From positions 1 through 36,353 of the IMG/VR virus record IMGVR_UViG_3300010148_000042: a DNA stretch of 36,353 nucleotides. The stretch is one strand, 5' to 3'. The position numbers and the translations under genes were made by a program. Shown here in pieces: positions 1 through 36,353 of this stretch. Numbering within the stretch: the first letter of the stretch is position 1; each line of letters starts with the position of its first letter. The notes under the pieces are model-generated. The model had not been told where the DNA came from, made no database searches, and worked only from the letters and a program-made list of their open reading frames with translations. This stretch comes from a virus.

Positions 1-1
1 G

Positions 2-214
2 TTAATAAAAGTAGGTTTCTTAATTATGGTGGTTACTGGCTCTTGGTATCAAGCTCAAATGCAATTTGCAGAGCATCAAAGAAAAATTGAAGATTTACAA
101 AATAAAGTTACTGTGTTAAGTGCTAGCGTTGAAGGAATGGAATCGCAACATATACAGAAACTTGAAGAAGAAAACAAAACCCTAATGGAAAAATTAGGAT
201 TAAAAAGAAGATAA
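2..214 (+). CDS. membrane-anchored coiled-coil protein, 5' end outside window
   Basis: The frame is open from the left edge to the stop at 212-214, so the true start probably lies outside; an internal ATG at 26 is the first visible start. The visible product begins with a hydrophobic stretch (LIKVGFLIMVV), then becomes a charged helix rich in Glu, Lys and Gln (from about residue 18 to the end) that looks like a coiled coil. A single membrane anchor plus a coiled coil resembles spanin- or holin-associated proteins of phage lysis cassettes, and a holin-like gene follows at 1737. That assignment is inference. The next gene starts 9 bp downstream, so it is probably cotranscribed. Confidence 0.6.
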   Translation, partial: LIKVGFLIMVVTGSWYQAQMQFAEHQRKIEDLQNKVTVLSASVEGMESQHIQKLEEENKTLMEKLGLKRR

Positions 215-223
215 GGAAATAAA

Positions 224-463
224 ATGGCTAATAAAGAAAATAAAAAAGAAAATGCCCCAATGTTAAACCTTGATGGAAAAGAGTATGATATTGACTCAAT
301 GACTGATGACCAAAAAGTTATGGTTAATCATATTGCAGACCTAAACAGAAAAATTGATACAACAACATTTAATCTTCAGCAGTTGCAATTTGGAAGGCAA
401 TCTTTTATTGAAGCCCTTAAAAATGCTTTGACTGAAGAGAAAGAAGAAAAAAGTGGAAACTAA
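224..463 (+). CDS. small conserved phage protein (DUF6447-like)
   Basis: A 79-aa protein with ATG after an AAGG-type ribosome binding site. A short acidic N-terminal stretch carries a pattern like LDGKEYDIDSM, followed by a predicted helical hairpin (residues about 28-70) rich in Asn, Gln and Leu. The 'nucleotide-like tag then two helices with LQxLQxxRxxFxxALKxAL' arrangement matches a small family found in many phages, recalled as DUF6447. Its function is unknown to me. It overlaps the next gene by 11 bp, indicating translational coupling. The family name is from memory and needs a profile search. Confidence 0.7.
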   Translation: MANKENKKENAPMLNLDGKEYDIDSMTDDQKVMVNHIADLNRKIDTTTFNLQQLQFGRQSFIEALKNALTEEKEEKSGN

Positions 464-785
464 AATTAACACTATTGATAGAGCAATAAGCGAAGATGGA
501 TTATCTGACGTTTGTAAGACAGTTCACTATTCGTTTATTAAAAATAAAACAGTAGGCGAAGGCGATGATGCTAAAACTTACTCTGCATCAAACATTGGCA
601 CAGTAGGTTTAGATGCACCAGATACTGATAACTTTACAGCTTATGCCGACATTAAAGAAGATGATGTAAAAAAATGGGTAGAAGCTAAAATAGGTGCAGA
701 TAGGCTTGCAGATATTGAAGCAAGTTTAGACGCACAAATTGCAGAGCAGGAAACACCAACAAGAGCAACAGGAAGGCCTTGGTAG
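453..785 (+). CDS. conserved phage protein of unknown function (DUF7936-like)
   Basis: A 110-aa acidic protein that begins at GTG 453, inside the end of the previous gene. No in-frame ATG gives a comparable length, so coupled GTG initiation is the best reading. The pattern TVHYSF..., then GTVGL-APD-DNFTAYAD, then VKKWVEAKIG and a final GRPW is a recognisable small phage family in which the last residues are usually xxPW. The N-terminal half should be beta-rich and the C-terminal half helical (VKKWVEAKIGADRLADIEASLDAQI region). The family sits commonly among tail and lysis genes. No enzymatic motif is visible. Confidence 0.7.
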   Translation: METKINTIDRAISEDGLSDVCKTVHYSFIKNKTVGEGDDAKTYSASNIGTVGLDAPDTDNFTAYADIKEDDVKKWVEAKIGADRLADIEASLDAQIAEQETPTRATGRPW

Positions 786-786
786 T

Positions 787-966
787 ATGGCAAAGAATCT
801 TAAAAATGTAAACCTTAATGGATTAAGTGCAATGCAGAAAAAACAAATGCAGAAACACAAAGTTCATCACACTAAAAAACACTTGTCAATGATGGCTTCT
901 GAAATGAGAAAAGGTAAAACTTTTAAGCAATCACATAATAAAGCAAAAAAAGCAGTTGGTAAGTAA
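787..966 (+). CDS. small basic phage protein
   Basis: A 59-aa, Lys/His-rich protein. The frame is open further upstream to 739, but ATG 787 lies right behind the previous stop at 785 and gives the compact product typical of the family. The pattern LNGLSAMQKKQMQKHxxHHTKKHLSMM followed by GKTFKQSHNKAKKAVGK resembles a short protein seen in many phages near packaging or lysis genes. It may bind DNA or another virion component because of its charge, but this is inference. Its stop overlaps the next start (TAATG). Confidence 0.65.
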   Translation: MAKNLKNVNLNGLSAMQKKQMQKHKVHHTKKHLSMMASEMRKGKTFKQSHNKAKKAVGK

Positions 967-1232
967 TGATTGAAAATTGGACAGAACTTGGATTTGCTGG
1001 ACTTTGTGCTGGTATATTGTGGTTTACGTTTAAGTGGATGACAGGTGAATTAAATAAAAAAATAGACGATTTACAAGCTATTATAATTAAATTAATAGAT
1101 GCTAAAAACGATATGGTAGATAAATTTCAAGAACTTAACGATGAAGTTACTGACCAATTAAATTACATTGAAGCTAAACTAGGAAATGGTAGAGGTTCAA
1201 AGCAAAAAAGAAAGGCAAAGGCTAAAGAATGA
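966..1232 (+). CDS. single-pass membrane protein with coiled coil
   Basis: An 88-aa protein with one clear transmembrane helix at residues about 8-26 (LGFAGLCAGILWFTFKWMT). An amphipathic heptad-like helix follows (residues 30-75), ending in a very basic tail (KQKRKAKAKE). The start codon overlaps the preceding stop. The layout, an N-terminal anchor and a long periplasmic or cytoplasmic coiled coil, is shared by phage holin-like and spanin-like proteins. It could be the second partner of the membrane protein at the left edge. Its specific lysis role is inferred from neighbours only. Confidence 0.6.
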   Translation: MIENWTELGFAGLCAGILWFTFKWMTGELNKKIDDLQAIIIKLIDAKNDMVDKFQELNDEVTDQLNYIEAKLGNGRGSKQKRKAKAKE

Positions 1233-1324
1233 AAATGAAAAAGAAAAAATCAACAGCACCTAAACCAAAATCTACTTCTAACAGTAAAAAGAAAAAGAAA
1301 AAGACAATCAGCTATGCCTACTAA
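1229..1324 (+). CDS. lysine-rich microprotein
   Basis: A 31-aa ORF made mostly of Lys, Ser, Thr and Pro. Its ATG overlaps the previous stop (ATGA) and its stop overlaps the next gene start at 1314, so it fits the tight spacing of the cluster. Low complexity means that coding cannot be proven from composition. A sequence this basic could bind nucleic acid. It may simply be the spacer between two real genes. Confidence 0.4.
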   Translation: MKMKKKKSTAPKPKSTSNSKKKKKKTISYAY

Positions 1325-1502
1325 AAAAAAATCTACAGTAAACAAAGCAGGCAATTATACTAAACCTACAATGCGTGCTAACTTGTTTCGTAGAATATTG
1401 GCTGGTTCTAAAGGTGGTCCTGCTGGAAAATGGTCTGCTAGAAAAGCCCAGTTGCTAGCTCGTACATACAAATCAAAAGGTGGAGGCTATAAACAAAAAT
1501 GA
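1314..1502 (+). CDS. small basic phage protein (DUF5872-like)
   Basis: A 62-aa protein. Visible motifs are VNKAGNYTKP, then GSKGGPAGKWSARKAQLLARTYKSKGGGY. The KGGxxGxWSARKAQLLA-x-YK-xxGGGY signature recurs in many phage and some cellular small proteins, recalled as DUF5872. The role is unknown; the charge suggests nucleic-acid contact. It overlaps the following gene by 4 bp (ATGA), and the neighbour has a companion motif set often seen next to it, so the two likely act or are expressed together. Confidence 0.75.
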   Translation: MPTKKKSTVNKAGNYTKPTMRANLFRRILAGSKGGPAGKWSARKAQLLARTYKSKGGGYKQK

Positions 1503-1744
1503 CTTTAGCTAAAAGTCAAAAAAGTCTAAAAAAATGGACAAAACAAAAATGGGGCTACGTAACTAAAGGTGATGAAAAAAAATCAAAATCTAAACGTGGA
1601 AGGTATTTACCTGAGTCAGTTAGAAAAAGTTTATCTAAATCTGAAAAAGCATCTACTAATAAACGCAAACGACAAGCTAGCAAAAAAGGTAAATTCAAAG
1701 CAAAATACTCTAAAAAAGTAGCTAAAAAAGTGAGAAATGCATAA
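1499..1744 (+). CDS. small very basic phage protein, WxxQKW family
   Basis: An 81-aa protein in which roughly a third of residues are Lys or Arg. The order SLKKWTKQKWGY, then RYLPESVRKSLSKSE, then TNKRKRQASKKGKF and a basic tail follows a conserved phage pattern (LxxWxxQxW, RYLPexa, TxxKrxgxkkGkqf). I know it only as hypothetical phage proteins. It is coupled to the genes on both sides by short overlaps. A DNA- or RNA-binding role is plausible from charge, but no defined domain is recognised. Confidence 0.7.
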   Translation: MTLAKSQKSLKKWTKQKWGYVTKGDEKKSKSKRGRYLPESVRKSLSKSEKASTNKRKRQASKKGKFKAKYSKKVAKKVRNA

Positions 1745-1925
1745 AATGGAACAATTATTATCTAAATACCCTATTTTAGGTGTATTTTCAAGCGTAGGAG
1801 GCTCTATGTTTCCATTAATAGAAAGACTTTCCCCTGTAGTTCAATTTATTGGTATGATTGTAGGTGTATTTATTGGTATATTTACGCTGTTAATTAAATA
1901 TAAAGAATATCAAAAAGTAAAATAA
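1737..1925 (+). CDS. holin-like membrane protein
   Basis: A 62-aa protein with one strong transmembrane helix (residues about 33-53, VQFIGMIVGVFIGIFTLLI). A weaker hydrophobic N-terminal segment (YPILGVFSSVGGSMF) precedes it, and a short charged tail (KYKEYQKVK) follows. Small size, one or two helices and a charged C-terminus are typical of phage holins. A muralytic-like gene lies 1.3 kb downstream on the same strand. ATG 1746 (three codons in) could be the real start; two nearby Met codons recall dual-start holins, but the sequence alone cannot show that. Confidence 0.55.
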   Translation: MHKMEQLLSKYPILGVFSSVGGSMFPLIERLSPVVQFIGMIVGVFIGIFTLLIKYKEYQKVK

Positions 1926-1934
1926 GGATATATA

Positions 1935-2114
1935 ATGTTAGGTAGTTTAATAAAAGAATATTTATTCAATAATGATAACAAAGAAGAAATTATAAAAGAG
2001 TTAAACAAGCATGTTGACATTCCTTTTATAAATGAAAAGACTGAAGCTAAAATCATTAACGCTGTTTACAGCGTGTTTGAGGAAGTATTAGGCAAAGTCC
2101 TAGATAAAAAGTAA
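1935..2114 (+). CDS. small conserved helical phage protein
   Basis: A 59-aa protein from ATG 1935 with an AAGGA site 5-9 bases upstream. The middle reads NKHVDIPFINEKTEAKIINAVYSVFEEVLGKVL. This 'n-hVDIPFxNExxEaxiixalyxv' pattern is familiar from short phage proteins located beside holin-like genes. It is helical and has no membrane segment. The function is unknown. Its stop is inside the left arm of the hairpin at 2114-2146. Confidence 0.6.
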   Translation: MLGSLIKEYLFNNDNKEEIIKELNKHVDIPFINEKTEAKIINAVYSVFEEVLGKVLDKK

Positions 2115-2146
2115 ATAATTAGCATGCGTAAGTGTGCGTAATTATT
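2114..2146 (+). promoter_or_regulatory. hairpin upstream of metallophosphoesterase start, CGTAAGTG loop
   Basis: Perfect 8-bp inverted repeat: AATAATTA (2114-2121) and TAATTATT (2139-2146). Inside, GCA (2122-2124) can pair with TGC (2135-2137), leaving loop TGCGTAAGTG. TGCGTA is repeated twice in the interval. It ends 19 bases before ATG 2166 and leaves the AGGAG site free. The loop sequence CGTAAGTG also occurs in the loop of the hairpin at 12153-12182, read on its gene's sense strand. No T-run follows, so it is not a standard terminator. Confidence 0.55.
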
Positions 2147-2165
2147 GCATCTCATAGGAGCGACC

Positions 2166-3200
2166 ATGAGAAAATCCAACAGTAAGTTTGGCATGAAAGA
2201 TTATAAAAAGGGTGCTGAGCTAGCTAAAAAGTACAATAACAGATATGCCTCCGAAGTTATGGGAGTTCATCCTAGAACTATAAGGAAATGGAAAGCTATT
2301 GTAAAGCAAGAAACTCTTACCGATGATTTTACTGTAGAAGATTATCCAACAGGTAATGAGCCTATAGGCGACTTAATTGAAAATAGAATTAAAAAGTTTG
2401 CCCTTAAAAACAAAGCTAAAAACAAACAACACTTAATAAACGTCAAGATTAACCTCGATGGACCAATAGGCATAGCTCATTTTGGCGACCCTCATATTGA
2501 CGATGATGGAACAAACATAGCAGAATTGCTAGCACACGCCGATTTAGTTCAAAATACTGAAGGTATGTTTGGTGGTAATATAGGTGATAATCAAAACAAC
2601 TGGATTGGTAGGCTAGCACGATTATATGGAGAGCAATCTACTTCAGCTAAAGAATCGTGGAGATTGACTGAGCATTTTATAACTAAAGTTGATTGGTTGT
2701 ATTTAGTTGGTGGTAATCACGATGCATGGAGTGGTGCAGGCGACCCTTTAGAATGGATAGTAAGTCAAAGCACAGGTCTGTTTAACAACAATGGTGTAAG
2801 AATGAACCTTATATTTCCTAACAAAAAACAAGTTAGGATTAATGCTAGACACACTTTTGCAGGTCATTCAATGTGGAATACAGCTCATGGTATTTCGAAA
2901 GCTATACAAATGGGTTGGAGAGACCATGTACTTACAGCAGGACATACGCACGTAAGTGGATATCAAGTGCTAAAAGACCCTGCAAGTGGTTTGATATCAC
3001 ATGCTTTACGGATTGCTAGCTATAAAGAAATGGATAGATATGCAGAAGAGAAAGGATTACCTGACCAAAACATATTTAAATGTCCTGTAACTATTATAGA
3101 CCCTCAATACGATGACGATGACCCTAGATTAGTTACAACTATATTTGAACCTTACGAAGGTAGAGATTACCTACTTTGGAAGAGAAGCAAAAAAAGCTAG
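2166..3200 (+). CDS. metallophosphoesterase with N-terminal helix-turn-helix
   Basis: A 344-aa protein started at ATG 2166, behind AGGAG; an upstream ATG at 2145 has no site. Residues about 20-43 form a helix-turn-helix (ASEVMGVHPRTIRKWK). From residue 100 a calcineurin-like metallophosphoesterase follows, with all metal motifs: GDPH (107-110), GNIGDN (137-142), GNHDAW (183-188), H234 in FAGHS and GHTH (259-262). Such enzymes hydrolyse phosphodiesters with two metal ions; phage relatives are often called DNA repair exonucleases. The DNA-binding-like N-terminus suggests a nucleic-acid substrate. The placement beside lysis genes is unusual. Substrate is not predictable. Confidence 0.85.
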   Translation: MRKSNSKFGMKDYKKGAELAKKYNNRYASEVMGVHPRTIRKWKAIVKQETLTDDFTVEDYPTGNEPIGDLIENRIKKFALKNKAKNKQHLINVKINLDGPIGIAHFGDPHIDDDGTNIAELLAHADLVQNTEGMFGGNIGDNQNNWIGRLARLYGEQSTSAKESWRLTEHFITKVDWLYLVGGNHDAWSGAGDPLEWIVSQSTGLFNNNGVRMNLIFPNKKQVRINARHTFAGHSMWNTAHGISKAIQMGWRDHVLTAGHTHVSGYQVLKDPASGLISHALRIASYKEMDRYAEEKGLPDQNIFKCPVTIIDPQYDDDDPRLVTTIFEPYEGRDYLLWKRSKKS

Positions 3201-3203
3201 CAA

Positions 3204-3320
3204 ATGCCAAATAGAGAAGCTAAACTACGTAAGCAAGAAAAAAGAAAAAAAACTAAAGCTATAAAAAGGTATAAACGTGAACTCAAAAAAAAGAAAAAGT
3301 TACTTAAAGAATCTTTATAG
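3204..3320 (+). CDS. lysine/arginine-rich microprotein
   Basis: A 38-aa ORF 3 bp after the metallophosphoesterase. It opens MPNREAKLRKQEKRKK and continues almost entirely with Lys, Arg and Glu, so it should be one charged helix. Short proteins starting MPNREAK-RK are familiar from many phages. The next gene starts inside it in another frame at 3277. Function unknown. Confidence 0.5.
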   Translation: MPNREAKLRKQEKRKKTKAIKRYKRELKKKKKLLKESL

Positions 3321-3798
3321 AGACGTAGAAGAAATTATTGATACTACGCTTCACAGAATAAGTATGTATTCTGATGATGCTAGCTCATTAATATTTAACA
3401 CAGGTCTGGTAGAGTCTGGTTACAGAGCGATTATGCAATATCCTAGCAAGATAGCTCGTTCTTTTTGGCAAGTTGAAAGCGATACAGCTTTTGATATATT
3501 TGAAAACTATCTTAGATATAGAAAGCCAATGTGGTATGACGTTATAGATGCTTGCAATCTTGATAATAAATACAAAGAAATAATACCTACAAAAGAAGAA
3601 TGCACAGAGCTATTAACTACAAACATAGCTTTTGCTGTATGTATGGCAAGGCTAGTATATAGAAGGGTTCCTAAAAGACTTCCTAAAGCTAGCGACTTAG
3701 AAGGTCAAGCTGAGTATTGGGTAAAGTATTATAACGCAGGTGGTAAAGGAACGGTGGGAAAGTTTATCGAAGCTGTTGACCCAGACATGCTAGCTTAA
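3277..3798 (+). CDS. putative lytic-transglycosylase-like phage protein
   Basis: A 173-aa protein read from GTG 3277 behind an AAAAGG site; ATG 3364 is the alternative but would cut the first helix. Residues 38-75 read LIFNTGLVESGYR then ARSFWQVESDTAFDI. This order, a Glu-Ser pair (E46-S47), a Gly/Phe-x-Gln (W64-Q65) and a Thr-Ala (T70-A71), is the arrangement of the lysozyme-like SLT fold, where the Glu is the catalytic acid. The rest is helical (to residue 165), with no signal peptide. With a holin-like gene upstream, it could be the endolysin. I infer this from motif spacing; it may instead be a structural protein with a similar motif. Confidence 0.5.
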   Translation: MNSKKRKSYLKNLYRDVEEIIDTTLHRISMYSDDASSLIFNTGLVESGYRAIMQYPSKIARSFWQVESDTAFDIFENYLRYRKPMWYDVIDACNLDNKYKEIIPTKEECTELLTTNIAFAVCMARLVYRRVPKRLPKASDLEGQAEYWVKYYNAGGKGTVGKFIEAVDPDMLA

Positions 3799-3804
3799 CA
3801 TTGC

Positions 3805-3820
3805 AGGTAAAGCAGTACCT
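3805..3820. terminator. weak hairpin between convergent operons
   Basis: AGGTA (3805-3809) pairs with TACCT (3816-3820) around a 6-base loop. On the plus strand a T-run follows at 3835-3840, after a second TTACC; an alternative stem AGGTAA/TTACCT (3805-3810 and 3830-3835) abuts that T-run directly. It lies between two convergent genes. This is a weak candidate for ending rightward transcription. Confidence 0.3.
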
Positions 3821-3824
3821 ATAC

Positions 3825-4715
3825 CTACATTACCTTTTTTGTAAAATCATCCATTACTAATTTATCTTCATCAACTAAACGCTGACCACATTTAGGACAA
3901 GAAACATATAGATTTCTTTCTCCTTTACGCTTTACATCTCTATGTTCAGCGCAAGTAAATATATACTCTTTCGGTTTAAAATACGTGCTAGTATCTTTTT
4001 CTTTGCGTTTATATGCACCTTCTTCAATTTTAATTACCGTTTTTTCTTTATGTAAAAAGTCAAAGTCAGCAGTCCATCCGTTATTATTATCTCCTAATAA
4101 AAATGGTGTCTGCTTTACTTTTTTATAATATGCTATAAAGTACTCAAGTTTAGGATTATCGTTCCACATACGCTTAATTAAACTTCTTCTTGAGCTATTT
4201 AACTTTTGAACCCTGTGTAAACTATCACTTAAAATACCATTATACTCTGCAACGACTTTGTCGTATGGAATTTTAGTAGTAGTAGATGCAGTTGTAGTTG
4301 AAGTAGCAGTTGCAGTAGCAGAGTTATGCGATGGCATTGGGGTTGCTATAGCCTTGCTATCCGATTGCCATCTTATCTTCGCACCTTTTTTGCCTGCCTC
4401 ACTCGCTTTTACACGTTTTTCTTTTTGCTCAAGTCTAATCGATTCCATTCTTTTGTTGTATAATCTTCCATCTAATTCATAGAAACAATTCATTACACTT
4501 ATCATTGACTCTTCAAACTTAGATGGATTACCACACAAGCGACTTAAAACAGACATGTCATTTGGTACACCGTTTTCAAGCCATGAAAAAGCTAGCAAGG
4601 TAATGTAAATACCTCTCTCTTCCATGCTCATAAGCTGTACGTTTATATCAGTTAAAAAATCACGTGCGTAGAATTGAAACGCTGGGGATTTATTCTCTTT
4701 CTTTTCCTTTAACAT
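3825..4715 (-). CDS. DUF1376-type replication protein
   Basis: A 296-aa protein with ATG behind GAGGAG. The N-terminal 100 residues match the DUF1376 (YdaU-like) pattern: SPAFQFYARDFLTD, then LMSMEERGIYITLLAFSWLENG, a winged-helix fold linked to phage replisome organisers. A basic KASEAGKKGAKIRW stretch and a Ser/Thr-rich linker (about 120-150) follow. The C-terminus contains HRD and CPKC, a possible zinc site (residues about 255-280). It is the last gene of the leftward operon. As the only recognisable replication-type gene here, it may load host replication enzymes at the phage origin. That role comes from the family and from context. Confidence 0.75.
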   Translation of the reverse strand: MLKEKKENKSPAFQFYARDFLTDINVQLMSMEERGIYITLLAFSWLENGVPNDMSVLSRLCGNPSKFEESMISVMNCFYELDGRLYNKRMESIRLEQKEKRVKASEAGKKGAKIRWQSDSKAIATPMPSHNSATATATSTTTASTTTKIPYDKVVAEYNGILSDSLHRVQKLNSSRRSLIKRMWNDNPKLEYFIAYYKKVKQTPFLLGDNNNGWTADFDFLHKEKTVIKIEEGAYKRKEKDTSTYFKPKEYIFTCAEHRDVKRKGERNLYVSCPKCGQRLVDEDKLVMDDFTKKVM

Positions 4716-4905
4716 TCACTAACTCCTCTTGTCTAATTGCTGTTAACCTCTTGTTTTTTAAAGTCTCTATAAATATTACACCACTCTTTGAAAAACTTTT
4801 AACTTTACCAAATTCGTAATCTAAAGAACCTTTCATATTATGACCTGTAACATAAGTTACTAAATCACCCTCTTTTATTTTTTTACCATTAAATATCATT
4901 TGCAT
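4690..4905 (-). CDS. small beta-rich protein, unknown
   Basis: A 71-aa protein overlapping the next gene by 26 bp. The pattern GKKIKEGDLVTYVTGHNM, then YEFGKVKSFSKSGVIFIET, then LTAIRQEELVNV suggests a small SH3-like barrel of the type that binds DNA or protein. I do not recognise a family. ATG 4905 has no good ribosome binding site; ATG 4899 (third codon) is equally possible. It is probably translated by coupling with the upstream gene, which it overlaps by 17 bp. Confidence 0.55.
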   Translation of the reverse strand: MQMIFNGKKIKEGDLVTYVTGHNMKGSLDYEFGKVKSFSKSGVIFIETLKNKRLTAIRQEELVNVKGKERE

Positions 4906-5134
4906 AAAAGTTGTTTAAAGAGCCTCTTCTTTTAAGATTGTGTACTCGTGCTATTTCTTTTTCTCTAGCATGAATAACATAATCAGCTTTTTTAATTAAT
5001 AGATTAGTAGATTCACTACCTTTTGCATTACTTCTCGAAAGTCTTTTAGTTTCTATTGACAAATCTTCTATTATTTCAATTAATTTACTAACTGTTTTTG
5101 ATTGCATTATAGTTGGGTCTAAATGTATTTTCAT
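4889..5134 (-). CDS. small helical protein, unknown
   Basis: An 81-aa protein. It is charged and mainly helical: residues 10-40 (QSKTVSKLIEIIEDLSIETKR) form an amphipathic helix, and residues 45-72 a second. It has no cysteine pairs or catalytic motif. It overlaps neighbours on both sides by a few bases (4 bp upstream), so it belongs to the same transcript. Function unknown. Confidence 0.5.
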   Translation of the reverse strand: MKIHLDPTIMQSKTVSKLIEIIEDLSIETKRLSRSNAKGSESTNLLIKKADYVIHAREKEIARVHNLKRRGSLNNFYANDI

Positions 5135-5313
5135 TTTGATTCCTTTTCTTTCTCTACGAATACTTTACTAATTGTATTTATGCCTCTTAAGTTTCCAATT
5201 TTTTTATTTCTCCATAGTTGTACTACGTTTAATACAAATTGAACTACTTCATTTGCTTGAGCTAGCTTAATTTCTAACTGCTCAACTCTTTCTTCAAGTT
5301 CTTTCTTTTTCAT
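5131..5313 (-). CDS. short coiled-coil protein
   Basis: A 60-aa protein opening MKKKELEERVEQLEIKLAQANEVV, a clear leucine-spaced coiled coil over about 35 residues, with a basic C-terminal end. It could oligomerise. Its start lies within the end of the nuclease gene (20-bp overlap). Function unknown. Confidence 0.55.
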   Translation of the reverse strand: MKKKELEERVEQLEIKLAQANEVVQFVLNVVQLWRNKKIGNLRGINTISKVFVEKEKESK

Positions 5314-5620
5314 TTCTTAATTTAACATACTCCATATATTGATTAAAAGATATTACTGCTAAAGGTTCCATTCTATCTTCTACAAGTATTTGTGAATCTA
5401 TCACAGTTTCTTTTGGTCTTATGTAATTTGCTAGCTTTCTTCTTCCTTTTACCTGTAAGTACAAACCATCTTGCATAACAATATCAACCTCATCGTCTAG
5501 CCCCATACTCCTGCCACTACTTCCCCATGTTCTTTTAGAATCTTTAAATCCATTTTCTTGTAAGATAGCAACAATTTTACGTTCTATCCTATTGCCTTTT
5601 TGCTTTTGTTTTCTTCCCAT
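5294..5620 (-). CDS. Holliday-junction-resolvase-like PD-(D/E)XK nuclease
   Basis: A 108-aa protein behind AAGGGA and ATG 5620. The first helix carries ERKIVAILQENGF (E13), followed by the loop RTWGSSGRSMG, then DEVDIVM (D46) and LYLQVKGR with Q56-x-K58. E, then D, then (Q/E)xK in this order is the core of the PD-(D/E)XK fold in Hjc-type resolvases, and the basic GSSGRS loop is typical of them. It would cleave branched DNA from recombination or replication before packaging. The annealing protein two genes upstream fits a recombination role. The exact substrate is inferred. Confidence 0.7.
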   Translation of the reverse strand: MGRKQKQKGNRIERKIVAILQENGFKDSKRTWGSSGRSMGLDDEVDIVMQDGLYLQVKGRRKLANYIRPKETVIDSQILVEDRMEPLAVISFNQYMEYVKLRNEKERT

Positions 5621-5635
5621 AATATCCCTTTTATT

Positions 5636-5731
5636 TTAGGGTAAGAGCGCCACCCCAATATCACTAATTTAAATGCAAGCCACTCCTCTGACCCACGATT
5701 TAAATTAATTCAATTAAGACTCTTACCCTAA
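5636..5731 (-). other. nested inverted-repeat element in early operon
   Basis: This element fills nearly all of the gene-free interval 5621-5737. Outer arms TTAGGGTAAGAG (5636-5647) and CTCTTACCCTAA (5720-5731) pair perfectly over 12 bp. Inner arms TAATTTAAAT (5665-5674) and ATTTAAATTA (5698-5707) pair over 10 bp. Between them are an internal loop (17 and 12 bases) and a 23-base apical loop. No T-run follows and no start codon gives a convincing ORF inside. It is in the transcript between an unknown gene and the resolvase gene. It could be a structured RNA, a processing site or a protein-binding site. Confidence 0.6.
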
Positions 5732-5737
5732 TTTATG

Positions 5738-6148
5738 TTAGCTGTTAAATAGTTTTATTTGATTTGGGTCAAGAATAGACCATTTATCTATACTTAAACC
5801 TACTTGCTTTCCAAACCCTCTGTCAAACTCAAAAGAACCTTCGTTAAAATCAGACATGCTAGTTTGATATCTTTTTTTAGATTCCTTGTCATGTATCATG
5901 ATTTTGTTTGCACCTTTTTTAACAGCTTCTTCTATGCTAGATTTATCAAATGCTATCGCAGGTGGTTTGCGTAAGAAATGCTTGCTAGCATATACACGCT
6001 TGTGGAAGGTGTCATCAATAATGACACCCACCACCTTTCCATTACCACCAAATATAGCATCTTGACTTGCTTGTCTAGTGTGTGAAAATTTTGGAACAGA
6101 ATTCATTTGAGTTCCGTATTTTTTCTCAGCTTTTTTAAGTCTACTCAT
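5738..6148 (-). CDS. conserved-looking phage protein, unknown
   Basis: A 136-aa protein from ATG 6148; the frame opens one codon earlier at a TTG, but the ATG overlaps the previous stop (TGATG). The N-terminus is basic (SRLKKAEKKYG). The middle has beta-type segments (GKVVGVIIDDTFHKRVY), then AIAFDKSSIEEAVKKGANKIMIHDKESKKRY, which looks like a small alpha/beta domain. No catalytic signature is recognised. It sits between annealing protein and resolvase genes, so a DNA-metabolism role is likely from context only. Confidence 0.6.
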   Translation of the reverse strand: MSRLKKAEKKYGTQMNSVPKFSHTRQASQDAIFGGNGKVVGVIIDDTFHKRVYASKHFLRKPPAIAFDKSSIEEAVKKGANKIMIHDKESKKRYQTSMSDFNEGSFEFDRGFGKQVGLSIDKWSILDPNQIKLFNS

Positions 6149-6840
6149 CAATCAAACAACTCCTCTTCAAAAGTTTTAGTCATTTCAGATATAGGTTTTA
6201 CCTCACCTTTAGGCTCTTCTTTAACCTTTTCTTTAGATTCTTGAGATGCCTCAATAACTATCCTAAAGGTTTGCTCTAAGTCAGCTAAATGTGCGTTCTT
6301 GCCATCTTTCTTGCCTGCTAACCAAGATAAATACCCATCATTGATGTCTTTCCAAGCAGTTCCTTTGTATTTACCAAAGGTAATTTCATTCTCTCTTTCA
6401 ACATTCCAATCAATACCATCAAGTTCAGAAGCGTCAAATTCTAAGTTCTCTTTAGCTTGAGTTGTGCTGTTGCTTGGAGCTGTGGAAGGGGTGTTATTTT
6501 GACTTATCATTGCGTTAGCAACTTCATCTGCTGACGCTATGCTAGCATCCGTTGAGAATCCTGCAAAAGCCAATGCACGTCCGACTGCACTTGTCTCTGC
6601 ATTCTCAAGTGCGCTAGTTTTGTTAATGAACGACGAACCTATTTGCTCTTCTGCATGACCTACAAATACATGAGTTCCTGCATCATTAGTGTGTTTGATA
6701 GTAGCTTTTACTCTTACGAATCCGTCTATTGATTCGAGTACTCGTGTTCTTATGGAAAGATTGCCTTCCCACTTTTCATGAGCCTCTGCTACTCTTTCAT
6801 TTACTGTTGCGTATTCTTTACCTTGTATATTTACAGGCAT
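6148..6840 (-). CDS. Erf/Sak-like single-strand annealing protein with ExoX-C-like tail
   Basis: A 230-aa protein with ATG behind AAAGGAG. Residues 1-110 contain NERVAEAHEKW, VRVKATI and the signature SALENAETSAVGRALAFAGF (about 75-95), typical of phage recombination mediators of the Erf/Sak/Rad52-like type. After a Thr/Ser linker, residues about 150-175 read ITFGKYKGTAWKDI--GYLSWLAGKK, matching the short FGKxKG...YLxWL module at the end of exonuclease X and in DUF3820 proteins. The C-terminus is acidic (EEELFD), as in single-strand binding proteins that recruit partners. It probably anneals ssDNA for recombination or end repair. The module assignment is by motif. Confidence 0.7.
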   Translation of the reverse strand: MPVNIQGKEYATVNERVAEAHEKWEGNLSIRTRVLESIDGFVRVKATIKHTNDAGTHVFVGHAEEQIGSSFINKTSALENAETSAVGRALAFAGFSTDASIASADEVANAMISQNNTPSTAPSNSTTQAKENLEFDASELDGIDWNVERENEITFGKYKGTAWKDINDGYLSWLAGKKDGKNAHLADLEQTFRIVIEASQESKEKVKEEPKGEVKPISEMTKTFEEELFD

Positions 6841-6871
6841 AGATACTCCTTTCTCTTTTGGTTGAAATTTT

Positions 6872-6948
6872 TATGGCAAACATTATTAAGGTAACTACAC
6901 TTAACAAAGGAGGACATGTTATATAAAAAAAATAACGCTTGCCATAAA
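6872..6948. repeat. inverted repeat in 109-bp gap before annealing gene
   Basis: TTTATGGCAA (6872-6881) and TTGCCATAAA (6939-6948) form a perfect 10-bp inverted repeat around 57 bases. Inside it GTTAT (6918-6922) can pair with ATAAC (6932-6936). It lies in the leftward transcript between a zinc-ribbon-like gene and the annealing protein gene. On the plus strand the interval has AAAGGAGG just before ATG 6916, opening a 22-codon frame on the opposite strand. No T-run in the right place for a leftward terminator. Confidence 0.5.
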
Positions 6949-6949
6949 C

Positions 6950-7171
6950 TTACATATAATATACTTCCCCTACTGTATTTTTAATACATTCATCACAATC
7001 AGAATTTTCATAATCGACTGTACCACACTTATTGCACTTTACTGTATCATCATGAGAAGATACTGTTTTAAAATTATAATCTATACCATGTCTTTCAAGA
7101 AATGATATAATAGTTTTTTTATTACTAAGACTTTTCGGTTTTTTGTCGAATACTATTGTCAATTTTTCCAT
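6950..7171 (-). CDS. small zinc-ribbon-like protein
   Basis: A 73-aa protein behind AGAGG, with CNKCG and CDEC pairs (residues about 46-49 and 59-62). Two CxxC knuckles 10 residues apart suggest a bound zinc. The N-terminal half (LTIVFDKKP...KTIISFLERHGIDYNFKTV) looks like a short beta-alpha-beta unit, resembling a glutaredoxin-like or ferredoxin-like piece. Function unknown. It overlaps the preceding gene by 47 bp. Confidence 0.55.
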   Translation of the reverse strand: MEKLTIVFDKKPKSLSNKKTIISFLERHGIDYNFKTVSSHDDTVKCNKCGTVDYENSDCDECIKNTVGEVYYM

Positions 7172-7367
7172 GTCTAATTACCTCTGTATCTAAAGATATT
7201 CTTGTTTTAATGTTAGCATAACCTGTTATATTACCCATCTTATCTTCTTTTTCACAATCATAATACATAACGTGAGTACTACCTAATCCATGCTCTAAAA
7301 CAACTCCATTTTTCTTAATACTTGGTATTGAGAATTGTTCATATTTATTTAATTTACTTAACTTCAT
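7125..7367 (-). CDS. small hypothetical protein
   Basis: An 80-aa protein. The frame opens at 7478, but ATG 7367 follows an AGGA site and starts a compact product, while the upstream part is Cys- and Ile-rich and overlaps the promoter region. It has a beta-type pattern (EQFSIPSIKKNGVVLEHGLGSTHVMYYDCE). It is the first gene after the terminator at 7.48-7.51 kb. No family recognised. Confidence 0.5.
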   Translation of the reverse strand: MKLSKLNKYEQFSIPSIKKNGVVLEHGLGSTHVMYYDCEKEDKMGNITGYANIKTRISLDTEVIRHGKIDNSIRQKTEKS

Positions 7368-7386
7368 AGATATAATCCTAGTTTTT

Positions 7387-7414
7387 TTTATATAAAATAT
7401 ATTGCAACCATCAA
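7387..7414 (-). promoter_or_regulatory. candidate leftward promoter after the 7.5-kb terminator
   Basis: On the minus strand TTGATG (7409-7414) and TATAAA (7387-7392) are 16 bases apart, close to sigma-70 boxes. The site lies between the terminator at 7.48-7.51 kb and ATG 7367, where a restart of transcription would be needed. AT-rich sequence makes chance matches common. Confidence 0.3.
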
Positions 7415-7476
7415 ATATGCAACATAATTTACAGAGTCTAATATTGTTCACATTCCTCTTACTTTCTCGGTTGAAC

Positions 7477-7505
7477 AAAAAGGGGGTGCTTTCGCTAGCA
7501 CCCCC
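7477..7505 (-). terminator. rho-independent terminator, leftward
   Basis: GGGGGTGCT (7482-7490) and AGCACCCCC (7497-7505) form a perfect 9-bp, GC-rich stem with a 6-base loop. On the minus strand it is followed by TTTTT (plus-strand A-run 7477-7481). It lies just after the gene ending at 7520, so it divides the leftward operon in two. A GCTAGC palindrome (7494-7499) spans part of the loop and stem. Confidence 0.9.
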
Positions 7506-7519
7506 ACCCTCTTTGATTT

Positions 7520-8089
7520 CTAGGACATTATTTCGCTAGCATCAGCCATATTTATCTCGTTACCTTCTTTTTCCCAAGTATCTACGTGCTTCCATTCTTG
7601 AACAAACTGCTCAACAGCTTTGTTGCATTCTATTCTAAATATATCAATTTGCTCTGATATGTCTGTACCTTCTAAAATAGCTTTATCTGTAAGAGTTTCT
7701 GCTTTCAAGCGATATTGATTTTTTATCTCACGCTTAGCTTTTTCTTGTGCGCTTGCTATCTCCTTTCGTTTTCTAGCAAAATCATCTACACCTACAATCA
7801 AATCTATCAATGACAGCTCTACAGTACCTATTCTATTAGAGTAATACGTACTAAAATCCCCTTGATTGACTTTGGTTTTTATCATGCTAACAATATGTGT
7901 GTCATGAATCCAATCGAGGTCGCCTGTTTTAAGAGCTTTAAACAGAGTCTTATTTTCTTCAATTAAAGGTGGTTTTATATCGTCATCTGCTCTTTCCATT
8001 TGCCTGTTAAAAGAATTGACTATATCATCGACTCGTTCTTTGAGGTACTTTTTTTGTATTTGTGTTAGTGGTTTGATTTTCTCGGTCAT
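7520..8089 (-). CDS. hypothetical helical protein
   Basis: A 189-aa protein. ATG 8089 is chosen because AGGAG lies 7 bases before it; the frame extends upstream to 8128 over the preceding gene. It is mostly helical and charged: a first helical part with KKYLKERVDDIVNSFNRQMERADDD, then a long coiled-coil-like segment (ARKRKEIASAQEKAKREIKNQYRLKA, about 110-135). The terminator lies 15 bp after its stop. No family or catalytic motif is recognised. Confidence 0.6.
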   Translation of the reverse strand: MTEKIKPLTQIQKKYLKERVDDIVNSFNRQMERADDDIKPPLIEENKTLFKALKTGDLDWIHDTHIVSMIKTKVNQGDFSTYYSNRIGTVELSLIDLIVGVDDFARKRKEIASAQEKAKREIKNQYRLKAETLTDKAILEGTDISEQIDIFRIECNKAVEQFVQEWKHVDTWEKEGNEINMADASEIMS

Positions 8090-8099
8090 CACTTTTCTC

Positions 8100-8318
8100 C
8101 TATTTTGATTTGTAAATAATATTAACAACTTCTAACAATTCTTGCACAGACTTAGCTACACGCTCTATGCTTTTTGACATATCAATCAAAGCATCTCCAT
8201 GTGATTTAAGTGTGCTAACTATCGTTTTTTCATTGCTAGCTAGTTCATTTACTTGATTAGTAAGGTTCTCTATTTTTTCGGATAGAACCTTTTCATATCC
8301 TTGTTTGTTTTTGCTCAT
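8100..8318 (-). CDS. short coiled-coil protein
   Basis: A 72-aa protein with ATG behind AGGAG. Nearly the whole length shows heptad spacing (VLSEKIENLTNQVNELASNE, then SKSIERVAKSVQELLEVV), so it should form a coiled-coil oligomer. It overlaps the preceding gene by 4 bp. Function unknown. Confidence 0.6.
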   Translation of the reverse strand: MSKNKQGYEKVLSEKIENLTNQVNELASNEKTIVSTLKSHGDALIDMSKSIERVAKSVQELLEVVNIIYKSK

Positions 8319-8725
8319 GCTGTTGCTCCTAAGTCATTATTTATGTGTGTTGGTATGTTGTCGTCTTTATCTTTAGGTGTTCCAATCATAACAGTCGTTG
8401 TGTGTCCATCATCTGTATTTTTATGCTCAAATCGTATTATTTGCTTATTTGTAATAAGCTCACAATCTTTTGCTATTTCTTGAAACATTTCATCAATACT
8501 ATGCTGTGCTACTTTACTTCCATTGCTAGCATCTTTACCCATAACAGATTTTTCTGTCCACATGTGATGCATGCTACCTATTACCTCTGATAGCATCCTG
8601 CGTTTTTCATTATCCTCTATTTTATCGGTAATGTTTTCTAGGAAGAAGTTTAGTATGTTCGTAAATAAAGAAAAACATACTGCCATATCATTGCAATAAT
8701 CTTCTTGTGTTATTTTGTCTTTCAA
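8315..8725 (-). CDS. hypothetical protein with TTG start
   Basis: A 136-aa protein. The start is TTG 8725, five bases after AAAGGAG; no ATG nearby would keep the N-terminal helix. It is helical in the first half (MAVCFSLFTNILNFFLENITDKIEDNEKR) with a hydrophobic face but no true membrane segment, and more polar in the second half. The opening codons TTG AAA GAC are the same as those of the AAA+ gene at 10834, and both are preceded by a similar hairpin. No family recognised. Confidence 0.55.
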   Translation of the reverse strand: MKDKITQEDYCNDMAVCFSLFTNILNFFLENITDKIEDNEKRRMLSEVIGSMHHMWTEKSVMGKDASNGSKVAQHSIDEMFQEIAKDCELITNKQIIRFEHKNTDDGHTTTVMIGTPKDKDDNIPTHINNDLGATA

Positions 8726-8755
8726 TGTCGCTCCTTTGGTTTGAGGGGGATATAT

Positions 8756-8787
8756 ATTTTATTTATCATTACATTACTAAATAAAAT
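8756..8787 (-). promoter_or_regulatory. hairpin with conserved 12-base loop, upstream of TTG 8725
   Basis: ATTTTATTTA (8756-8765) and TAAATAAAAT (8778-8787) pair perfectly over 10 bp around a 12-base loop, TCATTACATTAC (sense strand GTAATGTAATGA). Four more pairs follow beyond one mismatch. It starts right after the stop of the upstream gene and is 30 bases from the next start. Loop length and pattern match the hairpins at 10870-10897 and 12153-12182, although the stems differ. Confidence 0.6.
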
Positions 8788-9639
8788 CTATACCCATTCC
8801 CATGTTTTAGCATCACGTTTTTCTACTATGTCATGCAATGCTTTTTCAAAACTGTCTTGTAATTTTGTGTCATCTTTTATAATCGCTTGTTCTATGATGT
8901 AATCTAGCTTGAGTTCCTGCTTGTGTTCATCCGTTACAGTTGCTTGCATACCCATGCTACCCATATATCCAAAATACGAGTGATGTACCTTGAATATTTC
9001 ATGTCTAAGCAAGCCTGTGAGACCCATAGATAATATGCGCTGTACGTCAAGCCTTTCATTACTGCCCTTGAATGTAATCATCGTGCATGTCTTATCATAT
9101 TTTTTAGGGGTAGATGGACATGAAGTGTAGCATATTCCTATTATTTCGGTAGCATAACCCATCTTGGTAAGCACATCTGATATATACGCACCAGCACCTA
9201 CCAGCCTACCAAAGCTAGCTTCATTGTTTCCTGCTGATAATCCAAAGTTAATACCGATTCGGATATTCTTGGTTTTTCTGTTACGCTTGGTAGTTACCCA
9301 TGCATTATCAGAGTTTGCTAGAAACCTGTCAATATCTACTTCGTCTCCATCATCCATATATCTACGCTTACGTTTGCATGAAAGACCCAAGCCTTGAAAC
9401 TTGGAAACTTGTATCTTACGTTCAAGTAACGAGCGTACTTTTTTATACTGCGTGAGTAGTGTTGACGTAGTACGTCCATGATTGAGTGCTTGCAAGTGTT
9501 CGTCTTTTTCTGTGAAATGCTTGCCCCACGTCCATGAATCACCATTTTCACGAGCTAGTTCCCAATTATTCTTTACAATTTCTGATTGCAAGTGTTTAAC
9601 TGAGTCGAAACTTATAATTCCAAATCTATCTGTACTCAT
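8788..9639 (-). CDS. VWA-like (CobT-like) partner of the AAA+ ATPase
   Basis: A 283-aa protein with ATG behind AGAGGA, overlapping the AAA+ gene end by 14 bp. Residues about 125-250 look like a von Willebrand A fold: a strand RIGINFGLSAG, a helix FGRLVGAGAYISDVLTKMGY, then TEIIGI and later strands. The metal-site DxSxS is replaced by NFGLS, so the metal centre appears degenerate. The N-terminus includes WTWGKHFTEKDEHL. Phages often pair a MoxR/CobS-like ATPase with a VWA or CobT-like protein; the two act as a chaperone-like machine in cellular relatives. Its target here is unknown. Confidence 0.6.
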   Translation of the reverse strand: MSTDRFGIISFDSVKHLQSEIVKNNWELARENGDSWTWGKHFTEKDEHLQALNHGRTTSTLLTQYKKVRSLLERKIQVSKFQGLGLSCKRKRRYMDDGDEVDIDRFLANSDNAWVTTKRNRKTKNIRIGINFGLSAGNNEASFGRLVGAGAYISDVLTKMGYATEIIGICYTSCPSTPKKYDKTCTMITFKGSNERLDVQRILSMGLTGLLRHEIFKVHHSYFGYMGSMGMQATVTDEHKQELKLDYIIEQAIIKDDTKLQDSFEKALHDIVEKRDAKTWEWV

Positions 9640-10834
9640 TAACTAATCCTCTAAAGTTGATTTTGTCTAATTCTTCTACTGTCCATGAAGTAGTAATTCG
9701 TTCCAAGTACCACTTGGTTGACTTGCCTGCTTGATTCCATACATTAGCGTCGTGGAACCTACGTGAGCTTATGATACGTTCATGAATATGTTCGTTATTC
9801 ATGCGTCGTCTCAATTCCCATAGCATTTTTGCCCACTTATCATCATTCGCTAGCTTTTTCTCTAAGCCTTTGTCATAATCGATAAATATGGTTACGTCAC
9901 CAAGTCTGTCAAGAGTTGCCGAATCTTGCTGTCCACGTCCTGAGTATGCAAAGTCTTGTCCATCACCAAAGGTATTCATGATGCTAGCGTCGTAATAGTT
10001 GTCATGCTTCCATGCAAGTGGATTCTGTGTTCTGTTCGGTACAGCTATGTAACCTTGTCCATCAAGCATAGCATTTCTAATAAGCCCTGCATTACCATCC
10101 ATAGCGTCGGCTTCGTCCCAAACATTGATACCACCATTCTCAAACTTGTCGACGGCAAGTCCTGTATGGTATTTACCATGTGCGTCCATCTTACCTAATA
10201 GTTGAGCTTCAGACAACCCTGCTGAACATCCTATGTATTGGAAATCATTTTCTGTCATATCAATAGTCGGTGCTAGCTTATCCCAGACTTGTCTGGCAAG
10301 CGTGCTTTTTCCTGTGCCTGCTGGACCAACCATACAAACCAACTGCTTGTAGTATAAAGCCTCAAACACTTCCGAGAATTTAGGATGTACCATATCCTCG
10401 GTAATGGTAATGGTCGGCTTGTCTTTTATTTGAATATTGACAGGCTTCACCATTTCTTCGGCTTTCTCAATCATTTCTGTTACATGTGATTCTAATCCGA
10501 CGGCTAGTTCCATAACATCATCGGTAACCTCGCTCTTTATCTTGTCGGCTACAGCGTCAACTATCATCGATTCCATGCTACCTGCCTTAGGCTGTGCAAC
10601 TGTCTTGCTAGTAGTCTCGGTGCTAGTTGTAGCGTTGTGTTCCTGCATTTTCGGTAAGCTAGTCGGTAATGAATCATCATTTGGCTTGTCGTTACCAAGC
10701 AAAAATCTAATACGATTCTCGTTGCTTACCGTTTGTACCCACGATGATTTCTGTCCATTATCTTTGCATTTCTGAATCGCTTTTTGCTTTAGTTCAGCCG
10801 TCGTTAAACTTTCAAAGTAATTTCGGTCTTTCAA
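9626..10834 (-). CDS. MoxR/CobS-like AAA+ ATPase
   Basis: A 402-aa protein. The frame opens at TTG 10846, but GGAGG lies within those first codons, so TTG 10834 (five bases later) is the likely start. Residues about 8-50 look like a SAP-type DNA-binding helix pair (LTTAELKQKAI...NRIRFLLG). A low-complexity linker follows, then the AAA+ core: Walker A GPAGTGKST (about 170-178), Walker B INVWDEAD (about 236-243, DE), and ATLDRLGDVTIFIDY as the arginine-finger region. It should be a hexameric ATPase. A remodelling role, together with the VWA-like neighbour, is inferred from the cellular MoxR/CobS families. The SAP-like part could target it to DNA. Confidence 0.8.
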   Translation of the reverse strand: MKDRNYFESLTTAELKQKAIQKCKDNGQKSSWVQTVSNENRIRFLLGNDKPNDDSLPTSLPKMQEHNATTSTETTSKTVAQPKAGSMESMIVDAVADKIKSEVTDDVMELAVGLESHVTEMIEKAEEMVKPVNIQIKDKPTITITEDMVHPKFSEVFEALYYKQLVCMVGPAGTGKSTLARQVWDKLAPTIDMTENDFQYIGCSAGLSEAQLLGKMDAHGKYHTGLAVDKFENGGINVWDEADAMDGNAGLIRNAMLDGQGYIAVPNRTQNPLAWKHDNYYDASIMNTFGDGQDFAYSGRGQQDSATLDRLGDVTIFIDYDKGLEKKLANDDKWAKMLWELRRRMNNEHIHERIISSRRFHDANVWNQAGKSTKWYLERITTSWTVEELDKINFRGLVNEYR

Positions 10835-10860
10835 ATTGTCCTCCAATTCGGTTTGTTATT

Positions 10861-10906
10861 ATTAATTAATAGTGTATTCACTTTGTTACATACACTAATA
10901 ATTAAT
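10861..10906 (-). promoter_or_regulatory. hairpin with conserved 12-base loop, upstream of AAA+ gene
   Basis: TAGTGTAT (10870-10877) and ATACACTA (10890-10897) pair over 8 bp around loop TCACTTTGTTAC (sense strand GTAACAAAGTGA). After one A/A mismatch, 8 more pairs extend the stem (10861-10868 with 10899-10906). It reaches into the stop codon of the upstream gene. The inner stem ends 35 bases before TTG 10834. Same loop size and pattern as the hairpins at 8756 and 12153. Confidence 0.65.
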
Positions 10907-11201
10907 TTAGATTTGCTAGCTCGATTTCACCACTAGCTATTTTCTTGGTTATTTGTTTACTGTCTAGGTCTAAAAACATGTTCCTGTACTTGCTAGTTGT
11001 ACGTGAGTAATTGTAAAAGTATTTATCAAGTTCTATTTTTGAATCGATTAGTTGTACAACACAAGCACCGTAACTGTAAAATCTTGTTAAAGATTCACCC
11101 TTGTCATTTTCTAAGCTAATAACGTGGTGATTATTGACCATTTTATTTGTGTTTGGATTTACAAATCCATGTGATTTTGATTTGATTTTTTCTAATGACA
11201 T
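10902..11201 (-). CDS. small conserved phage protein (DUF8033-like)
   Basis: A 99-aa protein with ATG behind AAGGA. The pattern FYSYGACVVQLIDSKIELDKYFYNYSRTTSKYRNMFL follows a widespread phage motif 'SY-t-va...l--k-ySrTTskhxnxfl', recalled as DUF8033. It is a small beta-rich unit. No activity is known to me. It precedes the hairpin and the AAA+ gene in the early operon. Confidence 0.65.
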   Translation of the reverse strand: MSLEKIKSKSHGFVNPNTNKMVNNHHVISLENDKGESLTRFYSYGACVVQLIDSKIELDKYFYNYSRTTSKYRNMFLDLDSKQITKKIASGEIELANLN

Positions 11202-11215
11202 ATTAGTTCCTTGTT

Positions 11216-11323
11216 TTAATTAAATAAATGAATTGCTAATGCACCTACGATTAAATGATAAATGCATAATATTGATATGATTATAAACCATTTCAAAAAT
11301 ATTTCTGTATAATCTTTTTTCAT
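11216..11323 (-). CDS. 35-aa membrane microprotein
   Basis: Starts MKKDYTEIFLKW and continues with one strong hydrophobic helix (FIIISILCIYHLIVGALAI), ending HLFN. Its ATG overlaps the stop of the upstream gene (TAATG), and an AGG element lies in that gene's last codons. One membrane helix with a charged N-terminus suggests an inner-membrane peptide. The compact coupling supports coding; function is unknown. Confidence 0.55.
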   Translation of the reverse strand: MKKDYTEIFLKWFIIISILCIYHLIVGALAIHLFN

Positions 11324-11514
11324 TAAATAACCTCGATTACTTTATAAGTGTGATGGCTTGCTCGTTCGCATAGATATTCATAGTCTTTGCTTTTCATGTC
11401 ATTTAAAGCTTTGTCTATGACTTCTTTATCTTGCCCTTGCTCTTTCATAACTTGCTTTACTTTACCGAGGATAAAGAAAGCGTTGCCTTGTGATGATGTA
11501 CTGTCTATTATCAT
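11323..11514 (-). CDS. small hypothetical protein
   Basis: A 63-aa protein with ATG preceded by AAGGAG. It is helical (AFFILGKVKQVMKEQGQDKEVIDKALNDMKSKDYEYLCERA), possibly a small helical bundle unit. It lies between two membrane microproteins. No family recognised. Confidence 0.6.
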   Translation of the reverse strand: MIIDSTSSQGNAFFILGKVKQVMKEQGQDKEVIDKALNDMKSKDYEYLCERASHHTYKVIEVI

Positions 11515-11527
11515 TTAAACTGTCTCC

Positions 11528-11659
11528 TTAAAATAAATTAATTAATATGCTTACCAAGTATATTGATAAACCGATTAAACTACTTGCTAGCATAAACAAT
11601 GCTACAAATAATACCATGTCAATCATTAAGCTGATTGTATGCTGTGTGTTTTTTCTCAT
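11528..11659 (-). CDS. 43-aa membrane microprotein
   Basis: Starts MRKNTQHTISLM and is then almost wholly hydrophobic: MVLFVALFMLASSLIGLSIYLVSILINLF. This is enough for one long or two short helices. ATG 11659 follows AGAGGA and overlaps the stop of the upstream gene (ATGA). A GCTAGC palindrome lies in the hydrophobic part. Early phage membrane peptides can exclude superinfecting phage or alter host transport, but nothing specific is seen here. Confidence 0.6.
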   Translation of the reverse strand: MRKNTQHTISLMIDMVLFVALFMLASSLIGLSIYLVSILINLF

Positions 11660-11862
11660 TCCATATCCTCTCTTTTATATTCAATAAGCCACAACAATTC
11701 GTCTATTTCATTGAATATAAATTCTCTATTTTTAATACCGATAGTTTTAGCTTTCGATAATACTTTTACAGATTTATTAAGCAAATCATTTAATTCGTCG
11801 ATTGTAGTGCCTAATCTAAATCTTGAAATAACTTTATCTTTGCCGTAATAATTTCTTGGCAT
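11656..11862 (-). CDS. small helical protein, unknown
   Basis: A 68-aa protein starting MPRNYYGKDKVISRFRLG, followed by amphipathic helices (TIDELNDLLNKSVKVLSKAKTIG and REFIFNEIDELLWLIEYKRED). Start lies one base from the previous stop. No family recognised. Charge is balanced; it could be a small dimeric helical protein. Confidence 0.55.
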   Translation of the reverse strand: MPRNYYGKDKVISRFRLGTTIDELNDLLNKSVKVLSKAKTIGIKNREFIFNEIDELLWLIEYKREDME

Positions 11863-12129
11863 TTAAATACCTCCGTTAAATTTCTGTTTTAGCTTGTCGG
11901 TTAAATTGGCTTCGTTCTCTTTGCTAGCTTTTACCAGCATAGCTGAAGCTATGTAATAACGCTTGCCTTGTAATCTTTGCTTTCGATTAATCGAACTTGT
12001 GAACTTCGAAGCTGAACTCGTAGAGTTAAATTTGTTAATGATATTTACGGCGAAGCCGTCGTCCTTTGTAGCCTTGACCAAGATTTTTTTTCCGTCTCTC
12101 TTAGTTATTTGGTTTTGGATTGTTACCAT
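11863..12129 (-). CDS. small basic protein, first gene after the leader region
   Basis: An 88-aa protein started at ATG 12129 behind AGGGA; an upstream ATG at 12165 would overlap the hairpin. It is basic (TIQNQITKRDGKKILVKATKDDG, then SSINRKQRLQGKRYYIA). The order of strands and the ending KLKQKFNGGI suggest a small nucleic-acid-binding fold, but I recognise no family. It is the first gene downstream of the 12.13-12.48 kb leader. Confidence 0.55.
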   Translation of the reverse strand: MVTIQNQITKRDGKKILVKATKDDGFAVNIINKFNSTSSASKFTSSINRKQRLQGKRYYIASAMLVKASKENEANLTDKLKQKFNGGI

Positions 12130-12152
12130 GAGTTCCCTTTTATTTAGTTTTA

Positions 12153-12182
12153 ATATAGTATTCACTTACGTTCATACTATAT
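12153..12182 (-). promoter_or_regulatory. hairpin with conserved 12-base loop, upstream of 12129 start
   Basis: ATATAGTAT (12153-12161) and ATACTATAT (12174-12182) pair perfectly over 9 bp around loop TCACTTACGTTC (sense strand GAACGTAAGTGA). It ends 23 bases before ATG 12129. The loop shares the TCA-T pattern with the loops at 10878 and 8766, and CGTAAGTG with the loop at 2114-2146. It could act as RNA structure or as a protein-binding palindrome. Confidence 0.65.
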
Positions 12183-12196
12183 ATAAAACTTATAAA

Positions 12197-12230
12197 AGGT
12201 TTACTCATAGGTAACTTAATCCATAAACCT
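12197..12230. promoter_or_regulatory. paired AGGTTTA/TAAACCT half-sites, left side of control region
   Basis: AGGTTTA (12197-12203) and TAAACCT (12224-12230) are inverted copies 20 bases apart. The same 7-mer is clustered at 13105-13183 upstream of the rightward genes. A regulator acting on both sides of the control region would explain this. Chance occurrence of a single pair in AT-rich DNA is possible. Confidence 0.4.
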
Positions 12231-12234
12231 AAAT

Positions 12235-12476
12235 ACTAGCTGTCGTCGTCGACCTCGTAGCTGTAGACGTTAAAACGGTATTCTATGCGTAAGGGGGTTA
12301 AATAGGGGCTTTTGTCCCTGTGTATTGTTTAACGCTTAAAAATAGGGTTAAATGGATGTTTTACGTCGTAGGGGTAGCAAGGCTTACCTTGTACTATAAA
12401 ACGGCTAAATTCAGTACGTTTTGAGCTTTATTTAATATATTCAGGTTATAATTTGCGATGGGTTATCGCTTAAGGG
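12235..12476. other. gene-free structured region (leader or noncoding RNA candidate)
   Basis: There is no gene between 12130 and 12532. This stretch is more GC-rich than its surroundings and contains clear hairpins: CAAGG-CTTA-CCTTG (12378-12391) with flanking GTA/TAC pairs, and AGGGG/TCCCT (12304-12319) with outer GTTAAA/TTTAAC (12297-12302, 12328-12333). The 7-mer AAAACGG recurs at about 12273, 12399 and 12541. It would be the 5' leader of the leftward transcript, or a separate small RNA on the plus strand ending at the terminator that follows. Confidence 0.4.
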
Positions 12477-12516
12477 TAAAAAAAAACCTCAAGCGATTAA
12501 GCCTGAGGTTTTTTTA
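12477..12516. terminator. bidirectional terminator with a competing upstream stem
   Basis: AACCTCA (12485-12491) and TGAGGTT (12504-12510) pair, with an A-run before and a T-run after, so it can act on both strands. On the minus strand it ends the acidic gene at 12533. On the plus strand the sequence ATCGCTT (12465-12471) can instead pair with AAGCGAT (12491-12497), which would use part of the terminator stem; this is the geometry of a terminator/antiterminator switch. Confidence 0.8.
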
Positions 12517-12532
12517 TAGAGCTAGCTTTTAA

Positions 12533-12802
12533 CTAGATAAGAAAACGGTCGTAAGAGTCTGTCTCACAGTCCCAATGTGGATTTTCTTTCGACAGTTCTA
12601 GCCAACAAAGAGCCTCTTGTCTTTCATAGTCTATAGGTAACTGCTCGCAGTACGTAGCCAACGGTAGGTCAAGACTAGGTAAGTCGGTTAAACTGAAACC
12701 AAAGTCAGATTCAAAGTCTAGTAGTATTGCGTTACGTTCGTCTTGTGCTAGCTTGTCATTTATTACTGATTGGCTGTCATTGATTGTTATAGTGTTTAAC
12801 AT
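12533..12802 (-). CDS. small acidic early protein
   Basis: An 89-aa protein with ATG behind AAGGA. By hand count it has 19 Asp/Glu against 5 Lys/Arg, so its net charge is strongly negative along the chain (FESDFGFSLTDLPSLDLPL, then SKENPHWDCETDSYDRF). It is the first gene of the leftward side, between the terminator at 12477 and a candidate promoter. Small, early and very acidic proteins in phages include DNA mimics that block restriction enzymes or host DNA-binding proteins. That role is inferred from charge and position; there is no sequence match I can name. Confidence 0.6.
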   Translation of the reverse strand: MLNTITINDSQSVINDKLAQDERNAILLDFESDFGFSLTDLPSLDLPLATYCEQLPIDYERQEALCWLELSKENPHWDCETDSYDRFLI

Positions 12803-13053
12803 GTGTTTTTCCTTTGTTTTATTAAGTGTTAATTTGCCGTGTTTTTCGGCTGATATATATTAAGGGTGAAGTTTTAGCGATTCCAAGCGTTTATTTATTA
12901 TTGAGCTAGCTTGAGCGTTATGAGCTGTTCTATGCACAGAAAAAAAGTCAGGTCAACGCATATTAGTAATGTGAAACCGTTATCGACGGGGACGCCGTAT
13001 ATATATGTACCCTCCATAAATTTTTTACCCCATTTTCTACAAAGGTATAGCAT
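12803..13053. promoter_or_regulatory. divergent control region with candidate leftward promoter
   Basis: No convincing gene lies between 12803 and 13213. On the minus strand TTGGAA (12881-12886) and TAATAT (12857-12862) are 18 bases apart, a fair sigma-70-like pair for the acidic gene. A short GCCG/CGGC hairpin and a GCTAGC (12905) are also present. Frames across 12898-13120 on both strands lack ribosome binding sites. The rightward promoter must lie nearer to 13214 but I cannot identify it with confidence. Confidence 0.4.
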
Positions 13054-13097
13054 TCGCATAGCGACCCTATTGCCATCGCATAGCACTGCTATTGCGA
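13054..13097. repeat. two tandem 22-bp iteron-like direct repeats
   Basis: 13054-13075 and 13076-13097 are exactly adjacent copies of TCGCATAGC-4 bases-CTATTGC-1 base-A. A degenerate third unit may precede (GTATAGC at 13045-13051). A 22-bp period places each copy on the same face of the helix. They lie in the largest gene-free control region, next to AT-rich sequence. Iterons at a replication origin or stacked operator sites are the main options. Confidence 0.65.
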
Positions 13098-13104
13098 CTG
13101 CATG

Positions 13105-13183
13105 TAAACCTAAGGTTTAGTTAGGACTATATTAGATTTATTAATATAAGGTTTGTATTTAAGGTTTATAAACCTTAGGTTTA
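13105..13183. promoter_or_regulatory. cluster of TAAACCT/AGGTTTA palindromes before rightward genes
   Basis: Three dyads: TAAACCTAAGGTTTA (13105-13119), AAGGTTTATAAACCTT (13161-13176, perfect 16-bp palindrome) and TAAACCTTAGGTTTA (13169-13183), the last two overlapping. A lone AAGGTTT lies at 13148-13154. They end 30 bp before ATG 13214. Overlapping dyads with one conserved half-site look like an operator array for a dimeric regulator of rightward transcription. A -10-like TATAAG lies among them. Confidence 0.65.
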
Positions 13184-13213
13184 TACCACCTAAACAGAAA
13201 AAAAGGAATTATT

Positions 13214-13414
13214 ATGGCGTATGAACAAAAAGACATGACAGGCTCAATATTTACTAATGCTGGTAAGAAAAAAGAAAACCAACCAGACTTTACAGGCTCT
13301 TTTAAAATTAATGGTATTGTATACAATGTAGCAGGTTGGAAGAAGCAGTCAGCAAAGGGCATGGAATATGTCAGCTACAAGATAGAGGAAAAAGAAGAAA
13401 AGTTACCATTTTAA
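13214..13414 (+). CDS. DUF736-like small protein
   Basis: A 66-aa protein with ATG behind AAGGA. The order MAYEQKDMTGSIFTN, then NQPDFTGSFKINGIVYNVAGWKK, then GMEYVSYKIEEKE matches the DUF736 layout (YEQKDN-GaLF-N, hPDYtGs--i-G--y--saW-k). It is a small OB-like or beta-barrel protein; some relatives accompany ssDNA-binding functions. It is the first gene of the rightward operon and ends where the next gene starts. The family is assigned by motif recall. Confidence 0.7.
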   Translation: MAYEQKDMTGSIFTNAGKKKENQPDFTGSFKINGIVYNVAGWKKQSAKGMEYVSYKIEEKEEKLPF

Positions 13415-14239
13415 GTGATAGTAACCTGTAAAGGAAAGGAGTTTGAACAGTATGAACTCGATGAGATTAAAGCTGTTGGAATTGAAACAGTCGAAAACTG
13501 GCGTAATGCAAAGATTGGTGATTGGATACGGACTCATGATAGTAAGGTTATTAAAGTTATTGGAAGGCGTAAAAGGGTTTTTACTGGGAAGCGCAAACCG
13601 ATTACTTTTATACGCACAGGTTATGGAGAGACACCAACCTACCGAAAAAAAATCTATGCACTCAGACAAAAAGATTGGGGAGGAGAAGATGACCTCAACA
13701 AGCAGTATGTCAGAGATGTACCAGCTACAACACTTCAAAAACAGTTCGCAGACTATATTTCCAAAAATGGAAAACTGGACAAGAACGGTAAGTTCAATAC
13801 AGAATCCATCGTTGATGCATATACATACGCTTTCAGCGACAACAATCCAAAACAATCACTTAAAAGAGGTCTTAGAATTTTACGCAAAAAACATATCGTT
13901 GATAGGATTAACATGAACATAAGAGAAACCTTATTAGAACATGGTATGGATGATGATTGGGTTGCCAGACAATACAAAGACCTTGTAGATTCAGGCTCTG
14001 GTGTAGCTAAACTAAATGCCTTAAATCGTGTGTCTGATTTGCTGGGTCATTCTAAGAAAGAAAAAGAAGAAAAGACGCAAAACATTATCATGATTTCAGA
14101 TGGTGATAAGAAGCTATTAGCAGAAGCACGTAAAGAACTTTCTGATAAAGATATCGGTAAGTTGATGCATATTGTTAAGAACAAAGGAATTGATGGTGTA
14201 CTTGAAGCGCAAGATACCCAAGTTGATGATATCAGTTGA
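13415..14239 (+). CDS. probable small terminase subunit
   Basis: A 274-aa protein beginning at GTG 13415, directly after the preceding stop, which suggests coupling. The first part has a beta-rich YxxGExPTYRKK segment; residues about 95-200 look helical with an HTH-like organisation (FNTESIVDAYTYAF, LKRGLRILRKKHIVDRI, LEHGMDDDWVARQYKDLVDS). This HTH-like segment, then helices and a charged C-terminus (SDKDIGKLMHIVKNKG), is usual for DNA-recognition terminase subunits. It lies upstream of the large subunit gene with three small genes between. Small terminases vary widely, so this rests on position and fold type. Confidence 0.55.
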   Translation: MIVTCKGKEFEQYELDEIKAVGIETVENWRNAKIGDWIRTHDSKVIKVIGRRKRVFTGKRKPITFIRTGYGETPTYRKKIYALRQKDWGGEDDLNKQYVRDVPATTLQKQFADYISKNGKLDKNGKFNTESIVDAYTYAFSDNNPKQSLKRGLRILRKKHIVDRINMNIRETLLEHGMDDDWVARQYKDLVDSGSGVAKLNALNRVSDLLGHSKKEKEEKTQNIIMISDGDKKLLAEARKELSDKDIGKLMHIVKNKGIDGVLEAQDTQVDDIS

Positions 14240-14402
14240 GATTGATGACTCTAAAGCTGGTGTAATAAATTTAGATGGAAAAGATTTATTAGTGGAACCA
14301 AAGCTTAATGAGTTTATTTTAAGTATATTAGAAGAGAATGACGATTTGCAATCACGTTTAGATTATTATGAAAAATATATAACAGGAGCTGGAGATGCGT
14401 AA
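14226..14402 (+). CDS. small acidic protein, unknown
   Basis: A 58-aa protein from ATG 14226, inside the end of the previous gene (14-bp overlap). The frame opens further upstream, but that part would be read through the previous gene. It shows a beta-type start (ISVEIDDSKAGVINLDGKDL) and a helical, coiled-coil-like end (EFILSILEENDDLQSRLDYYEKYI). No family recognised. Confidence 0.5.
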   Translation: MISVEIDDSKAGVINLDGKDLLVEPKLNEFILSILEENDDLQSRLDYYEKYITGAGDA

Positions 14403-14526
14403 GCTGTACTCTACAGGGCAAGCAAAGTTCACAGATGGTAGTTCTCGTCTAAAAACTACATTAGGGAAAGTAAGAAAATGGAAAAAAAAGAAAAAAAAGG
14501 TGTCAATCAAGAAATTAAAGAGCTAA
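14395..14526 (+). CDS. basic microprotein
   Basis: A 43-aa ORF opening MRKLYSTGQAKFTDGSSRLK with a run of Lys (KWKKKKKKVS). ATG 14395 follows GGAG and overlaps the end of the previous gene. It overlaps the next gene by 49 bp, so one of the two may be spurious. The N-terminal part does not look like a random frame. Confidence 0.4.
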   Translation: MRKLYSTGQAKFTDGSSRLKTTLGKVRKWKKKKKKVSIKKLKS

Positions 14527-14702
14527 TTTCAAATAGACTTGATATAGGTCAAAAGAAATACAAGCAAGATGTTCCTGTAAATGACCAAAGAGAATATACA
14601 CAAGAAGCATTAGAGGAACTACTTGATGCTTGTGTCTATCTCAGCGCTGAGATTTTACGAATTAAACGACTCAAGGAAGATGCAACTAGAATACACGGTT
14701 GA
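14478..14702 (+). CDS. MazG-like nucleotide pyrophosphohydrolase fragment-type protein
   Basis: A 74-aa protein. ISNRLDIGQKKYKQDVPVNDQREYTQEALEELLDACVYLSAEI gives the R---G---Y---- then EA-EE--D---Y order typical of MazG-type helices, where the acidic residues bind magnesium. It is short, so it should act as a dimer or tetramer. MazG-like proteins hydrolyse nucleoside triphosphates or (p)ppGpp and are common in phages. The acidic cluster is intact here (E-A-L-E-E-L-L-D). Substrate unknown. It overlaps the large terminase start by 23 bp. Confidence 0.6.
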   Translation: MEKKEKKGVNQEIKELISNRLDIGQKKYKQDVPVNDQREYTQEALEELLDACVYLSAEILRIKRLKEDATRIHG

Positions 14703-16314
14703 AGAACGACAAGCATTAATGAAGAGAATGTATCTTGATATATTCTTTTTTGCTAAGTTTATATTAGGAGACCCTGAACTTCCTATGCATCACCATGTGC
14801 GTAGTAAATCCCCACAGTTTCATAAAGATATTGTAGCTAAGTTGTTAAAATTAAATGCTGGAGACAAGCTAGCAGTTGTTGCTCCTCGTGGTCATGCAAA
14901 ATCTACCCTTATCAATCTTATATACCCATTGCACAGAATTTTATTTGGAGAAGAAAAGTTTGTACTTTTAATATCTGAGTCAGAAAAACAATCTAAGTTT
15001 TATTTAGAAACTATTGGTAATGAAGTAGAGTTTAATGAAAAGTTGCAATACTTCTTTGGAGACAGAAGAGGTAGGATATGGGGTAAAGAAGAAAAAGAAT
15101 TTATATCAGGATTTGATGAAGAAGGTTTGCCTAATAGTTATTGCAAAGTACTAGTCAGAGGTACAGGTCAAAAGGTTCGTGGTTTAAAGTACGGAGCCTA
15201 TCGACCTACTCTAACTATTATTGATGATGGTGAAGGAGAAAGAAATACAGCAACACAAACACTTAGAGACCAATTTAGGTCTTGGTTAAATGGGGCAGTT
15301 GTAGCAGGTTCACAAGATTCTAAGTTAATATTTATTGGAACTATTGTAGACGAGGATTCGTATCTTAATCGTATAGCTGGACCACGTGCATACGACAGAA
15401 AAGGTAAAAAAAAGATTAAAGGATGGGACAGCATGTTCTTTCAAGCTATTATGCAAGAGAACGATGCAGGATTTTTTAGTGCAAGTGGTAAAGAAATTTT
15501 AGATAAAAATGGTAAACCTAAAGTACTGTGGGAAGATTATCGACCATATAAATGGCTTGTAGAGGAAAGAGACAGGTTAGTATCTGAGGGAGATGTAGCT
15601 TATTTTTATCAAGAATATCAAAATATACCAATGGATGACAGCTTCCGTGTATTTAAAAAAGAAGATATAAATTATTGGAGTGGTCATTTTAAAAACGATA
15701 ACGAGTTTTCTATTGTTTCTGTTGAGAATGAAGATGAGATATGGGATATACCTGTAAATGTATTTATGGGTGTTGACCCTGCTTCAAGTGAAAATGTTAA
15801 AGCTGACTTTTCTGTTATTATGGTGATTGCTGTTGATATGGATAATAATATATATGTTATTGACTATCACAGAGGACAAATGACACCAATGAATCTAGCA
15901 GATAAATTATTTGAAATGATAGAATTTTATAAACCAAAACTTATTAATATTGAAGAAACAGGTCATGTTATGTTGTCTGACTATATGATGCGTGAATCTA
16001 AAAAGAAAGGTAAGTTTTATAATATTAATCCTAAAAAAGCTATTAAAAGTAAATATTATAGGATTAAACAACTTCAACCATATTTTGCAAGTGGTGCAAT
16101 GTTCTTAATGGACAATCATTGGGAGCTTGAACAAGAGCTTCTAAACTTTAAAGAGCATGGTAGTTTTAAAAAAGATACACTAGATGCATTGCGATGGGCA
16201 ATAGATGATATATACGCTCCTCGTCATGGATACGATGAAGATGGAGTAGAGTATAAAGGTACTTCTAACTTTCGTGGTGTTGACTGGGAAACTGGCAAAA
16301 CTATATTTGCATAA
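14680..16314 (+). CDS. terL: terminase large subunit
   Basis: A 544-aa DNA packaging motor. ATG 14680 is preceded by AAGGA; the frame opens 57 bases earlier but inside the MazG-like gene. The N-terminal ATPase has a Walker A variant, APRGHAKST (68-76), common in phage terminases, and Walker B LTIIDDGE (178-185). The C-terminal nuclease of RNase H type shows MGVDPAS (D366), INIEET (E425/E426) and DALRWA (D502), the expected acidic triad. It would pump genomic DNA through the portal and cut it at the end of packaging. All signatures are present, and the portal follows immediately. Confidence 0.95.
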   Translation: MQLEYTVEERQALMKRMYLDIFFFAKFILGDPELPMHHHVRSKSPQFHKDIVAKLLKLNAGDKLAVVAPRGHAKSTLINLIYPLHRILFGEEKFVLLISESEKQSKFYLETIGNEVEFNEKLQYFFGDRRGRIWGKEEKEFISGFDEEGLPNSYCKVLVRGTGQKVRGLKYGAYRPTLTIIDDGEGERNTATQTLRDQFRSWLNGAVVAGSQDSKLIFIGTIVDEDSYLNRIAGPRAYDRKGKKKIKGWDSMFFQAIMQENDAGFFSASGKEILDKNGKPKVLWEDYRPYKWLVEERDRLVSEGDVAYFYQEYQNIPMDDSFRVFKKEDINYWSGHFKNDNEFSIVSVENEDEIWDIPVNVFMGVDPASSENVKADFSVIMVIAVDMDNNIYVIDYHRGQMTPMNLADKLFEMIEFYKPKLINIEETGHVMLSDYMMRESKKKGKFYNINPKKAIKSKYYRIKQLQPYFASGAMFLMDNHWELEQELLNFKEHGSFKKDTLDALRWAIDDIYAPRHGYDEDGVEYKGTSNFRGVDWETGKTIFA

Positions 16315-16344
16315 TATAGATTTTTATAGGTAATATATAGTAAC

Positions 16345-18375
16345 ATGATAAGTCTAAAAAACATACGTCTTGATGATTTAAAACCATCCGACGTAAATGA
16401 AGAGTATATTTATTATCAATCATCAGCCGAAGAACACAAGTTTCAGATGGCAGAAGATGAAGAATTTTATTTAGGTTTACAATTAACGCAATCTCAAAAA
16501 GATTATCTAGTATCTGTTGGGCAACCTCCTGAAGCTAATAATAAAATTAGACCTGCTGTGGAGCAAGTGCTTTCTAATGTTGCAGGTTCCAGTCCAGAAT
16601 GGGACGTACGTCCTACTGGTAAAACAGATTCAGAAGTTGCTTTTGTATACAATAAACTTTTAGATAAAATATGGTATGATTCTGACGGTGATAGGCATTT
16701 TAGAAGTATAGTAAAAGATTTTACAGTCAAAGGAATAGGATATATGTATGTATATCCTGATTGGCAAGCAGAGCAAGGTAGAGGTGGTATAAAAGTTAAA
16801 AGAGTTGCTCCAGAAAATATTTATGTTGACCCTAATTGTACTGACCCATTTTTTAGAGATGCTAGCTCAATAATATTATCTGATACAAGCACAAAATCTG
16901 CAATGAAGGTTATGTTCCCAGATTATGCTGATGAGATAGAAGAAGCTAACGAAGATTATAGAGATGACGATTATGCTACTTCTAAATACAATCGTGATGA
17001 TATTATAAGAAAATCAGACGTAACAGACGATGGACAGCCAAAAGTTAGAAGATACATACGCTGGTCTAAAGTAAACGAAGAACAAGTTTTATTAACAGAT
17101 AATCTTACTGGTAAACAAAAAACATTTACTAAAGAAGAATATGATGAGTTTAAAAAATCAGAAAGATACAAAGTATATGTTAAAGAAAATCAAGTAGATG
17201 AAGAAAAAATATATGTAACAAGAGTTCGTGAAACATTTGTTGTTGGCGACATAATGATTTACGATATTGTTCTTCCAATAGAAGATTATCCTATTGTTCC
17301 TGCATGTAATGAGCATAATGGAAATCCATATCCTGCTGGAGATGTAAGACATGCAAAAACTCCACAAAGAATGTTAAACAGGACAGAAGCTTTACTTATT
17401 TCACATGCAACAAGCACAGCAAGTTTTAAATTAATTTATGAAGATGGTGCTATTGACCCAGAAGAATTAGAAAAATGGTTTGTACCAAATGCTATTATAC
17501 GTGCTAATCCATCTGCTTTAAGAGAAGGAAAGATAAAAGAATTATCTCCACCTGCTATTAGTAGTCAGTTATACGTAGAAAAACAACGATATGAAACAGA
17601 TATAGAAACTGTTTTTGGTGCTTACAAATTTCAACAAGGAAATCCCTCAGGAGCTGTTGGGACATTTGGAGAAGCAAGGATTTTAGATGAAGCTTCTTCA
17701 AGGAAACAGAACTGGAAGATTTTGCCTGTATATGATATGCTTACTAATGTTGGTAAGATTGTATCAAAATATATTCCTTATGTATATGATAAGGAAAGAG
17801 TTCTTAGAGTAATGAATCCTCTTGGAATAGAAAAAGAAATGAAAATTAATGTTCCTGTAATAAACGATTATACACTTGCTATTGAGCGTATGTATGATGT
17901 AACAACTGCTGAAGTTGATATTCGTGTAGTTATAGGTAGTACTCGTTCAAAGAGTCCTACAGCAGACCTTGCAAAAGATATTCAATTATTGCAAGCTGGT
18001 ATATATGACAAAGCACAAGTTATTATGGGATTACAAGGAGATGTAGATAAAAGTGCGCTTATGGCTCGTATGAGTGAGATTGGACAACTTAGAGCGCAAA
18101 ATCAACAACTTCAAAAACAACTACAAGCTATGACTGGAGATTTGCAGACTAGAGAGCGTGAACTGTTCCATACAAAGATGAGAGCAGAAATCTCTGAAGC
18201 AACAAAACCAGTACAACAAGCAGTTAGTAACTTGAGGGCAACGGCTAAGAATGAAGAGAGGAAACAAAAACAAATGACACAAGATACAGCTATTGATTTA
18301 GCTGAATTGACGAATACGGTTAACTCACAACCTCAGGCTCCTACACCTTCTGATGAACAGATGGGTATAGGATAA
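16345..18375 (+). CDS. portal protein (P22-like type)
   Basis: A 676-aa protein directly after the terminase. It has the length and order of P22-like portals of short-tailed phages: an N-terminal clip/stem region with QSAEEHKF and NNKIRPAVEQVLSNVAGSSPEWDVRPTG, then a middle with GIGYMYVYPDW and VKRVAPENIYVDPN, and a C-terminal helical region with coiled coil (RAQNQQLQKQLQAMTGDLQ, about 600-640) like the barrel helices. It forms the dodecameric DNA channel at the head vertex. The ribosome binding site is weak (ATAGG then AT-rich). Confidence 0.85.
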   Translation: MISLKNIRLDDLKPSDVNEEYIYYQSSAEEHKFQMAEDEEFYLGLQLTQSQKDYLVSVGQPPEANNKIRPAVEQVLSNVAGSSPEWDVRPTGKTDSEVAFVYNKLLDKIWYDSDGDRHFRSIVKDFTVKGIGYMYVYPDWQAEQGRGGIKVKRVAPENIYVDPNCTDPFFRDASSIILSDTSTKSAMKVMFPDYADEIEEANEDYRDDDYATSKYNRDDIIRKSDVTDDGQPKVRRYIRWSKVNEEQVLLTDNLTGKQKTFTKEEYDEFKKSERYKVYVKENQVDEEKIYVTRVRETFVVGDIMIYDIVLPIEDYPIVPACNEHNGNPYPAGDVRHAKTPQRMLNRTEALLISHATSTASFKLIYEDGAIDPEELEKWFVPNAIIRANPSALREGKIKELSPPAISSQLYVEKQRYETDIETVFGAYKFQQGNPSGAVGTFGEARILDEASSRKQNWKILPVYDMLTNVGKIVSKYIPYVYDKERVLRVMNPLGIEKEMKINVPVINDYTLAIERMYDVTTAEVDIRVVIGSTRSKSPTADLAKDIQLLQAGIYDKAQVIMGLQGDVDKSALMARMSEIGQLRAQNQQLQKQLQAMTGDLQTRERELFHTKMRAEISEATKPVQQAVSNLRATAKNEERKQKQMTQDTAIDLAELTNTVNSQPQAPTPSDEQMGIG

Positions 18376-18400
18376 CCAAAAATAGGAAACGGAGCATCGA

Positions 18401-19294
18401 ATGTCTGAAAACACGACAAATGAAACGCAGATAGTTAAAGATGATAACCTGATGAGCGCATTAAGTAAATTTAATGAAGGCGTAACAGGCTCAGAAGAAA
18501 CTGAAGTGATAGAAGAACCAACGACTGAAGAAACTGCACAGCTTTCTGAAGAAGAAATAACTGAGCAAGAAGAAGCTGTTGAAGAAGTTAAGAAATGGTT
18601 AATTGATAATAAATTTGAAGATAGTCAAGAAGGTCGACAAAAGCTAGCTGATGCATATAAAAATGTGCAAAGCGCAAAAGATAAAGCTGAAGGAGAACTT
18701 CGTAATAAATCTTCAAAATATGAAAAGCTTGACAAACTTGATGAATGGTTAAAAAGCAATCCCAAGATTGTTGAAATGTTGCAAAATGAAGCTGAAAAGC
18801 AAGAAGTAAATGGACCACCTGAAAAACCTGAAGAATATGATTTAATGGAAGAATCTTTACAAGGTTCCCCTTCTAATCTTTGGAGAAAAGAATATGATGA
18901 GTGGTTGATTGAACAAGGCGCTCAAAAAGCTATGCAACAATTTGAAACTGTACGTCAAAAAGAAAGTGCTGTAAAAGCGCAAGAAGCTGAAATTAATGAG
19001 CTTAAATCTTTAGGTATGAGCGATGATGAAATAAAATCTTTTTATGGATTCATGCAAAGCCCTGAAAATGTTACAACTTCGAATATGGTAAAGGTCTGGA
19101 AGGTTCTAAATGAAAAAGAAAATAATAATGCAGAATCCTCTTCAGATGTTAAGACAAATGATTCAAAAAAGGTTTTGGAAATGGAAAAGGTGCAAAGTGG
19201 CGCTTCAGTTGAAGGCAAGCCTACTCCTGCTAAAAAACCTCAAGAAAAAGAATTAGATGACTTTATGAAGGGGCTAATGCAATTTAGCAAATAA
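18401..19294 (+). CDS. capsid scaffold protein
   Basis: A 297-aa, very acidic and helical protein between portal and capsid genes, with ATG behind GGAG. The first 65 residues are Glu/Thr-rich (EETEVIEEPTTEETAQLSEEE). The centre is coiled coil (about 70-130), and the C-terminus ends in a short basic-hydrophobic segment (KELDDFMKGLMQFSK), the kind of tail that binds capsid subunits. Composition, position and the end motif are those of phage scaffolds, which guide procapsid assembly and then leave or are degraded. Confidence 0.85.
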   Translation: MSENTTNETQIVKDDNLMSALSKFNEGVTGSEETEVIEEPTTEETAQLSEEEITEQEEAVEEVKKWLIDNKFEDSQEGRQKLADAYKNVQSAKDKAEGELRNKSSKYEKLDKLDEWLKSNPKIVEMLQNEAEKQEVNGPPEKPEEYDLMEESLQGSPSNLWRKEYDEWLIEQGAQKAMQQFETVRQKESAVKAQEAEINELKSLGMSDDEIKSFYGFMQSPENVTTSNMVKVWKVLNEKENNNAESSSDVKTNDSKKVLEMEKVQSGASVEGKPTPAKKPQEKELDDFMKGLMQFSK

Positions 19295-19318
19295 CCCTAA
19301 AATAAAGGAGTATGTAAC

Positions 19319-20767
19319 ATGCCAAATACATACGGTGCTGGAACTGCAACTCAGTTCACAGACGGCACACAAAGGCAAGTACTCGAATTAGGTCCAAAGA
19401 TTTATTATTACAATGAGTCTGTAACACCTTTGCTATCTATATCTGGTCGTGCAGGGACAGTTGGAACTCCTGTACCGATTTTTGAATGGATGGAAGATGA
19501 GTACTTTATGAAAAGAAGTGTCAAAATTGACACTACATCATCTGACCTCTCTGATACTGCAACTGCTGGTATCAATGGAGATAATACTGTTGTTAAATTA
19601 AGAAGGCAATCGCAAGTAGAAGCATTTGAAGTTGGTGGCATTTATAGTGCATCAGTTTCTGGTAGTGCTTTAGATACTGCTGTTACTCATTTAATTTGTG
19701 TAGCAATAGGTAAAGATGTTAACATCTCAAGCCCAACAGATAAACATGTTCAGTTCATTGGTGCGCATGCACATGCTAGCTTAGACGCATATAATGTAGA
19801 AGCTACTGCTGATGGTACGGACTTGATTACTGCTAATGGTTCTGGTGTATTAACCCTAACTTACGTTGCAACTGCTGGTCAATTTTATGATAATGGTACT
19901 GCAACAACTTACTACGGAAATAATCCTATGGGATTTGGTGAAGTTAACTTTGCTGATGCTGATTATTTCATGGTAGCTGGTGGTTTAGGTGCTTACGCTG
20001 AAGGTGCTTCAGTAGGTTCTGAGACTCGTAAAAAAGTACGTAGACTTAAGAACTGTACTCAAATCTTCCGTGAGCCTTACACAATCACTCGTACTGCAAG
20101 GGTATCTGAGCAGTATGGTGGTCCAGAACTAGCAAGACTACAAGCTCGTAAGCTTGCACAAATCAAAGTAAATGTAGAGCATGCAATGCTTTTCAATGGA
20201 GCTATCAGTCTTGATTCAAGTTCTGCTAATCCAAAAAGAACATTTGCAGGATTTGGTGTAGGTGGTAGTAACGGTGTTATTCAAACTAACAATGCTGATG
20301 TTGATTCATCATTGCAGTTAAATAACTCTTCTGGTACGCTTGATAACTTTGACAATGTAGTAGAACACATTTTCCAAGACACAATGGACGGTTCAATGGA
20401 AAAAACAGTTTTTGCATCTAACAAATGGATGTTAAAACTTACTGCTATGGTCAGAGCAGGTAATGCTAGCTCAATCAATACAATGATGGGCGAAGAAATA
20501 GTTGCTGGCGTAAGAGTCCTAGAATATATGGGACCTGTTGGTAGACTTAACTTCATACCTCATCCTATGATGAAAGGTGCTTACGAAGATTATGCTCTAG
20601 CTGTTGACTTTAACAACTTCGATGTACGTACTCTTGCTGAATCTGATTTCCAGCTTCGCAGAGACATTGTACAAGATGGTAGTGATGGTCAAACAGATGA
20701 ATGGTTAGTTGAGACTGGTCCTGAGATTCGTCAGGAACAAACTCATGCAATCATGAAGCTTGTCTAA
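19319..20767 (+). CDS. major capsid protein
   Basis: A 482-aa protein behind AAAGGAG. It starts MPNTYGAGTATQFTDGTQ and contains VGTPVPIFEWMEDEY, then REPYTITRTARVSEQYGG, then ARLQARKLAQIKVNVEHAMLFNG and GARVRVLEYMGPVG-type strands. This order fits HK97-fold capsid proteins of the DUF5309 type. An unusual glycine/serine-rich insertion (about residues 130-220, with TADGTDLITANGSG) looks like a surface domain. The strong ribosome binding site and its place after the scaffold fit high expression. A stable hairpin follows the stop. Confidence 0.85.
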   Translation: MPNTYGAGTATQFTDGTQRQVLELGPKIYYYNESVTPLLSISGRAGTVGTPVPIFEWMEDEYFMKRSVKIDTTSSDLSDTATAGINGDNTVVKLRRQSQVEAFEVGGIYSASVSGSALDTAVTHLICVAIGKDVNISSPTDKHVQFIGAHAHASLDAYNVEATADGTDLITANGSGVLTLTYVATAGQFYDNGTATTYYGNNPMGFGEVNFADADYFMVAGGLGAYAEGASVGSETRKKVRRLKNCTQIFREPYTITRTARVSEQYGGPELARLQARKLAQIKVNVEHAMLFNGAISLDSSSANPKRTFAGFGVGGSNGVIQTNNADVDSSLQLNNSSGTLDNFDNVVEHIFQDTMDGSMEKTVFASNKWMLKLTAMVRAGNASSINTMMGEEIVAGVRVLEYMGPVGRLNFIPHPMMKGAYEDYALAVDFNNFDVRTLAESDFQLRRDIVQDGSDGQTDEWLVETGPEIRQEQTHAIMKLV

Positions 20768-20771
20768 AACA

Positions 20772-20808
20772 GTTTATGGGGGGGCAGTTTATCTGTCCCC
20801 CAATAAAC
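20772..20808 (+). terminator. strong hairpin after the capsid gene (no T-run)
   Basis: GTTTAT (20772-20777) pairs with ATAAAC (20803-20808), and GGGGGGCAG (20779-20787) with CTGTCCCCC (20793-20801), one G-T wobble, one mismatch between, loop TTTAT. This gives 15 pairs. No T-run follows, so it may partly terminate or protect the capsid mRNA 3' end rather than stop transcription. Head and tail genes continue beyond it on the same strand. Confidence 0.8.
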
Positions 20809-20821
20809 AAGAAAGTGTATT

Positions 20822-21163
20822 ATGACTGATTCAGAAAAGAAAAAACTAAAAAAATATAGACTTACAGGTTTAAATAAACCTAAAAGAACACCAAATCATC
20901 CTACTAAAAAAGCTATAGTAGCTGTAAGAACAAAGTCAGGAAATGTAAAAATAATACGTTTTGGTGCGCAAGGAATGGGTCATAACTACAGTCCTGAAGC
21001 AAGAAAAAGTTTTAAAGCAAGGCATGCTAAAAATATTGCAAGAGGTAAAGAATCTCCTGCATGGTGGGCTAATAAAGTTTTTTGGGCTGGTAAGGGTGGC
21101 AGTAAAAAAAATCCACCTAAATCTCAAAAACACGTTAAAGGTATGAGGAGAAGAAAAGCATAA
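20822..21163 (+). CDS. conserved phage protein, basic, RFGAQG family
   Basis: A 113-aa basic protein with weak ribosome binding site (AAGAAAG). VKIIRFGAQGMGHNYSPEARKSFKARHAKNIARGKESPAWWANKVFW is a signature I know from podoviruses and other phages (iRFGaqG...rrkSFkaRHakNIakgkmSaayWaNkvkW). It is placed after the capsid gene in many. The role is not established as far as I know; a virion-associated role is likely. The C-terminus is very basic. Confidence 0.75.
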   Translation: MTDSEKKKLKKYRLTGLNKPKRTPNHPTKKAIVAVRTKSGNVKIIRFGAQGMGHNYSPEARKSFKARHAKNIARGKESPAWWANKVFWAGKGGSKKNPPKSQKHVKGMRRRKA

Positions 21164-22056
21164 TGAGATATCAAGAAGCATACGAAATGGTAGAAGCAGG
21201 ATTAACAAAGTCTGCATTAGGTTTTCCTGTAACAGAGCCTTTATTAGCACAGTTTTTTGATGCTAAAGTTCAAGAAGTTGGTGCAAGAGTATCAAGAAAA
21301 GTAAGTAGTCAGACTTTTACTACGTCAGCTACTAATGCATATGAACTTTCAAATGAAGATGCTAGCATGCGTATTTATAAAGTTACTATGACAGGGAGCA
21401 ATGATAGTAAAAATGTACCTTTTGTTAGCGAAAGAAGATATGCAGAAGGAACAGATGAAGATTTAATTACAAATATTGGTTACTTTGTAAAAGAAACAGA
21501 AGCAACTACTGGTTCTATAACAGCTATGACTAGGTCAAATCCTGTAGTAGTAACAAGTACTTCTCATGGATTAGAGTCTAGTAATAAAATAAAAATATCT
21601 AGTGTAGTTGGATTTTTACCAGATACAGGAGAGCGTAGTGAAGTTAATGATGTAATGCATAAAATTGACGTTATTGATGCAAATTCATTTTCAATACCTA
21701 TAAAAGGAGCAAGTTATCAAGTTGATTATACAAGTGGTGGAACTTGGTCGTTGACAGGTATTAAAATTAATTTAACAAAAACTCCTGATGTAGGAGATAC
21801 ATTAAAAGTTCATTATTATGCTAATCCATTACCTAAAAATGCTATAACAGATAGTGTTGATTTAAAAGACCAACTTATACCTGCTTGTATACATTATACT
21901 CTAGCACATTTTTTATTGCTAGACGGTCAACTTCAAGTTGGTAGTGGTCATTATGGAATTGCAGAAAAGATTGAAAAAGAATTTATTGAAACAAGGAATA
22001 GTAGAGAAGGCAAACCTGATATTATTCCACAACCATTACAGGATTTTATATACTAA
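21163..22056 (+). CDS. head-to-tail adaptor-like protein with FCCH-like domain
   Basis: A 297-aa protein whose start overlaps the previous stop. N-terminal helices (RYQEAYEMVEAGLTKSALGFPV) and the C-terminal IPACIHYTLAHFLLLDGQ resemble connector adaptors of short-tailed phages. Residues about 125-195 contain NPVVVTSTSHGL-SNKIKISSV...DANSFSI, the 'PvvVTs-sHGL--g--v-i-gv...F-i' pattern of FCCH-type beta domains found in phage tails. It lies where gp4/gp11-type adaptors are expected. Family assignment is by layout and motifs. Confidence 0.65.
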   Translation: MRYQEAYEMVEAGLTKSALGFPVTEPLLAQFFDAKVQEVGARVSRKVSSQTFTTSATNAYELSNEDASMRIYKVTMTGSNDSKNVPFVSERRYAEGTDEDLITNIGYFVKETEATTGSITAMTRSNPVVVTSTSHGLESSNKIKISSVVGFLPDTGERSEVNDVMHKIDVIDANSFSIPIKGASYQVDYTSGGTWSLTGIKINLTKTPDVGDTLKVHYYANPLPKNAITDSVDLKDQLIPACIHYTLAHFLLLDGQLQVGSGHYGIAEKIEKEFIETRNSREGKPDIIPQPLQDFIY

Positions 22057-23783
22057 TGAGTACTTTTAAGGCTAGAATAGAAGATTATGTAGGTTCTGTT
22101 GGAGACGACACTTTTCTTGGTGATGCTTTAACAGATACTTCAGCAGAAGTTATAAGAGCTATGCCTATTGGTAAGCTTGGATTTTTTTCCGTAGAAAGTT
22201 CTGATTTTATTTACAATGGTATAGATATATCAAATCATAAATTGTTAAGTGTAGTTAGAGAACATGGCACAGATACAGAGTACGTAGAATGCAGAGAAGT
22301 AAGTCCTGCATATTTTAGAAAAGCAAAAGATACCAACAGTATGTTTGCAGGAACAGTTGACTCTCCTGTATTCACGGTAAAAAATAGTAAAGTACATGTT
22401 TTTCCAGAACCTTCATCTAGTCCTAATGCAGTAAGATTAGAAACAGTTAATTTTCCTACTGTAACAGCAACACAAAGTGATATAAGCCAAACAACAGTAA
22501 GCGATGCTACATGCGATACCACAGATGGAGATGCAACTGTAACAATGGATAGCACTTCAAGTATTGAGGTAGGGTTTTCAGTAAGTGGTACTGGAGTGCA
22601 AACTGGAAGCGTAGTTCAATCAATTACTAACAGTACAACATTTAAATTAAGCAAAAATGCTACAGCTTCTAACTCAAATCAAACATTTACATTTACTAGC
22701 GACAATTTACCAGATTCCATAGAAGATGTGATTGTATTAGGTGCTACTGCAAAAGCAGTTCAGTATTTAATGGCAAGAGTAAAAACTTCTTTGCCATCTA
22801 CACCTAGTGTAAGTTTTAGTGGTATTTCTGCACCAAATGCACCAAACGCACCATCTATATCTTATTCAAATGCATCATTGACTAATGATGTAGCAAGCGC
22901 TGTGGATGGAGTAGCTGTTGCTCAAGATGCAGTAGATACTGCTCAAAATGAATATACTGGTGAAATTAGAACCCAAGCAACTACTTCAAGTGCAGGTGCT
23001 ACTACATCCTCAGAAAGTTCAAGTGCAAGCTATAGTTCACCAACTATAGAGGGTAGCGCTGGAGATAAAACCCTTTTATCAATGACAGACGGAACTGTAA
23101 ATACTGATGCTGACCAAATTGATTACGACAAATGGTGGGATATTACAGCAGAGTTTATTGAAAATGAAGAAGATGCAGAGTTAGCACAGTTACAAATGGA
23201 AAAGATTAGAAGTTATATAACTGCATTTAATGCAGAAGTAACAGATGCACAAAATGCAATGCGTGCTAGCATAGAAAATGCAAAAAATGCACATGAAGAA
23301 GCTTTTCTTAACGCAAGACTTGCTACTGAAGCTAACGTAACAAATGCGAGAATAGATGGTGATATAGAACAAGCTAGCATATCTAGTAAAACAAATGCCT
23401 CGGTAGCAAAAATGAGAGAATCTACTGGTGCTAGTATTTCTAAAATGCAAGCATCAACAAATGCTAGTATAGCTAAAATGCGTGAATCTACAGGAGCTAG
23501 CATAGCTAAAATGAGAGAAGCTACCAATGTTTCAATTCAAAATGCTGTAAGAACACTAGAAGCTTCGATACAAGACTATCAACTAGAAGTAGAAAACTTT
23601 AAAGCTAGCACTCAAAACTACTCAGCTAAAGTTCAAGAAAAAATAAGTACTTATTCAGCAGATATACAGAATTATTCACAACAAGTTGATAGATATGTAA
23701 GAGAGTATAGCTGGTATCAAGACCAGTATGTAAGATTTGATACAAAATACAAAGAATCCTTACAAGTATTGATTGAAAATTAA
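22056..23783 (+). CDS. tail/virion protein ending in a hendecad coiled coil
   Basis: A 575-aa protein, TAATG-coupled to the adaptor gene. The N-terminal 130 residues are a folded domain (VGSVGDDTFLGDALTDTSAEVI...). A beta-rich segment (DATCDTTDGDATVTMDS...) and Ala/Ser-rich spacer follow. From about residue 405 to the end, an 11-residue period runs, clearest at 23394-23525, where NASVAKMREST, GASISKMQAST, NASIAKMREST and GASIAKMREAT repeat almost unchanged. Such hendecads form right-handed coiled coils. It may be a tail fibre or fibre-anchoring protein. The sequence does not show which. Confidence 0.65.
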   Translation: MSTFKARIEDYVGSVGDDTFLGDALTDTSAEVIRAMPIGKLGFFSVESSDFIYNGIDISNHKLLSVVREHGTDTEYVECREVSPAYFRKAKDTNSMFAGTVDSPVFTVKNSKVHVFPEPSSSPNAVRLETVNFPTVTATQSDISQTTVSDATCDTTDGDATVTMDSTSSIEVGFSVSGTGVQTGSVVQSITNSTTFKLSKNATASNSNQTFTFTSDNLPDSIEDVIVLGATAKAVQYLMARVKTSLPSTPSVSFSGISAPNAPNAPSISYSNASLTNDVASAVDGVAVAQDAVDTAQNEYTGEIRTQATTSSAGATTSSESSSASYSSPTIEGSAGDKTLLSMTDGTVNTDADQIDYDKWWDITAEFIENEEDAELAQLQMEKIRSYITAFNAEVTDAQNAMRASIENAKNAHEEAFLNARLATEANVTNARIDGDIEQASISSKTNASVAKMRESTGASISKMQASTNASIAKMRESTGASIAKMREATNVSIQNAVRTLEASIQDYQLEVENFKASTQNYSAKVQEKISTYSADIQNYSQQVDRYVREYSWYQDQYVRFDTKYKESLQVLIEN

Positions 23784-26311
23784 TGCCCAAAAAAGTCTTT
23801 AAAATAGATAAGTTTGATGGAGGTTTAAACAATAACTCTTTAGCTAGAGATATTGACCCTGACGAAGTAGCTGATATTAACAACTTAATGGTTGATGAGC
23901 GTGGTCAAATTAGAACTATGGGAACATTTTCTTCTTTTATAAGTGCTAGCGTAATATCAGATTTTGATACAATATCAGGTTACAACTTGCATACATATTC
24001 TACTGACTTTGATGAATCTGGTAATGTAGAACCATTTCCTGTTATAGTTGTTGCTAGCCCAACTATAAATCAAGGCATGCAAATAATAGACCAAAGTGAT
24101 AATTCACAAGCATTTACAGGAGTTATGGATTTAGGTGCAGGTTCGAATGCTAAAATAATATTTCACAATGTAGATGGCAGATTATATGCTACTGATACTG
24201 TATTTGCTAACTCTAATGTTCCTACTATTAGAGAGTATATAAAAGCTAGCTATCATCCATATACTGAAGCTACTAACGGAACAAGAAACATAACTGCATG
24301 GACAGACTATTCAAATAGTTTATCTGCTCCATCTCAAAACGCAGAGGTAAAATTTGAAGCAAACCCAACAGTAAATTCTTCAACTCAACATGCTATTGTA
24401 AGATTAGATGCTGACCATACAGGAACTTGGGATATAACAAGTACTAATTTTAAACTTTATTATTCTTACGTTTTAAGAGATGGTTCTGAAACAAAATTAA
24501 AAGAGTACAGTTACAGTAGTTTTACTACAGATTCAAATCGTCAATTAGCGTTTAAAATATGGTTATTGCATCAAAGTAATCATGGTGTATTAGATACAGA
24601 TATAAGTAATCAATATAAAGGTATGCGAATATATTGGAATCAAACAGATAATATATATTCTAATTCACATCATTTAGTAGTAGATATAGATTTTGAAAAA
24701 GGATACAAAGTTGGCACTAGCTCTTACTATTCTCAAGATTTCGAAGAACCAGTAGATGACGCTACAATTAGTGCTTCAACTTTTGATTCATTAATAGATA
24801 TAGGTCCGTTTACAAACCCTAGTGACTTAGCGCATGTAACTTATGAAATATTAAATGGGGTTTCTCCCAATAATTTAGCTACTGGTATAAGATATAAAAC
24901 ATCTTGCGTAGCTAACAGAAAAGTTTATTTAGGGAATGTTAAGTATAACGATGGAAACACAACAAGATTGTATAGCGACAGAATGCTTAAATCAAGAGTT
25001 AATAAGTTTTCTCAATTTTCTACTACTGACTTTGTAGATGTAACGGTAAATGATGGAGATGATATTACAGCATTACAAGAGTATGCAGATAGAATATTGC
25101 AGTTTAAAAATAAAAAAATGCATCTTATAAACATTTCAAAGGAGTTTGAGTTTTTAGAAGATACATTTATTGGTAAAGGTTGTGCTGGTCCTTATGCTGT
25201 TACTAAAACTGATTTTGGTGTAGCATGGGTAAATGAAAATGGATGTTTTTTATACGACGGTAGAAATGTTATAAATCTTTTAGAAGAGCGTAACGGTAAG
25301 CTTATTAAAGACTCTACATGGCAAGCATTTGTAAACAGTACAACTACAGTAGGTTATTCTCCAAAAAATAGAGTTATTATTGTTATGGACTCAACAAACA
25401 CTACTGATGATATGTATTTATATCACATACCAACTAGAAGCTGGACAAAAGGAGATTCAGGAACTAGCCATGTGTCTACAAACTTTGCAATAGACAAAGA
25501 CCAAGAATTAATAGTTTTAGATAAAGGTGCTAGCAATACAACGTCAGCTCTAATAAGAAAATGGGATAATGTTTCGCAAAATCAAACAATAACTTTAAAT
25601 ACAAAAGACTTTGACTTTGGAAATCCTGCTACAAAAAAACATGTACGTAAAGTATCTTTATCATATAAATGCGCTAGTGGAAATACACCTGATGTTTTTT
25701 TTGATGTAAATGGTGGCAGTAGTTTAGATAAAGTTCTTTTAACATCAAATCTTGTAGACAATGGAAATTTTGATAGTAATACTGTAGGGTGGAATGCAGA
25801 TAGTACAGCTACTCTTAGTGTAAACGGTTCTAATCAATTAGTAATTACTTCTGGTGGTTCATCTAATGCAAAAGCTGTTTATACAATGACAACAGAATCT
25901 GGTGTTATTTATAATGTTAGTGGTAATTTTGTTAAAGGTACTGCTGACCAAGGATTAGTTCAAGTAGGAACATCTGGTTCGCTTGGCTCTGGTGTTTTAG
26001 GTTCGCAAAGTGCTATGACATCAGATACTAAATTTAATTTTACTTTTACAGCAACTGGTACTACTACTTTTTTAATATTATATGAAGGTAGTGGCGTTCA
26101 AGATAATGGAGATACTACTATTTGGGATAATATTATAGTATATCCAAAATTAAGTAATCAATCAGATTTTAGCACATTAGAATTAAAACCCAACACGTCC
26201 TCTGAAGCACGTAACATAAACTCATTTCAAGTAAAACTTTCAGGTAGTACAGATAGTAATTTTATTTTAAGTGATATTTCCATAATTTACAGGGAAAAAA
26301 GTCCACGATAA
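23783..26311 (+). CDS. tail nozzle-like protein with inserted carbohydrate-binding-like domain
   Basis: An 842-aa protein starting on the previous stop. Its N-terminus KVFKIDKFDGGLNNNSLARDIDPDEVADINNLMVDERGQIRTMG follows the 'f-GGLN---d-rdi-p-e---i-N---d--G-i---G' opening of the tail tubular protein B/nozzle group of short-tailed phages. The middle has beta-propeller-type repeats. Residues about 650-790 contain NGNFDSNTVGWN, then SGGSSNAKAVYTM and DNIIVYP, the order of CBM4_9-type jelly-roll domains that bind sugars. It likely forms the tail tip and helps attach to the cell surface. Confidence 0.7.
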   Translation: MPKKVFKIDKFDGGLNNNSLARDIDPDEVADINNLMVDERGQIRTMGTFSSFISASVISDFDTISGYNLHTYSTDFDESGNVEPFPVIVVASPTINQGMQIIDQSDNSQAFTGVMDLGAGSNAKIIFHNVDGRLYATDTVFANSNVPTIREYIKASYHPYTEATNGTRNITAWTDYSNSLSAPSQNAEVKFEANPTVNSSTQHAIVRLDADHTGTWDITSTNFKLYYSYVLRDGSETKLKEYSYSSFTTDSNRQLAFKIWLLHQSNHGVLDTDISNQYKGMRIYWNQTDNIYSNSHHLVVDIDFEKGYKVGTSSYYSQDFEEPVDDATISASTFDSLIDIGPFTNPSDLAHVTYEILNGVSPNNLATGIRYKTSCVANRKVYLGNVKYNDGNTTRLYSDRMLKSRVNKFSQFSTTDFVDVTVNDGDDITALQEYADRILQFKNKKMHLINISKEFEFLEDTFIGKGCAGPYAVTKTDFGVAWVNENGCFLYDGRNVINLLEERNGKLIKDSTWQAFVNSTTTVGYSPKNRVIIVMDSTNTTDDMYLYHIPTRSWTKGDSGTSHVSTNFAIDKDQELIVLDKGASNTTSALIRKWDNVSQNQTITLNTKDFDFGNPATKKHVRKVSLSYKCASGNTPDVFFDVNGGSSLDKVLLTSNLVDNGNFDSNTVGWNADSTATLSVNGSNQLVITSGGSSNAKAVYTMTTESGVIYNVSGNFVKGTADQGLVQVGTSGSLGSGVLGSQSAMTSDTKFNFTFTATGTTTFLILYEGSGVQDNGDTTIWDNIIVYPKLSNQSDFSTLELKPNTSSEARNINSFQVKLSGSTDSNFILSDISIIYREKSPR

Positions 26312-26505
26312 TGCCTAAGAATAGAGAAGAACGACTATCAATAGCACAACGTCAAGAACGACAGTTTGTTGATTTAGGTCAACCAACCTTGTCTGAATTG
26401 CAAGATGGTGTTCCTGTTTTTAGAAAAGTTGGAGCAAACGTGATACAATTTATCCGTGTTGGTAATCAATTATATCAAACAACATTAACACCAATGGGTA
26501 CATAA
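26311..26505 (+). CDS. small virion-associated protein, unknown
   Basis: A 64-aa protein, TAATG-coupled to the nozzle gene. It begins MPKNREERLSIAQRQERQF and ends GANVIQFIRVGNQLYQTTLTPMG, a short helix followed by beta strands; the LSELQDGVPVFRKVG pattern is common in phage tail-tip or fibre-adaptor proteins. I do not know a function. Confidence 0.6.
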   Translation: MPKNREERLSIAQRQERQFVDLGQPTLSELQDGVPVFRKVGANVIQFIRVGNQLYQTTLTPMGT

Positions 26506-26506
26506 T

Positions 26507-27106
26507 ATGTCGACAAGAGCAAGAAAATTAGGAAAACTTAGAGGTCAAGCATACGGTGCTAGTCGTATGGCTAATATGTTTACTAGAAGAGCTATGATAG
26601 AAGCAGATATAGAAAAAAGAGAAATTGCAGGAATAACTGGAGCAATAAGCTCTACATTAGGAGCAGGTATTGACATAGCTAAAACCAATGAACAGTTTAA
26701 AACTGCAAAAAGAGGTGGGTTTGAAGGTAGTTTAATGTCTTTTTTAACTAATCAAGAGCAAGCTGGAGAAGCTGTATTAAGAGGAGAACAAGCTAAGTCT
26801 ATAGGTGAGGATACATTTTTTGATGTAAATACTAATTCATTTAAAGATGTTAGTACAGATATTAGCGATAAATTTGGTGGTACTATGGAATCTTATTTAG
26901 ACACTATACAAAGCACAGAAGAACAACTAGGTAGAGTTTTAATAGGAGGAGAAAGAGAACAATTAATGGAGTCAACTCCATTTCAAGAGTTAACACAGCA
27001 AACTGATATGACATTGCAAAATTATCGCTCAATGGGTATTGATGTTGATAATATACTAGGTACAAAACAAGAAAGACGTGGAATATTTGGAAGGTTAAGA
27101 AAATGA
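26507..27106 (+). CDS. putative internal virion/ejection protein A
   Basis: A 199-aa, helical, basic-to-neutral protein. It contains GAISSTLGAGIDIAKT (a possible membrane-active amphipathic segment, residues about 45-65) and a coiled region near the C-terminus (TQQTDMTLQNYRSMGIDVDNILG). It is coupled to the next two genes by short overlaps. Its location between the nozzle and the giant protein matches where internal virion (ejectosome) proteins are encoded. The assignment rests on order and composition. Confidence 0.5.
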   Translation: MSTRARKLGKLRGQAYGASRMANMFTRRAMIEADIEKREIAGITGAISSTLGAGIDIAKTNEQFKTAKRGGFEGSLMSFLTNQEQAGEAVLRGEQAKSIGEDTFFDVNTNSFKDVSTDISDKFGGTMESYLDTIQSTEEQLGRVLIGGEREQLMESTPFQELTQQTDMTLQNYRSMGIDVDNILGTKQERRGIFGRLRK

Positions 27107-27786
27107 CAGATTTATATAATCATTTAAAAACAAAAGGCAGATATGGTGATACAGAGCTACGATACGTTGATGGAGAGCTAGCTCATGTTAGTAAAGATGA
27201 AGCTAGTATATTAGATAAATATGGATTAGATGCTGAAGAAGTAGTAAAAGAATATGGTTCTGGTACTATAAATCCAGAAACAGGATTAAAAGAATATAAT
27301 CCAGCATTACCAATTTTAACGGCTGGTAAGCTAGCTTTTGATGTAGGTTCTAGTATATTTGGGTTTTTTAAAGGTCGAGATATAAATAGAAGAGTGAAAA
27401 GTGGTATAGATAGTCAACAACAACTTTTACGTTCTGCTATAAACGATGTAGGTCAAGCAGAAGGCATTGAATTAGAAATAGCATTAGAAGGTTCTGATGT
27501 TAAAAAAGAAGATACATTTTTAAATTTTTTAAATGCGTCAGAAGATATAGGAAGAAAATCTGATTTTGTATTAGGAACACAAGACTTAGCTCAATCTGGA
27601 ACTGCGATGGAATTATTAAATAAAGAAAGAGAAGGAGCTAGTTCAAAGCTAGATTTATCTTTAAGAAATGAAGATTTAAGATTAGAAAAAGAATTTGCTA
27701 ATATTACTGGTTCGGCAGAAAGTACTAGACAAGGTTTATTAGCTCAAATAGTAGGGCTAGATGCTCAAAGTGCGAGGTATTCATAA
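27103..27786 (+). CDS. putative internal virion/ejection protein B
   Basis: A 227-aa protein overlapping its neighbours. The opening RYGDTELRYVDGELAHVSKDEASILDKYG and then GSGTINPETGLKEYNPALPIL match a pattern frequent in phage tail or ejection proteins (DTELRYVDGElAHV-p-EA--i---G, GSGTINP-TGlpEYn). A hydrophobic helix follows (AFDVGSSIFGFF, about 82-93), then long amphipathic helices to the C-terminus. Its role is inferred from context. The motif is conserved, but to my knowledge has no assigned activity. Confidence 0.6.
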   Translation: MTDLYNHLKTKGRYGDTELRYVDGELAHVSKDEASILDKYGLDAEEVVKEYGSGTINPETGLKEYNPALPILTAGKLAFDVGSSIFGFFKGRDINRRVKSGIDSQQQLLRSAINDVGQAEGIELEIALEGSDVKKEDTFLNFLNASEDIGRKSDFVLGTQDLAQSGTAMELLNKEREGASSKLDLSLRNEDLRLEKEFANITGSAESTRQGLLAQIVGLDAQSARYS

Positions 27787-28718
27787 TGTCAACAACTTCT
27801 CAGTTATTATCAGAATATATTGAAAAGACTTCAGGTCAAGTTAGCTCATCATTACGTGAGTCAGAACAGCAAAGATTTGATGCTATAAAAGATATTGTTA
27901 AAAATGAAAAAGCACGTAGAAATGAAATTACAGAAATTAAACCTTCTGAAATATTAAGAGAGTTTAAAGCTCGTGATACATTAGAGCAATATGCTGAAGC
28001 TGAAAGTCAAATGAAAAAATTTGGTATTACAGATAAATCTGTACAACAATTTGTTAAAGAAGAAGAAGAACGAAGAACTAGCAGTTTAAAAGGATTAGAA
28101 GAAAGATTTACAAGAGAAAGAAAAGCTAAAGAACAAGAAACAAAAGAACTATTAACAAAAGAAGAAGAAGAACAGACTATTACAAATGCTGAAAATTCTG
28201 TATTAAAAGGTAGTTCTCCTACTTTAAATTACGCTTTTAAAAAAGTTCCTGCACGCATATCTAATACTTATACATTTAATGATATAAATATTATTTCATC
28301 TACAGAAAAAGAACCAGATTTTGAAAAAACAGAAGCATATTTTACAGAAAAAGATATACAAAATATGTATGATAATGGAACTTTTGAAAATGCAGGAATA
28401 ACAAAAGAAAAGGTTAAAAAATATCTTAATATAGTAGACAAGACAGGCATGCCTATGAATGGAATAATGCCAGTAAAAGGTGCGCAAGAATTAATGTATG
28501 AGTATTTGCAAACACCAGAATCCAGTAATTTAAGAACTGCATATAAAATTGAAATGAAAGACCCAAAACAACAAAATTCTTTTGAGCAAATGATTCAAGC
28601 GTTAAAAAATTCACTTGCAACAACTCAATCAGAGTCTACTAATACACAAACATTAAATACTCAATCTTCTAGTATATTTCAATATCCTAATTTACCAAAA
28701 AGAGTTTTAGATGAGTAA
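27786..28718 (+). CDS. putative internal virion protein C, coiled coil
   Basis: A 310-aa, very charged helical protein. Residues about 30-130 form a long coiled coil (QRFDAIKDIVKNEKARRNEI, then RFTRERKAKEQETKELLTKEEEE). A globular part (about 140-240) follows and a Ser/Thr/Gln-rich tail. Its stop overlaps the giant gene start by 8 bp (ATGAGTAA), so the two should be made in fixed ratio. No enzymatic domain is seen. Confidence 0.5.
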   Translation: MSTTSQLLSEYIEKTSGQVSSSLRESEQQRFDAIKDIVKNEKARRNEITEIKPSEILREFKARDTLEQYAEAESQMKKFGITDKSVQQFVKEEEERRTSSLKGLEERFTRERKAKEQETKELLTKEEEEQTITNAENSVLKGSSPTLNYAFKKVPARISNTYTFNDINIISSTEKEPDFEKTEAYFTEKDIQNMYDNGTFENAGITKEKVKKYLNIVDKTGMPMNGIMPVKGAQELMYEYLQTPESSNLRTAYKIEMKDPKQQNSFEQMIQALKNSLATTQSESTNTQTLNTQSSSIFQYPNLPKRVLDE

Positions 28719-31700
28719 TGTTGATTGGTCTAAATCTTTTTTAAAAAAAGAACCTTTTATAGATTCGGCAGTTGAAAAAGTAAAAAATAAAGTTGATTGG
28801 GCAAGTTCTTTTAAAGAAGAAAAATCTCCAGACTTTACATCTATAAAAGATGTAATTGGTAAGTTAGAATGGAAAGGAGAAAAGGGTAAAACTGCTGAAA
28901 CTAATAATATAGGCAATGTTTTTCACACTAATGAGCTAGCACAAAAATATAACGCTGTAAGAGGACCAAAGCTTCCTGAAAAAATTAATCCAGATAATAG
29001 AGAACTATATACTGCTCAATTTCCTAATAAAAAAGATGGAGATAATGCAACTATGGATGTAATTAAAAATATATATAATACATCTGAAGGAGATATAGAA
29101 AAGTTTGCTAGCATATATAGCATGGGATTATTACCAAATCAATTAATTACAAAAGAACAAAATCAAATAAAAGACAGATATGTTAAAGCATTAACTCCTT
29201 ACTGGGAAACTGAAGATATATCTAAAACAATTACACGAAAACAAAATGATGTCACGCAAGCAGTTATTGACGAAACATTGAGATTGCAAGATGGTAAAAA
29301 TATTCTTGAAACTGATTTAGAAAATAATAATTTATTTGATATAACAAGGATAAGAGAACTAGGGAGCCTTCAAAATACAAGAGATGTTAATGTTGTTACT
29401 GATTATAATGATAAGGTAATTACAGACTATAAAGGATTTCAAAAAGAAATTTCTCCATTTGCAATATCAGAATCTACTGGTGTTGTAAATAATTTTATAT
29501 CACAATTTGAAAATCAAGATACAGTATATATAGGTAAAAGCAGAGAGTTTTATAATGTTTTAAATGAGTATAATTTGCCTCAAAAAACAAAACACGTTAA
29601 TGATGAAAGACCTTTATATGAAATAAACCCAAATAATCCTACTTTAATTGAAAAAAAAATCAATGAAATATCTCAATCTGGAAGTAGAGAATTTAATTTA
29701 ACACAAGCTCCTCCAACTATATCTGATTTAAAAAAACAAGGAGTTCCGTGGGCGCAAGCTTATAGACAAGTTGTAGGTTCAAATGCTCCAGAAGGTAGTT
29801 TAAAAAGAGGTTTAGATAATTTTTTACCTAGTTTGCAAGAAACTTTTGTTGGATTAGGAGATTTTGCACAAAGATTAGGAGAATTTGCAATTTCAGGCAA
29901 AGGTGGAGAACAGTTATGGGAAGATATAGTTATGGGTTGGAAACAAACTCCATACATAATTAATGATGCTATTTTAGCAACAGTTCCCCTACCTTACGCT
30001 TCTATTGAAGGAATAGGACCAGAAAAAGTTGCGCAAGCTAAAAAGAATTTTGCAGAAAGCCCTGTTCCGTATATAATGAGTGCAATGTATTTAAATCCGA
30101 AAGCATACATTACATTAGACGTTGCATCTAAAGGAGCATTAAATTTAGCTAAGAAAAAAGCTCAAACAATTTCTTCTAATGCTATAAAATTAATAGACAA
30201 AACTCCTGAACAAATAGCACAGTATGATAAAAATACACAAGCTATGGTAAGGCATTTTCAAGAAAATCCTCAAGTAATACCTACCGTTGTTGAAAATGTA
30301 ACTGGTAAAAAAGCAAAAGACTTAGTTGAAATAAATCAATTTCTATCTAAAGATACAAATGTTAAATCTCAAGGATTTAAAGAAAGACAAATTGAAACTG
30401 CACAAAAAGAAGTAGCTAAAGTATCTGAGTCTTTAGCTGAAGTAGAACAAACTTTACTAAGAATTAAAGAAGGTGAAATTCAAGCTACTCCCTTACAAAT
30501 AGAATCACTAAATAAAAGCAGACAAAAATCTATTACTTTAATTGCCAAAAATGTTGACATAATAGGACAAGATGCTTTTGTTAGTAATTTGCAAGGTGGA
30601 TTTGGACTATTTAAACCAGATGCTAAAAAATTTGCTAGTTATGTAAAAAATGTTTATAACGGTGTTGGTTCAGAAATTTTAGATAGTAAAATACTTACTA
30701 CAATTATGGGAACTTCAAGACCTCAAGATTGGATTGATGCTGGTAAAGCTAGAACAAAAAGTCAAAAAGATTTAGCTGAAGCTATGGTAAGTAATGCTGA
30801 AGCAAATTCAACAAGAAAAGCAGAAAATTCTCAGACATTAAAAAGTTTTAAAAATGAATTAGGGAAAAAATTTGTTGATATATCTTTTGTTACAGATTCT
30901 TTTTTAGAAAAAATTGAAAAAAGTTCTGACCCAGAGCTTGGTAAACTTGCTTATCAAGCAAGAAGAGATAAAAATCTTATTAGTGGTTACAATGAAAAAG
31001 CTAACATAAAACTTAATCAAATAGATAGGGATATATATAGAAATTTAAATCCTACAGAAAGACAGGCTCTTGATAATTATATAATTGCAAGAAATGAAAG
31101 AGATTTAAAAAGATATCAAGATGAAAAAGTAATTTCTTTAACAGAAGAAAAAAAAAGTTCTCCTAATGAAGAAAGATTAAAAGAAATAGACGCAGAATTA
31201 AAAAGAATTAAAAATTATGATTACGCACAGGATGGTAGATATTTAACATCTAAAAATTTAGATAAAGATTTTAGAGTTATAACTCCATTGTCAGATGACT
31301 CTTTTGCAAAAATTAAACAAAGTGCTAATTTATATTTTGCTGAAATGAGAGTAATGGTCGATGATTTGTTTGATAATAATTTAATAACAAAGCAAGAAGC
31401 AGACGATTTAAAAGCCAGAGATTATGAACCAAAACAATACATTGATAAAATGTCTGGTAAGCAAGAGTATTTAATAAAAGATAAAAGAAGAATTACTTAC
31501 GATAATGGCTATGAATTAAAAGAAGGTGATAAAGGAGCTTTATATAGCGATAGCGAAGGTTTAATGAGAATGTCAATTACTTCTGCTGTTAATAGAAAAT
31601 TTAAAAATGATGCAAATTTATCTTTGAGTAATTTAATTAAAGAAACAGAAGGAACTGATTTTGCATTAGGGTATGAAATAACAAAAAAGAAGCCATTAAA

Positions 31701-33636
31701 AAAAGGTTATGTTGAAATTTCTTATAGAGATACAGATGCTTCTGTTAAAAAATTAGCATTAGAAGAAAATTTTGCTGAAGGATGGGTAACAAAAGACCCT
31801 AAAGTTTTGCCATTAGAAAAAAGTTTTTATGGTTGGGTTTCAGGTACTAAAGTTTTGAAAGCTTCTGCTACAGGTTATAATCCTATATTTGCTGTTACAA
31901 ATATAGTTAGAGATGCTCAATATATACTTTTAACACAAGATAAATTATATAATAATTTTTTGCCTTTTGGAGGAATACAATTTCTTAACGATTTTGCAAA
32001 ATCGTTTCCAGATTATGTGCGTGGAAGTTTGTACGGAACATCTAAAAATTATCGTGATTGGATAAATGAGGGAGGAGCAACTTCTCTGTTAACAAGAAAT
32101 GGAGAATTTGGATTTTTAAAAAGCGTTAGATTTGATAAAGGTTTAAAAGTTTTAGGAAAAGATGTTGCGCAAGCATTAAAATGGACTTTAGGCGTTGCTG
32201 GAGAAGCATCAGAAGTTACTACAAGGCTTGCAGTAAGAAGAAGGGCTTTATTAAACGGAATGTCTCCAAAGGATGCTACTTTTTTATCAAGGTCTTATTT
32301 AGATTTTTCGAGAGCTGGTTCATACGGAAGGTCTATGGATACTGTAATTCCATATTTTGCTACTTCTATACAAGCTACAAGAGGATATGCTAAAGCATTT
32401 AAAAATAACAAAGTTCAATTAGCTCAAAAAACTGCACAATTATTTGCTATAGAGCATCTTCTTCAAGAAAATTATTATGGTTCAGAAGAAGGACGTGAAA
32501 TATACAGAAGAATAAAACCATATGATATGTACAATAATTTTGTAATACCTATATCATATAAACATATAGATAATAATGGTCAAAAATTTCCAACTTCTCT
32601 TTTTATACCTAAAGATAATATTCAAAAAATCGTTTCAACATCGTATGCTAAATTAAAAAGTTCATATCATGGTAATCCTTTTTATTTTGATAATTCAGAA
32701 TTTTTAGAAAATACTTTACAAAACCTTTCTCCTTTAGAATTTTCAAGTTTAGCACCTATTGTACATGTTGCTCTTGCTTTAGGTGCAAATACTGATTTGT
32801 ATGGTAGAAAAATATATAAAGGACAAATAGTTCCTACTCTTAAAGATGAAACTAATAGAAGCAAAGTGCCAGAGCAATTATGGATAAAAGATATTGCTAA
32901 TATTGCTCCTATTGACATGAGTCCTGCAAGGCTTCAATACTCAATAAATAGAACAGTAGCAAAAGGAAATCCTTTTTGGAATACTTTACAAAATAATTAT
33001 TCTGATTTACGAAAAAATTTAGACCCAGAAACAATAGATTATATGGATGAGTATGTTAGCAATAAAATTAAAGCTATTCCTGGTCTTAATACTCTTGTTA
33101 ATAAACATATAAAACCTGTAGAACCTTATGATTGGTATGAAAATAAAGAAATACAAAATGCAACAAAACAAAAAAATCTAATTAGAGAGCAAAATAAAGA
33201 GCAAGTAGATTTATTTTTTATAAGATTCAAAAATGCTAAAACAGAAAAAAAGAGAAAAGAATTGTATAGTGATTATATTAATTGGACAAATACAACTTTA
33301 ATTCAAAGATATGGAGAAGAAGAATTTAAATTTATTGCAAATTATTACAAAGAAATTTCAGAATTAAAAATTTCAAAAATAAACGAAAAATTTTATAAAA
33401 GATTACAAAGCGATAAACCTATCATGAGAGCTTATAGATTAGCAGGACATGTTCTTACTGAGGGGATGACGGAAAAAGAAGAGATAGAATTTATAAGTCA
33501 ATTTAAAAATTTAAAAGGATTTAAAGATAAAAAGTTTTGGGCTAAATATACAGTTATATCAAAAATTACAAGAGATTATGGTAGGGGTGAAGGTTTAAAA
33601 ACTGCAAAGCGCTTAATGAATGTTGAAGAAGAATAA
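28711..33636 (+). CDS. giant ejection-type protein with LPD38-like domain
   Basis: A 1641-aa protein, the largest here. The N-terminus has repeated WSKSFLKKE/WASSFKEEK units (residues 4-35). The middle contains long helices (about 550-860). Residues about 1050-1230 include SATGYNPIFAVTNIVRD, then YRDWINEGG, then SRSYLDFSRAGSYGRSMDTVIPYFATSIQATRG; this is the pattern of the LPD38 domain found in large polyvalent phage proteins. Such proteins are packed in the head and enter the cell with the DNA. I see no lysozyme motif in it. Only two GCTAGC sites occur in nearly 5 kb. Confidence 0.75.
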   Translation: MSNVDWSKSFLKKEPFIDSAVEKVKNKVDWASSFKEEKSPDFTSIKDVIGKLEWKGEKGKTAETNNIGNVFHTNELAQKYNAVRGPKLPEKINPDNRELYTAQFPNKKDGDNATMDVIKNIYNTSEGDIEKFASIYSMGLLPNQLITKEQNQIKDRYVKALTPYWETEDISKTITRKQNDVTQAVIDETLRLQDGKNILETDLENNNLFDITRIRELGSLQNTRDVNVVTDYNDKVITDYKGFQKEISPFAISESTGVVNNFISQFENQDTVYIGKSREFYNVLNEYNLPQKTKHVNDERPLYEINPNNPTLIEKKINEISQSGSREFNLTQAPPTISDLKKQGVPWAQAYRQVVGSNAPEGSLKRGLDNFLPSLQETFVGLGDFAQRLGEFAISGKGGEQLWEDIVMGWKQTPYIINDAILATVPLPYASIEGIGPEKVAQAKKNFAESPVPYIMSAMYLNPKAYITLDVASKGALNLAKKKAQTISSNAIKLIDKTPEQIAQYDKNTQAMVRHFQENPQVIPTVVENVTGKKAKDLVEINQFLSKDTNVKSQGFKERQIETAQKEVAKVSESLAEVEQTLLRIKEGEIQATPLQIESLNKSRQKSITLIAKNVDIIGQDAFVSNLQGGFGLFKPDAKKFASYVKNVYNGVGSEILDSKILTTIMGTSRPQDWIDAGKARTKSQKDLAEAMVSNAEANSTRKAENSQTLKSFKNELGKKFVDISFVTDSFLEKIEKSSDPELGKLAYQARRDKNLISGYNEKANIKLNQIDRDIYRNLNPTERQALDNYIIARNERDLKRYQDEKVISLTEEKKSSPNEERLKEIDAELKRIKNYDYAQDGRYLTSKNLDKDFRVITPLSDDSFAKIKQSANLYFAEMRVMVDDLFDNNLITKQEADDLKARDYEPKQYIDKMSGKQEYLIKDKRRITYDNGYELKEGDKGALYSDSEGLMRMSITSAVNRKFKNDANLSLSNLIKETEGTDFALGYEITKKKPLKKGYVEISYRDTDASVKKLALEENFAEGWVTKDPKVLPLEKSFYGWVSGTKVLKASATGYNPIFAVTNIVRDAQYILLTQDKLYNNFLPFGGIQFLNDFAKSFPDYVRGSLYGTSKNYRDWINEGGATSLLTRNGEFGFLKSVRFDKGLKVLGKDVAQALKWTLGVAGEASEVTTRLAVRRRALLNGMSPKDATFLSRSYLDFSRAGSYGRSMDTVIPYFATSIQATRGYAKAFKNNKVQLAQKTAQLFAIEHLLQENYYGSEEGREIYRRIKPYDMYNNFVIPISYKHIDNNGQKFPTSLFIPKDNIQKIVSTSYAKLKSSYHGNPFYFDNSEFLENTLQNLSPLEFSSLAPIVHVALALGANTDLYGRKIYKGQIVPTLKDETNRSKVPEQLWIKDIANIAPIDMSPARLQYSINRTVAKGNPFWNTLQNNYSDLRKNLDPETIDYMDEYVSNKIKAIPGLNTLVNKHIKPVEPYDWYENKEIQNATKQKNLIREQNKEQVDLFFIRFKNAKTEKKRKELYSDYINWTNTTLIQRYGEEEFKFIANYYKEISELKISKINEKFYKRLQSDKPIMRAYRLAGHVLTEGMTEKEEIEFISQFKNLKGFKDKKFWAKYTVISKITRDYGRGEGLKTAKRLMNVEEE

Positions 33637-33645
33637 GATTTAACT

Positions 33646-33674
33646 TTGCTAGCACAAGCTAGCATGCATAAATT
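33646..33674 (+). promoter_or_regulatory. candidate rightward promoter with paired GCTAGC
   Basis: TTGCTA (33646-33651) and TAAATT (33669-33674) are 17 bases apart, like sigma-70 boxes. TGCTAGC (33647-33653) and GCTAGCA (33658-33664) also form a 7-bp stem with loop ACAA, with no T-run directly after it. This is the only 110-bp gap in the distal tail region and it precedes the decoration-like gene at 33747, which has its own AAAGGA site. Confidence 0.4.
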
Positions 33675-33746
33675 ATACAGTCAAATAGACCATGTGAAAT
33701 CTATCGCACGGTAAGTTTATTGACGTAAAAAAAAAGGATAGTGTAG

Positions 33747-34862
33747 ATGTCTATACAAAAATATACAGTAAAAGAAGCTATAAATAAGGTTCTTAATACT
33801 GCCGAAGATGCCCTCAAAGTAGACATTGATAACGTAACTCTGACCACAGAAGGCTCAGATGTTGCGATTGATGTCAGTCTTGATAAAGCTAATGATAGTG
33901 TTTTAATTTTTGGAAATACCAATAAAGCTGGTAGTGGTACAAGTTATGTACCATTAGTTGATAGCGATGGTCACCTCCAAGTAGATGTTCTGTCAAGTAC
34001 ATCAACAACGATTGTCGATGGTGGTGGCTCTATAACAGTAGATGATGGTGGTACAACTCTATCAATAGATGATGGAAGTTCAAGTATTACTGTAGATACA
34101 ACAGGTACTTCTGGATTAGAAGTTGTACAAGCTACAGCAGGAGATTTAAATGTAACAGAAGCTAACTCAAATGCTATTAAAACAGCCGTAGAGCTTATAG
34201 ATAACGCCATATCAGGTAGTGAAATGCAAGTTGACGTTGTTGCTAGCTTGCCTGCTGGTGATAACAATATAGGTAATGTTGATATAGCTAGCGCAATTCC
34301 TGCTGGTTCTAATATTATTGGCTCTGTAAAAATATCGGACGGTAATGAAATAGCAAACGTAGATGGTTCTAATAACTTAAATGTTGTAGAAACTAATTCT
34401 AACGCTATAAAAACGGCTGTAGAAAAAATTGATGATGCGATTGACGGTAGTGAAATGCAAGTAGATGTAGTTGCTAGCATACCAGCAGGTACAAATACTA
34501 TAGGTAATGTTAAGCTAACAGATGGCTCAGAAACTGCTAGCGTAGATGCTAACAATAGACTAGAAGTTGCTGAAGAAAATAGTGCTAGCATAAAAACTGC
34601 TGTAGAAACTCTTTTATTTGACGGTGGATTACCACTTGCATCAGCTAGCGACAGCTCTGATTTAGCAGGCGCTCCTTACCATGGAGTTTATGTAGGTACT
34701 GGTGGTTCATTAAGAGTTGGTGTTGGAGCTAGTGGAGCAGGCACAATTTTAGAATTTAGGAATGTTGCTTCTGGACAAATAATACCAGTTAAAGTATATA
34801 GATGGTATTCTACTGTTACAGGTGGAGCAACAAATGTATCAGACGTTACGTTCTTAAAATGA
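33747..34862 (+). CDS. repeat-containing head-fibre/decoration-like protein
   Basis: A 371-aa acidic protein behind AAGGA. The N-terminal helix (TVKEAINKVLNTAED) is followed by beta repeats: units starting NSNAIKTAVE-IDDAI-GSEMQVDVVAS-PAG-N-IGNV-L recur, with a third shortened copy near 34576. A DDGGT-SIDDGSSSITVD stretch precedes them. The C-terminus is a compact beta domain (GAPYHGVYVGTGGSLRVG...). Layout is like phage head fibres or decoration proteins that bind on the virion surface. Seven GCTAGC sites lie in it, a few as Ala-Ser codons. Confidence 0.6.
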   Translation: MSIQKYTVKEAINKVLNTAEDALKVDIDNVTLTTEGSDVAIDVSLDKANDSVLIFGNTNKAGSGTSYVPLVDSDGHLQVDVLSSTSTTIVDGGGSITVDDGGTTLSIDDGSSSITVDTTGTSGLEVVQATAGDLNVTEANSNAIKTAVELIDNAISGSEMQVDVVASLPAGDNNIGNVDIASAIPAGSNIIGSVKISDGNEIANVDGSNNLNVVETNSNAIKTAVEKIDDAIDGSEMQVDVVASIPAGTNTIGNVKLTDGSETASVDANNRLEVAEENSASIKTAVETLLFDGGLPLASASDSSDLAGAPYHGVYVGTGGSLRVGVGASGAGTILEFRNVASGQIIPVKVYRWYSTVTGGATNVSDVTFLK

Positions 34863-34987
34863 TATTATCACAAAAATTACTATTTGACAGAATATATAAT
34901 TATAGAATTGTATATTATTTTAGAAAATGGAATAAAACTCCATTAACATTTAACGAACACAATGATTATGTGTATAACGAGATTTAA
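34859..34987 (+). CDS. 42-aa basic microprotein
   Basis: MILSQKLLFDRIYNYRIVYYFRKWNKTPLTF... The ATG overlaps the preceding stop (ATGA). It is aromatic- and Arg-rich with an amphipathic first helix. The tight coupling supports coding, but the product is short and I recognise no family. Confidence 0.4.
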   Translation: MILSQKLLFDRIYNYRIVYYFRKWNKTPLTFNEHNDYVYNEI

Positions 34988-34989
34988 TT

Positions 34990-36353
34990 ATGGCAGGTTT
35001 AGTAGATAAAAAAATACAAGATAGTTATAAATCATTACTAAGAGTAGATGATGATACTCATGGTATAGATGGGTCTTTAGCTAATATTACAGATGGAGAA
35101 GGAACTGCTGGTCCATTTCAAATATCACAAACTGAAGTTTCATTTCCTTCATCAAGTACATTGCGATTAGCTAACCTAGAAGAAGAATCAGCTACTCAAG
35201 GTTTTCATATAAATTTAACAGATTCTAATGGTGATGATAAAAATAAAATATCTATTCCTGACAATGTAGATACTGCGCTTTCTATTAAAGAGGGTGGAAA
35301 TTTTTATATGAAGTTTACTACTACTAATAGTAGTGAAAGAATTGAATTTGCTAAAAACGTAGAAATGCAAGGAAATTTGCAAGTCAATGGTACTATTGAA
35401 GGTTCTGCTATAAACTTTAATAGCGTTGACATGGATAACGTAGACATTGACTCTGGGACTATTGATGGAACACCTATCGGTGGTAACTCAGCAAGTACAG
35501 GTGCGTTTACAACGATAAATGCAAGTGGAACAGCAACATTCAATGGCACAGTAGATATTAACAATACTTCAGACTTTGGCTCAAACGCTATGACTAATGT
35601 CAATATTGACTCTGGTACTATCAATGGAACAACTATTACATCAAGCGTAGATATTGTTATTGATACAGCAGGAAAAGGTTTAGCTGATGAAGCAGGCAAC
35701 AATATCTTAGAACGTACAGCAGGTGGATATATAACTATTGGTGATAGTGGTTGGAATGAGATAAGATTAAATACTACCGGTTCAACTGATTTTAAAATTG
35801 ATAATAATGGTGATGCTACGTTTGCAGGTAGAATGATTGCAAGTTCTGTTATAAATACTGATACTAATTATCTTGATGGTGATGCAAGTTTATATCTTGC
35901 AAATTCTGGTGTAAAGTCTGATAATACCACATCTGCTGGTACTATGATAAAATTTGGTGATACCAATGCAGGATTAGTTTATGGTGGTTCAGGAACTGGT
36001 ACGTTTAAACTAATGCAAAGGGAGAATACTGCATTAAGTTTTGATGCATCAAGAAATGCTACTTTTGCAGGTGCAGTAACAACCACAGGTGCAGTCACAG
36101 CTAATGGCAATGATTATATGATTAAGGCAGTTAGTTCAAGCACAACAGATGGTCACGCATCTAGAGTAAGTGCAGAAACAGGAGTAGCTCAAGGCAAAAT
36201 AGAATTTGATTTTTTCAATGACAGTTCAAGAAGTGCAGGTGGTTATGGTGTAATACAAGTAGGAAAAACATCTAATGCTCCACAGTTAGCAATATTAGCA
36301 TCAGCAGGGCTTGGTATTAATGAAAATAATCCAAGTCAAACTTTGCATATTAA
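34990..36353 (+). CDS. tail fibre protein, 3' end outside window
   Basis: An open frame from ATG 34990 to the right edge (454 codons) without a stop. It opens MAGLVDKKIQDSYKSLLRVDDDTHGID, a short domain common at the start of phage fibres. Then follow Thr/Gly/Asn-rich beta repeats: DMDNVDIDSGTIDGTPIGG...ASTGAFTTINASGTATFNG and, later, ATFAGAVTTTGAVTANG. The visible end reads LGINENNPSQTLHI, the 'xGIGTxxPsxxLHi' box typical of fibre or endosialidase-chaperone proteins. It should be a trimeric receptor-binding fibre. The last part is missing here. Confidence 0.8.
   Translation, partial: MAGLVDKKIQDSYKSLLRVDDDTHGIDGSLANITDGEGTAGPFQISQTEVSFPSSSTLRLANLEEESATQGFHINLTDSNGDDKNKISIPDNVDTALSIKEGGNFYMKFTTTNSSERIEFAKNVEMQGNLQVNGTIEGSAINFNSVDMDNVDIDSGTIDGTPIGGNSASTGAFTTINASGTATFNGTVDINNTSDFGSNAMTNVNIDSGTINGTTITSSVDIVIDTAGKGLADEAGNNILERTAGGYITIGDSGWNEIRLNTTGSTDFKIDNNGDATFAGRMIASSVINTDTNYLDGDASLYLANSGVKSDNTTSAGTMIKFGDTNAGLVYGGSGTGTFKLMQRENTALSFDASRNATFAGAVTTTGAVTANGNDYMIKAVSSSTTDGHASRVSAETGVAQGKIEFDFFNDSSRSAGGYGVIQVGKTSNAPQLAILASAGLGINENNPSQTLHI

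Follow-up and report, generated by a model that had tools for sequence, protein, structure and literature searches.

Hairpins with a shared structured tip at conserved places in a phage early operon: a candidate family of RNA operators

The window, meaning the whole stretch of DNA analysed here, comprises the 36,353 bases of an IMG/VR virus record. Its left-central part is occupied by a leftward early operon (3825-12165) that carries genes for a DnaD-like protein, a RusA-like protein, a DUF7192 protein and a CobS-like AAA ATPase, together with small genes; from 14.6 kb onward, the genes for morphogenesis (TerL, portal, capsid) run rightward. The first gene of the operon (11863-12129, minus strand) encodes a protein of 88 residues with a pI of about 10, which has no family in Pfam, PHROGs or PDB; its AF2 model is of low confidence (mean pLDDT 62), and the Foldseek matches obtained with this model are not meaningful. 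In relatives the first-gene product is also basic (60-92 residues, pI about 10). Further along the operon, and likewise on the minus strand, lie the ATPase gene (9626-10846; PHROG 249, Pfam AAA_5), the likely start of which is the TTG at 10834, with the best Shine-Dalgarno sequence, the DUF7192 gene (8788-9639; Pfam PF23822) and a gene of 136 codons with no assigned family (8315-8725). An SSB-like gene (13214-13414) and a gene for a 274-residue protein (13415-14239) are common to most of the phages that bear the hairpins described below. No cultured phage close to the window was found, and a search of genome contigs with the ATPase gave no match. A Candidatus Marinimicrobia host is not established, the two MAG-binned contigs concerned (61% TerL) being without such hairpins.

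The first-pass annotation described three hairpins upstream of early gene starts. All three were found again, on the minus strand, at 8756-8787, 10870-10897 and 12153-12182, the stems being perfect over 10, 8 and 9 bp, respectively, and the loops 12 nucleotides long. Site A (12153-12182) has an inner stem of 9 bp and the cap GAAC(GUAA)GUGA, and scores 39.3 bits with the covariance model described below. Site B (10861-10906), ahead of the ATPase gene, consists of the 8-bp inner stem, a 1x1 U·U mismatch and an 8-bp outer stem, and is capped by GUAAC(AAA)GUGA. Site C (8748-8795), between the DUF7192 gene and the 136-codon gene, consists of the 10-bp inner stem, a 1x1 mismatch and a 7-bp outer stem that overlaps the stop codon of the upstream gene; its cap is GUAAU(GUA)AUGA. 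The loops had been quoted from the wrong strand: because the early genes are on the minus strand, the functional loops are the minus-strand sequences GTAATGTAATGA (8756-8787), GTAACAAAGTGA (10870-10897) and GAACGTAAGTGA (12153-12182). Nor is a fixed loop of 12 bases a property of these elements, since it spans 10-15 nucleotides in relatives and is structured rather than open. Each hairpin has a second stem below a one-nucleotide bulge or mismatch and, at 12153, further stems extend the structure to a hairpin of about 108 nucleotides. B and C are intercistronic, in many cases placed at the stop codon of the preceding gene, and their stems total 15-19 bp, interrupted about halfway by a single bulge or mismatch.

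Searches of IMG/VR that took the ATPase, TerL and DUF7192 proteins as queries yielded about 25 informative contigs of relatives. In every one that spans the region, hairpins stand at the equivalent places: A ahead of the first gene of the operon, B ahead of the ATPase gene and C behind the DUF7192 gene. The proposal that such hairpins lie upstream of early gene starts, and should recur at equivalent sites in relatives, is thus borne out, on the transcribed strand and at fixed places. Site B is present in 14 of 14 leaders of ATPase homologues with at least 33% identity, with stems that read, depending on the relative, TAGTGTAT, TATTTAAGGT, CTAACTTATC, CATACTT, TTTTATACTTC, TATATTTAGCA or ATTAATTATTAGCATAT, and site C recurs in six relatives (L002, L005, L007, L008, L010 and L012). 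The stem sequences are wholly different between clades while pairing is kept, and within any one genome the three sites have unrelated stems. A literature search for such hairpins returned nothing close.

The bare geometry is only mildly enriched. Stems of at least 8 bp with a loop of exactly 12 bases occur four times in the window, against a mean of 0.9 (maximum 3) in 40 dinucleotide shuffles, the four being the three sites and a terminator at 12480-12515. The excess over a shuffled control that the first-pass annotation called for becomes clear once the tip pattern is added: three occurrences in the window versus 0.17 per shuffle, and 2-3 versus 0-0.17 per shuffle in each of four relatives. 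The covariance model gave 40 matches at E <=1 in 97 sources (1.26 Mb), all of them within the hairpin family, and no match in the distant phages of this set. All 40 lie on the transcribed strand, including where the direction of transcription flips, at a fourth site in L025. This site and site C of L008, L010 and L012, on none of which the model had been trained, were recovered where expected. Over 11 pairs, 75 cells are changed on both sides compared with 25.7 in shuffles, and the covariation score is 0.73, versus 0.18 in shuffles and 0.06-0.19 in slid structures; these counts carry a bias, the hairpins having been found initially by their perfect stems. The predicted syntenic places, the untrained sites found by the model and the substitutions between near relatives are free of this bias and, in four groups of near relatives, 10 paired substitutions are two-sided and 1 is one-sided. 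The structure is therefore established by covariation, as compensatory change in the stems had been taken to indicate. A palindrome with a fixed spacer was considered and rejected: the length of the spacer varies and the stems have no common sequence. In Rfam 15, no covariance model matched the whole window at the gathering score, and a search of 8600-12400 returned only a chance match to a plant miRNA (E 0.26).

An alignment of 22 tips describes the cap. The outermost pair, between the first and last positions, is G·A, or U·U in two clades that retain the rest of the cap; the second position faces the next to last as A·G or U·G, and the third pair is A-U in 22 of 22 tips. The G·A pairs may be sheared. 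Next comes C-G, U-A or A-U according to clade, a pair that often covaries and that falls at fixed columns in about half of the sequences and one column off in the others. The cap ends in a loop of 2-5 bases, often GUA, GAA, GUAA or GCAA, for a total tip of 10-15 bases. The tips first noted all hold ATG, GTG or TTG, and start codons within the loop were considered; the reading frame is not kept, and the TTG in the tip of L007 meets a stop after two more codons. These triplets appear because the A-U pair of the cap and a G supply the bases.

The stems have a further peculiarity. G·U pairs are absent from the inner stems (0 of 163 pairs beyond the core) and make up 1.5% of the pairs in all folds, versus 11.6% in folds of shuffled sequences. 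(A comparison with the terminator set is noisy, the scan allowing G·U, and is not relied on.) Such a near-absence is uncommon in a helix under selection as RNA alone, where G·U should be tolerated, so that a role at the DNA level, or a ligand that demands a strict double helix, has to be kept in view.

When longer stretches were folded, the 12153 hairpin turned out to form the tip of a much larger one (12116-12223, minus strand), with about 45 bp in four stacked stems separated by small bulges. This hairpin covers the Shine-Dalgarno sequence (about 12135-12141), the ATG (12127-12129) and the following codons of the first operon gene. The 9-bp stem is followed, towards the base, by a bulged U, a 7-bp stem and the pairing CCUUUUAU/AUAAAAGG over the Shine-Dalgarno sequence, and the lowest stems lie over the AUG and the next codons. 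The minimum free energy is -44.7 kcal/mol (z -8.4), and the same plan, built from other sequences, is found in L003, L004, L005, L007, L008, L010, L013, L104 and L129. In the start region, the probability of being unpaired averages 0.27 at A (11 sequences) and 0.55 at 23 control starts (p = 5e-6, an inexact value, the sequences being related). At B and C, the values (0.54 and 0.60) do not differ from those of the controls and the ribosome site is free. The occlusion of the ribosome site that characterises a translational operator is thus predicted at A and is not seen at B or C.

At the edges of the family, the places are kept while the type of tip changes by lineage. In L021-L023, the GA tip is found at B only; upstream of the first operon gene and close to C, these phages carry long hairpins with AUAG(GAA)CUAU or AUAC(GAA)GUAU tips, the second of which counts as site C on a weak match of the downstream proteins. 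L144, whose ATPase is 34% identical, has an 18-bp hairpin with the tip AUAC(GGA)GUAU before this gene, and two other hairpins with different stems that both carry ACCUUUAGGUGA. This pattern suggests that the tip and a cognate factor may change together. More distant CobS-like ATPases (L026-L085) are without the site B hairpin, with the exception of the L073 clade. The hairpins of this clade (GAACGAAGTGA; L209 shows a compensatory change) look alike and were considered as members; they give no model match at E <=1, and close relatives of the clade carry other tips, so the likeness may be a convergence. A general viral element is likewise not indicated: a scan of all IMG/VR for TATGAAYGNAARTGAATA returned 45 stretches and, outside the hairpin family, a long stem was present in L174 only, within an AT-repeat stretch.

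A fourth hairpin, on the plus strand at 2114-2146, had been counted as a member on the grounds of its loop. It is present, and has in common with site A only the closing pair and the GUAA tetraloop (CGTAAGTG). With filters off and the threshold at E = 5, the covariance model still does not score it, and among the relatives none was found to carry this hairpin ahead of the same gene, which leaves its membership unsupported.

We favour, as probable though by a small measure, the reading that the hairpins form a family of phage RNA operators in the early transcript, whose shared tip is read by a putative trans-acting factor. We infer that RNA is the active form, that the cap is what the factor reads and that translation or processing of the message is affected. 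Each element would consist of a perfectly paired stem of free sequence and a small structured cap, and with three copies a single trans-acting factor could reach several early messages. The stem that covers the Shine-Dalgarno sequence and the start at site A would keep the default translation of the first gene low or nil, and its level would be set by binding to the hairpin or by melting or cleavage of it. At B and C, the hairpin would most likely mark the message for the same factor, through which the ATPase and site-C genes may undergo repression, processing or a local effect on stability. The regulation of translation proposed in the first-pass annotation thus gains from the buried ribosome site at A; the bound regulator that the proposal calls for is a putative one. 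Candidate ligands are the first-gene product, the products of the SSB-like and 274-residue genes, or a host protein. By profile search, no homologue of the first gene is recognisable in L025, a hairpin-bearing phage, which speaks against the first-gene product as ligand. A more specific and decidedly tentative version of the operator reading is a multi-site code, in which a phage RNA-binding protein, perhaps the first-gene product, would read the tips and repress its own buried start, tip and protein changing together by lineage (at least three tip types at the same sites), as an unrelated counterpart of lambda N/nut.

Several other explanations have to be weighed. That the hairpins serve processing or stability in the manner of RNase III sites in T7-like early transcripts, with the cap as a stable end that needs no dedicated binder, is rather unlikely, although much at B and C suits it: the intercistronic position, the length of the stem with its irregularity near the middle, the free ribosome site and the fact that other phages with related ATPases have hairpins with other tips at the same place. 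However, the tip is far more constrained than stability needs, as witnessed by its invariant A-U pair and by the U·U variants that keep everything else, and processing alone leaves the burial of the start at A unexplained. An element acting as DNA, through cruciforms or single-strand hairpins such as N4-like hairpin promoters, or as a replication signal, would account for the near-absence of G·U pairs and for two-sided changes without one-sided intermediates, and the leaders of 17-70 nucleotides that follow the hairpins would fit a promoter. The N4 promoter hairpin also leaves its stem bases free if paired, and has a sheared G:A in a 3-base loop (PMC4496689). We nevertheless hold this reading to be improbable: the N4 hairpins act on the template strand while here the coding strand carries the G·A tip, the large proteins include no recognisable RNA polymerase (a distant one could be missed), the stem at site A runs through the start codon into the gene, and the orientation of the hairpins follows transcription in both directions.

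Antitermination of the lambda N/nut kind, one of the roles first suggested for these hairpins, would make them loading sites and the first gene an antiterminator that also represses its own translation. The first early-operon gene is indeed small and basic, with hairpins at several places downstream, and the type of tip is specific to the lineage, as is the type of boxB in lambdoid phages. Lambda N, moreover, represses its own translation through nutL (PMC5725501). Against this, a lambda-type nut site comprises a boxA and a boxB with a 5-nucleotide GNRA-like loop; here, no boxA-like partner was seen (by eye), the caps differ from boxB loops, the stems are longer and Rfam returned no match. There are few convincing terminators within the operon, and the want of a first-gene homologue in L025 weighs here too, so that we regard this role as very unlikely. 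Finally, chance hairpins or dispersed repeats of the REP/MITE type, for which the AT-rich sequence and the slight excess of the geometry alone could be invoked, scarcely deserve credence. The stems of a genome share no sequence, as repeats of this type would, the covariance model is specific, and the occurrence of the hairpins at the same places in all clades refutes this explanation.

The structured element appears to be undescribed; it occurs at constant genomic positions in uncultured phages, has a clear covariance model and includes a putative switch where the early operon begins. The leader of about 110 nucleotides and the basic protein of 88 residues would make a small, clonable system for studying how a putative new phage regulator recognises RNA. 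The almost complete avoidance of G·U in the stems raises a question beyond the reach of sequence alone.

Among known systems, kink-turn loops, which have L7Ae-type ligands, have tandem G·A pairs adjoining a UGA/GA sequence, and the tips described here resemble them in this respect. Unlike in kink-turns, the loop of 2-5 bases follows immediately upon the upper A-U and one more pair, and some tips have U·U in place of G·A; the tips align without a 3-nucleotide bulge, and a kink-turn or K-loop was therefore set aside. The hairpin promoters of the N4 virion RNA polymerase share the partly free stems, the G·A pair in the tip and the position upstream of early genes, but they have stems of 5-7 bp, shorter than those found here, and depend on a giant polymerase. 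Functionally nearest are the operator of T4/RB69 gene 43 and the autoregulation of lambda N through nutL, and membership in neither is claimed. The lambda system (PMC5725501) also has a small basic protein encoded by the first gene of an early operon, a leader hairpin and more hairpins downstream; the loop is different, the start is here buried directly and antitermination is only a candidate role. The gene 43 operator (PMC3014915), a translational operator, is likewise a hairpin with conserved tip bases upstream of an early phage gene. It has a single target, a hairpin of 16-18 bases with a 4-base core loop, and makes use of the sequence over the ribosome site, whereas the hairpins of the present family occupy three sites and combine long stems of free sequence with a G·A/A·G/A-U cap.

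The gene for the CobS-like AAA ATPase (window 9626-10846), which PHROGs labels 'porphyrin biosynthesis', and the DUF7192 gene (8788-9639) are retained as a pair in all phages that bear the hairpin family of sites A, B and C, and the pair is also found in L144, one of the IMG/VR contigs compared with the window. L144 carries perfect hairpins with other tips at 5791-5841, 9123-9158 and 9639-9674; the tip ACCUUUAGGUGA is common to two L144 hairpins whose stems differ. The ATPase leaders of contigs L208, L209, L210 and L212, phages whose ATPases are only distantly related to those of the hairpin-bearing phages, contain the hairpin TGTGGGGG-GAACGAAGTGA-CCCCCACA, in which L209 shows a compensatory change.

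In contigs L021 to L023, long perfect hairpins are capped by a second tip family, AUAG(GAA)CUAU or AUAC(GAA)GUAU (terminal loop in brackets). They lie at L021:6981-7012, L022:5038-5069, L022:6487-6520 and L023:6253-6285, with a further set at L021:10708-10746, L022:12078-12114 and L023:11767-11803. The 3' arm of the L022 hairpin at 5038 includes a Shine-Dalgarno sequence.

The plus-strand hairpin at window 2114-2146, which the first-pass annotation had grouped with the early-gene hairpins, is GNRA-capped, has one bulge and lies 20 nt upstream of the ATG of an exonuclease gene; the covariance model built from sites A, B and C does not score it as a member of that family.

Upstream of site A, the hairpin preceding the first early-operon gene, the intergenic stretch 12190-12480 (minus strand) contains a word, AAACAATAC, common to the window and its relatives, with longer forms AAAACAATACAC; it may act as a promoter or origin signal. 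The window has 56 copies of the palindrome GCTAGC where base composition predicts about 3, and the palindrome is similarly frequent in relatives L010, L007, L008 and L021 (29, 23, 32 and 20 copies, about 2 expected in each); the distant L154 has none.

The contigs L234 and L235, both binned in a MAG of Candidatus Marinimicrobia (UBA7303), carry TerL genes 61% identical to that of the window, a likeness that weakly hints at a possible host for the phage.
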